NCBI GenBank assembly: GCA_036320915.1
Contig: JAXBDG010000015.1
Location: 1,542,140 to 1,606,139 of the forward strand
DNA from: Linnemannia elongata
Taxonomy: Eukaryota; Mortierellomycota; Mortierellomycetes; Mortierellales; Mortierellaceae
DNA: 64,000 nt
Reading direction: 5' to 3'
In this document: positions 1-64,000 of the stretch, in pieces
Layout of the letters: every line of letters starts with the position of its first letter
Position numbering within the stretch: the stretch's first letter is position 1
The notes under the pieces: generated by a model
Told to the model about the DNA's origin: nothing
What the model saw: the letters and a program-made list of their open reading frames with translations, nothing else
Database searches by the model: none
Program-made: the position numbers and the translations under genes

Positions 1-111
1 ACCATGAACGCCTGGAAGCAAGAGACCCACATCATGCGCTACTTTATCAAGGACGACGCTCCCCCCAAGCCCCAGGGTTTCTTGGAGAAGTTCTTGGCCG
101 GCAGAGACTAA
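1..111 (+). CDS. 3' end of an unidentified gene (partial)
   Basis: An open frame enters from the left edge (first codon ACC) and stops with TAA at 109-111, giving 36 visible residues. The visible C-terminus is hydrophilic and ends in FLEKFLAGRD. A short AT-rich trailer follows, as expected of a 3' UTR. I cannot identify the family from this piece, and the first ATG in frame (position 4) is probably internal. Real coding sequence is likely because the codons are G/C-ending like those of the other host genes here. Confidence 0.55.
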   Translation, partial: TMNAWKQETHIMRYFIKDDAPPKPQGFLEKFLAGRD

Positions 112-826
112 ACACTTTTACACATCCATTTCAAAATACACTCAACGCAGTACCAACACACCATAATGTTATTCGACGCATGCATTGCTATATTTTGGGA
201 GAACGACCAGACAAATCAATCAAGCAACAAGCATCAAACGACAAACGACAATAAACCATAGAAACCATCTTTTTTTTTTTTTTTGTGCTGAAGAACATTC
301 CAATAACAACAACAACAATAACAACAACGAGTAAGGAATCTAGACTTGGTTGTAATCATATTGGTCTTCTTACTCTTCATTAATGAAGGAAGAGGTATGA
401 GAACAAAGGCCAATCAGATCACGCATAGAATCTTAATTTCTAGGCAGCAGCCATTAGTAGTGAAAATGCCTCCCCATCGCTATGTGTGCCCCACTCTCTC
501 TTATTCCACTATCACGTCCTATCCTTCCTCCTCCTTCTTCCGAGGACAAAACGAAAAACCATAGAGGACATCTGGTAACGCATAAAAGAATGAATGGCCC
601 AACAATAAAAAATAAAAAATAAAAAATAAAAATGAAAGCCAGGGGCAGGGGTGTTTAGAAAATTACATTAAAACCCCCATACCGATCATACTCCTTATCT
701 TAATTCGTTCTCATGCGTTCGACTCCTCACTCGCCCCCTTTCTTCCTTCTCAATCATTTGTTCATTCATTCACTCCTCCACAAAAAAAAAAAAAAACGTC
801 AAACATCATGTCTTCTGTCGTATTGC
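112..826. other. Intergenic, AT-rich
   Basis: Trailer of the first gene followed by low-complexity DNA: an oligo-T run near 270-284, CAA/AAC repeats near 302-330, an AAAAAT-type repeat near 606-632 and an A-run near 782-796. I see no convincing gene. Confidence 0.5.
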
Positions 827-3409
827 ATGGCAATATCTGCAGCTCCGTCAGAAACAACGCTAACAATCCTACAAGCGTTTTGCACGGTGACACGTCAAGG
901 AGCGTCCACACTAACTGCGCCCCAAATAACGATAGCCGCCATCAACATTAGGTCTCGGTTTGACCCACGCTCAAGGCAACAAATCGTCCTCTGGAACGAT
1001 ATCGTCAAAGTATTCAAGCACGCGTGCAACACGCGAATATTTTTGCGCCCTACCTTGCCAACGACAACTTTGAAGAGTACGTTATATACATCTTATAGCC
1101 TTTTTATTCTCAAGCTCACCATGGACCATGAATCAATTGCATCAAAAACTAGCATGCATGATTTGAACACAATATAGTCTGATTCTACTACGAATTGCAA
1201 CGCATCCGGGAGGTGCCTTGGAGGTCGCAATAAGCGATCCGAGAAACACTTTCCCCTCACCTCACTCTCAATTAACGAGGATCATCAAGGAACGTCTCCT
1301 CGACTGCATCCAGCCCCTAACGGGTCACCCATCCCTTCACACTCATCTCACAGCTACGAACAACCGACTGGGGCACCCTCGCAGAGTAAACGGACAGGAC
1401 TCTCATCTCCACATTCCAGCGCCTTCCCTCCTCCTCCTACTCCTCAAGTACTTGCAACGACAGATTTCAGTTACTCGCACCTCGCTTCGAGAACAATGGA
1501 GCCAACAATACTTCCATGATCGGCGTCGCTCAGCACAGGACATTCGTAATCGTAGGAGACAGGCTGTCAACAAACTTCACATCTTCATCCTCCTCCTCTC
1601 CTGCTTCGCCTCGTGTGAGACCACGACGTTCGTTTCCTGCAGCATTATATCGAGGATCGAGTGCATGTGATTTGGACTCGATTATGACGTCTCTCCGTTT
1701 GGCGCACCCACTCTCAACTCGAACAAGCCAAGAACACCTCCAAACTTTGTTCAACATGGCAACTCCCCCTGGTCAGGAGCTAACAAGAGACACTAAAGCA
1801 GACATCGACTCCTTCATTCAGACGACAAGGATTTTGTATTGGCATGAGGCTCCCTTGCCGCAACTGTTCATTGTTCTGCCAACGACGAACTATACTGCCG
1901 ACAGGTTACAGGTTGCACCTGGTCCTGGGAAAATTTCAATTCTTTTGGATCTGTGAGTTCCCCGACCACTGTGACAACAGTCTGCTTGCAAAAACGAGGG
2001 GTTTCAAGGATGACTTCCGCACCTTTATCGTCATGACAGCTTGGAACTAGTGCGACCGCAAGCGCTCTTTGAAAAGTATGGGGATTATCTGTTGCAGACC
2101 GTGCTGATGGTCAAGTATGGGAGACTGAAGACAGGAAGCCTCAAAACCCCATATCTCAGTTTTCAATCCCAAACCGGACTGGATCACGTCCCGGGAATCC
2201 AAATACTGCAGACAGGTCTGCCTCGACAGAACGTAGAAATTCACCTGACTTAGATGATCCGCCACCTACAGAGCCTCAGATCCACGACAAATGACACTCA
2301 CAACACCGCCCATGATGTGGATTCTACTTCACCATTGCCAAGGAAACCATTCGTCCCTCTTCAATACAGCGATCTCACTCAACTTCAGTCATACTCAAAC
2401 ACTCTTTGGCAGCTCCTAAACATCCTTGAGTTTTAGCAACGCCAACCATCTCTTGACACAGGATTGGACCCGGAAACCCACACGTCCCTCCCGCCTCCGC
2501 CGCATCTGCCTGGCAGTTTGTATAAACGTCAAAGGTATTGTCCCGGTCCGACAAGGCATCTTGAACATTATCTCCAATTTGCCTCTTCTCCAAAACCTCA
2601 AATCGTCTGGGACGACCTGAAAGAAGCCATTGGCGAAGATCACCTTCTCAACACACTTTGAATCGAGGCGATGTTAACCCTGCAAAATCCACCAACGTCT
2701 GCTTTGTCATGTCGGTCAGGTCAACGTCATTCGTGATTAAAAACGGTCTTCTTGTCGGGTATGCCTGACGGCCACCAGCCTCCCTTCGTTGACGCAACAG
2801 GCCCTGATGCGGTCGAGACAACTGAACGGTGGCCGGTTGACAGTCAACAGTATGGCGATTTGGGGACTGACCTCGCCCTACATCAAGATGTACCTTGCTA
2901 AGAATCCAGGTCTCGCGTCGCTGGATCTCCAGTGCCCACTTGAGGATTTTGAAAAGGCTGAGCAGTTTCTTATCCAGACGTTCCTCTATCCTGCTTCTGG
3001 TTGCGGCAACAATGGCGGTTACCTGCTGCAGGAGTTTACATTGAGGGACACTCGTGGCAGGAACGACATCAGTGCGCGGTACATTCTTCCCGCCTACTCG
3101 CCCTCGCAGCTTATGGAGAGGTCCTCCGTCAAAATGCTGGTGAACATGGTCCTGGTGGAAAAGACGGACCCCGGCTACCATTCCATTTTTTGGGCACATG
3201 GGCACGCAGTCAAGTCCTTGATCCTGACTCAAGACACCGCGTCAACCATCCTCCCCATTCATTATAAAGCAACCGCCAACTTGACCCCACTCGCACAACA
3301 CAGCAGAGCAACTACAGCTCACGAATCTAGTCTTATCGCTGAAGGGTCCCAACATCGCCAGCACGTTTCATCTCCACAACATCATTCAATGGTCCAAAGG
3401 CACATTTAA
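827..3409 (+). pseudogene. Decayed gene for a Ser/Pro-rich protein
   Basis: Coding-like sequence continues for about 2.5 kb on the plus strand but jumps between all three frames and is broken by stops. A first block begins at ATG 827 and contains RFDPRSRQQIVLWNDI followed by KVFKHA. The sense then shifts frame (NDNFEEYV near 1062). A Ser/Pro-rich stretch follows (about 1200-1540), and a last longer block (about 2789-3409) has balanced composition with segments such as LEDFEKAEQFLIQTFLYPASGCGNNGGYLL split over frames. No combination of short introns repairs all the breaks. From memory only, the FDPxSRxxIVLWxDI pattern recurs in large Mortierellales protein families. The alternative is a multi-intron gene that I failed to splice. 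Confidence 0.4.
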
Positions 3410-6400
3410 CCAGATGGTACTCTGTGGAGATATCCCTCTTAGGTCGCACTTTGAGACCGAGACATTGTTGAATCTCTTGCCGGCGTTTTTTTGGAGAGTA
3501 GGTTGTATTGTTGCGAGAGAGCCGAAGGATAGAGACGTGGACGCAAGAGTGGGAGAATTTGGTGCGGAGGTTGCTCCTGGAGGGGGTGGTCTTGACTTTG
3601 GCGGAGGATGGGTGTGATCTGTGTCGTCAGGATGTCCATCGCCGAGCATCTATAGATTGTTTCCACTGGCGTTTTCTAATTTTAAATAAAGGAAGGCGTA
3701 CGTATAATTTCCAGCGATTGAATAGAAATCCTTTGCGAAAACGCGTTCTGGAATGCAAACCCTGGTTGTTGTTTCGTTTCAGGCACGTTGTTTTGACCAT
3801 TGGCAATGATCAGCAATTCAAAATGTCTTACATTGCCACCAATTTTTAGTTGCCACTTTGCCTCTTCCATAACATGGTCTGAGGAAGTATACGTTCATGT
3901 TCTGAAATAAAACATGAAAGCCTGTTATGGCAGGGAGGGAGGACATGAGCATAAAAGCAACAATGCCTCTCCAAGACAAAAAGGGTGGAAAACATAAAAG
4001 GGGGAAAGTCGATTAAGTATTTGCAGTCTCTCGGCTAACTTTTTGCTCGACAAAACATTGTCGGATCCAAAATTAAAGCAACATGGTTCCCACACCTTGA
4101 TTACTTCTACACACACTCTCCCGGCTTATCCGTTACTGGATGCCTTCTTTTTTAGTTCAAGATGAACAGTTTAATGAAGAGCACAAGGAGGATAAAAAGA
4201 GAGATGGGTAAGGTTCTATGTCATGGGTGAATGAAAAACGGAACAGTTAGAAGGAGACATCCGCCCAATGTTCTCTATCCTATTCTCTCTGCCTTTTCAC
4301 GTTTTCAACTGCAACAAAAACCACACATAATGCAGAGAGAGACCAAGTAGGTAAGCATATTGTCTTCTTTTTGCTATTCATTTTTATTAGAATTCTGCGA
4401 TGGCGGCTGAAAGATCAAATCTCTGGTTCACCCTCGGATGGATTGCGAGAGCCTCGAGAGGAGGGTAAAGTGAAATAAATACCTCCGACAGGTTTTTTGT
4501 TGTTGTTATAGCTGCCGGTGCATGAGAGCCCTGTGTTTGTTGCCAAATGTATGGCTAAAGGCAATCGAACAATGTAAGTGTGTAGATCGACAGGAGCGAA
4601 AACGACGTCGGAAACGGAGATGGTGCGTTCAGCGCCCTTCTTGATGTTGCGAGAGAGATAGAGAGACAAAGGGCAACGCCTTTGTTTTGTCAATGAAGTA
4701 CAACCGAGGGGTATGCTGTTCAAAGCGACAGAAACGGTCAATATCCATTACAACCACAAACCTACGGCCCGACATAAGAGAAAAGAAAGAAAAGGAGGGA
4801 ATGCAAAAAAAGGCAATTGGACCCTAAACCTTGTCACCGTTACTGCACTATACTGCAGTTCCTTTCCTTCTTGTACAGTACATGTATTTTGCTTAGACCG
4901 TTACATGGCACTTGTGAAAGACAAAGTTAATAAATAACATCACCCATCCAAAATGAATGTGGGCCGTTTCACTTTCAATTGCCCCTCCTTCCCTACCACT
5001 CCCCCCCCCCCCCTGCGCTTCTGTTGCAGCTCATTTTCCCAGCGACGTTCATTCACGTCGTTCATTTTTTTTTTTTTTCCTTTGTACTTTTGTATTTTCC
5101 TTTTCCTCTCCCTTTATACTTCTTGACTTGCTTCCTCTTCTTTTTCTCCTCCTTTTTTTCGTCACCTTCCTTTCCACCTTCACCTTCACCCTTCACCTTC
5201 CATTCTTCATACACCATAGTTGTCCCACCAATAACCAAACTGGTTTCATTGTACTCCTACCTGCACTCACACTCGCACACTCTCCATTCACTCAACGACA
5301 TCCAACATCCAGGTACACATCTTCACTCCTCAATCAACTCACAACGACAGGAAACTCATCAGCACCATATTGCACTCATCCTTCCCTCCTTTGCAAGAAC
5401 ATGTCAACTCCATGAGTCGTTTCTCATCCTCCAACTTCTTCAACGAGTACAACAATAACACAAAACACTCCAGACGAGTCGAGGCGAAAGAGTGCGACGC
5501 GCATATTCATGTAGATAATTAGTCTGAACCCAATCCCCAGCATACAGCAAACCCTCACTACTCGCCAATGGCTATCACATCTCTCAACCCGGACCGACCA
5601 CATCCCCTTCCTTAATCAACCCCTCCCTCCCTCCCTCTTCACATAACAACCATTATTTTCAATTACTATCATTACTGCCTTTCCGCCTGTCCCGTACAGG
5701 GAACGACTTGAAGGGACATTCACCAGCAACGAATAGAGGGTGGACAGCACAAAAAGGCGATCTTGAACGATTTAAAAGAGTTCGCTATCCTGCCCAAACC
5801 TGCATGAAAAAGGAGCGAGTTGATGCCCATTGGCAGGCTTGATACATATATGCATACAACATCACTTTTCGGCATAGACCCATTCCTCCATCCTGAATAG
5901 ACGAAGAAAAAAAATGGTGACAACAGCCAACAAATGACAACACTGTTGCCCTTCTCTCACTTTATGCCAGGGGTCGGGTAGGGGGGGGGATGTCAGGGGC
6001 TAGCAAGAAGGGATTAGAAGAAGGAGAAAAGGATCATAGAATTATCCATCCCTTCCTGTCTGTACTTCTGTCGCCTGTTCACTTACTATGAACGAATCAC
6101 ACCAACAGACAGAGCACTCACTTAAAACCCGTCTCTCGTTATTTCCTTCAGAGGAGATAAGCGAGAGCAACTCACCCATGCTCATCGTTTATCCATCCGT
6201 CGTTTCTTTTTTTATTCCAACGGATATCCATCTAATCCTCCTATTCAGCTCTTTCATTACGAGACCAAACAAAACACTTGAGTGAGCCTTCCCACTAATC
6301 CTCCGCCCTCTCCTTGTTTTTCTTTTTTACCCCCTTTCACTTGTGTTACATAACCTATAGACTTTCTTTCGCATAAGGCCGCCGCTTACCGCCTGTTCAT

Positions 6401-6544
6401 ACTAACAACCCTCCTGTCTGTCTTGCATCCGTTGATCCGTGACGAGCGTGAGCGAAAAACACAACCCAAAGAGAGTGTGAGTCGAGTCGAGTGTGAGTGA
6501 GAGAGAGAGAGTGAGAGAAAAAGAAAGACACAACCAAGAGAAAT
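3410..6544. other. Intergenic, pyrimidine-rich tracts
   Basis: No gene recognised. It holds a long CT-rich tract (about 4985-5200) with a C-run near 5002-5013 and a T-run near 5066-5078, a CCCT-type repeat near 5620, a G-run near 5981-5990 and an AG-rich leader just before 6545. The last part (about 6290-6544) is probably the promoter and 5' UTR of the arrestin-like gene. Confidence 0.5.
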
Positions 6545-9500
6545 ATGAGTGGTGCTAACCCGAACAACGACAAGGACGGTCGCCACTCGGTGGCGCTCAT
6601 CAAGGAGAAAAAGGTCTCGAGCCAACATCGGTCCCAGGACGCCGTCCTCCTTACCCCACACGATGCTGTCCCCCAAAAACCCTCCGCCCGCAACACGCCT
6701 ATGATCTCGTTTCAACCCCATCATACCGAAATCTCCACCGACAGGCCGTCGGTTTCTGGTCGACTCTACCTTCATATCCCAAAGATTCCCGGCAAAAAGT
6801 TTCGTTTTGTCTCCTTGACCCTACAGCTCCGACTCAAGGAGGCCATGGCCTGGACCAGGCAAGATCTAGTCTCCTTTGAGATCGAAAAGCAGAACTGGTC
6901 CCAGACCGTCTGGGAGCGCAAGATTAACCTGCCATACCAAGATCGACAGGTTGAGGAAAGCGATGAGCCCTACGTCGCTGTTGTCAAGGAGCCCTCTTCC
7001 AAGACCTCTCAAGGAAGGATCGAGATTGCAGCGGATGAATGGCGCTGGGAGTGGCTCATGCCGGTGACAGAGAAGGAGGTCAGGCCTGAGAGTTTCGAGG
7101 GCTCAATGGGCAATGTCTGGTATGAGCTCGAGGCAAAGTGTCTCTTTCGATGGGATGATGTCGACATGGACGGGAACGTTGTGCCATCTACCCATTGCAC
7201 CTACGAGACCTCCTCTGAATCGTTGGCCGGTCATGGTTCAGAACGCGGCCCAGCAGCCGCTCTTCTCAAAGCCGTCGAAGGTAAAAGAGCGACGCTGGTT
7301 GTCCTGTTATATTACCCACATACGCAACATGTATGCTGACCTGTCGTCTTTATATTGTGTCCCATATAGTCTCGTCGGCGAAGTCAAAGTCGTTGGCGCA
7401 TGTGTTTGGAAAGTTGCGCGTCGGTAGCAAGAGCAAAAAGATTCAAACTACAGGTGATTTCTCGCCTGCTGACCAGCACGACCAATACATCAAGGAGAGT
7501 CTGCGGGCGAGAAAGAACAGCATGCCACAAGAAGGAAGCGGAGTCAATGGTGGTCATGCAGGGACAGGAGGAGCTCTCAGGGAGGGACTTCTTTCAGCGT
7601 GCTCTAGGGCACACAGCACCCCCCATCTCAGCCCCCTCGGATCGGACTCTCATGCACATGCAGCACCCGAATACCCGCCCTTCTTAATCCGCAAGGTCCT
7701 CAAGCTGTACTTTATCAAACCCCCACCCAACACCTCATCCAGCCCAGCCTTCTTCCTCCCTCCTCCTTCCATGGCCCTCCCCACCCTTCCAGGCACACGT
7801 CGCCTGAAGGCCATTATACCCGGTGCCCGCATTCAAGTGCAGATCCAAATCCCATCCCTGATCCCCATCCGTGGATATGCACAGACATCTCAACTGGTAC
7901 CAGACAAGAAGGGCGGTCTCGTCCTCAGCAAGCACGCTTCCCAAAACCAACAACACAACCACTACCGCCACAACAACAGCCACCATGCACTGGAGATCGA
8001 CTCGGGATACTTGGACAACTTTCAAGCGGCATTGACGGTGCGAAAGGTGACGCAGAAGGAGATCAACAACAACAATCATCTAAAGAAGCGGTACCACAGC
8101 GCCTCTTCTGGAATTAATTCTGCTTCGGTCTTTGCCACCTCAGGAGACTCTCACAACAACAACAATGGCGGCACTGGTGCAGTACGGAAAAGACTGCATA
8201 GCTCCAACATTTCTAGCTCTGACCTCCATGGTAAATACGCAGCTAGTGGCAAAGAAGACGACGGCGCAGGTGCTCTGGCTGGTACTACTGTCCCAGCAGA
8301 GCGACCTTGGAGAAAAGAGATTCTGGTGCGGAAGGTGAAGTGCGAGTTTTGGCAAAAGGAAAGCTGCCGGTTCCCCTCCAGCAGCTCAGACTCACCTTCG
8401 AGATCCATCAAGTACGCCATGGGGCCAGCATTCACCTATTCGGAAAAAGAACAAGTTCGGGAACGACAGAGAGAGCGGTCGCACTCGCTCACACAACAGA
8501 CCAACTCTCAGCTGTCTTCAGCACCGCGTTCACTCACTCAGCAGACATCTGCCGTCTCTTGGGATACCAGTGTCACCGAGGCAGCTTCCAATCCTGGCAT
8601 TGGCGAGAATCCGAGAAAGCCTGTCCGCAAAAACTCCGGCTCAGCGATGCCTATGTCTCCGACCCTCAAGACAACCAGCCTTCCTTCTCAGTCCAACCTT
8701 TCGGCACCATCGTCTCCTCTCCAAGCTCCCACCATGACACAATCCTTTGAGCGCAAGGGCTCTAACGCTTCACAGTATTCCTCCATGGTCTCGTCGCAGC
8801 CTCGGACATCGTTCTCTTCTTTGCACGTATCGCGTCCTCATTTAACCCAGGGTCATCACTCATCTCAGGGTTCAGAACCTTTTATGTTGTTGATCCCTGT
8901 CCCATTGGACTCTCCCAAACTCCGGCAGACTTTTGCCTGGCCTTCAGTTGAGACCCCTGCACCGACGACAAACAAGGGCTATGAGCCTGCCCCAATGCCC
9001 ATGCCACGGAGTATGCCCGAGGTTTCCCCGGCAATGTACAACATGGCCATGGCCAACACTGAAGCGAGCCCTGTTGCAGGCGCTGGTAGTCCACCTGGTG
9101 TCACCGATTCACCCAGGTCATCGGAATCAGGACTCATTGGCGACGATGTGGTAGCAAGTGGTTGTCGTCAGCAGCATCATGGGAATAGTCGTTCACACCA
9201 ACATCAGTCACCAGCTGCCAAAGCCAACGCCACACGGTCACGTATCGAGGTCAAACACTACCTAAGTTTCCGTCTCTCGATCGACATGCTGGAATACGAG
9301 GGCGAGCTGGACCAGGACGAGGATCTGGATCTGGAAGCATTGGAGGAGCAGCAGTTGCAGCAAATCAGGAATCGACAGGAACTTTCGGCTTACCGCCCTA
9401 ATGCGACAGGCAACAACTCCACGGTTCTCTATGGATCGGGCACCGCTCTTTCCACAGTACTCGCATCTGGTGCGTCTCCGTCCACGTCTTCAATGACAGC

Positions 9501-10689
9501 TTCGTCATCATTTTCGCCTCTGCCAAATTCCGTCAACCAAGTACAGGAAGGACCTAGACAGAGCAGCGGCACTCTGAGCAGGGCGACCATGAAGAACACG
9601 ACAACTGTTGCCTCCGGCGCTTCCTCAGTGATCTCGAATCACACTGGTAATGCTCTTTCCACCACCACTACAGCGACAACGACTAGTGGGATGATGACTA
9701 TCCGGCCTGCATTGACATTCCTGAACTCCACAGCAGGCCTGTTGGATATGGGATCCGAGGCGGACAACAGCCAGCAAGGCGGCTGTCACCAAGGTCAAGG
9801 AGGCAGCCATCGGCGAAACAGTGATAGCAGCGGTCTTCCCCTCAATAGCGCCGCTGACACCCTATCCTTTCCTCAGCCCCCATTTGCGAATTACGATCCC
9901 CAACGGAGACGTGGGTCGAATGCCTCCCAGGGCACGGCCAAGAGCACTAGCACAACAGACAGTGGCCACCATCATCATCCTTCACATGCCATCAGCCTGG
10001 TTGCAGGCGCCTTTGGTGCTCTAAGAAAGAAGATGTCGAGCTCTGCGTTGAACCCTATTGTCAGCGTTGTAACCCCTGCAACGCCGACACCTGTTCCGGC
10101 CCTCCCACAGTCGCTCTCGGCCAACGCCAATACGTCCCTGTCGCCTCAGCAGCACTGCACTCAACACCACCATCATCAACAGCAACGCTCCCATCGAACC
10201 GTGCCTACGATACACAAGCTGAAGGATTTCGTGATTCGCGTCCCTATTACGGTGGTCATTCAAGTTGAAGATTTGGCTCGCGTTGGAACAGCGAGGATCG
10301 ATGGCGGAGATTCAGTCACCCAGACTACAGGAGCTTCGGCAACTGTGACTGAGACCCTGGATGGCAGCCACGAGTCAGAGGTCGAGACCATCTTGACGGC
10401 AGATCTAAGGAGCGAAGATGGAGACCGATCGGTCAGCTCCGGTAGCAACAATGGCCACAACGGCTTGGGCAGGTCGTCGTCGTTCGTTGTTGAGGGGCAA
10501 GAGCCACCGTACCTGGCATTGCAAGAGCACCAGCGGTTGGTGGAGGGCAAGGGGGGTAAAGGACGCAAGATGTCGATAGGCAATAGTATGGAAATCCGGA
10601 GTATCCACGGTCAGATTGAGGGCGACGATGTTGATGAGGATGGGGATGCAGAGTATGTCGAGGGCCAGTTCATTGCCGACCAGGAGTAG
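6545..10689 (+). CDS. Large arrestin-like protein (alpha-arrestin family adaptor)
   Basis: Two exons, 6545-7280 and 7370-10689, join in phase to give about 1351 residues. The intron has GTAAAA at its 5' end and ATAG at its 3' end. The N-terminal half has an arrestin-N-like beta-sandwich pattern (GRLYLHIP, then KFRFVSLTLQLRLKE, then ERKINLPYQD and WEWLMPV). Far downstream are arrestin-C-like strands (RSRIEVKHYLSFRLSID near residue 900 and KDFVIRVPITVVIQVED near residue 1200). Between them lie long Ser/Gln/His-rich linkers. Fungal alpha-arrestins recruit Rsp5-type ubiquitin ligase to membrane cargo; I see no clear PPxY motif, so that role is inferred. The acidic C-terminus follows the last arrestin strands. 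The insertions make it much longer than a typical arrestin. ATG 6545 follows an AG-rich leader and is the first in-frame start. Confidence 0.75.
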
Positions 10690-11261
10690 GATCGAGTTTT
10701 TTACGCAACACAACTTGAACACACATATTATTTAGCAGAACAAACACACAGCATAGGCATAAATGAGCGAGCAATTACAATATAGTCGCTTAATTATTCG
10801 GATGTTGATAATCATCGCTACAGCTGCATACTGAGCACATCTTTTTTGTGGAGTAGGTAATGTACTGTGCAACACCACTACCAACACAATGCGGAGAAAA
10901 GAAGAAAAGTGCAGGTTTGCCCGCACATACGACTCCACTTTCTGTGATGACCCTCCCCTGAAAGTTCCGTCCCTTCGGAAAATGATCGAATCAGCGCCCG
11001 CCCTTTTTGTGCGTCTACCACCCTGCACACACAAGATCCCATAAAAATGATAAAAAAGAACGAACCTTGGACAGCTTCATTTCTCTCTTTCTCTCATTCT
11101 CACGTTCAATCAACAAACACCCCATACATTACTCCCATTAAACCTCGCGCTCATCCAACCAGCGCAGAACGACAACCAATAACAACAACAACAACAACAA
11201 CAACACAACAATAACAACAACAATAACAACACAACAACAATAACCACTGAAACAAAAAAGA
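10690..11261. other. Intergenic between arrestin-like gene and ureidoglycolate lyase
   Basis: It contains the trailer of the upstream gene and the leader of the next one, including a CAA/ATAACAA microsatellite at about 11180-11242 directly before the ATG. No gene seen. Confidence 0.5.
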
Positions 11262-12125
11262 ATGAGTCCTATTATCGCAGACGAGGTTACCCAGGCGTTA
11301 CAGACCGTCCAGCCAGTGCCTATCACAAACGAGAACTTTGCGCGCTGGGGCCAGGTCGTCCGTCTCCCCGACGCAGATCCCAATGCTATTCAAGTCAATC
11401 AAGGTATTTTTTCCGATCCTGATATTTGTAAATGCCGTGTCATGGTTTTTGGAGAAGATAGAAGACATTGCTGAGCATAAGCAGTTGTACAAGGCTGTCC
11501 ATTTGAAAAATGAATATCCTCTTACATGCGATCCGTAAATGAGGAACGAGGAACGAGATTCATCACCATTCGGGTCGGCAGCAAACGAAAGCTAACTCTT
11601 GTGCTTTTATCTATCCAAATGACCAATTGGCAAATAGGCACGGCACAAAAGTTTTCGCATTTAGCAGAGTTCATCAACCTCCGTCCTTCCTCAACAGACA
11701 GCGCAAATCCCAACCCAACACTGGCCCCCGCCACCGCTAACATTGCCATCTTCAAATGTTACAAGCCCGTCGCCACTCCAACCTTTGGCATCAAGCTTCT
11801 CGAGCGCCATTCTTACTCGTCCCAGATGTTCATGCCCATGGGTGGCGACGGCAACGGATCATTTATCGTCGTGACGGCCGAAAACGGCCCTGATGACAAG
11901 CCAGTTTTGTCGACATTGCAAGCTTTCCGGTGCAACAATACGCTGGGGATCAACTACAAGCCCAATGTGTGGCACCATCCTATGATTGTGATTGAAAAGC
12001 CTGTGCAGTTTATGACGATTACGCATGAGAATGGCGTTGCTCTGGAGGACTGCGAGGAGTATTGGTTTACAAAGGAGAGTGGGTCTGAGGGCGGCGTTGC
12101 TGCCTTGATCCAGTTGACTCTGTAA
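11262..12125 (+). CDS. DAL3: Ureidoglycolate lyase (allantoin catabolism)
   Basis: Exons 11262-11403 and 11638-12125 join in phase across a 234 bp intron (GTATTT...AATAG) to give 209 residues, the usual length for the family. The enzyme cleaves ureidoglycolate to glyoxylate and urea, the last lyase step of allantoin use as a nitrogen source. Family signatures are visible: FARWGQVV near the N-terminus, LERHSYSSQMFMPMGG in the middle (family pattern LERHxxSSQxFxPL) and the metal/substrate motif YKPNVWHHPM near residue 156. The end is intact. No other allantoin pathway gene is in the window, so there is no cluster. The symbol follows the yeast gene. Confidence 0.92.
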
Positions 12126-18788
<6,663 letters not shown>

Positions 18789-21305
18789 ATGTGTCCATCC
18801 ACAGGACACTTGCTCGGAGTCCACTGCAGCCAGCAACCCTACCCTTTTCACCCAACCCCACCTTACTACAACCACTCCGAGCCTGTCGCCACTTCTTACT
18901 CGCAACAACAACAACAACAACAGCCACCACCCCAGCAACAGCAACAGCAACAGCAACAGCAGTACCTGGCTACGCCGTCGTCACACCTGCTGCAGCCCCA
19001 GCAACAGCCTCACCAGGATCAACACTTTCAATCACAGCCCAACATCCAACGCAGGCAGCAGCAGCAGCAACATCCACAACAACACCTCGCCGTCAACACA
19101 AAGATGGGCCTTTCAACCACTTCCACCACCCCCTCCACGGCCTCTCCACTCTCCACCAGAAAACACCAGCAGCAACAGTCGATTAGCCAATTGGCCGACT
19201 TTGCGGCTCATATGGTTTGCTACCTCCTCTATGGACACCAGCCCGCGAAACCAACACACCATCACCACCACCACCACCACCACCACCACCACAACGCCAC
19301 TGGAACTCCTCCTTCCTCCATTCCATCTTCACCTCTTCCTGGACAGGGTAGCCATAACCCAGTTAGTTGTCTCTGCGAAGTCTGCTCCTCCCACTCTTCT
19401 GAGACACATTCGCCTTTACGTTCAACAGGATCAAGCGGCAATAGCCAGTTCTCCTCTTCCTGGCCTCACTACCTCCCACCACCGCTACCAGCACCATCAT
19501 CGTCATCATCCTTATCGTCACCACTGGATCGCCCCACTCACCGGAGAATTCTCTCGGAGTCCGATATTGTCCAGCCCAAGCCCATGTTTCGCAAGTTCTG
19601 TCTAGATGTCCTCAGTGCCACCTTGCTCTCTCCCAGCGTCATCCTTCTCTCGCTCAAGTACATCCAGCAGTTGATGATCAACCTCAAAGAATCCAACAAG
19701 ATCGTTAACACGGGCGAGGGTGCAGAGTATCGCTTCTTCACCGGAGCGCTGATCCTGGCCAACAAGTTCCTGGACGACAACACCTTCACCAACAAGACCT
19801 GGGCGGATATCACAGGGATGAAGATCAAGGATGTCAACCATCTGGAGATGCAGTTCCTCAGCGGGATTGAGTTCCGCCTCTTCACGAGCTCGTGGCAATA
19901 TTCGGAATGGCTCGCCAAGCTCACCCAGTTCACGGGAACCTACATGCCCTCGCAACATGAGGTCGCCTACCAACAGCAGACAGCCGCCGCTCAATCGCCC
20001 ATCTCACCTATGGATCCCAACACGACTGTCGCCGCTGCCGCCGCTGACGAGATGTCAGGATCAGGACCAGTGCGGGATCATGGACACAGTGCAGTCGGTG
20101 GCTCAAACAGTAGCATCCATCCTTATGCTGTTGTCCCGACCTCGTCGCTCTCTATGACGTCGATTTCGCATTACATCGACTCTGTCAAGCACATCCATCA
20201 CAAGTCTAGCTCGACCAACAGCCGCTTCCAGCGTTTGGCCGCCCCGACATCTTACCACCACTCTAGCCAGTTGGCGTCCAACCCAACCACTGTTCCTTCG
20301 CATCAGCATCAACACCAGCATCAGCAGCAGCAGCAGCCTCAATACAGTTCGTTGCCGCCTTCAGGATCGTTCACCTCTTCGCCTTCTTCACTGCCTTATG
20401 CTTATCAACCACGACCTGCTGAGCCCATCCATCGCAAGCGATCTGCCAACATTGCCTTTGAGGATATTATGGACCGATCACCTCGCTACGAACCAGGATT
20501 GCTGCCCCAGACAACATCCCAGCAGCAGTTGTCCGGCGGCTCCGTCTCTAGACACAAGCGATTCTCGTCCTCCTCCTCGGTTGCAACTCTGATGGGCTCT
20601 CTGAGCACAGGAGCGGACAACTTCCACAACGGACATTCGCCCATAATCCAACAGCCAGAGCGGTACCAACAACAGCAGAGACCCCTTTCGAGTCTTCCTC
20701 AGCGGGCCAGTAGTGGAGCCTTGTCGCATTCGTTCAGGGCCAGTGGGGGACATCACCTTCATCAGCGCAGTGCTTCCGGAGGCAACTTTTACGTGGACAT
20801 GACATCGGCAGGATCGTCACCCTATGGACATGAGTCTTCATCTTCACACACCGTCCTTTCGATGCCTCCCAACCCTCGAGACCCTCGAAGAAATGGAGTC
20901 CACCCACTGGACGAGGACCATCATCACCACCATGGCTATTACGCACCTTCTAAAGGCTCATACATGCCTCCTCAGCATACCCAACAGCTTCCGCAGCAAC
21001 AGCAGCGTCACAGTAACCACAGACACAGCCACAGCCATAGCCTCCATTCCACGGTCTCGCCCTCATACTCGCCCAACGGCTACGAGTCGCCTTGCCACTC
21101 GATGGGCTACTCCGGAAACACTAACCGGAACACTCAAGGCGGTCCCACGACCTACGAGATCGATCCTCGCCTCTGGGGTCCTCTCGACAGCCTGTCGTTG
21201 TATGCGATCACCACCCAGGCTGCCAAGCGTGTCGTCGCCCAGGGCAAGGCTCTCTCTTCTTCTGCCAACGGTCTTCACATGTACTACCCCACCACGCTTG
21301 CCTAA
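18789..21305 (+). CDS. Pho80/Clg1-type cyclin with Gln/His-rich arms
   Basis: A single exon of 838 residues from ATG 18789, the first ATG of the frame; the frame is open further upstream but encodes only CT-rich leader. The cyclin box lies at about residues 258-390 and fits the Pho80 family: RKFCLDVLSATLLSPSVILL, then a stretch with ALILANKFLDDNTFTNKTWA and a block NHLEMQFLSGIEFRLF. Such cyclins bind Pho85-like CDKs and steer them to substrates in nutrient signalling, polarity or glycogen control. The arms carry polyglutamine (residues ~38-60), a polyhistidine run of about ten (CAC repeats near 19260-19291) and long Ser-rich segments typical of regulated fungal cyclins. The partner CDK is not in the window. 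The exact Pcl subgroup is uncertain; Clg1-like is a guess based on the long arms. Confidence 0.85.
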   Translation: MCPSTGHLLGVHCSQQPYPFHPTPPYYNHSEPVATSYSQQQQQQQPPPQQQQQQQQQQYLATPSSHLLQPQQQPHQDQHFQSQPNIQRRQQQQQHPQQHLAVNTKMGLSTTSTTPSTASPLSTRKHQQQQSISQLADFAAHMVCYLLYGHQPAKPTHHHHHHHHHHHHNATGTPPSSIPSSPLPGQGSHNPVSCLCEVCSSHSSETHSPLRSTGSSGNSQFSSSWPHYLPPPLPAPSSSSSLSSPLDRPTHRRILSESDIVQPKPMFRKFCLDVLSATLLSPSVILLSLKYIQQLMINLKESNKIVNTGEGAEYRFFTGALILANKFLDDNTFTNKTWADITGMKIKDVNHLEMQFLSGIEFRLFTSSWQYSEWLAKLTQFTGTYMPSQHEVAYQQQTAAAQSPISPMDPNTTVAAAAADEMSGSGPVRDHGHSAVGGSNSSIHPYAVVPTSSLSMTSISHYIDSVKHIHHKSSSTNSRFQRLAAPTSYHHSSQLASNPTTVPSHQHQHQHQQQQQPQYSSLPPSGSFTSSPSSLPYAYQPRPAEPIHRKRSANIAFEDIMDRSPRYEPGLLPQTTSQQQLSGGSVSRHKRFSSSSSVATLMGSLSTGADNFHNGHSPIIQQPERYQQQQRPLSSLPQRASSGALSHSFRASGGHHLHQRSASGGNFYVDMTSAGSSPYGHESSSSHTVLSMPPNPRDPRRNGVHPLDEDHHHHHGYYAPSKGSYMPPQHTQQLPQQQQRHSNHRHSHSHSLHSTVSPSYSPNGYESPCHSMGYSGNTNRNTQGGPTTYEIDPRLWGPLDSLSLYAITTQAAKRVVAQGKALSSSANGLHMYYPTTLA

Positions 21306-21541
21306 AACTCTTTTCCGCTTGAACATGGGGTCGTTGCCCTGTGCGTTTTTTCCCTTCTCTTTGTTTTAGCATCTTGTTTTCGTTTCTTCTTTTTGCTCCG
21401 TGCATTGTATAATATCCAAACTTGTAGCATAGTTCTTCCCCAAAAACAATTCCTCATAAAAAGCATCTTACCTCCACCATCATATCCATCGTTTCTTGGC
21501 GTATGATTACGCCTTTCGATCCGACATGTTTATTGACTGTT

Positions 21542-22479
21542 TCAAGTAATGGGTTCAAGAGCATACATCTTGACTGCAAACAAACCCGATGGAAATCCCT
21601 TCTGAACTTCCTCTCTCAAGAGCTTGAGTCCGGACTTGACGAACATCTCCTTCCAGACAGTATCCGATCGCGTCATACTGCTATCTTCCTCGTCAATCAC
21701 AATCCCGATCTTGGCATTGTTCTCTTTGACAAAGATCATCCCGCCGGGCTTCAGACCCTTTTTACACCTGTTGAAGAATGTTATCAGGTGGTCTGCGATA
21801 ATTATTGAGGAAATAATTACGAGTGTGAAAGTTGAGGGCGTATTAGACTCGAATGGCTCCCCATGATAGAAAACACGCGGAAAGAATTGTCCAGAACACT
21901 GTGACAGTAAAGATGATATTTACCTTCGGTCAAGTGGCCAAGGACCCACTGGCACCAGATAACATCAAAGCGCCCCTCCCACTCAGTCCCCTCGAATTCG
22001 ACATTCTGAAGACCCGAGCACCGAACCTCACAGACTTTGCCACTCTCGATCTCAGCTTTTAAGTACTCCTCCCGAGCCTGCTTGACAAAGATGGCAGAGT
22101 TCTCAACTAAGTCCACATGGTCAAAAGCCTTGATCAGCACCTGCTTCGTCACCCGCCCAATTCCTGCGCCACAGTCCAGTACGCGCGAGGGACCCGCGCC
22201 TGGTAGAGGCAGCTTTTGGCGCTTTGCCGTCGCTGTTGCTGTTGTCAATGACCCTGTTGTAGTGGGGGTGATTTCGGTATCTAGGTTGGAGGGAGGATTG
22301 ACGATGGATGCGGCGGAGGAGGTGGAGGGAGGGGTGACAAACTCTGAGAGAAATCGGAGTGAGGAGACGGCATCTGGGCGGGCAAGCTGACCCAGTCCTC
22401 CGAGCATTCCGTTGATTGTTGCTGGGACTGTATCCCAGTATTTTTCGGCGTCCGTGTACCAGCGTGGCGACTCTGTTGG
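21542..22479 (-). CDS. TAE1: Protein N-terminal (X-Pro-Lys) methyltransferase, Tae1/NTMT1 type
   Basis: Two exons on the minus strand, 22479-21924 and 21792-21542, join in phase (donor GTAAAT, acceptor CGCAG) for 268 residues. The enzyme methylates the alpha-amino group of proteins starting X-Pro-Lys, such as ribosomal proteins, using SAM. The family fingerprint is strong: AEKYWDTVPATINGMLGG at the start, motif I LDCGAGIGRVTK, FDVIWCQWVLGHLTEG before the intron, and FVKENNA and DEEDSSMTRSD after it. There is a ~40 residue low-complexity insertion before motif I. The coding start is not resolved: upstream of 22479 an AAATAG acceptor-like site precedes the frame and no in-frame ATG was found, so a short first exon is missing. 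It lies head-to-head with the next gene, about 440 bp apart. Confidence 0.85.
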
Positions 22480-22918
22480 CTATTTAGGAGTGTTCCGATA
22501 TGTCGGTAGTTTGAGAATGGTTGTGAGGAGTGGTCAGTTGCCAGGGTTGATAAGTCCAATTAGATACATCCAATTGAGCGTTTTCCCTATATCTGAAGTC
22601 GCTTCGTCTATAGCATTCCGTTATTTTGTTGGTCAATGTTGATTCATTGCTTCATAGTGCATGCCTCCATGGTTTGTCTGTCTAGATTCTAGTTTACACT
22701 CTTTTTTAAAAAAAGCTTTTAGCCTTTTTGTTCTGTGCGATAATGGTTTCTTCTCACTCGTCACTCGTCCCCAATTAAGGGGATGTGCTACTGTCCCCTT
22801 GCTGCTGGTGCCACCGAAACTGATCTCTCCGAAAAAAACAGGGGGGAGTTGTCAACTGCTGATCAGCTTTCTTTGCTGCACGATTCATTCCAGGGACATC
22901 AACTATCTCATAACAGCT

Positions 22919-24043
22919 ATGCTCTCAAGGAAGACTCTCCCCCCCGGCATCCTCCGCCAGGCCATGCGCCCTCAGAAACACCAGCTCCAGCACCAAGTTC
23001 GCACCCTGACTGTTTCAACACTCCGCCTTCAAGAGCAGCCTCAGCAGGAGACCTCCGCTGTCATGAACGAATTCTTGACTGCCTCCGACCCTGCTGCCGT
23101 CGAGGACACTAGCAAGAAAACTCCTTACCGCAGCGCCCGCTACATCCTCGAGCAGACCCAGCGCCAGACCGGACGTAGACCACCTCGTCGCGACAACAAC
23201 ACCAATGATACCACTGGATCGTCATCATCATCAGGAGAGCGTCGCTTCAACAATAACAACAACAGAGGCTCCAGACCCCCACGCAGCAACAGAGACAGAG
23301 ACAACAACTTTTCGCCCGCCTCAAAGTTCCAGTCCCCACCTACCATCCCTTATGACATTTCAAAGGAGCTTCGGTTCGCTGACAAGAGCGACTGGGAGGT
23401 CTCCTCCGTCCTCGATGCTCGTCCTCTCTACGCCAACATTGCTGCCGGTCGTGGAACAATTCCTGCCCTCGGCGTCTCTACTCTTCAAGACCGAACCAAC
23501 GTCGTCGCCACTGCCATTCCCGGCACCGCCTTCTCCGCTCACATCACCGGCGTCCGTAGCCATGGCGACTTTGATCCCGAAGTCGAGCAATCCCTCATTC
23601 AGACACTCGCCCCCCTCGCCGGCGACTCGTCTAAGGACCACCGTAAGAAGTCGGATATTGCAGCTGTGGAGCACCAGGCCTTCTTGCGCTGTATGACCCA
23701 CAACTTCCAGGAGGTCATGAACCCCAGGAACCCCATCAACAGGTTCAATAATGCCGGCATCAAGCATGTCGCAGGAATCAAGTACGATATCGGATCCGAC
23801 GAGGCCACGGCTCTCGAGGGTGCAGAAGAAAAGTCTTGGAAGCGTTTGGAGCGTCTTGGAGGAGACTACAGTCGGGCAAGCTCGCCCCTCTCATTACGCT
23901 CCAAGAGCAAAGGCAAAACTGGCAAGGTCGGACAGGAGGTTCTCAAGAATGTCAGTGACTTGATTGGTCAAAACCAGAGCATAGGACTCGAGGACAAGAA
24001 GAAGTTGCTCAAGGCTGTTGAGAGTGGGCTTGGTGGCATCTAA
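22919..24043 (+). CDS. Putative mitochondrial protein of unknown function
   Basis: Single exon, 374 residues from ATG 22919. The first ~35 residues are basic and free of acidic residues (MLSRKTLPPGILRQAMRPQK, then HQVRTLTVSTLRL), as in a mitochondrial targeting peptide. Residues ~70-140 are disordered, with Asn/Arg/Ser runs. The C-terminal two thirds look folded (DKSDWEVSSVLDARPLYANI; VEHQAFLRCMTHNFQEVMNP), and the end has a Lys-rich helix. I do not recognise the family; a mitochondrial ribosome or RNA-metabolism role would fit the basic composition but is a guess. The frame is open upstream of this ATG, but that part has leader-like composition. It converges with the PAXX-like gene, whose stop is about 125 bp away. 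Confidence 0.7.
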   Translation: MLSRKTLPPGILRQAMRPQKHQLQHQVRTLTVSTLRLQEQPQQETSAVMNEFLTASDPAAVEDTSKKTPYRSARYILEQTQRQTGRRPPRRDNNTNDTTGSSSSSGERRFNNNNNRGSRPPRSNRDRDNNFSPASKFQSPPTIPYDISKELRFADKSDWEVSSVLDARPLYANIAAGRGTIPALGVSTLQDRTNVVATAIPGTAFSAHITGVRSHGDFDPEVEQSLIQTLAPLAGDSSKDHRKKSDIAAVEHQAFLRCMTHNFQEVMNPRNPINRFNNAGIKHVAGIKYDIGSDEATALEGAEEKSWKRLERLGGDYSRASSPLSLRSKSKGKTGKVGQEVLKNVSDLIGQNQSIGLEDKKKLLKAVESGLGGI

Positions 24044-24168
24044 CAATGCTGGTGTTGGGAAGGGGTATGTACTGTGCTTGGGATAGATTTTGCATTTAGA
24101 ACTTTTTATTCAATGAACAAGAAAACGAAAGCATTGCTTTGCGCTTTAAAATCGTTATTTAGTCTGCC

Positions 24169-25535
24169 TTACTCTTCGTCGTCGTCGTCGTCGCTGTCGC
24201 CAAATTCGGTTCCTTCCACCGCACGTCCTCTATTCCCACATCGGATGTAAAGTAATAAATGTTAGCAAGCACTCTCAAGCCAAGCAGCAAGCGCACTGCA
24301 CATCTACACAACCGCTTACATCGATGTAGATGTACGTTACCTTTTGACTCGCGGGTTGAGGGTACTAGCGCCTTTGCGTTTCTTGAAGACCTGCTCTCTT
24401 GCAATGATCGCGTCCCTCGCGGCCTTGGATTTGGGTCGACCACTCGCCGTGCCCAACCCTCCGTTCATGCTCGCTCCTGTGTACAATTTCATGTAAGATA
24501 TCAGGCCAGGTTAATAGCCATCCAACCTCAGGAACACAAACATGCAAAATTGCAAGAATGGTGCCAGTATATGACAAGTATCACTGTTGTTTTACCAGAC
24601 TTGAAAGCGTTGGCGTGTAACCGCTCAATTTCCCTCTTGAGATCCGCGTTCTCTGATTTTAGGTTATCCCGCTCGAGCTTCAGATCTTCGTACGACCTTA
24701 CTCCACCTCCGCGGGTAGCATCTGTAGCGTTGCCTAGAACGGCTCCTGGAGTCGCTATTAATGGTGATGTTCCTGATGTACGTCCTTTTTGCTCGTTTAA
24801 CGAGCAACCCCGTCCTTGCAAGTAGCCCGCACACTGTTGCCATATTCAACGAAACAAATTTCGGCGCATTACTGATTAGTATCAAAAAGGTGACAAGTCC
24901 GAGACGGGAGAAAAACCATGACAAAGTGCCCATTAAATACCTCAAACATAAACTCTCCAAGTTTCTCACCGCGGGTAGCATGGTTGACAGTAAACATCTC
25001 GATCTGAATTGTCTCCAGGCTATCACTGCTGGCACCACCTGCCTGGGTGTGAACCTCATTGTCAACAATAACTTTACATTCACGTGCGCCCATATCCGCG
25101 ACATGGAAGTATCCCTCTACAACAGCTCTCCGAAACCGTGTTGAAAACGATGTCCAATCTTTGTCTCCTGCCGACGACAGCTACACCTCGCCAAGTTCAA
25201 TGTAATATATAATAATAAATGTAATAAATGTGAGAATGCAGACGGTAGTTAGTAGTTTGATCATGAAGTCAGACCCAACAAGTGTGCAAATTGCGATATG
25301 TAACAGCTCTTTGCCTTATTCTTACCAGGTCATCAAGGTCCTCACGTCGGTATTCGCGTTCAAAGTATGCTTTCCCCGTAAAGGCGCTCAAAACCCAGCC
25401 CCCGACGTCGTTCTCGTCGACATTGGCATCCTTGGCCAGGTGCACTTGTGAGTAAAAGATGGCCTTGCCCTGTGTCGAGTATGTCAGTTGGACTAGCTTG
25501 TCGAGCTCGAACAGCGGTTGGTACTTTGTGTTCAT
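24169..25535 (-). CDS. PAXX: PAXX-like NHEJ factor (XRCC4 superfamily)
   Basis: Five exons on the minus strand, 25535-25326, 25180-24941, 24833-24596, 24476-24341 and 24229-24169. All junctions keep phase and give 294 residues. The layout matches the XRCC4/XLF/PAXX superfamily: a ~150 residue N-terminal head (GWVLSAFTGKAYFEREY; WTSFSTRFRRAVVEGYF), a coiled coil (SYEDLKLERDNLKSENADLK), a basic stretch, and a short C-terminal motif. That motif (STLNPRVKRRGRAVEGTEF plus an acidic tail) resembles the conserved PAXX Ku-binding end, where S-x-NP-x2-K...G-V-D-F is expected; here the Val position is Thr. PAXX stabilises Ku and other end-joining factors at DNA breaks in the nucleus. The assignment rests on motif recall and domain order. 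A diverged XRCC4 is the main alternative. Confidence 0.65.
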
Positions 25536-26004
25536 CCTTGTTGTCGTTTGTTTGCTGTTGATGAGTTTGAGAGAGACAGAGAGAGAAAGAGAGGAATGAA
25601 TGTAAGATGCAGAGTGGGACCGACCACGTGTGGCTGGCTGTCTTTGGTCTTTTGGTGGCAAAAACCGCTGCCATTTTGCTCATTGATTAAGGGTCCGCAA
25701 TTTTTCATTCCGAGACCCACTTGCAGTTGAGATCAAGAGAGAAATGGTAGAAAAAGGACTTTATGCTTTTGTATGTATGTTGTGTATGAGTTGGGAGATT
25801 TTGTTTTCTAGTAGTACGACGGGGGAAAAAAGAACAAAATGGTATAAAAAGTGGATCTACTTACTACAGTACAAAAAAAAAGAAATAAAAGAAAAAGAAA
25901 ACAAAGTCGGATTGGGGAGTAGATATTAAAGAAGGTGCGATATATAAAAGAAAAGACAAAAGACGCAAAGAAATAACGAACGAACAAAAAAAAAAAACAA
26001 GACG

Positions 26005-26039
<35 letters not shown>

Positions 26040-26290
26040 AACAAATAAATAAACGCATCGGTATTAATGGCTGGTTCAAAGGGCGTAGGTGTATGGAGGA
26101 GGTATGAGGGAATGAAATGAAAAGATAAAAGTGCAGGGCAAATGTGGCAAAACAAATAATAGCTGCCTGCTTGCTTGTTCCTTTAAGATTAAGGAGCAAA
26201 TAGCCAGGAAAGAGAGGAAAGCAAGACAAGAAATATCAAATTGCCGCTTTGCAACTCTCACACCTTTGGCCAATCCAATTAAGGGATGGT
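25536..26290. other. Intergenic, A-rich tracts
   Basis: It lies between the start of the PAXX-like gene and the end of the GATA/PHD gene. There are AGAGAGA repeats near 25570-25594 and a ~32 bp A-run near 26006-26037. No gene is seen; open frames here are products of the A/T runs. Confidence 0.5.
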
Positions 26291-29200
26291 TTACTTGGAT
26301 CGAGAAGAATCCCCCGAGATCGAGGCCCTCACTCCACGGGGACGACCGCTCGAAGGAGAAGACGACGAGGTCTCAGCCGCAGAACCCGCTGCAGCCGAGC
26401 TCGTTAGGGGCTTAGGGGTCGACATCAAGGGAAGGCGCTTCTTGGGCAACTCCACACAGACACGCTTCTTCTTCACGTTCTCACGGCAAGATTCGTCGCA
26501 AAACCAGGCCTTGTCAGAAGAGGCAACCTCGTCCGAGATGGGCGAGTCTCCGTGGCATGCTTGATGGAAGGCCTTGGGGCAGCCCTCGCACCTGAGCATT
26601 TTGTTACCAGAGGTTGATTCTTGCGATTGACAACCGTGGCAAACTAACGATATGAAAAAGAAACAAAAAAAGGGGCAGGTCAGTCGGATGAGTATGCAAA
26701 CAAAGGTAGAGAGGATGACAAAGCATAAACAATGTCCAAGTGTCCATGTTCAGTTCAGATTGGAAACTATTTTTTTCGTGGTTGTTTGGGCACTTACAGT
26801 GTTGGAGGACAGGGCGAATACGCTGGTCAACAGTTTCGTGTGCATAGCTGGTGAGATCCAGGCGGGGCAACTTGCAGGCAAAACCATAACCCTTAAAGTC
26901 ACAGCCGTGCTTGTTGCAGAGCGTGCGCTTGCCCCATGGACCAGGGCGCCAGTTGACACCCTCGGTCGTGCCGCAGTAACGACACCAGTCAATGTTGGCC
27001 TTGGTCAACATCTGGAAGAGAGTAGGCGACTGAGCCTTAGAGACTTTGCTCTCGGATGCAGCAGCAGATGATGCTTTCTTGGAAGGTGCAGCTGGAACAA
27101 CGGGAGCAACCACTGGGACTGCAGCAACGGGAGCGGGAGCGGAAGTAGGAACGGGGACAGTAGCAGGGGCAATAATAGCAACCTTGGGGACAACGACAGG
27201 CTTGACTTCAACAGGGACCTCTTTGGTTTTCTGGTGCTTGGGTTGCTTGGGCTGCTTCGGTTGCTTTGCCTGCTGCTGTTGGGAGACTTTCTTGACTACC
27301 TGGGCGTCTTCCTTGGTGGGCTTGGCAATAGCCTTCTCGATGTCCTCGAGGCTAGGACCGTGCCACGTACCACGACGTCTGAGTATCAGAATGATAAACA
27401 ATGATGAAAAGACGCCATTAGTTTCCAAAGGGGACGAAAAAGAAAACCACACCCACTGACCGAGAGGATGACATGCCAAACAACCAAGGGAAAAACAGGG
27501 GAGAAAAAAAGGCAGTAAAAAGATTGTCATCTCAAAAAAAAGAAAAAACCAGACAAGACCATGCTTCGTACCTGATAGGGAACTGGTAATCCTCGACATC
27601 GGACACATCCGAGTCGCTATCGTCACTGGAGCTCAGGCCGTCAATGTGCATCTCGTTCTCAGAGTGGTAGCTGAACTCGCCCTCATCATCCGAAGACGAG
27701 GAGTAGTTGTCCTCCGACAAGTAAGTGTTGTGGCCCGATTCCTGATCAGCCTCAACCACAAACAAGTCTGAAGGCACACTACAGTCGACCATTTCCTCGG
27801 TCATGTCAACCTGCTGTTCAAACGAGCCATCAACAGCCTTGTTCTTCTCCTCTTCTTCCTCTTCCTCCTCTTCCTCTTCCTCGTCATCCGAGTGGTCCAA
27901 CTCGGGATGGTAATCGTACTCCTCGTGGGTAGGAGGAGCAAAGCAGACAATCTCGGGCATTGAGGGCGAGGTAGGGGTCAGATGGCGGACGTTGCGCATC
28001 TGGAAGAGCGATCGCCTACGGGCCATAAAGTAGCTAGCCGAAGACTCGGCATCGCTCAACTCGGCCACCTCATCATCGCCAGCATTGGAAGCTGGAGGCG
28101 AAGCGGGAGTTTCAAAGTCGGCCGAGAGGATGTCGACCCTCCGGCGCTTGGTCGACGAGATACCGCCCAAAAGGAACGCGTCCGAATTGCGGAGGAAATC
28201 ATAGGAGTGCTTGCGAGCATTGCACTCCGGAGGGGTGGGTAAGCTGGCAGTAGCAGCGAGGTCCCGGGCATCGCAGATGGAGACAGGGATGAACATTGGC
28301 CTCTTCATATCAATGACCATGTTGGCAGCTACACGACACGTTGTTCAGAAAGAACAATGAGAGATCCAAATTAGTCATTTGGCAGTAAAAGGCAGAACAA
28401 CAAAAAAAAGCTAGGGGAAGGAAGGCAGGGAGGAGATGCACAAGACAGACGACACACAGACTGAGATGGAGACAGAGAGAGTCAGAGAGAGGCAGTCAAA
28501 ACAAAAGGAAAACAAGGGAAGGAGGGCTGAATCTGAAGCACATAAAAAAAGAACGTATATCAGGAGCAGGAGGTAGGTCAACCAGCAGCAAGGCTGAAAA
28601 GGTAAAGGGAAATCGAAAGGAGGGAAGGAAAATGAAGGCAAGGGAGAAGGAGAGTGACACAGTGTCGTCGTGGCAGTGAATGAGGCGATAAACAGCAGCA
28701 CAACAATACTTGAGGGCTGGTTCAGTCACTTGCCAGTTGGTCTAAAAGAAACATAATAAGGACAACAGCGGGGAAGAAGGAAACAAATACAAACACAAAC
28801 CAAACACAGGCATAAAACACACACAGATACATTCTCTTGCATCCTTCACTCCCACTTGAAAAATAGTGAGCAGCAGAGTGACTGATAAAGATAGAACTGA
28901 ACTGAGAACTGAATTGGGTCTGGATAACTGGATATAACTGAAATCTCACTACTGTGGGGAAGAAAACACAAAAACAAGGAAGAAAGAGGAGCGCTCTATT
29001 ACCATCGTCAACGGGCTTGGTGTCTTTGGACTCTTTCCGGGAAGACGACTCTTGGACATCCTCCTCTTCGGTGGGGTAGAGAGGATGATCTTCGGTATCA
29101 TTTTCCATAAAGGGAGACATGGGAGTCATGGGGGTCGAGAAACAGCTGGGATGGTCGTCGTCGTTCTGAGAGGGTGTGCTGAAGCCAGAGTCCGAGTCGC

Positions 29201-29591
29201 TATCGAAGCTGCTGGCGGAGGAGTCGTTGAGGTAGAGCTCGACGTCGTCGTAGAGCATTGTGGAAGAGAGGAAGACATCGTTGATAACATTCTTGGGTTG
29301 AATATTGCCGTCGAAGGAGATAATGGGCTGGGTCGAGTTGGAGTATACCACAGCGGGGGTGGAGAGCTGTTCCGTTGCAGAGGAGGATGTTGATACTGGT
29401 GTTGTTGCTGGGGTGGTGTTGTGGTGGGAGGGTGCCGGTACGTGAGAGGAAGGGGAGATGTTTGCCCAGGGGTTAATGGTATCGTGTAGAGACATTGCTG
29501 GAGAGGGAAGGGGGGAAACTATTGTCGAGGCAGCTGCAGCAAAGTGGTGGTTGAGATGGCTGTAGGCGATATTGTTTTTAGACATCATCAT
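26291..29591 (-). CDS. Zinc-finger protein with a divergent GATA-like finger and a PHD finger
   Basis: Four exons on the minus strand, 29591-29003, 28328-27572, 27378-26798 and 26643-26291, join in phase for 759 residues. Residues ~1-450 are disordered, with Ser/Asp-rich blocks and a run of about 14 Glu (near 27840-27885). A GATA-like finger at about residues 585-610 reads WCRYCGTTEGVNWRPGPW and then LCNKHGC, so the last Cys pair is spaced C-x4-C instead of the canonical C-x2-C. Exon 4 completes a PHD finger (HFCHGCQ, CEGCPKAFHQAC, WFCDESC) that is split by intron 3. Together they suggest a nuclear chromatin or transcription regulator; PHD fingers often read histone H3 tails. Intron 1 is long (674 bp). 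The start is the first of three ATG codons in a row at 29591. Confidence 0.78.
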
Positions 29592-30573
29592 GCTGTGTTT
29601 GTATTATCTTTTGAGTGTCTGTGTGAGTGTTCGCCTGAGTGAGAGGAGGGGAAGGAGGGAAAGAAGAAGGGAAGGAAGGAGGAGAGAGGGGGAGGGAGAG
29701 GGAGGGAGAGGGAAAGAAAGAGTGGAAGAGTGATAGAGAAGGAAAATAAGGAAAAGAGAGAGTGAGAAGGAAAGGAAATGAAAAAAAAGAGCGGCACGCG
29801 CGGGTAACTGTGAAAAAAGAGGGAGGGAAGGGGTTTAGTTGGATATGAAGAATTGAATTGTAGTGGGGGAAGGGGTGGTGGAGGTGGTGAGTGAAGGACC
29901 AAGGAAGGATAGGGCACTGAAGTGGTATGATAGAATATGTAAAGAAGAACGTCCAAGTGCAAAAATACAAAAAAGGGAAATCGAGGGGGAAGAAGAGGAG
30001 GAGAGGCGAAAAGGGAGCAACAAACAGAATAAAGAAAGGAAAACAACAAAGGTAAATGCAAAGAAAGGAAGAGAGGAAGGATGTGAAAAACAAATAAAAA
30101 CAAAAAAAAAAAAAAAAAGAGGAAGAAAGAAGGAAGAAAGAAGGAAGGAAGGAAGAAAGGGAGGAATTGGGAAGGGAAATGAACAAGTGGAAGAAGTAGT
30201 CCGCGGGTAAGAGACAAGAACGGATGGAACGACAAGTCGACACATTCACAAACATACACCTGCGTTCATTCAAGTCAAGGCAAGGCAGCGAGAGAGGAAG
30301 AGAGATAGAGCGATAGAGGGAAGAAAATGGATGATTGAATAGCAAAAAAAGAGAGTAAGTATAGTCGAATGTAATGATATTGCAGACAGTGGGGAGGCAA
30401 TGGGGCCAAAAGGAGAAATCCCCTAGCTAAGCTTTTTTGAAATATAACAGGGTATTGATCATTTGTGTCTATTTTAACATTTTGATCAATACAAAAAATA
30501 TCAATCGTGAATAAAGTTGCCTCGCCCTGATTTGACAGCATCGATGCTCGTCCAACCACGGACAGGCAGGAAC

Positions 30574-30578
<5 letters not shown>

Positions 30579-30606
<28 letters not shown>
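30579..30606. repeat. (TC)n microsatellite
   Basis: A perfect TC run of about 28 bp. Confidence 0.9.
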
Positions 30607-30609
<3 letters not shown>

Positions 30610-31211
30610 TTTCTCTGTGTGTATCTCCTTCTCTTAAGCGAGGAGGAGAAGGTGCACACAGAGCATATAGGAGGACTAGTCTGCCTCTTGTATCCTTCGC
30701 TACCTCTTATTAACCTCATTAGTCGCATCAAGAGAAGAAGAGAAGAATGCAAAGTGGTAGAAAGTGAAGAAAAAAAATACAGCAGCATCAACAGAAGAAC
30801 TGAGCGAAAGAAAAGTCCGTTGAAACCTATTTTTTTTTGTTGACATACACACACAGTTGACCCACACAACACGCCGATAAGATGTCAGTTCTCCACTGGC
30901 AGCTGGAGGCCTCTGATTGGCTGCAATGGCCAATTTATTACTTTGTAAAGTATTCTATGCATTCAATTTGCCTTCCTCGTGTACGTGAAAAATAAGAAAA
31001 CTTGTTTGTGTCTTTCCTGTGGTTAGCTTTTGCGTCGCTGCACGCTGTTGATGGATATAGGTGTTGTGTGCGTGTGTTTCTCTGTTGTTGACCAAAAGTT
31101 GAAAAGGGAAAAAGAATGCAAACAGGAACTTATGGAAAATAGATGGTCTAAACTAATAAACCTGGAAAGCGAGAATGGTGAAGGTATGTGTATGTGTGCG
31201 TGTATGTGTGT

Positions 31212-31212
<1 letters not shown>

Positions 31213-31269
<57 letters not shown>
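31213..31269. repeat. (GA)n microsatellite
   Basis: A GA run of about 57 bp, continuing with AAAG interruptions to about 31292, after a TGTGTATGTG-type repeat. Confidence 0.92.
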
Positions 31270-31293
<24 letters not shown>

Positions 31294-34200
31294 TTAGCAA
31301 AACGGTGGAAGACGACGATACATGACAAGGAAAGAGGGGTTATTACACATGGCATCATCAAATCCTGGTGTGAGGTGAACACCTAAGCAACAAACCAGGA
31401 TTATGTTTACTGCCTTTCTGAGAAAGGGAGAGGAGGCGATTGTGGGAAGGGCTGCTGCATCCGATCGCCCCATTGTTACAGCACAACGGGGACCATTGTC
31501 GTAATCGGAATGGAATGAAAACGATGGTTTGCCTGGTCATCTTTTTACAACCCGACCCACAGGGGATCTGATTGAAGACTGGGGTTGACACGATACCAAT
31601 GGACCATGTTTCTTGTCACCAGTGTCATTCCATGGATGAACCTAAGGAACAAAACAGGTGAACGACGCCCTTGTACCTTATCGTTACTCTTGTTTTTTGT
31701 ACCCTGGTTCTTTTCTCAGTAATTCTCAACTCATGCGCTGGTACCACGGAAAAAAAAAATCTCCCACACATACCAAAGGACTCGGTGTGCTCTCACACAT
31801 GCAATGGAGAAAGAGTGACAAAATACTAGTCTACCACCTCATAAGAAGTGGGGGGACACAACGGCAATTATAACAATGAAAAGAAAAATAAGGCCTCAAG
31901 TTCATGGAAATGAAAACAATTGAGCCTAGAGAGCAGGCAGCGCCCTCTAGAACCCAAAAAAGCACGCATAAGAAGTAAAGCAAAGGCAAGGTCTTCACAA
32001 ACGAGGGATAGGAATAGGGCAATGAGACGTGCGTGGGCATCAGAGCTGAAAAGATTGATTACGTTGAATTGTAAACAATAGTGATACTAAATTACGGCAA
32101 AGGAACATGGATGCACGGATGCCCTTTCAGTAATAATAACATACCCCTCCCCACGCCAAAATCATATATCCCCTAGTCCAGCCTAGCCCATTGCTCATTT
32201 CCCAACTCTCTCTTTGGATAATCTGACCATTAACCAATGTGTGTGCGGTGTAGGAAAGTGCGACCCTTGAATTGTCGGGCACTTCAAATAATTCGGAGTC
32301 AAGTGGAGTGATTAAGGTGACCATGACCGTATTATCAAAAACACGAACCAACGAGCACTCCTTTCGACCATTCGAGATTACAATCCCATATGCAAGAGCC
32401 GCAAGTCTCTACTCACTCATCTCTCTCGCTCTCTCTCTCTCGAGTCTTTACTTATGAATCGGAAGTTCGAATAGGATTATCGAGTAGGATTGTTCTGCAA
32501 GGATGGTCGCTCAACAAGGATGACTGACCAGCAGATATCCATTAATTTGCTTCAGGGACTTTAGTTTGACTCCGCAAACCCATTATAGCATGGCCCACTA
32601 ACATGGTAGGGGTGCAAGTGGTAGTCTATGAGTAGTAGATATGAGGCATGGCATGGTACGAATCTCGCCCCAATTCACCTTTTTGTTTTCGATTGCGCCT
32701 GGAGAGGAATAGGGAGGGAGTGTATTTCAAGGAAGGAACAACGCAACCATTCGACTTGCAGGAGACATGCATATCCTTGATATGATATATAGTGTGGGTC
32801 GCACAATGAACAATGAACCCGATCCCATTAGCGCCGTTTGTTCGAGTAAAAATAAAACAGTCGCATGCAAGCAACCATTGAGTTCTTCTTCCTTCCCTCC
32901 ACCGTTTTTCTATGTCTGAGTCGTTGGTTCGCTGCCCATTGTTCCTCGATCCTCTTTTTTTTGAGTCCAAGGGTGAAAGAGGCATGGCCGCACAAACATC
33001 CTTCTTCCACAGCATTTACCAAACACATCAGTTTGAAATGAATGCGTGTTACAAATGTGGCATTGTTTTTCCTGAGCCGCTTTTGAACGCCAGCCTACCC
33101 TATTTTTAATCGCACAACGATGGGATCCATTTGAGGTCTAAATCAGACCGACCATGGCTGACTGATGGCCATCTCCACGATAGAGCGACCCTCGTTTTAT
33201 CCAGCGAACGAACGTTTGATTGTCGTTATCGACTGAGCCATGCACTACAAGTATGACGACCAGATTCCTCGTAAAGACCATCATGACCCGCTCTCGTCCC
33301 TTGCCTTTTCTTCTGGACAAAGGAAAATATTCACACGAAAAGGTATGGCGAAAAATAGAGTTACGTGGGTCCTAAGGGTAGAAAAAAACCAGTGTCAGTT
33401 TTTTTTGTATCAATGTAACAATGTTCGAGAGCCCGCATCTTGCAATTCTCCAACAGCCAAACGGACAACAGATAGACAGGCGGACAGACAGACAGGGGGA
33501 CAGATAGGGTGGAGCAGGGCAGGGCATAAGGAAAAATGGAAGGGAAGGGAAGAAGGAAAAAGGAAGGCGTGATACTCTGGAAAAAAGAAAGAGGACGAGG
33601 CTGGGCTGTTGAACATCGCCACACACACGTACATGCACATCCTATCCACCCATAACACCGCCAACCAACCAACCTCACACACACCTACGGTGGCAAGGGA
33701 ATAAGAAGACCAGGCATGAATGCGAACAGAGAAGAACGTGAGCGATGGAATTGTGGAATGTAAGATCAAAGAGACTGTCTTGTCTTGTCCAATGGGTATT
33801 TGGTCAAGGGCTAATCTGGCTTAATCATTGGATGCTCACGGATATCTTTCTTTACCACTATCCCATAAGTGCTCAATGAGCCCTCTTTTTAGCGATAATG
33901 ACAGGATCTTCTTGTCAAGTGGCCTCTCGACGGAGAATGAGAGACTGCTGCGTTAGGCATTGAAGGTGATGATGATGTGGACAGGAAGAAAAAAAAGATG
34001 ATCTCCTATTTGACAACAGCAAACGCATACTTGTTTCCAATTGTTTTACTGATTCCATCACTTTCTTTGACCCTTTTTTGTTATCCTTTAGTCGGACAAG
34101 GGCGGCTATTGTGAGCAATGTTCCCAGTTTGTCAGTGGACGATACTGGACCAAGATATTCGAAAAAATGGTGCCACCCAACGATGGTGTGTTACCATGAC

Positions 34201-37200
34201 CATGTGCGAGCAACAACAATAAGAATTTGGCCCCGAGTCTTTTCAACCTCTGTCGTCCACCTAACTACAGTACCCACTCTTCCTTTTCTGTCCTTCTCTC
34301 CGCCCGGCTCACATCCGCGCTCCAAGACTGTATGAAGGGCGGGCCCAAACAAACACAAACACAAACACAAACACCAAACAATGAATAGTCAATATTTACG
34401 TACGTGTGCATCACCGTCTCCTGCGCCAACCTTCTTGGGTGTTCTTTCTCTCGATAAAAGGTGTGTTTGAGGGCGTGTGTGTGTGTGTGTGTGTGTGTGT
34501 GGAGGGGAAGGGAGTTTACAACAGCAGGGCATCATTTACTCGTGAAGGGCAAAACCCAGAGAGAACTTTTTTTTGAGTTCGTCTATTCCAGTAGGCCCTC
34601 AACGCAGAAAAAAATGTGTAAGAGAGAAGGCCTGGGCGAATCGAATAGAGTCGATCATGACCACACAGTTCTCTTGTTATTCCTTCTCCCCACACAACTC
34701 CCAGCATGTTAAAGAAACTTTGTTTCTCTTACTCTTAACGAACAGAACCACGTCCTCTGTCCCTTTATCGAGGCTGCCTTTTTGCTTTTCTTTGACTTCC
34801 GCAAACTGCTAAGTGCAAGCAAGAAGTGGGTGCCAATTGCCAATACTCAGTGCACTCATTTTCTCTTCTCTTTTTAGCCTCATTTGTCTGGTAATAGAGA
34901 TGACTTGATGATGGCAGGCAGCGCGGACATTGAAGTCAAAAAAAAATAAATAATTTCGTCCTCCCTCGTTGAAAGACACCTCTGTCTCGCTTCCTCGCTC
35001 TTATTGTGCCGCCGTTGAGTGAAGACGAAAGAAAACAGCCAAGAGACGCAGGCAAGCAATTTCACTCGTTTCGGTTTTATCATCATTGGCCAACCAAATG
35101 GATCTTATCCTCCAAGTTGGCGATGATCTGCAATGAGTCTGTCGGGATGTAAAGGAGGGTACAAACAAGGAAACAAGGGGACCTCAAGGAGATCATAAAA
35201 CGTGCCAACTTATCCAGTGACAAATGGCATGAGAGGAACATGGTCCAAACAAGCATTTTTCATTTGCCGAGCTCAACGAGCGAACGGACATTTTTGTGTC
35301 GTTGCTTAGTACTTTTAAAGACCAATGAAGTACGCCATTGGCGATTTACAAGATGTATAGGGCGATGACTGGATCATCTTTTGTAAAAAGTTCTCGTTCT
35401 TTTTTGTGTGAGCATGGGTGGGGATATCACATATGCCTTTGCCTTTGAGTACTGTACAATATCTTTTCCACAGGTAAGGCCATTCGTCAGTGCATCTCAT
35501 CTCCTTGCCATCAATGCCATTTGCTTCATTGGTTGGTTGGCTCGGGTTGTCACCAAAGAGACAAGCAGACAGGCTACCTTCAGTCGATTCGGAGCAAAAA
35601 AGGGCTAATTGTATCACCCTATCCTAACAACCTTCGAAACGAAAAGGGGGTCTCATGCAAAAACATCCGAGCATCCTCTATTTAACAATGTCAGCAACGT
35701 GGTGGTGTTGTGTGTGTGTAGCTTGCTTTTTCACCATACATGCCTGAAAAATAAGGGGGGTTAAAGATCCTTGCTTGCAGAAGGAAACAAGTAGGACAAT
35801 AGCCAAACGTCAACAAACAAGCAGATAGGTCATGTTTGCCTCGCATTTTTCATAAAATGCGCTCCTCTGCACTCTGCTGTGAGGCATTTTGGGTTCTTTA
35901 GCGTCGATTGCATCTGTATATGTGCCTTTCCACCTTCGTTCTGTTGGTTGACAGTTCGAGGGAAGAAGCAGCATTTCACTTCCTTCCTGCTCTGCATGAC
36001 TCAGAGGGGTGTGCGATGGAATTAGTGTTTTCTTGTCCTCATTCCTCCGCGAAGTTAAGGCAGCAATCAAGAATGATAGACAGTATCAACAACGGTCGTC
36101 CTTTCTTCGATCGCTGTTGACAGGATCAACCTTTTTGAAAACAAGCAGGGTTCATCCTATGTCTACAAAGTGCGTGTACAAACAGATTTCTCTTCCGAAT
36201 AGCGATCGAACGTTCAAAGGGACGCTTGGACAAAGGGGGGGGAGAATAGCTCCCGCGGCTTCCGCGATTGTGCTTAATGCGTTGTTTTCATTTGGGCCGT
36301 TTAAGCTGAGCTGGATTAGACTTTGGCTGACTGCAAGACAGCCAATGCAATGCAGTAACTAAACTCGAAACTTCACCAGTGGTAACCAGTTGGTATCCAA
36401 GAATGGACGCGTGATGTCCCCAGACGTTCAGCGAGAAGGTTGCAGGGCCCACGAGTTTGCCACAGAACATTGGAAATCTGCGCTCTAGTGACTCTCCTAT
36501 GGGCACTGTAGAAGGAAGAAGGAAGTGACCACGATGGTCGTACCTCACGCCGTTTCCCACTCTCGAAGAGATCATATCGTATATTTTCGAGGGCGGGTTC
36601 TTTTTGTGCGACGTTCGATTCAAAATGGTTCGATTTGTCTCATGCTTGAACGAAGGCTATTAATTGGGTTATGAGCAAACCGACAAAGGTACACAGGAAA
36701 CCTCTTTTTATGAGGCAAAGAGAAAACTTTGTTTACGCTAGACAGGCCCGTTGTTCAATTATCTATTCCGACAACCGATCCTCTTCCTTCCACATTCTCA
36801 CACTCCTTCCTTTCCGTCTTCCTTTAACCCCGACTTAGAAAGGATTCGCGCATTGGACCGATCTCATCGATTGTCCCAAGTGCAAGAGGTCAAGAAACAG
36901 GGCAAAGTGACCCCGAAGAAGCTGAAATGGAGAAAGATATGTACAAGAGGGTGGAAGGAGGAACTAGATAAACCATTGAGTAAGGCGGTGTTCCCGTACT
37001 CTCCACAATTTCTACCTTGCTTTTTTATTTTGTAAGAGAACTCACGTACGGTCATCTCATTGGCCAATTGCCCCTGACTTTCGATCCAACCAGACTTCAG
37101 GAGAACCGTGTGGTCTGACTCTCCTTTTCTCTCCCTCGGATCATTTTTTGCTCTAGAAAAGTGCCTCCCTCAGGATGAAGATGTGAAAACATGATTATTT

Positions 37201-37839
37201 TCTTCTTCCATCTGGAAACATATGGGTGCGGAAGGCTTGTGGGATGGCATCAATGACCTAGATTGCGACCTTAATGACGGGCATCGTGTGAAGCTGTATA
37301 AGCGACTCTTGCCGAGATGCACACTGGAATGAGAAAGGTGCTTTTGGATTCCCCCAATATTCTTTTCTTACGAATCATTATCGATCTATTTGAGGTCCTA
37401 CAGAGGACAGAAACGATGATAGGGAAGCTCAAGTCTCGGACCGCGCACCAATTTGATGCGTGTTGAGTATCTTATTTGTCCCCAATGCTGCCTGCCTGAC
37501 CCCTTAGTACATGTTCAGTCAACAGGCCTGCCTGCGGTGGTTCCCACGACGTTTGCAGCCAAATGTGCCTTCGAACTTTATTTTCTGGCAACCAAGACCT
37601 TCTTCACCATCCACCTCGCCAAAGTGGCGGCCTCGCTGAGTCGTAGCTCCCTGTAGTTTGTTTAAGGAGCAACTCTTCGTTTCTCAATTGATACTCCTTT
37701 CGCTCCAGATTTGCAGTCCAAACTATTATTGAACAAATTGTCCTGGTGAGACTAAACCAGCATTATGGCGCAAAGTCCAGCTTTTTTGAAATGGACATTG
37801 TGTTGTGTAGAGTATGATAAATATATGCCCAAGAAAATT

Positions 37840-38769
37840 TTATTGAATAAGGTCAATCTCAATCTCGACATTCTCGGTAGGGGCTTCCCGGGTAAGGACA
37901 TTGTTGGCCCAGGTGGAAATCCAAAGCAGATTGTCCGAGTGCAACTCCTCCACACGGACACTAATAGAGTAGACATTGCGCTCGTCAATCTCCTTGGGAT
38001 CGTACAGGATACCAAAGGGGATAGGGAAAGGGATGGCCTCACCAGCGCCCAGAACGATGCTCTGCTCGCCAATGGTGACTGAGGGAACATCCATCAGGGA
38101 GACGTCCAACAACTGGATCAGGATCTTAGCATTGGGTCCGACTCCGTGGTTGGAAGAGGCAGGGACGGAGGCAGAAGCCTTGATCTGGCCGGTGAGGGTG
38201 TTTTTGGGAGTGATGGGGGTATCGGAGTACTTGGGAACGGGGTCAACCTCGACCTCGACACTGTTGGAGGGGTTGCCGTTTGTGATGACCGAGTGTCTCG
38301 AAGTGGAAACCCAAGTCAACTCACCCTCCTCACCACTCGAGAGACTGGGAGAGACATTGTACACTCTAACAGCGATAGTCAAGGACTGGTAGGGTCGAAT
38401 GGCGTCGGCATTGTAGGTCAGGCTAAAGGGGATCGGGAACTTGAGGCTCTGGTCGTCGCCGGTCAGGATGACATCCTCGCTCAAGGTAGCCGAGTAGGTA
38501 TCCATCAATGAAACATCGAGCAATTGGACGACAATGCGACTGTTGGAGCCAATCTCCAAGGCGGTCTCGCCGGGGTTAGCCTTGAGGTTGAGGGAGGGGA
38601 CGACGGTGCCAGATATGCGGGCCATTTCTGTACAGGTGCTTGGTAGGGGTTGTTGGACTTTGGGGGTATAGGAGGCAAAGGTGAGGGTGAGGACGAGTAA
38701 GTAGGTCAGAGATAACAGACGAAGTAACAGTACGGCAGGCTTGCTTTTAAACATGGTGCGGCTGGTCAT
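37840..38769 (-). CDS. Secreted protein with two YbaY/YscW-like domains
   Basis: Single exon, 309 residues. An N-terminal signal peptide is visible (PAVLLLRLLSLTYLLVLTLTF). The rest is a tandem repeat of one domain of about 110 residues. Each copy opens with a strand (ARISGTVV; NTLTGQIKAS), has a near-identical core (QLLDVSLMD in both), then KFPIPFSLTYN or PFPIPFGILYD, then a Tyr/Ser strand ending in TWVSTSRHSVITNG or LWISTWANNVLT. This order fits the bacterial YbaY/YscW lipoprotein-type beta domain. The function in fungi is not known to me; a cell-surface or secreted role follows from the signal peptide. Start: ATG 38769, or the in-frame ATG five codons later, which also leaves a good signal peptide. 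The gene ends in TAA at 37840-37842. Confidence 0.78.
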   Translation of the reverse strand: MTSRTMFKSKPAVLLLRLLSLTYLLVLTLTFASYTPKVQQPLPSTCTEMARISGTVVPSLNLKANPGETALEIGSNSRIVVQLLDVSLMDTYSATLSEDVILTGDDQSLKFPIPFSLTYNADAIRPYQSLTIAVRVYNVSPSLSSGEEGELTWVSTSRHSVITNGNPSNSVEVEVDPVPKYSDTPITPKNTLTGQIKASASVPASSNHGVGPNAKILIQLLDVSLMDVPSVTIGEQSIVLGAGEAIPFPIPFGILYDPKEIDERNVYSISVRVEELHSDNLLWISTWANNVLTREAPTENVEIEIDLIQ

Positions 38770-39288
38770 CGGGCGCTGAGCAGCGAGGGTGCGAGAAGGA
38801 ATGAATCGAGGCGGAGATGGAGTGGAAGTGAATGTTTGTATTCAGGAGGACGTGAGATTGTTGTTCACCAATAAACCTTCGCGCGTCAGCCGTCGTTGTC
38901 GTCGTCGTGCTCGTATTGTTGTTGATTCTACGTCAGACTGGGAATATTGTCGTTTGCGGGCATCAGACTCGGATCATTGTTGATGAGGAGATCGAACAAC
39001 TATTGGGTCCCCCATTCATCCTCTCCCGAAGGTGTGGAGTGCCAAATGCAAAGAAAAGAGACATACACAGCAACACTTGGCGGGGTGTATGGGAGTAGGG
39101 TGGCTTTTTGCGCCATTGTGTCACCAAGTAATATCACTTTCGTCTGGAGGGAAGGGGTTGTGCGTCAGGAACAAAGTTGTGTTGCTTGGGTCAGTAAGTG
39201 GTTTGTTGTCAATGGTCATAGACCATGAGGTGCTTTATTACAGCGATTAGAGCGCGAGATATGAAAATACGTATGAACAAATGAACTT
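38770..39288. other. Intergenic
   Basis: It lies between two secreted-protein genes on the minus strand and holds the promoter of the YbaY-like gene and the trailer of the BIM1-like gene. No gene seen. Confidence 0.5.
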
Positions 39289-39995
39289 TTAGAAGATCAT
39301 GGCTGCTGCGAAAAAGACAGCAGCAGCAGTGGTAGCGGCAGCACTCTTGATAGACAAGGCACTTGCACTGCTGGTGGGCTTGGCCCCACCAGGCGACGTG
39401 GTCGAAGGAGTCGAGCCACCGTTGCCATTGGCGTTATCGACACACTTGGACTGATCGAACGAAGGAGCAGCAGTGACGAGGACAACGTCGGCGCACTGGT
39501 AGAGAGGACTGTCACCTCCGTTGTAGACGAGCTGGATGGTAGCATTGACGTTATTGGCAGCACCCTTGAAGGAGGAAAGATCCAGGGGAAGGCAGGACTG
39601 GAAGGGATGGGTGACTTGGATGGTGCCCGCGGGGGTCGACGAGGCAGTGGTAAAGTCAGCAGCCGTGGGGTTGTTGCCGTAGGCGATGTTGACCTGGACC
39701 GATGCGGTGGGGTGGTAGCTGGAGATCTGAACGAATCCCTTGGCTGCAGAACAGATAGGAAGCGGTTATTACGTTGTCAGTGCAGTTGGGATTACTTGGA
39801 GAGAGGTCAAGAGAATACAAACATACACAGGGGGAACTGGGTGCGGTTGCCAGCGGCGTTGTAGGCAGCTCCACCGCAGGGAGCGATGGGTTCGTCGTCA
39901 TCGCTAAAGCCACGGGAGGGAGGGTAGTCGAGAGTGTAGTGGGCCATGGCAGCAGAGCTGCACAGGAGCATGGTGGCCAAAGTCAAGACTTTCAT
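39289..39995 (-). CDS. BIM1-like copper-binding surface protein (LPMO-like fold)
   Basis: Two exons on the minus strand, 39995-39827 and 39743-39289, join in phase for 207 residues. A signal peptide ends in AMA, so the mature protein begins with His (HYTLDYPPSRGF), the histidine-brace position of LPMO-like proteins. The PPSRG motif with a following CGG is typical of the BIM1/X325 group, which binds copper at the fungal surface and acts in copper acquisition rather than polysaccharide cleavage. The C-terminus has a Ser/Thr/Pro-rich stretch followed by a hydrophobic tail (AATTAAAVFFAAAMIF), as in GPI-anchored proteins. Cys residues at several positions could form the expected disulphides. Function is assigned by family and was not tested. 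Confidence 0.82.
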
Positions 39996-40474
39996 AGTTT
40001 TTTATGTGGTTAGTTGGAAGGAGAAGAGTGGAAGAAGGACAAGGGAGGTATAACTAGAAAGGAGGGGGAGAAGAAGGTAAGGAGCGAAGGAAGGAGAAAC
40101 GACGTCCTTTTAAATGAAAAAAGAAAAACAAAAAAAAACGTCAAAAGGGCCGAGGTTGTCAATTGGACTGACAACCTTTTTTTTAGGGATTTGGTTGGGA
40201 TGACAGGTTTGGAGTCGAGAATGACAGGCTAGGTTTATCCGGCAGAGAGATGTGTTTGGACGGTATTGTACTGTATCGTCATGTAAAGATGGCATATCAA
40301 GAAATAACGAACAACATAAACGAAAGGACTAAATCGACCCCGAGTCCATTTTTTTTTTTTGCTCTGAAGATCTGATTTGACAAACTCCTGTTGCACCGCG
40401 AGGGTACTCAGTCGTGCATTCATTAATCATCGAACGTCTGCCTCCACGCAAATCCAAGACATACACCAGTGGCT
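39996..40474. other. Intergenic
   Basis: AG-rich promoter and leader of the BIM1-like gene, a T-run near 40350-40359, and the trailer of the methyltransferase gene. No gene seen. Confidence 0.5.
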
Positions 40475-42988
40475 TTAATCAGAATTCAATCCCTGCTGCC
40501 GCTGCTGCTGCTGCTGGTGAAGGGCTCGATCGGATGCTGACGCTGGCTTCTGCGCGACAATGACATGATAATTAATGTACGCATGCTTCTCAACAGCCTC
40601 TTCAAAGATACTCCTCGTCAACTCACGATACTCTTCAGATCCTCCGTGGCCCTGTCGAACATAAATCGGCTCCAGCTCATTCACAAACTGACGCTGGTTC
40701 ACCAGCATCGCCTGTCCTATAACCCCTCCCCATCCAAGAGGGATCGAAAACACCTTTACCGCCACATTCACAAACCCTGCACTCTCTAATAGATGTTGCA
40801 TCTCGTGAATCACGTTCGGGTTCCGCCCCACTGCCTCAAATATCCGCACGCAGTACTCTCCCGCCAATTGACATAGGTCTCCACCACCTCGAAGATGCAG
40901 GTCGGGTTCCAGGATCTGTACCCAGCCGCCTCGCTTTAGCACTCTGAACAACTCAAGAACCGTCCGTTGCCATTCCGTCGACATTAAAACCACTGATTGC
41001 CGTCGTTGATAGACAAAGTCGAATTGATCGTTTGTAAATGGGAGTCGATTCAGAGGGACATCGGGTACAAATGTGCAATTTCGAGGGCGTAATGTCGGCC
41101 TAATGTTGACTCCGGTGAGAGCGGCCGTGGCAGATGGTGAGCCTCCCGTTGAACTGTTGGGCGAAGATGTGGTAGGTCCTGTCGAGCCCATTTGAGATTG
41201 ATCGGCTCCGAGAAGGCCACGAGGGCGAAGGAGAGGGGTGCTTTTTTCTGCATTCGAAGTCGTAAAGACAATCTGTGGGCAGGCTACAAAGTCGGTCTCT
41301 GGCATCTCGCTCGCCATGTCCTAACAATGAAGCGGAGACATAAACAAAAGGTACCCCATTCAGTTTAGATGTACAATGCTTAGGTAAAGGGGAAAGCATC
41401 TAAAAATCATCCCAGCGCCAACCGAACGCAAAAAAATATATCCCCTTAGGTTGGAAATTAGCGCCGCCGGCATGTAATGTTCGCCCACAACAAGAAAACC
41501 AAAGAAAGGAAAAAAAAACCTTGTTCCCTTCCAATCTTGTTGACAATCATGTACAGCCACCCCTTTTCTTCCTTCTGTGCAACATGTAAAGAAAGCGAAG
41601 AAACACCCACTTACCACAGTCCAGTCGCCTGCACCGCAGCCATTCTCGAGTACTCTTTTGAAAGCAAGGTCGATCGGTGCATGAAAGTTTCCTCCCATAA
41701 TGTCCTTCATGAGGTAGTGCTGGTCCGTTATTCTAATAAAAATAGCGCGAAAGAAGACAAAAGTGATACTTGAGCAATTGGTTTCTGATCACAAAAGTGC
41801 ACTAAAGGGCTAAATGGTCAGCATGCAATATCTTTCTTTTCTTCACCTGTCGACATATCCTTTGGCAGCCTCGGCCTCCATTTCGTTAAGCAATTGACCA
41901 TGCCGATAACTCCAAGCGTCGTTGTTCAACACCTCGTCATCCAATGCAGAAGAGGCCGGAGGCAGTTTCTTTTCGAGCCATGCAAAGCCTGCCTTGCCAC
42001 GGATGAAGCTCAGCTTGGAGGGTCGAGTCTGGGGTGAAATGTCCCCTGCGGTTGAGAGGGAGGGCGCAGTGACCGAAGGGCCAAGCCGTGGCGAAGAAAT
42101 ACCAGTGTGCATCTGGTCGGAGCCTTTCGAGTGCGTTGATGAAGGATCGCCTTCGCTGCTGAGGTTGAACCTTCCAAATGCAGAGGTTGTCGGTTGAAAT
42201 GAAGTTGTAGACTGCGAGGACGGGGCGCCATGGTGACCCAGCGAAGACATTGAAGCGTTGGAGATAGAGGTATTGAAGGCTGACTGGGGAGGAAGAGTGG
42301 GAGAGGTTGGGGTTGAGGAGTTGACACGGGCAGCGTTGGATTGTGAAGATGGTGCACGCTGGTGCTGTCCGTCAGGCGAAGAGACGACGATGTTGTTGGC
42401 GAATGAGGGTGACGACGGTGATGCTAATCCGGACCATGTTGAGGTGGCTGCCTGCTGCTGATATGGGTTGAGCGACTGCTGATGCTGTTGCTGCTGGAGT
42501 TGTCGAAGTTTCTTCTTTGCCTTTGCCTGTGCCTTTTCGTTCTGTTTGTTGATTTTCTTTTGTTGCTTTTGTTCCCACAAATCGTCGGCGGTTTTTGTCG
42601 ATCCAGCCTTTTTCTCGCCCGTTGCGTCTGTCTTAGCCTCTGAATCGATCGACTCTTTGCTCTTGCTTCTTATGGAGCTCAGGAAGGATGATATGTTCGT
42701 CTTGGAGCTGACGGCGGACTCCGTCCTCGTTCCTCCGCCGCCCGGGGTCGGCTCGCCCGTAAGATCGGATTCATTCTGGTCAGAGTAGGAATAGGAGTGA
42801 AGGTCGTCGGGATTATCGGTAAGAGGGGTGTTAAGAGGGTAGGCGGCAATGGGGGTGATGGTGACACCTGCAAGGTCCTTTTGAGCGTGCTTGTGTTGGT
42901 GCCGACGATGTTTGTCCTTTTGTGATATGCTACTTTCAGTTGTGGATCGAGAAAGGACTTTGTTGAGTTTTGATGGCTGTGCTCCCAT
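40475..42988 (-). CDS. SAM-dependent methyltransferase with a long N-terminal arm and myristoylation motif
   Basis: Three exons on the minus strand, 42988-41847, 41732-41615 and 41320-40475, join in phase for 701 residues. The start is MGAQPSK, a good N-myristoylation signal (Gly2, Ser6). Residues ~1-340 are Ser/Gln/Lys-rich and disordered. The class I methyltransferase fold begins near RITDQHYLMKDIMGGN; motif I reads VLENGCGAGDWT, with the following acidic residue from exon 3 (DMASEMPETDF). Later motifs are LPFTNDQFDFVYQR, then RVLKRGGWVQILEPDLHLRG. It ends in a polyGln tail. The substrate is unknown; this type is abundant in Mucoromycota and Mortierellomycota. Membrane attachment through myristate is an inference. 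Confidence 0.8.
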
Positions 42989-44168
<1,180 letters not shown>

Positions 44169-47100
44169 ATGGAAAGCGATCCACTAGTAGCCCAGATGGA
44201 GGATTTAGAGGTACAAAAAAACCCTTGCCTTGTTGTTGCTGTGTCTATCATTTTGTGCAGTACCATTGACACGTTGACGTTGCTCTTTTCTCCGCTCTCT
44301 TCCTCCAATAATAGCTGGAGCAGTCTACTCTCTTCGCCCAGCCAAAGATGCTCTTCACTCGGCCCAAGGTCTTCGTCGAGACTTCAACCAACGGCAGGGA
44401 AGGAATGCCCGGCTTTATCTCCTTGATTGAAACGGTACGCAACACTTTCGCCTACCAAAAGTTGCCCCATCGCAAAAAAGTTGCCAAGCCAAGTCTCACA
44501 CAAATCTTTTTCTCTTGGCGTTTTCGACATTTAATTGATGCTCTATCTATACAGACTACTGTGAAATAATAACTGATGCGTCATTGATCCCGCGTCCCTA
44601 TACTAGGCCAAATGCGAGCACATCCTTTCATGGACACCTGAGGCTGCCATTCCTGGTCTTGACCAGGATTCATATGTTGACATCTCCAGCGAGGGAGAGC
44701 ATGACTGTAAGTATTACGTCCGCCTCTTCACGCCATGACCGTCCTTACTTCATGGCGGACGACAACTCACACCCACGCTATCTCTTTCTTTTGCATCTAG
44801 CGTCGAGATTTGTTGCACCTCCTCGAACTCCTGAGGGAATTCGCAGCAGGTCTTTTCACCCGTCCGACTATGCTGTATCCGTACCCCTGCAGAGCATCTA
44901 CTCATTACTTGTATATCCTCCACGTATCAAAGACCGTCAGGGATCGATCATCATCAACCTCATCGGAGGAGAGTCGTTGCCAGCCTTTTATTTCCACGAT
45001 GATGGTCTCTCGAAGGGAAAGAGTCTTCCAGGAACCCCACCTACCTGGGGTGGTCAAGAGCTCTTGAACCATCTGGAGCAGTTGGTCGAGGTTGTCGGGA
45101 GCGCAATTGAACCTGGTGTCTACCTCGTGAACGCTTCTCGTGCGGACAAAATCAACCATGGAGCTGCGTCCCCATCTCTCCCAGGATCATCTCCTCCATC
45201 GTTGGGAGTACAGGATCATCCACTCAGAGAAGATTCGCTAACAAGAGAACACGAAAATTTGTACCCGGATATTTCGAGTATCAATCAACAAGCTTCCCCA
45301 GCTCTGGACACAGCGACAGCCACAGCGACAGTCACAGGACCTATTACAGTTGAAGGGATGCGTCGCCGAAAATCGTTCACTGAAAACGGTAGATCCAACA
45401 GTTCAGGAATTGGGCATCAACAGATTTCATCGGCGACAGAATCCCCCAATACCAGCTCTCCTGGTTCACTCTCTAGTCGACCACGAACACCTCTGCCATT
45501 CGAAAACCACATCGACCCCCTTGTCAATGTAAGTGATATGTGACTCATGACTCTCGCTGTCAAACGAGGTGCCTACTAATTCACTTCCGACACGACAGCT
45601 CATACAAAGGTATTATCTTTTTCCATCTTTTTAGACTGTTAAGGAGATGCGGTGGAACATTCTTGAAAGATTTTCACAGGTCGCCCGTTTCTCGCGGGAT
45701 GCAGCCACCAACATTCTTGACCATCCTATCACTAAACAAATCTTGCCTCCGCACGTACAACAGCGCATTCAAGAGTCCGAAGCAGCCAAGCGAGTCATGG
45801 ACGACTATGACTCTGCTCGGGTCTATTTGGCCAAATGGGCCGCCACGGTGGCAGACCAGAGTGACAAGGAGAGGCGGGAAGTACAGGAGATGGATAGACT
45901 TCGTCAAGGCCCATCAGGCACGGGAAGTCATCCATCACATGGCCGTAGCGGACGCCGTATCAATGACTACGAAGACGAGGAGGGTCCATTGGGAGCGTTC
46001 AATGTCCTTGATGTAAGGGCACTTAGTCGCATTACATGACGGTCATTTTAATACTCTTGATATAATTATGAGCACTTGTGCGCAGAACACCTGTTTTTCT
46101 TTCAACCTCTAACCCCTTTTTTTCTCCCGCCAAATTAGCTGGAGACCGAGTGCACAACGATCCATCACTCCAGAACAGATCCACTTTCTCCTATGGACTG
46201 GTTCTCATTCTTTGATGACCAGGGACGCCTCAAAGTCTCAGAGGCACATGTTCGGGAGGTTGTCTTCAGAGGCGGTATCGAGCATGATATCAGAATCGAG
46301 GTTTGGAAGTTCTTCCTAGGCATCTACCCCTGGGACTCGACCGAGGCTGAGCGTGTGGCTCTACGCGCATCCAAAGCGTGAGTCTTTGTACCACTTTCAG
46401 TTACAAGCCTATTCTTCCACACGGTATCAAATCTGACTCTTTCTTGCTGTATTCTCACATTCTTTTTTTAGTGAAGAGTATTACGCACTCAAGCGAGAGT
46501 GGTTCGACGATGCGTCCGTCCAGGAAGACGAAGCCTTCCAGGAGCAAAAGCTCCGCATTGAGAAAGACGTTCACCGCACCGATAGGACAATATCGTTCTT
46601 TGCCTCGGAAACGCTCCCCAACTTTGCAGGAGATTTCACTGGCGTCGGCTCAAACGAGAACTTGGAACTTCTCAAAGACATTCTGTTGACGTACAACGTA
46701 TGGGCAGCAAAGTCACCCTCAGACCATGCACCATCAACCGACAAGACTTCAACCTCTCTGCCCTCAAATATCTTGGCAGCCGGAGCGACTTTAAACAGCC
46801 CTGTAGAACCCAATCTCTTGGAAGGCTACGTGCAAGGCATGTCGGACCTACTGGCCCCAGTTTTTGCTGTCATGGGAGACGAGGTGATGGGCTTCTGGGC
46901 CTTCGTCGGACTCATGGAAAAAACAAAGAAGAACTTCTACCGCGACCAGGTTGGAATGCAGAGTCAGCTCGAGACTCTCTGCAAGATGATTCAGGTCCTG
47001 GACCCCAAACTCTACAAGCACCTTGGTAAGTCTCCTATTGATATCCTTCGCCCTAACTCCCATGCATCAGTAGCAGGTCTAACATCGTATTACCCTTATT

Positions 47101-47632
47101 CCTTTTAGAGAAATGTGAGGCTTTGAACTTGTTCTTCTGCTTCCGTTGGCTCTTGATTTGGTTCAAGCGAGAGTTTGAGTGGGTGGACATCATGCGCCTC
47201 TGGGAAGTCCTCTTCTCTGATCACCTTTCCACGCAGTTCCAGCTCTTTGTGGCCATGGCTGTTCTTGACAAACACCGCGATGTCATGATTGACCATCTCC
47301 AGGGCTTTGACGAAATTCTCAAGGTAAATATAACAGAGATTGTGAAATGCTTTTGAAGCATGTGTCTGAACAGTTTGCTAATCTTGGCTGTGCCCACTTT
47401 TCCTATTCGACGCTTTTAGTACGTAAACGACTTGAGTATGACGATTGACCTTGAAGAGTCTCTCCAAAACGCTGAAATTCTCTACCATCGTCTTGAGCAC
47501 GTTGCGGACAAAATTGATGCCAAAAGACAAGAAAAGACGATCACTTCCGACAATGGAGCGGAAGGTTCGCCAATGTTCCCACCCGCACTCAGAATACTGT
47601 TGAAGAAAACTCCCTCAAGCACTAGCACATGA
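44169..47632 (+). CDS. GYP7: Gyp7/TBC1D15-like Rab GTPase-activating protein
   Basis: Nine exons, 44169-44210, 44315-44434, 44607-44706, 44801-45528, 45635-46012, 46139-46377, 46472-47025, 47109-47323 and 47420-47632, all in phase, 862 residues. The N-terminal half holds the DUF3548-type Rab-binding region typical of the Gyp7 group (HPSDYAVSVPLQSIYSLLVYPP; GGESLPAFYFHDDGLSKG). The TBC domain starts near residue 490 (WFSFFDDQGRLKV...VFRGGIEHDIRIEVWKFFLG). Both catalytic fingers are present: the Arg finger in IEKDVHR (Arg near 571) and the Gln finger in YVQG (Gln near 657). It should speed GTP hydrolysis on Ypt7/Rab7-like GTPases at the vacuole. It is complete, with a tail after the last TBC helix. 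The first exon encodes only 14 residues. Confidence 0.92.
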
Positions 47633-47841
47633 AAGCGAAAATCAGTCAAATAAAAACGACTCTGCAAATGAACATGAGAGCAGTGCGCAGATGCCTGTCG
47701 TCCAGATAAGGAAAACGTGTATTTGTTAAAACGCCGATTGAGCGAATGACTGCGGCACGACTGCGGTCGTGCCAGCAAAATGCATAAGTAAAGAAGCGAG
47801 TTGAAGAAAAAAGAATTTCATTTTTACAGTACACAACTCCC

Positions 47842-48621
47842 ATGTTACCAACCGACGACACCCTTCCCGAGAATCAGGGTTTGTCCCAAGAGGCATTCCA
47901 GCAACTCCTCACACAGTCCAAGAAATTCAAGGAACGCTCTCATAGCACATTCCAGAATGTCCATCTTTCAGAACTCATCCGCCTCTCGCAGAAACCGGGC
48001 GACATCGATACATCAACTTCCCTTTCCACTGAAGACCCAGATTTACTGACCGATGAAACACCAACAACACCGGTAGCAACTGTGTTGATCGGTGACTCCA
48101 TGCTCGAGCGCCTCAAGACGACGGGCATATCCACAGGCCTAGCAAAGCTTTCTGGATCGTTCAACGTTGGATGTGGTGGCGACAAGATTGAAAACGTACT
48201 CTATCGTCTTGATCTCATGTACCCACTTCTCCAGAACTGCAGAGATATCAAGTTGTGGATAGTCATGGTCGGGACGAATAATCTCCGCAAGAAGGGTTTC
48301 CGCCCATCAGACGTAGCACTGTATCGCCTACTACTGCAGGCTCTTTTGAGGATTGCACCCCGCAGCAAGGTGCTCGCATGCGAGATGTTTCGGAGGAAGG
48401 ACATTGAGGATCGGTATGTGGATGAGGCGAATCGGATGGTCAAGGAGATGATCAAGGCGATGAATGATACTCTTGGAGACACGAGGATTTTGTGGAGTGA
48501 GGCACCGGAGGATGTTACAAAGGAGATGTTTGAAGACCACGTGCATCTGGATGAGCTTGGGTATTCCAGGTGGGACGGACATCTCCTTCCGAGAGTGCAG
48601 GAGCTTTTATTGGAACCATGA
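47842..48621 (+). CDS. SGNH/GDSL-type hydrolase (PAF-acetylhydrolase-like)
   Basis: Single exon, 259 residues from ATG 47842. All SGNH blocks are visible: the nucleophile motif VLIGDSM (Ser near 86), the oxyanion Gly in FNVGCGGD (near 110), GTNN (Asn near 146) and the catalytic Asp/His in DHVHLDELGY (Asp near 232, His near 235). The block order and spacing match the family of PAF-acetylhydrolase subunits and related esterases. There is no signal peptide, so a cytosolic enzyme is likely. The substrate is unknown. The N-terminal 75 residues before the first strand are an extra helical arm. Confidence 0.85.
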   Translation: MLPTDDTLPENQGLSQEAFQQLLTQSKKFKERSHSTFQNVHLSELIRLSQKPGDIDTSTSLSTEDPDLLTDETPTTPVATVLIGDSMLERLKTTGISTGLAKLSGSFNVGCGGDKIENVLYRLDLMYPLLQNCRDIKLWIVMVGTNNLRKKGFRPSDVALYRLLLQALLRIAPRSKVLACEMFRRKDIEDRYVDEANRMVKEMIKAMNDTLGDTRILWSEAPEDVTKEMFEDHVHLDELGYSRWDGHLLPRVQELLLEP

Positions 48622-50486
48622 CCATTTTTCGACTCCACTGTGCGAAGTGATAACTACAACAGCTGGTCCACTTTCTTTAATCTTAATTAATGGCAGTAGT
48701 TGTCAGTCATATATATACTGTATATCTTCATTGGTAGAGAACCTCAGATTCTCTCTCACCTTTCCTCTCTTCCAAATGTACATATCACACTTTCGTTGCC
48801 GAGAACGTGTTGGGGAATGAGCATATTAAGAGGGTATGGGGATGACCTCCTTAGGTTGGTGGACGAGACTGGATGCACAACCTGGACGACCATTGATGCT
48901 CAAGATACATGGCATGGCGTTTTTGAAAACTTGGATATCACCTTGCAAATTACATTTTGGCTGTATATATCAGGATGGAAATTAACCCATGCAAACCATG
49001 TGCTCCTTGTTAACGAGGTAATCCATGCTGTATTCTATCCCCGATAATACTTTACAAATATTATCCGCAAGTGTTGTGCTTTAGAGTCTTGAATGTCTAT
49101 AACCAGAAGTGTATGTTGCTTTGTAACCTTGACGGATAAAGGCGAGATGCGGGATACTCATGTTTATATCCTGCAAGTTTACGATGCCTACTACACCGAT
49201 AACTTAGTGGGCGATAAAACATCTTGCATACATATTCTCTACAGTTGACAAGGAATGATAAATAAGAAGGTCGTCACCTTGTGATGTGGAACGTCGAAAA
49301 AGCTGCACTTTTCTTTTTAGGGTTTTTAAGTATATCTGGCTCATCTTGCCGGTTCCGTGTACCGACCTTTAGTCTCACTACTCTTTCAAGCAGGTAGGGG
49401 TTTTTAGGGTATTTAAGAACACTTGGTGCACCTTGCCAGTCATGTACACCCAACGACTTCCAGTTAGAAAGTCCTCCTTCGCGACTTCTATCCCCCCCGT
49501 TCTTTTCAGGCAGCTAGTGCTCTTAGCAACAAAACTATCACCTTGTGGTGTGAAACGTCGAAAATGAAGCACTTTTTATTTTAGGGTTTTTAGGCATCTT
49601 GCCGGTCCCATGCCTTCACGATCATCAGCCTCACCGCTCTTAGGCTTTCATTTTAGGGTAATTAAGTACACCTGGTGCATCATGCTGGTTCCATGTACCC
49701 TACGACCGCGACTCCGAATGTCCTCCTCATCGACCTTTAACCTCACCACTCTTTTCAGGCAGCTAAGTTTTTTTGAGTTTTCTTTTAAGGGTTTTTAAGT
49801 ACACTTGGCGCATCTTGCTGGTTCCATGCACCTTTCGATGGTTGGTGCGAATGTCCTTCTTCGTGACCTTCAGTCTCATCGCGGTACACCATTTCTTCGC
49901 CTTCCCCTCAGTTCCTCTTCAGGCTCCTCTTTCTTCCTCTTCTTCTTCTCTACCCTTTCTACTCCACTTGTGTACCTATCTCCTGGATGAATGGATGGAT
50001 GGATTATCGCCTAGTGACGTAGCGAACAACGTTTTTATTTAATAGTGAGAAGAGAGAAGGAAGGCAGCACTGGTCCCCATCTGATCTAAGTTTGTCTGTT
50101 GGTCGCTCTGCTGGCCGCACACCGACCGGTGCCTTGGCATATCCGCCAATCTGCCTAACTGCGGATAGGACTTTGTTATAAAGCCTCCGTGACGATAGAG
50201 TGCTGTCGATAAATGAAGACTGAAGAGATTTCTCTCATTTACATTAAAGTTATCTTCTTCCGTCCGGATCCAGGGGTGGGTAACAATAGTTACGCGGCAC
50301 TGGACGCGCATGTTGTTCAGCGGATAAAACTCCTTTTCTCAAGGCGTGGAGTCAAAGTGCCTTTTACCACCGAGCCAGAGATTGCGAAAAAAGAGTGAGT
50401 TCTACCCATCTTCCAAATAGGAAAGTGAGGGCTAAGCTCGACTCCATCCATCGAGAAGCGCCTGCATTTCTTATTCCCAATTTTGG
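48622..50486. other. Intergenic, repeat-derived
   Basis: After the SGNH gene no host gene is seen. The middle part is a cluster of degenerate repeats (listed separately). Around 50040-50400 there is sequence of uncertain origin next to the gypsy relic, possibly part of it. Confidence 0.45.
49258..49895. repeat. Cluster of degenerate ~70-130 bp direct repeats
   Basis: At least five diverged copies begin with TTTTAGGGTTTTTAAG or a close variant (near 49316, 49408, 49581, 49652 and 49788). They continue with (C/T)TTGGTGCATCTTGCCGG, a TTCCATGTACC block, TCCTCCTTCGTGACC and CTCTTTTCAGGCAGCTA. A second block, CACCTTGTGATGTGGAACG, occurs near 49275 and again near 49540, hinting at a higher-order unit of about 265 bp. 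No coding capacity is evident. Confidence 0.7.
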
Positions 50487-51645
50487 TCATATGGCATTTG
50501 CTTCTCTGATGGCTGGCGTCAAAGTCGGGGGTAGATATAGGACCTCGTAAAATATATTTCTGTCTGTGCTAGGTGGCCAATAAAATCCATAGCACCGTAT
50601 GCTAGGGTCGGTCAGAGATAGGAAATGGCTGGAGGAGGCCAGTGGGCAATTGGTTGTTGTGCTTATTCCTTTGGCAAGACTCACAGGTGCGAACGCACGA
50701 CTGGGAATCCTTGGCCATGGTAGGCTAATAGGATCGATACCGAAGGTGGCCGTAATTTTACTAAAGCCAAACTGCTCAGCTATATCAGAGATATGGGCAT
50801 CATTAAAGATGCACGCCAGAAAAAGGTCTTGCATTTCACACAAAGCCATTAGCCAGGTGCTGCCAAAGCCCAGGATCCAACTGTACTGAGGTAGTGCTTA
50901 ACTCCCAATGATTTGACCTGCGGGATGGTGCATCAAGAACGACATTTTCGATGCCCTTTTTTTACTTTAAGATGAAGTTGCATTCCTGCAGTCACCATGC
51001 CTGGCAATGTGTGAAATTGGGTTGGGTCGGCAAGTGCTGGAAATCGCGTGATCGGTGTATACCATGAAATGAGAGACGTCGAGGCTACAGAAGCGCTAGG
51101 TCCTGGGGGGGTGTACGACTGCTAGCAGCTGAGTTGAGAGATTCTGGGAAGTAAAGCCACGGTGCGGGACTCGCCATGCTGATAGGTTTGAAAGAGAACT
51201 GCGCCGCCGAGACTCCGGTGAGAAGGTCTGGGTCGAAATCAGAAAAGCTGATGCTTTCCCGATCGCCTCGTTGAGAGTCGTAAACGCCACTTCCTGTTCC
51301 TAGATCAAGAAAAAGGAACGCCTTCGCCTAAAAGAGCATTTAACGGTAGGGTGATCGAGGCAAAGTTAGTGATGTACTAGTGGTAGAACTGTGCAAAACC
51401 AACAAATTTCTGAACATCTTTCGGCTTCTGGGGCAAGGCCTCTCGCGGATGGCACGGACGAGACCGCCACTCGTAAGGATTCCGTCCTTGCTGATGATAT
51501 GGCTGAGAAACTCTGTCTCCTGCTGCAAAGAGCACTTGCTAAGCTTGGCCGTTCTTACGCCGTTCCAACGGATTAGTGTCAGGACAGAGCGGAGGTGTTG
51601 GAGGTGTTCGGCCCCGGTGCGGGAGTAGATGAGAATATCATCCAA
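50487..51645 (-). mobile_element. Ty3/gypsy retrotransposon pol relic
   Basis: Minus-strand fragments appear in the correct pol order but in different frames. Reverse transcriptase (51645-51340) carries MDDILIYSRTGAEHLQHLRS, the palm motif and downstream helix of gypsy RT. An RNase H part (about 51290-51096) includes AFTTLNEAI and a frame-shifted GAVLFQ-type block. An integrase zinc-binding part lies near 50690 (CESCQRN) and continues to about 50487. Frameshifts, stops and missing segments show it is dead. No LTRs or gag were recognised. Its RT end adjoins a transposon terminus at about 51643. Confidence 0.8.
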
Positions 51646-51913
51646 CTTTTAAAAGGCAGGGATACAGGAGCCAGAGGTTTTGTATAGACGGGAGTGGTGG
51701 GTAAGAGGAGGTGGATAATATGGGTGGTGGTGCAAAGGAGAGGCAGGCGGTGTTTCGGGGGGGGGGGGGGGGGTGTAGTTTTCCAATGGCCGATGCTTAC
51801 AACCCCCCCTTTGGTCCATTCAAGGTGTATTTGGATATGTCTCTTGGCTATGCAGTACTGTCTCTGAGCATCTCCCCTGGTATGTATTGGAACCCGCTTT
51901 TGCTGGTATCATA
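51643..51913 (+). repeat. Diverged inverted-repeat end of the element 3 family
   Basis: This stretch matches, with many differences, the left end of element 3 (about 63124-63387), from CAACTTTTAAAAGGCAGGG through GTGGTGCAAAGG and a G-run to TTTTGCTGGTATCATA. It includes the hairpin region 51757-51809, with 17 or more Gs. It is cut off at its inner side by element 1. Its partner in opposite orientation is probably 62536-62796. Confidence 0.75.
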
Positions 51914-52484
51914 GGGAGTCATCCGGGACTAGTATAGATAGGTGCTTCAAGGTGTGTGAGAGTATGCTGCATAGATTACCATATGTTTTAAAAAGGCGGT
52001 ACCGGGGATGGATGAGTTTAGGATAGAGGGGAGCGTACAGTAGTTCTAGGGAAAAGAAGTAGGCTCTGGGAGGTTGTGCTGCATGAAAGACCTCGAAGGG
52101 GGGGTTGTAGCTTTACTCTGGCTGAAGGGTCTCAACCCCCTGCCAAAGGATTTGCTCCTCTACCCTCTACTAGGGAGTCATCCGGGACTAGTATAGATAG
52201 GCGCTTCAAGGTGTGTGAGAGTATGCTGCATAGATTACCATATGTTTTAAAAAGGCGGTACCGGGGATGGATGAGTTTAGGATAGAGGGGAGCGTACAGT
52301 AGTTCTAGGTAAAAGAAGTAGGCTCTGGGAGGTTGTGCTGCATGAAAGACCTCGAAGGGGGGGTTGTAGCTTTACTCTGGCTGATGCCCTCAACCCCCCT
52401 TTGGTGTTATCCATTGCCGATGACCTACGGTATATGCATGATGTAAAGGTAACGAATGACAAATGCGGTATGGTAGACCAGGTA
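51914..52484 (+). repeat. Element 1 left inverted repeat with a tandem end duplication
   Basis: About 570 bp. It holds two copies of the terminus, at 51914 and 52171, each starting GGGAGTCATCCGGGACTAG. It is repeated inverted at 55801-56316, continuing at 62480-62535. Identity runs inward to about GGTATGGTAGAC, after which the two sides diverge. Confidence 0.92.
52357..52399 (+). other. Conserved G-run/C-run hairpin, element 1
   Basis: GGGGGGTTG pairs with CAACCCCCC around a ~24 nt loop that includes CTTTACTCTGGCTGA. A second version lies at 52098-52140 in the outer copy. The same design recurs in elements 2 and 3 with different stem bases that still pair. Confidence 0.75.
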
Positions 52485-52507
52485 AGTACAGGATATACAA
52501 AACAAAT

Positions 52508-53716
52508 ATGTCAAGCGGCAACGTTCCTGAAAAACTTCAAGATTTGTTCAGGGCGATTATTCAGGAGGAGTGGACCTTCTTGGATGATCCCTGGCCAATG
52601 TACCCAAAAACTCGTAGGGCACACCGGTCTGAGTTCAAGGTCATCAAGGGTATGCGTCACATGAAATTAGCGGTTATGTCCAAGCTGGGGGCTGTTGCGG
52701 TGTACTTCTTCCTGACGGTCCTGTGGAGTAAAGTATACTTCCCCGGTCCGTATAAGGCACTTGAAAAGGGTATTGCCTTCTTATACTTTTTTGTCTCTGG
52801 AGAATCCATGGAGTCCATGTCGGTGTTCATGCCCCGGTCATCCTTCTACGAGATCTTCCGCACGTTCTTCAAGGAGGAAAGGAGCCTGTTCAACAAGGAA
52901 ATGGCAAGGTGCTTCTCAACCATGTTTTCCACTCCAGAGATACGCATGCGATCGGCCAGATGGAGTAACCCAAAGATGTTCAAGCATGTAACACTGCTGC
53001 TGGATGGCCATGACACACGGGCAACCTACGGGGAGTTAAAGTCGGAGATGTACAGCTTTAAGTTCAGGAAGTCAGGCCTCCGCACACAAGTATGCATAGA
53101 CGTCAACAACATGGTGGTCTTTGTGTCCAAGTCCGAGTCATGTAAGAAACACAACGATGGTACCATGCTGGTTGACATGGGTGTGGCCAAAAGGATTCAT
53201 GAGGTGGACTGCATTGGCCTTGATGGTGGATACCCACAGCATATACCCAAGCTCCTGGAGAAAGAGGACACCCTGGATATTCGCAACTTTTGTTTTCCCA
53301 TACGTAAGCGCAATGGAAAGCCCTTGGATGAGGATGAGGCTACCTTTAATACGATGTTCGGAGGATTCAGGTCTATGGTTGAAAATACCTTTGGTGAGCT
53401 CGGATCCACCTTTGCCAAGTTCAACCATAAAGACGCCATCCGTACCACCGACAAGAGGGAGGTTAACATGATGTTGCGGTTGTGCTTTCTGCTGCTAAAT
53501 GTACGTAATATGTCCAACAACCTCAGCCTGGATATACTACCCCACCATATGGAATGGATAGAGGATGGATTCGACTATCCAACCACCAATAAGCCTGTCC
53601 TGCAGAACTCCGAGGTAGAGACTGTCCAAAATAGGCTACAGAATGGATCTGAACTACAGGAACTCCAGAACGCGTTCTTGGGAATGGACATGTCGGAGGA
53701 TGACGAGGAACTGTAG
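52508..53716 (+). CDS. Element 1 DDE transposase
   Basis: Intronless, 402 residues from ATG 52508; an in-frame ATG at 52463 would add 15 residues, but 52508 aligns with the start of the element 2 protein. The C-terminal half is an RNase H-like DDE domain of the DDE_Tnp_4/Harbinger-like type. The first Asp is in LLLDGHDTRATYG. The strand pair is MYSFKFRKSGLRTQVCIDVN with MVVFVSKS and HNDGTML. The second Asp is in IGLDGGYPQ. The Glu is in MVENTFGELGSTF after TFNTMFGGFRS. The N-terminal third contains DDPWPM and FPGPYKALEKGIAFLYFFV, shared with element 2. It should cut and join the inverted repeats. Its start lies about 24 bp inside the left inverted repeat, so that repeat probably contains its promoter. 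The Asp/Glu-rich C-terminus is shorter than in element 2. Confidence 0.85.
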   Translation: MSSGNVPEKLQDLFRAIIQEEWTFLDDPWPMYPKTRRAHRSEFKVIKGMRHMKLAVMSKLGAVAVYFFLTVLWSKVYFPGPYKALEKGIAFLYFFVSGESMESMSVFMPRSSFYEIFRTFFKEERSLFNKEMARCFSTMFSTPEIRMRSARWSNPKMFKHVTLLLDGHDTRATYGELKSEMYSFKFRKSGLRTQVCIDVNNMVVFVSKSESCKKHNDGTMLVDMGVAKRIHEVDCIGLDGGYPQHIPKLLEKEDTLDIRNFCFPIRKRNGKPLDEDEATFNTMFGGFRSMVENTFGELGSTFAKFNHKDAIRTTDKREVNMMLRLCFLLLNVRNMSNNLSLDILPHHMEWIEDGFDYPTTNKPVLQNSEVETVQNRLQNGSELQELQNAFLGMDMSEDDEEL

Positions 53717-53745
53717 GGCCTGATTTTTGTGGCAGCATGTACCAA

Positions 53746-53757
53746 GTTTTTAAAAAC
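53746..53757. terminator. GTTTTTAAAAAC palindrome between convergent genes
   Basis: It lies in the 52 bp between the stops of the transposase and the Rep-like gene. A perfect palindrome could serve 3' end formation from both sides; that role is inferred. Equivalents are at 55485, 56998, 58752 and 63739. Confidence 0.45.
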
Positions 53758-53768
53758 CTTACCTTACG

Positions 53769-55466
53769 TTACTCCTGGACCAGCTTACACTTCATGTCGT
53801 TCGTGCCTTTGGAGCGGACTATGCGTTCTGCAAGGAAGGTCATCTTTGGCACATGGTGGATTCTTACTTGGCCATTCGTTCCCCTATATTTTCCCCGCCA
53901 CCTTTCCCACAGGTTACAGAGGGACTTACCGGCTCTAACTCTGGTCCCACAGTCCATAATTATATGCCAGTACAAAGTCCCGCGAAACTTCTTTAAGCCT
54001 GCTGCAGCAATGGTATATATGCGACCTGGCTCAAGCACATTGTAGCCGGTTCCAAAGGCGGATGAATGTATACTCTGCATATGCTTAACATACTGCCCAT
54101 CATCGGATCTGCGCTCCACAAGGACAGCTAACGGTGCACTCTCCTTGTGGTGTCGCCTCTTTGGCCATCCAATGCGGATGTTGTCCACAGATACAATACC
54201 CATGTCGGCAAACTTATATACTTCGCGGTCGAACAGTGCGTATGAGGGGAACATACCCTTGGAACCACCTGGTACCAATGTTTTGGCCTTGCAGCCCGGC
54301 TCTCTCTCATACATCTTCTCCTTGGTGACCTCCACTGTACCATTCTCGCTAACTTTGGCCTCCACATAGTAGATGGGACGGTCGTTGAACGAGTAGTTGG
54401 CAACCAGGTGCATGGCAAGCGGTGCTGAAACTTTGGACCACATATAACCGTACTTCTTGCGGGTTGTAGAGTTCCACCAGTGGCAGTATGCAAAGACCTT
54501 GCTTCCAGGGATATACACCGCGACCATGGCCTTTATAAGCTCAGCACGTTCTATCCAGTGCTGTTCATAGCTGTAGTCAAACGTGGTGCAGCCGTCCAAA
54601 AGCCTACGCGCATCATCCATCCTATCTTGGTATACCGCCAAAGGGTGCAGCCTTGAGCCATAAAAGGTTAGCTCCAGCCGTGAAAGGCCATGATCCCTAT
54701 GGCGCAATAGAGTCCTGGTGAACTTCTCATCTGGATTGGCAACTATATCCTCCATCCTTGAGCCGAGACTCTTTCGCACATCCGCGCTTTCGAGCATCTG
54801 GACCAGCTTGTTATAGACCTTGCACCTGATATTTTGGGCATTGTCTGCAGATGCAAACCAGGTCACACAGTGGTCACCCACCCGTCCGCGATCGTTGACT
54901 ATCGTTGAAATGCCCTTAGCCTTCAAGTGCCTCTCCAAATAGGTCCGAGTTGATACATACCTGCAGTCATGGGTCATGTCGATGTCATGCAGGACAAGGT
55001 ACCGCTTCCGAAGGATAGGCAGGATGGCAGCCATGGCCATTACCACCTTTTTGGCACGGCAGTGGTATAGAGACACCTTGATAGAGACAAATCCGGCAGA
55101 GTATGGTCCATTGCTGTGCTCTTGTGCATGTGCGGTTTGGATGTCAGCAGGGATATACTCTTCGTCCAACAGAGTGCCACTATGCAGCGACTTGATGGAA
55201 TCGTAAGGTAGATCCGCCTTGCCAAATGCCTCACGTAAGTCAGCCATATATTTGCCAATGGACTTGCCCTTGACCTTTTCATCGGCATAGTTGACCGGAG
55301 CCCAAAAAACCATACTGTCACAGAACATCTTGGAGAACCGTGTGAACCCCTTGCGTTTGGTACCTCCAAGACGACCAAGGGGATGTACACATTTGCCAAC
55401 GTCGGCAAGGTTGTGCGTGTACTTATTGAGGATCTCGTTGATGATAGCTTCCTTTGACCGTGACAT
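53769..55466 (-). CDS. Element 1 Rep-like protein
   Basis: Intronless, 565 residues from ATG 55466. It is colinear over its whole length with the element 2 protein (57054-58748). Shared blocks in order are FSKMFCDSM, IGKYMADLRE, VLHDIDMTHDC (near 160), RCKVYNKLVQMLESADVRKS (near 215-235), SLGSRMEDIV, LSRLELTFYG (near 265), FAYCHWWNS (near 325), KKYGYMW, NYSFNDRPIYY, YEREPGC, GMFPSYA and VRAGKSL. The D-I-D-x3-D, then Y-N-K...E-S, then R-x-E-L series resembles rolling-circle plasmid initiators of the Rep_trans type, in which Asp-rich and YxK...RxE motifs frame the nicking site. The match is by pattern only. A host-independent role in copying or excision is an inference; a pure DNA-binding accessory protein is the alternative. 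The frame is intact. Confidence 0.7.
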   Translation of the reverse strand: MSRSKEAIINEILNKYTHNLADVGKCVHPLGRLGGTKRKGFTRFSKMFCDSMVFWAPVNYADEKVKGKSIGKYMADLREAFGKADLPYDSIKSLHSGTLLDEEYIPADIQTAHAQEHSNGPYSAGFVSIKVSLYHCRAKKVVMAMAAILPILRKRYLVLHDIDMTHDCRYVSTRTYLERHLKAKGISTIVNDRGRVGDHCVTWFASADNAQNIRCKVYNKLVQMLESADVRKSLGSRMEDIVANPDEKFTRTLLRHRDHGLSRLELTFYGSRLHPLAVYQDRMDDARRLLDGCTTFDYSYEQHWIERAELIKAMVAVYIPGSKVFAYCHWWNSTTRKKYGYMWSKVSAPLAMHLVANYSFNDRPIYYVEAKVSENGTVEVTKEKMYEREPGCKAKTLVPGGSKGMFPSYALFDREVYKFADMGIVSVDNIRIGWPKRRHHKESAPLAVLVERRSDDGQYVKHMQSIHSSAFGTGYNVLEPGRIYTIAAAGLKKFRGTLYWHIIMDCGTRVRAGKSLCNLWERWRGKYRGTNGQVRIHHVPKMTFLAERIVRSKGTNDMKCKLVQE

Positions 55467-55484
55467 GTTGTTAATAGATTCTTG

Positions 55485-55496
55485 CTTTTTAAAAAC
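55485..55496. terminator. CTTTTTAAAAAC block between small gene and Rep-like gene
   Basis: It sits in the 34 bp between the small gene stop and the Rep-like start. It has the same core as the blocks after every other element gene. It could be a 3' end signal or a TATA-like promoter for the next gene. Confidence 0.4.
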
Positions 55497-55500
55497 TCCC

Positions 55501-55782
55501 TTAGGTGGCCTTCAACTCAGTGCGCATAAGGTACTCACCAGCAGCTTCGTTGGTCAACAGTCCTTTCTCAGAGAGTTCACGTCGGATACCCTTGTATACC
55601 TTTTCCAACATCGAGTAGATAGTATGTGGACACCAGGTTTCACCAAAGTCAGGAGATTTAGCGCGGTGAATATCCACGAATGCATCAAGGTACACATACA
55701 TACAGGTCTCTAAGCGATGGTCCGTAATAAATTCAGCGACGACATCCTGTTGCAAAGATTTATGTGTAAGCGGAATAGGCAT
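55501..55782 (-). CDS. Element 1 small conserved protein
   Basis: 93 residues from ATG 55782. The frame is open upstream into the inverted repeat, but this ATG aligns with the starts in elements 2 and 3. The conserved core is QQDVVAEFITDHRLE, then CMYVYLDAFVD, a variable middle, YKGIRRELSEKGLLT and AAGEYLM. It looks all-helical, with no Cys/His metal pattern and no signal peptide. It precedes the Rep-like gene in all three copies with 34-72 bp between, so the pair may share a transcript. It starts about 19 bp inside the right inverted repeat. I do not recognise the family. A partner or regulator of the Rep-like protein or transposase is a guess. Confidence 0.75.
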   Translation of the reverse strand: MPIPLTHKSLQQDVVAEFITDHRLETCMYVYLDAFVDIHRAKSPDFGETWCPHTIYSMLEKVYKGIRRELSEKGLLTNEAAGEYLMRTELKAT

Positions 55783-55800
55783 TGTTGTTTTCTTTGGGGC

Positions 55801-56316
55801 ACCTTGTCTACCATACCGCCGATTTGTCATTCGTTACCTTTACATCATGCATATACCGTAGGTCATCGGCAATGGATAACACCAAAGGGGGGTTGAGGGC
55901 ATCAGCCAGAGTAAAGCTACAACCCCCCCTTCGAGGTCTTTCATGCAGCACAACCTCCCAGAGCCTACTTCTTTTACCTAGAACTACTGTACGCTCCCCT
56001 CTATCCTAAACTCATCCATCCCCGGTACCGCCTTTTTAAAACATATGGTAATCTATGCAGCATACTCTCACACACCTTGAAGCGCCTATCTATACTAGTC
56101 CCGGATGACTCCCTAGTAGAGGGTAGAGGAGCAAATCCTTTGGCAGGGGGTTGAGACCCTTCAGCCAGAGTAAAGCTACAACCCCCCCTTCGAGGTCTTT
56201 CATGCAGCACAACCTCCCAGAGCCTACTTCTTTTACCTAGAACTACTGTACGCTCCCCTCTATCCTAAACTCATCCATCCCCGGTACCGCCTTTTTAAAA
56301 CATATGGTAATCTATG
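55801..56316 (-). repeat. Element 1 right inverted repeat, inner part
   Basis: Inverted copy of 51971-52484. The outermost ~56 bp lie at 62480-62535 because element 2 inserted here. The internal end copy (GGATGACTCCC) is near 56102-56112. A hairpin equivalent lies at about 55885-55927. Confidence 0.9.
56312..56316. repeat. Target site duplication of element 2, left (CTATG)
   Basis: TAAT-CTATG directly precedes GGAATCGTCC. The second copy is at 62475-62479. The undisturbed target, TAATCTATGCAGC, is readable in the matching left inverted repeat as its complement. Confidence 0.93.
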
Positions 56317-56693
56317 GGAATCGTCCAGGGTCCAAATGGTCGTATAACCCATTAATTATCCACAGATGTTGTATGAACTGGTGGGGATACAAAGGGTTGT
56401 AGATTTTAAAAAGACTGCAGGAATAAAACGTACACATCCATAATAGATGGTAATGTCCAGTTGTAATGGAAAAAGAAACGGTAACGAAACAGTCCTAACG
56501 TATTTCCATTTGTTCACGCTGGTTAAATCAAGGTGTAAAGGGGGGTTGAAGTTTCAGAACGGCCGATGGTCTGACCCCCCACCTACAGCCTTTTCCATTA
56601 CACATACGCACTCTTGTAAAAACGTTCCACACCAGGCATTATCAAGGGTGTAATTGACGTTATCATGCATAGTTAAACCGCTGTCCTGCATAA
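56317..56693 (+). repeat. Element 2 left inverted repeat
   Basis: About 377 bp, nearly identical in inverted form to 60067-60442. It ends near CTGTCCTGCATAA. The outer half also matches the outermost array unit (62240-62474). Confidence 0.92.
56540..56580 (+). other. Conserved G-run/C-run hairpin, element 2
   Basis: GGGGGGT pairs with ACCCCCC around a loop with GTTTCAGAACGGCCGA. Its mirror in the right repeat is 60179-60219. In the array units the stem extends to GGGGGGTGTA/TACACCCCCC. Confidence 0.75.
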
Positions 56694-56714
56694 ATCATCA
56701 CTCACCCATTCATC

Positions 56715-56981
56715 ATGTCAACACGTTTAACTAAATCACGCCAGCAAGATGTTGTTGCTGATTTTATCTATGACAAAAAGCTGGAGATGTGCATGTTTGT
56801 CTACTTGGATGAATTCCTGGATTACCATCGCAAACTCTTTCCACAAGATGCCACAACATTCGGCACTGACGGTATAAAGAAATTACTTGAAGCATCGTAT
56901 CAGGCCATCCGTGAGAAAATACGCGAAGATGGATTGCTCACTGAGAAGGCAGCTGGCGAATACATGCGTAGAAAGAAGTGA
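56715..56981 (+). CDS. Element 2 small conserved protein
   Basis: 88 residues from ATG 56715, about 22 bp inside the left inverted repeat. It matches the element 1 and 3 homologues through RQQDVVADFIYDKKLEMCMF, VYLDEFLDYHRK and, at the C-terminus, EDGLLTEKAAGEYMRR. It is predicted helical by eye and ends in a basic cluster (RRKK). The Rep-like gene follows after 72 bp. Its function is unknown; its strict conservation of place next to the Rep-like gene suggests the two act together. Confidence 0.8.
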   Translation: MSTRLTKSRQQDVVADFIYDKKLEMCMFVYLDEFLDYHRKLFPQDATTFGTDGIKKLLEASYQAIREKIREDGLLTEKAAGEYMRRKK

Positions 56982-56997
56982 GAGGCCACATTGTGGC

Positions 56998-57009
56998 GTT
57001 TTTAAAAGC
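56998..57009. terminator. GTTTTTAAAAGC block between small gene and Rep-like gene
   Basis: It begins 16 bp after the small gene stop, with the same core as the other element gene boundaries. Its role is inferred. Confidence 0.4.
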
Positions 57010-57053
57010 TAAATTACAGATTTAACAACTACAAAGGCAAATCATATATACCA

Positions 57054-58748
57054 ATGCTCTCGCACGAGTCTCTCATCAACATTACGTTTAATCAGGTAGC
57101 ACATTTGCTATCCGATGTTGGCGCGCTCAAGTCCGTACCAGAAGGCAGCGAGGAACAAACCGGGTTTGCCAAGTTTTCTAAGCTATTCTGTGACTCCATG
57201 ATGTTTTGGGGCTTGTACAATTACGCCGATGACAGTACGAAAGGAACGGCGATTGGAAAGTACGTTGCTGAACTGCGTGATGCATTAAACCATACAAAGT
57301 TGGTCGTTGAGTCTGTAAAGTTAACCCACTCTGGCCAATTACGAGAGTGTGACGAAGATGTATACTTTTCGGAACAGATGCTTAGACGCTATAAAAGATC
57401 GTTTGATGGAAAAGTATTTACACCAGGATATATTGCCATAAAGGTGTCACTGGATTACTCCCGCGCAAAGAAAGTGGTACCCATTTTGGCCAATGTTTTG
57501 CCTCATTTACAAGAGAGTTTTATAGTATTGCACGACATAGATTTCGCCCATGATTGCAAGTACAATACAACTCGTGCAATCTTGCGGAAACTCCTTCGAG
57601 AAACCAATACGATGGAAGTTGTGGATGATCTACGCAAAGTTGGGCACCACTGCATTTCATGGAGGAACACGGCAGAGGACGCAAAAAATATCCGATACAA
57701 GGTGTATAACAAATTTGTACAGGTTATGGAGAGTGCCGAGGTGCGAAACAGTCTTGGTTCTCGCATGGAGGACTTGGTGGAGAAGGGAACCACATTTTCA
57801 CAGCGCGTCAAACGATACAGGAAGTATGGCTATACTCGTGTTGAACTTACCTTTTACGGTCCGGCTTTGAGACCCCTCTGGGAATACCAGGATGAAATGG
57901 ATGAGGTTAAAGCACTCCTACAAGATTGCCGCACATATAAATGTTCTTTCGAAGCACAATGGCAGGAACGAGCGAAATGCATTACGTCGATGGTGGCTGT
58001 ACATTTTCCAAGGGAGCAACTGTTTGCATATTGCCATTGGTGGAATTCTGTTACCTCCAAGAAGTATGGATATATGTGGAGGAAGGTTGACCCTGCCATT
58101 GTCCCGTTATTGCTGGCTAACTACTCCTTTAACGATAGACCTATATACTACATAAGCGCAAGTGTAAGCGACGAAGGCAACGTAGAGATTGGCGATACAG
58201 TAACATATATGCGAGAGCCAGGATGTACTGCCATTACATTAGTTCCTGGTTCGCAAAAAGGCATGTTTCCATCCAGGGAAGCGTCGCCTAATGGTGCGCG
58301 TAAGTTTTGCAAAGTAGGAATTGTCGAAGTTGACAATATCTCGATTGCCTGGCCAAAACGTGGACATAGAAGTACTAGCAATCCACTGGCAGAAATCTTC
58401 GAGTATGATGACGAGGACGATGACACGAATGTACTACACCTGAAGGCCATTCATGTGTCGCTATATATGGCAGACTACCAAATCTTGGAACCTGACACAG
58501 AGTATACCATTGTGGCAGCTGGTTACAAGGAATATCGCGGTGAACATCGGTGGCATTTTATCACAGCGTGTGGATTAAAGGTACGCGCTGGAAAATCTTT
58601 GGGCAAAATTTGGAGACAATGGCGGGCAGAACATGTTGATGGTACACAGAGAGCTGGTAGTGTTGATGGTGTTCCGTTCATGACATTTCGTGCTGTGAGG
58701 AAATCTCGCTCACATGGCATAGACGATATCAAGTGCGAGCATGTTTGA
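57054..58748 (+). CDS. Element 2 Rep-like protein
   Basis: Intronless, 564 residues from ATG 57054. Motif positions: FSKLFCDSMMFWGLYNYAD near 40, IVLHDIDFAHDCKY at 157-170, IRYKVYNKFVQVMESAEVR at 213-231, YTRVELTFYG at 260-269, FAYCHWWNSV at 324-333, KKYGYMW, NYSFNDRPIYY near 356, MREPGC and VRAGKSLGKIWRQWR near the end. The Asp triplet (DIDxxxD), YNK, and Arg-x-Glu-Leu order is shared with Rep_trans-type rolling-circle initiators; which Tyr would be the nucleophile is not clear. The conserved Trp/Tyr-rich middle has no helicase motif (no Walker A), so this is neither a Helitron RepHel nor a viral SF3 Rep. It is more AT-rich at codon third positions than the element 1 copy, which points to separate histories. 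Confidence 0.72.
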   Translation: MLSHESLINITFNQVAHLLSDVGALKSVPEGSEEQTGFAKFSKLFCDSMMFWGLYNYADDSTKGTAIGKYVAELRDALNHTKLVVESVKLTHSGQLRECDEDVYFSEQMLRRYKRSFDGKVFTPGYIAIKVSLDYSRAKKVVPILANVLPHLQESFIVLHDIDFAHDCKYNTTRAILRKLLRETNTMEVVDDLRKVGHHCISWRNTAEDAKNIRYKVYNKFVQVMESAEVRNSLGSRMEDLVEKGTTFSQRVKRYRKYGYTRVELTFYGPALRPLWEYQDEMDEVKALLQDCRTYKCSFEAQWQERAKCITSMVAVHFPREQLFAYCHWWNSVTSKKYGYMWRKVDPAIVPLLLANYSFNDRPIYYISASVSDEGNVEIGDTVTYMREPGCTAITLVPGSQKGMFPSREASPNGARKFCKVGIVEVDNISIAWPKRGHRSTSNPLAEIFEYDDEDDDTNVLHLKAIHVSLYMADYQILEPDTEYTIVAAGYKEYRGEHRWHFITACGLKVRAGKSLGKIWRQWRAEHVDGTQRAGSVDGVPFMTFRAVRKSRSHGIDDIKCEHV

Positions 58749-58751
58749 CAA

Positions 58752-58763
58752 GTTTTTAAAAAT
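58752..58763. terminator. GTTTTTAAAAAT block between convergent genes
   Basis: It lies in the 47 bp between the stops of the Rep-like gene and the transposase, at the same place as 53746-53757 in element 1. A bidirectional 3' end signal is inferred. Confidence 0.45.
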
Positions 58764-58795
58764 TTGTATAGATATATATGCATGAGTCTGTCTGT

Positions 58796-60055
58796 TCATA
58801 GACTGGCTACACTACTGTTATCGTCGTCTGCATTCGACATTTGTTCATCATCATCCGAGGCAACATCCAATCCCAAAAATTCTTCTTGCATTCTTTGCAA
58901 TTCCAATCCACTTTCCAGTTTGTATTGTACTGTGACAGTTTGTGTTAATTCTGGAGCAAGTTGCCTCTCGCGCGGATAGTCTACTCCTTCATCCATCCAC
59001 GCACGATGAGTTGGGATATCCTCGATGTCCAGTGCACGTACAAAGTTGCGAACATTTAATAAGAGGAGACAAAGGCGAAAAGCAAGATTAAATTCCGTTT
59101 TGCATGCTGTTCGTACAATCTCCTTGTTGTTAAACTTTTTAAATGTTTTCATGAGGTCACCAAACGTATCCTCTGACATGGATCGAAACCCACCAAACAT
59201 GGCATTAAAATTAGTTTCCTCCTCGTGAAGTGGCTGCATGCGTTTCTTGCGGACGGGAAAACAAACGTTATGCTCTTCCAACTGTTCTTTCTCTAGAAGA
59301 TCAGGTATTTGCAGTGTGTATCCACCATCAAGGGCAACACAGTCCATGCTGCCGATCTTTTTTCCAATGCCCATCTCTAGCAGCATTTTGCCATCGTTGT
59401 TATCACGGCATGGTGCTGATTTGGATACGAAGAGTACCATTCCATTGGCATCGATAGCCACTTGTGTTCTCAAACCTGATTTCTTGAGCTTAAACGAGTA
59501 CATTGCGGCTTTATCCTCTCCGTATGATGCTCGAGAATCATGACCATCTAGCATGATTGTAACATGCTTAAACATTGGTGGATTTTTCCAGTTAGACGTT
59601 CGAATGCGAATCTCCAAAGACGAAAACATAGATGCAAAACAGCGTTTGATCTCCTTGTTAAACATCGCACGCTCCGCCTTGAGGAAGGTGCTGTATATGA
59701 CATGGAAGGTGGACTTTGGCATGTATTGCGACATGGAATCCATAGTCTCCCCAGCGACGAAAAAGTACAGGAATGCAATGCCTTTCTCCAGCAAGTTAAA
59801 TGGCCCAGGGAAATAATGCTTACCCCATATTTTAGTCAGGAAAAAAAACACCGGGATGGGACCAAGTCGCTTCATCAACACGGCTTTCATGTCCTGTATT
59901 CTCTTGATTTGCTTAAACTCTGAACGGTGAAACGTCTTGATCTTTGGGCACATTGGCCATGGTTCATCAAGGAATGCCCATTCATCCTCCAGTAGACCGT
60001 CAAACAGTCGTACAAGTTTTTTTGGCATGGGCTTGTCTCCAAATGTTGTCTCCAT
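58796..60055 (-). CDS. Element 2 DDE transposase
   Basis: Intronless, 419 residues from ATG 60055; an in-frame upstream ATG at 60094 lies within the inverted repeat. Candidate catalytic residues are Asp near 170 (IMLDGHDSRASYG), Asp near 243 (ALDGGYTLQI) and Glu near 295 (RSMSEDTFGDLM). Between them are MYSFKLKKSGLRTQVAIDAN and NNDGKMLLEMG, the usual strand and loop of DDE_Tnp_4-type domains. The N-terminal region (DEPWPMCPK; FPGPFNLLEKGIAFLYFFV) is shared with element 1 and may bind the ends. It has an Asp-rich C-terminal extension (SDDDEQMSNADDD) longer than in element 1. Its start is about 12 bp inside the right inverted repeat. Confidence 0.88.
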   Translation of the reverse strand: METTFGDKPMPKKLVRLFDGLLEDEWAFLDEPWPMCPKIKTFHRSEFKQIKRIQDMKAVLMKRLGPIPVFFFLTKIWGKHYFPGPFNLLEKGIAFLYFFVAGETMDSMSQYMPKSTFHVIYSTFLKAERAMFNKEIKRCFASMFSSLEIRIRTSNWKNPPMFKHVTIMLDGHDSRASYGEDKAAMYSFKLKKSGLRTQVAIDANGMVLFVSKSAPCRDNNDGKMLLEMGIGKKIGSMDCVALDGGYTLQIPDLLEKEQLEEHNVCFPVRKKRMQPLHEEETNFNAMFGGFRSMSEDTFGDLMKTFKKFNNKEIVRTACKTEFNLAFRLCLLLLNVRNFVRALDIEDIPTHRAWMDEGVDYPRERQLAPELTQTVTVQYKLESGLELQRMQEEFLGLDVASDDDEQMSNADDDNSSVASL

Positions 60056-60066
60056 GATGTTAAAAC

Positions 60067-60442
60067 TTATGCAGGACAGCAGTTTAACATGCATGATAAC
60101 GTCAATTACACCCTTGATAATGCCTGGTGTGGAACGTTTTTACAAGAGTGCGTATGTGTAATGGAAAAGGCTGTAGGTGGGGGGTCAGACCATCGGCCGT
60201 TCTGAAACTTCAACCCCCCTTTACACCTTGATTTAACCAGCGTGAACAAATGGAAATACGTTAGGACTGTTTCGTTACCGTTTCTTTTTCCATTACAACT
60301 GGACATTACCATCTATTATGGATGTGTACATTTTATTCCTGCAGTCTTTTTAAAATCTACAACCCTTTGTATCCCCACCAGTTCATACAACATCTGTGGA
60401 TAATTAATGGGTTATACGACCATTTGGACCCTGGACGATTCC
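60067..60442 (-). repeat. Element 2 right inverted repeat, first copy
   Basis: Inverted match of 56317-56693 with few changes (for example GTACATTTTATT here where the left repeat has the complement of GTACGTTTTATT). It ends in GGACGATTCC at 60442 and is followed directly by the array. Confidence 0.92.
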
Positions 60443-62474
60443 CATATACACCTTTTTTACACAATGGTTGTAGTTTTAGCCGTACAATTACCCCCCACTG
60501 GAATCCATTACATACCATACTTTTTTTGTATTTCCACAAATGCTACCACTATTTTAGCATACATGTAGGTGGGGGGTGTACCCCCTCGGCCGTTCTGAAA
60601 CTACACCCCCCCTTTACGCCTTGATTTAACTAGCGTGAACAAATGTAAACATGTCAGCACTCTTTCGTTACCATTTCTTTTTCCATTACAACTGGACATT
60701 ATGGTCTATTATGGATGTCTACCTTTTATTCCTACAGTCTTTTTAAAATCTACAACCCTTTGTATCACCACCAGTTCATACAACATCTGTGGATATTTAA
60801 TGGGTTATACGACCATTTGGACCCTGGACGATTCCCATATACACCTTTTTTACACAATGGTTGTAGTTTTAGCCGTACAATTACCCCCCACTGGAATCCA
60901 TTACATACCATACTTTTTTTGTATTTCCACAAATGCTACCACTATTTTAGCATACATGTAGGTGGGGGGTGTACCCCCTCGGCCGTTCTGAAACTACACC
61001 CCCCCTTTACGCCTTGATTTAACTAGCGTGAACAAATGTAAACATGTCAGCACTCTTTCGTTACCATTTCTTTTTCCATTACAACTGGACATTATGGTCT
61101 ATTATGGATGTCTACCTTTTATTCCTACAGTCTTTTTAAAATCTACAACCCTTTGTATCACCACCAGTTCATACAACATCTGTGGATATTTAATGGGTTA
61201 TACGACCATTTGGACCCTGGACGATTCCCATATACACCTTTTTTACACAATGGTTGTAGTTTTAGCCGTACAATTACCCCCCACTGGAATCCATTACATA
61301 CCATACTTTTTTTGTATTTCCACAAATGCTACCACTATTTTAGCATACATGTAGGTGGGGGGTGTACCCCCTCGGCCGTTCTGAAACTACACCCCCCCTT
61401 TACGCCTTGATTTAACTAGCGTGAACAAATGTAAACATGTCAGCACTCTTTCGTTACCATTTCTTTTTCCATTACAACTGGACATTATGGTCTATTATGG
61501 ATGTCTACCTTTTATTCCTACAGTCTTTTTAAAATCTACAACCCTTTGTATCACCACCAGTTCATACAACATCTGTGGATATTTAATGGGTTATACGACC
61601 ATTTGGACCCTGGACGATTCCCATATACACCTTTTTTACACAATGGTTGTAGTTTTAGCCGTACAATTACCCCCCACTGGAATCCATTACATACCATACT
61701 TTTTTTGTATTTCCACAAATGCTACCACTATTTTAGCATACATGTAGGTGGGGGGTGTACCCCCTCGGCCGTTCTGAAACTACACCCCCCCTTTACGCCT
61801 TGATTTAACTAGCGTGAACAAATGTAAACATGTCAGCACTCTTTCGTTACCATTTCTTTTTCCATTACAACTGGACATTATGGTCTATTATGGATGTCTA
61901 CCTTTTATTCCTACAGTCTTTTTAAAATCTACAACCCTTTGTATCACCACCAGTTCATACAACATCTGTGGATATTTAATGGGTTATACGACCATTTGGA
62001 CCCTGGACGATTCCCACCAGTTCATACAACATCTGAGGATAATTAATGGGTTATACGACCATTTGGACCCTGGACGATTCCCATATACACCTTTTTTACA
62101 CAATGGTTGTAGTTTTAGCCGTACAATTACCCCCCACTGGAAAACATTACATACCATACTTTTTTTGTATTTCCACAAATGCTACCACTATTTTAGAATA
62201 CATGTAGGTGGGGGGTGTACCCCCTCGGCCGTTCTGAAACTTCAACCCCCCTTTACACCTTGATTTAACCAGCGTGAACAAATGGAAATACGTTAGGACT
62301 GTTTCGTTACCGTTTCTTTTTCCATTACAACTGGACATTACCATCTATTATGGATGTGTACGTTTTATTCCTGCAGTCTTTTTAAAATCTACAACCCTTT
62401 GTATCCCCACCAGTTCATACAACATCTGTGGATAATTAATGGGTTATACGACCATTTGGACCCTGGACGATTCC
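60443..62474 (-). repeat. Tandem array of the element 2 terminus, 393 bp period
   Basis: Every unit ends in CATTTGGACCCTGGACGATTCC. Ends fall at 60835, 61228, 61621, 62014, 62081 and 62474, that is five units of 393 bp plus one 67 bp partial unit. The first four are practically identical and belong to a variant of the terminus (TTAACTAGCG, GTCAGCACTCTTTCG, GGATATTTAATGG). The last unit is a mosaic: array-like on its inner side and identical to the element's own repeat on its outer side (from about 62240). Short open frames in the array repeat unit by unit and are not genes. Confidence 0.95.
60571..60611 (-). other. Hairpin in array unit (repeated each 393 bp)
   Basis: GGGGGGTGTA at 60571-60580 pairs with TACACCCCCC at 60602-60611, a 10 bp stem around CCCCCTCGGCCGTTCTGAAAC. 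Copies follow at +393 steps. Confidence 0.75.
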
Positions 62475-62479
62475 CTATG
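62475..62479. repeat. Target site duplication of element 2, right (CTATG)
   Basis: It follows GGACGATTCC and continues as CTATGCAGCATACTC, the outer part of the element 1 inverted repeat. Confidence 0.93.
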
Positions 62480-62535
62480 CAGCATACTCTCACACACCTT
62501 GAAGCGCCTATCTATACTAGTCCCGGATGACTCCC
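62480..62535 (-). repeat. Element 1 right inverted repeat, outer part
   Basis: Complement of 51914-51969, ending in GGATGACTCCC; separated from its inner part by element 2. Confidence 0.9.
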
Positions 62536-62796
62536 ATTGGGTATGTTGAAGGAAGGCCTCCACAACCCGCCATACCCAGAGCATTCAAGATGGGCCTATG
62601 ATACCAGCAAAAGCTAGTTCCAATACATGTCAGGGGAGGTGCTCAGAGACTGCACTGCAGAGCCAAGAGACATCTCCAAATACACCTCGAATGACCAAAG
62701 GGGGGGTGTAAGCATCGGCCAGTGGAAAACTACACCCCCCCCAAACCACCATTTGCCTATCCTTTGCACCACCACCCATATAATCCACCTCCTCTT
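62536..62796 (-). repeat. Inverted end of an element 3-family copy (relic)
   Basis: The complement of this stretch matches the element 3 left end, from about GTAAGAGGAGGTGG through the hairpin (62701-62742) and TTTTGCTGGTATCATAG to GCCCATCTTGAATGCTCTG and GCGGGTTGTGG. It is cut at its outer side exactly where element 3 begins. With 51643-51913 it may form the two ends of one older, gene-less copy. Confidence 0.7.
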
Positions 62797-63387
62797 AGGC
62801 AATCGTCCACATCCCTAATACATGAGGAAGCACCATAGGAGTGGTCGATCGTGTATAATATCAGGCAACTTTTAAAAAGCATGGATACAGGAGGCAGAGG
62901 ATTTGTATAGATGGTAGTGGTGGGTAAGAGGAGGTGGATAATATGGGTGGTGGTGCAAAGGATAGGCAAATGGTGGTTTGGGGGGGGGTGTAGTTTTCCA
63001 CTGGCCGAGGGCGCACACCCCCCCTTGAGAGATTCCACCTATAACCCCCCACCTAGGCAATCGTCCACATCCCTAATACATGAGGAAGCACCATAGGAGT
63101 GGTCGATCGTGTATAATATCAGGCAACTTTTAAAAAGCATGGATACAGGAGGCAGAGGATTTGTATAGATGGTAGTGGTGGGTAAGAGGAGGTGGATAAT
63201 ATGGGTGGTGGTGCAAAGGATAGGCAAATGGTGGTTTGGGGGGGGGTGTAGTTTTCCACTGGCCGATGCTTACACCCCCCCTTTGGTCCATTCGAGGTGT
63301 ATTTGGAGATGTCTCTTGGCTATGCAGTGCAGTCTCTGAGCACCTCCCCTGACATGTATTGGAACCCGCTTTTGCTGGTATCATAGG
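62797..63387 (+). repeat. Element 3 left end with tandem duplication (258 bp period)
   Basis: Unit 1 starts at 62797 and unit 2 at 63055, both AGGCAATCGTCCACATCCC. They stay almost identical through the G-run hairpin and then differ: unit 1 has GGCCGAGGGCGCACACC and unit 2 GGCCGATGCTTACACC. Confidence 0.9.
63240..63281 (+). other. Conserved G-run/C-run hairpin, element 3
   Basis: GGGGGGGTGTA pairs with TACACCCCCCC (11 bp) around a 20 nt loop GTTTTCCACTGGCCGATGCT. The unit 1 version is at 62982-63024. Confidence 0.78.
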
Positions 63388-63449
63388 CCCATCTTGAATG
63401 CTCTGCGTTGGCGGGTTGTGGACGTCGCACTGGTAACCAATATATCATC

Positions 63450-63719
63450 ATGCCTGTTTCCCATGAAAAGTCTTTCCAGCAGGATGTTGTCGCCGAATTT
63501 GTAGATGATCATCGTCTTGAGTACTGTATGTTTGTTTACCTCGATGCATTCCTCGATACCCATCACGCTAAGTATCCTGACCTTGTGGACAGATGGGATC
63601 CCTATGCTATGTATGAGATGTTAGAGCAGGTTTACAAAGGTATCCGCCTAGAGCTCCTAAAACGCGGACTTCTTACAAATAAGGTAGCTGGTGAGTATGT
63701 GATGAAACGATCCCAGTGA
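63450..63719 (+). CDS. Element 3 small conserved protein
   Basis: 89 residues from ATG 63450, beginning MPVSHEKSFQQDVVAEF. It is closer to the element 1 protein than to the element 2 one: shared DDHRLE (TDHRLE there), VYLDAF, LEQVYKGIR and GLLTN. The C-terminus is AGEYVMKRSQ. The frame is complete. The Rep-like start follows after 52 bp, with a GTTTTTAAAAA block between them. Its function is unknown, as for the other two copies. Confidence 0.8.
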   Translation: MPVSHEKSFQQDVVAEFVDDHRLEYCMFVYLDAFLDTHHAKYPDLVDRWDPYAMYEMLEQVYKGIRLELLKRGLLTNKVAGEYVMKRSQ

Positions 63720-63738
63720 GCCATGGTTGGCCTGAGTG

Positions 63739-63749
63739 GTTTTTAAAAA
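63739..63749. terminator. GTTTTTAAAAA block between small gene and Rep-like gene
   Basis: It begins 19 bp after the small gene stop. Same position and core as in elements 1 and 2. Confidence 0.4.
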
Positions 63750-63771
63750 TTTGCCCAAACACACTTCAACC

Positions 63772-64000
63772 ATGACAAGATCAAACGAGTCCATTATCAA
63801 CGAGGTTTTTAAGAAGTACAGCGGTAATTTGGCTGACTTTGGTAGGCAGTCCTGTTCCCGCAGAGAGAGTAGACAGGGCTTTGCAAAGTTTTCCAAGATG
63901 TTTTGCGACAGCTTGGTTATGTGGGGACTCTACAATACCTTGTCTGAGGACACCAAGGGAGTAACCATTGGGAAGTACATGGCAGAGTTGCGTGAGCTTT
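63772..64000 (+). CDS. Element 3 Rep-like protein, 5' part
   Basis: ATG 63772 opens a frame that runs to the window edge (76 codons). It is colinear with the N-termini of the other two: MTRSNESIINEVFKKY, then GFAKFSKMFCDSLVMWGLYN, then IGKYMAELRE. It is closest to element 1 (MSRSKEAIINEILNKY). The catalytic-type motifs would lie beyond the window. Confidence 0.85.
   Translation, partial: MTRSNESIINEVFKKYSGNLADFGRQSCSRRESRQGFAKFSKMFCDSLVMWGLYNTLSEDTKGVTIGKYMAELREL

Follow-up and report, generated by a model that had tools for sequence, protein, structure and literature searches.

The contig end examined here carries DNA transposons in which a DDE transposase gene, a Rep-like gene and a gene for a small protein, S, occur together by more than chance. 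These elements probably form a PIF/Harbinger-related (PHIS-type) lineage in Mortierellaceae whose members encode a Rep_trans-like nicking initiator alongside a small helical protein. The window, a 64,000 nucleotide stretch of a 51-Mb fungal genome, ends where its contig ends (C7, last base 1606139). We distinguish three related families, A, B and C, each with S (a small helical protein, 88–109 aa in the window elements) and a ~565-aa Rep-like gene. The first-pass annotation had described three copies of one element. This is ruled out by identities of 49% (Rep, A/B), 56% (Rep, A/C) and 54% (transposase, A/B). The gene order that it gave, S followed by the Rep-like gene and a convergent transposase, is seen in A and B, and C shows S and the start of Rep. 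The C transposase is absent from the window because the contig end cuts C. Element B (56316–62475) is nested inside the terminal repeat of A with a TAT duplication, and the empty site is present in other A copies. Element A sits in family C terminal-repeat sequence; no target duplication was found around 51914..62535 (flanks ATA and ATT). The features are as follows.

51914..62535, + strand: family A element, termini GGGAGTCATCC...GGATGACTCCC, interrupted by the family B element
51914..52464, + strand: A left terminal inverted repeat, including an additional tandem unit (259-bp spacing)
52463..53716, + strand: A transposase, 417 aa, DDE_Tnp_4 (Pfam, E 3.6e-9)
53769..55466, − strand: A Rep-like protein, 565 aa
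55501..55830, − strand: A small protein S, 109 aa, conserved part from near 55785
55822..56315, − strand: A right terminal inverted repeat, split by the B insertion and continuing at 62476–62535
56313..56315, no strand: TAT, 3-bp target duplication, left side of B
56316..62475, + strand: family B element, GGGAATCGTCC...GGACGATTCCC, inside A
56316..56670, + strand: B left terminal inverted repeat
56715..56981, + strand: B small protein S, 88 aa
57054..58748, + strand: B Rep-like protein, 564 aa, Rep_trans-like predicted fold, D47 D163 Y218 E264
58796..60094, − strand: B transposase, 432 aa, DDE_Tnp_4, putative triad D183 D256 E308
60089..62475, − strand: B right terminal inverted repeat, outer units in tandem (393-bp spacing)
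62476..62478, no strand: TAT, 3-bp target duplication, right side of B
62574..64000, + strand: family C sequence, terminal-repeat units, then S, then the Rep start; candidate left limit
63450..63719, + strand: C small protein S, 89 aa, frame open from 63408
63772..64000, + strand: C Rep-like protein, first 76 codons, truncated at the contig end

Linkage of these genes recurs in the genome. In the stretches examined, which were picked for containing matches and are no random sample, 20 of 23 full-length Rep genes had S upstream and a convergent transposase. Genome-wide, where matches are pieces and counts are lower bounds, 40 of the 46 Rep matches that reach 1.2 kb or more had a convergent transposase within 300 bp. 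Rep was present at 39 of 44 full-length transposases outside a further family, D. Thus, the pattern that the first-pass annotation had named as contrary to its proposal, a transposase that usually occurs without the other genes, is not seen inside these families. The related family D transposase (47% identity) had Rep beside none of its nine matches. Hence, pairing with Rep is a trait of the lineage that related transposases do not all share.

Pairs from the gene set are also neighbours in two other Mortierellaceae. Adjacent gene numbers identify transposase and Rep in Haplosporangium (BGZ52_005333/005334), and S and Rep in Mortierella claussenii (EDD11_009646/009647). We also counted contig sizes shared between homologues in other genomes, using 107 of 108 Rep entries, the 120 listed of 137 transposase entries and 60 S entries. 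Rep and transposase shared 12 sizes (shifted mean 2.7, maximum 9), Rep and S shared 5 (mean 0.6, maximum 3), and transposase and S shared 4 (mean 0.9, maximum 3). Judged by eye, 11 of the 12 Rep–transposase sizes had a common source label, the exception being 2370. This evidence is weaker than the two named gene pairs.

Insertion sites were compared for 14 end pairs, assembled by hand from mapped termini with unpartnered termini and all C-family ends left out. Target duplications of 3 bp flanked six pairs directly and two more after an inversion was undone. The duplicated triplets in these eight insertion events were TTT, AAT, AAT, CGT, ATT, TAT, ACA and CAG, and empty sites were found for six of the eight. 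The 5-bp duplication suggested earlier is ruled out by this size. Two clean single copies are situated in chromosome interiors (C28:617685–621625 and C1:2474929–2478871); each is flanked by an AAT duplication and has all three genes between terminal repeats. It is extremely improbable that a Harbinger-like transposon simply lies beside host Rep-like and small genes, all spread by segmental duplication. Subtelomeres with common junctions would fit such spreading, but the two interior copies, and the recurrence of the linkage in Haplosporangium and M. claussenii, argue against it; chance neighbourhood is ruled out by those copies and the genome-wide linkage. The first-pass proposal that a mobile element combines a DDE transposase with a Rep-like protein and a small conserved protein is supported. 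Purifying selection acts on the genes. Values of dN/dS were about 0.17–0.21 for Rep and 0.12–0.15 for the transposase (B and two B-like copies), and 0.10 for S (A versus C, with dS, at 2.4, near saturation).

The transposases of A and B match PF13359 (DDE_Tnp_4) above the Pfam cut-off (E 3.6e-9 and 3e-12, respectively), and B has a sub-threshold IS5-family match. We aligned 102 sequences, comprising 100 of the 120 listed homologues, selected by length, and two from the window. The putative DDE triad, assigned by conservation, was kept (D183 100%, D256 100%, E308 98%). A new transposon superfamily, at first thought possible, is not supported because the DDE_Tnp_4 match and the 3-bp duplications are like those of PIF/Harbinger-related (PHIS) elements. 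Harbinger elements prefer TWA targets and have inverted repeats beginning with GG. No TWA preference was seen in the eight insertion events. In the available portion of PMC12730594, a 3-bp duplication is canonical for Harbinger, with 0, 2 or 3 bp in relatives. Pfam detected no Myb/SANT domain in the two window Rep-like proteins, nor among all nine Pfam families matched by 43 S members. In the 25 of 55 Pfam families listed for 81 Rep-like members, SANT_DAMP1 appeared once, as a weak match (E 0.055). For S, Pfam gave no row under E 0.021 with 43 proteins, and a PDB fold search gave no match under E 3.5.

The AF2 model of the B Rep-like protein has a pLDDT of 93.4. Its best PDB matches in Foldseek, 4cwe (E 5.6e-4) and 4cij (E 3.8e-3), are both rolling-circle initiators; TM-scores against bacterial Rep_trans initiators are low. 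The BFVD structure list has inovirus REP at rank 11 and G2P at rank 21. In the VIA structure list TBP and ribosomal chains stand above Rep, and residues 296–564 are hardly covered. Conservation was assessed in 81 sequences (79 of 108 homologues, of length 480–600, and two from the window) with identity down to 28%. Residues D47, D163, Y218, K220, R262 and E264 are kept in 98–100% of these. They include candidates for a metal triad, assigned by order and strand (D47 98%, D163 99%, E264 100%). The order of the conserved residues, and the strands that hold them in the predicted structure, match Rep_trans motifs N', I, III and IV. By eye, the conserved segments resemble RLDLAFD / IRIYNK / WRVEIEL of pT181 RepC. 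Both Y218 and K220 are present in 100% of sequences, next to or within a predicted strand at 213–219, and the E of motif III (YxKxxE) is replaced by an invariant Q223. Motif I (RxD) was not found, positions 161–163 being DxD, and motif II (T/SxY/ExG) was not recognisable in the 81-sequence alignment. A HUH or Helitron-type Rep is ruled out by the lack of a HUH triplet in the invariant columns of the 81 sequences (by eye) and the location of Y218 in a predicted strand.

Sequence profiles behaved differently. The PF02486 (Rep_trans) profile had no match anywhere in the genome at E up to 10, and hhalign of the Rep-like protein against PF02486 gave P 0.22. Chance-level rows were all that PHROGs returned for five Rep-like proteins and NCBIfam for both Rep-like proteins and the S protein of B. 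As to a viral origin, a scan of viral_contigs with six peptide patterns turned up nothing related to the B Rep-like protein. The initial guess of a Rep-like protein thus agrees with the predicted fold and active-site residues but not with sequence profiles. We conclude that the model and alignment suggest a Rep_trans-type fold with conserved catalytic-type residues.

It seems rather unlikely that the Rep-like protein is an inert DNA-binding partner, which replaces the Myb/SANT protein of Harbinger, binds hairpin or duplex and recruits the transposase without nicking. Nuwa families of Harbinger do pair their transposase with a DNA-binding protein of Myb/SANT type (PMC12730594, in the text available), and the suggested fold is also that of TBP, a DNA-binding protein (structure matches; PMC13107129, in the part accessible). 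In addition, hairpins at both element ends are the expected binding place of a transposase partner. However, retention of the tyrosine and acidic residues in 98–100% of 81 sequences, at identities down to 28%, is more than binding demands.

The G/C hairpin has the loop GGCYGA and occurs in the terminal repeats at both ends of Rep-bearing elements. Two alternative right arms can each pair with the left arm, defining an outer type (GGCTGA|AGGG in A) and an inner type (GGCTGA|TG in A). Copies in the window are listed below.

52098..52140, + strand: A hairpin, outer type
52357..52399, + strand: A hairpin, inner type
55887..55929, − strand: A hairpin, inner type, right end
56540..56580, + strand: B hairpin, inner type
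60179..60219, − strand: B hairpin, inner type, right end
after 60179..60219, up to 62251: B, five outer-type hairpins in tandem units
starting at 62980: C hairpin, outer type
63238..63281, + strand: C hairpin, inner type

We counted 81 hairpins in 211 kb, compared with 0.4 in mononucleotide shuffles. Genome-wide, the pattern had 306 overlapping matches and the reversed pattern none. In the examined stretches, 22 of the 25 non-D transposases had a hairpin no more than 204 bp away. For seven of the nine family D transposases, all without Rep, the nearest hairpin was 2.5–7.4 kb away. A scan for the other GGCYGA junctions expected from free strand transfer brought up 79 left arms; these showed two kinds of continuation, small variants, one mosaic of both kinds and two arms lacking a full C run. 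Possibly, though doubtfully, the hairpin is bound by the A/B/C-type transposase instead of the Rep-like protein. It occurs in both terminal repeats, like transposase sites, and the family D transposase is itself divergent (47% identity), so that the presence of Rep cannot be separated from the type of transposase. Against this, a G/C hairpin with two alternative right arms resembles replication origins, and Rep-SNJ2, a distant Rep_trans relative, acts on a DNA hairpin origin according to the accessible part of PMC13107129.

The elements are concentrated near chromosome ends. Among the 79 Rep matches, 67 map to the outermost 40 kb of a contig, zones that together account for no more than 5% of the genome. 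Telomeres of this genome have the repeat TTTTTTAGGG, which rules out TTAGGG. Whether survival and ectopic recombination of the ends, and not targeted insertion, underlie the pile-up is an evenly balanced question; on this account, tandem end units are products of unequal recombination in which the Rep-like protein is uninvolved. Such an account is favoured by the clean single copies on C28 and C1, by two B copies on C9 with swapped flanks, indicating recombination between copies, and by a telomere-side junction common to C7 and C16. Eight of nine family D transposases, without Rep, are also near contig ends. Conversely, element-derived sequence begins 55–194 bp from the telomere repeats at nine of ten element-bearing telomeric ends examined (626 bp at the tenth), with several different junctions, which speaks against this account.

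In the probable reading given at the outset, the transposase would perform the cut-and-paste step. The Rep-like protein would use its tyrosine to nick the hairpin loop and so prime copying, by strand displacement, of the whole element or of its ends. Such copying would raise copy number and generate tandem end units, while S would bind or regulate the end complex. We infer nicking, replication and telomere targeting. More tentatively, the elements may contain the first eukaryotic Rep_trans-type initiator in a dual-engine DDE element, in which the transposase would insert the element and the Rep-like nickase would copy from terminal hairpin origins, with rolling-circle-like multiplication, chromosome-end colonisation and perhaps end rebuilding. 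To our knowledge, other descriptions of such initiators come from bacteria and, for distant relatives, archaea. If true, a Rep_trans-like kind of enzyme extends into eukaryotes, and two unrelated DNA-breaking enzymes are joined in one mobile element. The protein and hairpin are a directly testable pair, and the elements a natural system for studying how chromosome ends become populated by DNA transposons. Among the entries listed from open-licence PMC literature, judged by title and abstract opening, we recognised neither a DDE transposon with a Rep-like gene nor a telomere-associated DNA transposon in Mortierellaceae.

With PHIS elements, the families share a DDE_Tnp_4 transposase, 3-bp duplications and inverted repeats beginning with GG. 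They differ in having a Rep-like protein and S, with no Myb/SANT protein found and no TWA target, in their long terminal repeats (314–495 bp), which contain tandem units and a hairpin, and in their pile-up near chromosome ends. ISL2EU elements encode a DDE transposase and a YqaJ exonuclease-type protein, and make 2-bp duplications. They too are PHIS transposons with a second nuclease gene; here, that gene would encode a tyrosine nickase-like protein. HarbingerS carries a SET domain and PHISTA a TET/JBP dioxygenase, as given in the available text of PMC12730594. Both are Harbinger-related with an acquired extra gene, but the gene described for them encodes an enzyme that modifies chromatin or DNA, whereas ours is replication-initiator-like. 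The fungal elements MoTeR and FoTeR are likewise mobile elements at chromosome ends, but are described in the accessible parts of PMC12857005 and PMC7367193 as telomeric retrotransposons, unlike the DNA transposons found here beside telomere repeats. Finally, the Rep_trans initiators (PF02486) of inoviruses and pT181-type plasmids, together with archaeal Rep-Arvir, share the order and type of catalytic residues and, as Foldseek suggests, may share the fold, and Rep-SNJ2 shares the association with a DNA hairpin (PMC13107129, available part). Unlike these, the protein described here has no PF02486 match, altered motifs I–III and an extra C-terminal half (~310–564), and resides in a eukaryotic DDE transposon.

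The Linnemannia elongata assembly comprises 51.1 Mb in 32 contigs, and the end of the window (C7:1542140–1606139) coincides exactly with the end of contig C7. Three related DNA transposon families occupy this region:

51914–62535, family A element: 417-residue transposase, 565-residue Rep-like gene and small gene S
56316–62475, family B element: nested in the right terminal repeat of A, with TAT on each side
From near 62574, family C sequence: cut by the contig end

S and Rep are co-directional and the transposase gene is convergent. We examined 211,027 bases of DNA in 16 stretches: 15 from elsewhere in the genome and the last 16 kb of the window. Here, 23 Rep matches covered more than 90% of the query. 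A convergent transposase accompanied 22 of these and 20 also had S, in agreement with the three-gene order claimed in the first-pass annotation. Both the only Rep lacking a transposase (C27) and one of the three that lack S (C32) sit at a boundary of an examined stretch. Genome-wide counts are of match pieces and are lower bounds; on this basis, 40 of the 46 Rep matches that were 1.2 kb or longer had a convergent transposase within 300 bp. The intervening gap was 54, 74 or 98 bp in 30 of those pairs. Rep accompanied 39 of 44 full-length transposases outside family D, a related family, and none of the nine in family D. We regard the existence of the element, with this gene set, as close to certain.

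Two single copies inside chromosomes (C28:617685–621625, 3941 bp; C1:2474929–2478871, 3943 bp) each have inverted repeats of 314 bp at their ends, flanked by AAT duplications. For the duplication test, 14 end pairs (nine A, five B) were assembled by hand. Six had 3-bp duplications (TTT, AAT, AAT, CGT, ATT and TAT), rather than the 5-bp duplications of the first-pass annotation. In two further pairs, on C9, the flanks were exchanged: matching the two left flanks to each other, and likewise the two right flanks, yielded ACA and CAG, a signature of inversion involving two B copies. For six of these eight insertions, those located in other elements, the empty site was present in other copies. No target motif was seen among the duplicated sites. 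The other six end pairs lacked a duplication, presumably because of recombination between copies. Three 4200-bp A pairs with one extra end unit (C8:8963–13162, C17:820–5019 and C29:1266–5465) all lacked one, which could reflect a different insertion route or recombination. Among single-unit A copies of ~3940 bp, two had a duplication and the third (C1:4489481–4493421) did not.

The transposases match DDE_Tnp_4 (E = 3.6e-9 for A and 3e-12 for B). Across 102 sequences, conservation is 100% for D183 and D256 and 98% for E308. As a transposon, the element is a new variant of the PIF/Harbinger-ISL2EU-Spy (PHIS) type, and the new superfamily suggested initially is not supported. Three more distant homologues that we scanned (P0194, P0183 and P0187) carry a C-terminal chromodomain, as do further ones by precomputed annotation. 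Two of the three are on contigs 3383 and 5721 long, sizes equal to those of Rep-bearing contigs. The chromodomain might steer insertion to heterochromatin. Family D was read in two copies:

L024:4386–7841 and L024:8359–10452 (stretch of contig C16), family D copies: related 433-residue DDE_Tnp_4 transposase (47% identity)

The neighbouring gene, in the same direction, encodes a 671-residue protein, its frame being shorter in the second copy; the protein has internal repeats and weak zinc-finger matches below cut-offs. Neither Rep nor hairpin was found near these copies. Eight of the nine family D transposase matches are near contig ends.

Chromosome ends carry the 10-nt telomere repeat TTTTTTAGGG (e.g. 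L017:1–528 and the end of L033); TTAGGG was rejected as the repeat of this assembly. Most matches were close to contig ends: 67 of 79 for Rep and 77 of 98 for the transposase fell in the outermost 40 kb of a contig, at 18 ends; such zones at all 64 ends make up at most 5.0% of the genome. At telomere-bearing ends with elements, element sequence was 55–194 bp from the repeats in nine of ten cases and 626 bp in the tenth. The left end of C3 has a telomere and no Rep or transposase match. No telomere repeat was seen at the right end of C7 or the left end of C8, so a contig end is not always a telomere. Several telomere-less contigs among C1, C2, C6, C12, C13, C15 and C30 begin CT-rich and CACTTTTTTTTCTCTCTG-like (first 60 bases). 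Beside the array in the window are degenerate direct repeats with TTTTTAGGGTTTTTAAG, similar to the telomere repeat (49274–49878), and an adjoining reverse-transcriptase fragment (51340–51645, minus strand; RVT_1, E = 3.7e-5, below the curated cut-off). The pile-up near ends may reflect targeting or survival. Interior exceptions are the single copies (C1, C28), arrays (C1:4478207–4494063 and C12:1820862–1849473, several C12 pieces having stops) and fragments (C12, C17). The arrays may stem from old chromosome fusions or from misassembly; no exact four-unit telomere repeat was among the listed matches on C1.

Among B and two B-like copies, dN/dS was about 0.17–0.21 for Rep and 0.12–0.15 for the transposase. 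For S it was 0.10 (A versus C), with dS near saturation. The S model has four helices (pLDDT 89.8; five models, 63–90), and fold and family searches gave no known match. Named Rep-like relatives occur in Mortierella, Linnemannia, Actinomortierella, Haplosporangium, Podila and Gryganskiella, all of which we take to be Mortierellaceae. Named transposase relatives additionally include Apophysomyces, Rhizomucor, Gamsiella and Dissophora. Gene numbers are adjacent for transposase and Rep in Haplosporangium (BGZ52_005333/BGZ52_005334), and for S and Rep in Mortierella claussenii (EDD11_009646/EDD11_009647). Pairing by shared contig size in other genomes agrees with these neighbours.

The terminal repeats of A, B and C contain a G/C hairpin. 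Its pattern (G run, GGC(C/T)GA, C run) occurred 81 times in the 211,027 bases, in related and hence not independent copies, versus 0.4 in mononucleotide shuffles. Genome-wide, a similar pattern gave 306 overlapping matches and its reverse 0. The matches listed, from C1 to early C9, coincided with element loci or adjoined them, and C4 and C5 had none. For 22 of 25 non-D transposases a hairpin was no further than 204 bp away (471, 879 and 2001 bp for the others); for the seven of nine family D transposases examined, the nearest was 2.5–7.4 kb away. This co-occurrence alone does not assign the hairpin to Rep, because D differs in its transposase too. Folding energies of eight hairpin types were −8.7 to −13.6 kcal/mol (z −1.9 to −3.3). 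The inner form is followed by TG; the outer, mostly in tandem end units, by RGGG. In all three families the forms diverge directly after GGCYGA, and the left arm pairs with either right arm. This common break point would be accounted for if the Rep-like protein nicked and joined DNA there. As no third kind of junction was seen, it is just as possible that the two forms were inherited from long ago. We judge the chances somewhat better than even that the hairpin is the site of the Rep-like protein.

The protein itself is likely to be an enzyme like Rep_trans (PF02486), the rolling-circle initiators of pT181-type plasmids and inoviruses; low TM-scores and ribosomal rows among the fold matches keep us from a firmer statement. 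Replicative copying by it is a more tentative proposal than the hairpin site, and slightly doubtful. As a home for such an enzyme, the S/Rep/transposase element lies outside the range of Rep_trans-like enzymes described in the available portion of PMC13107129.
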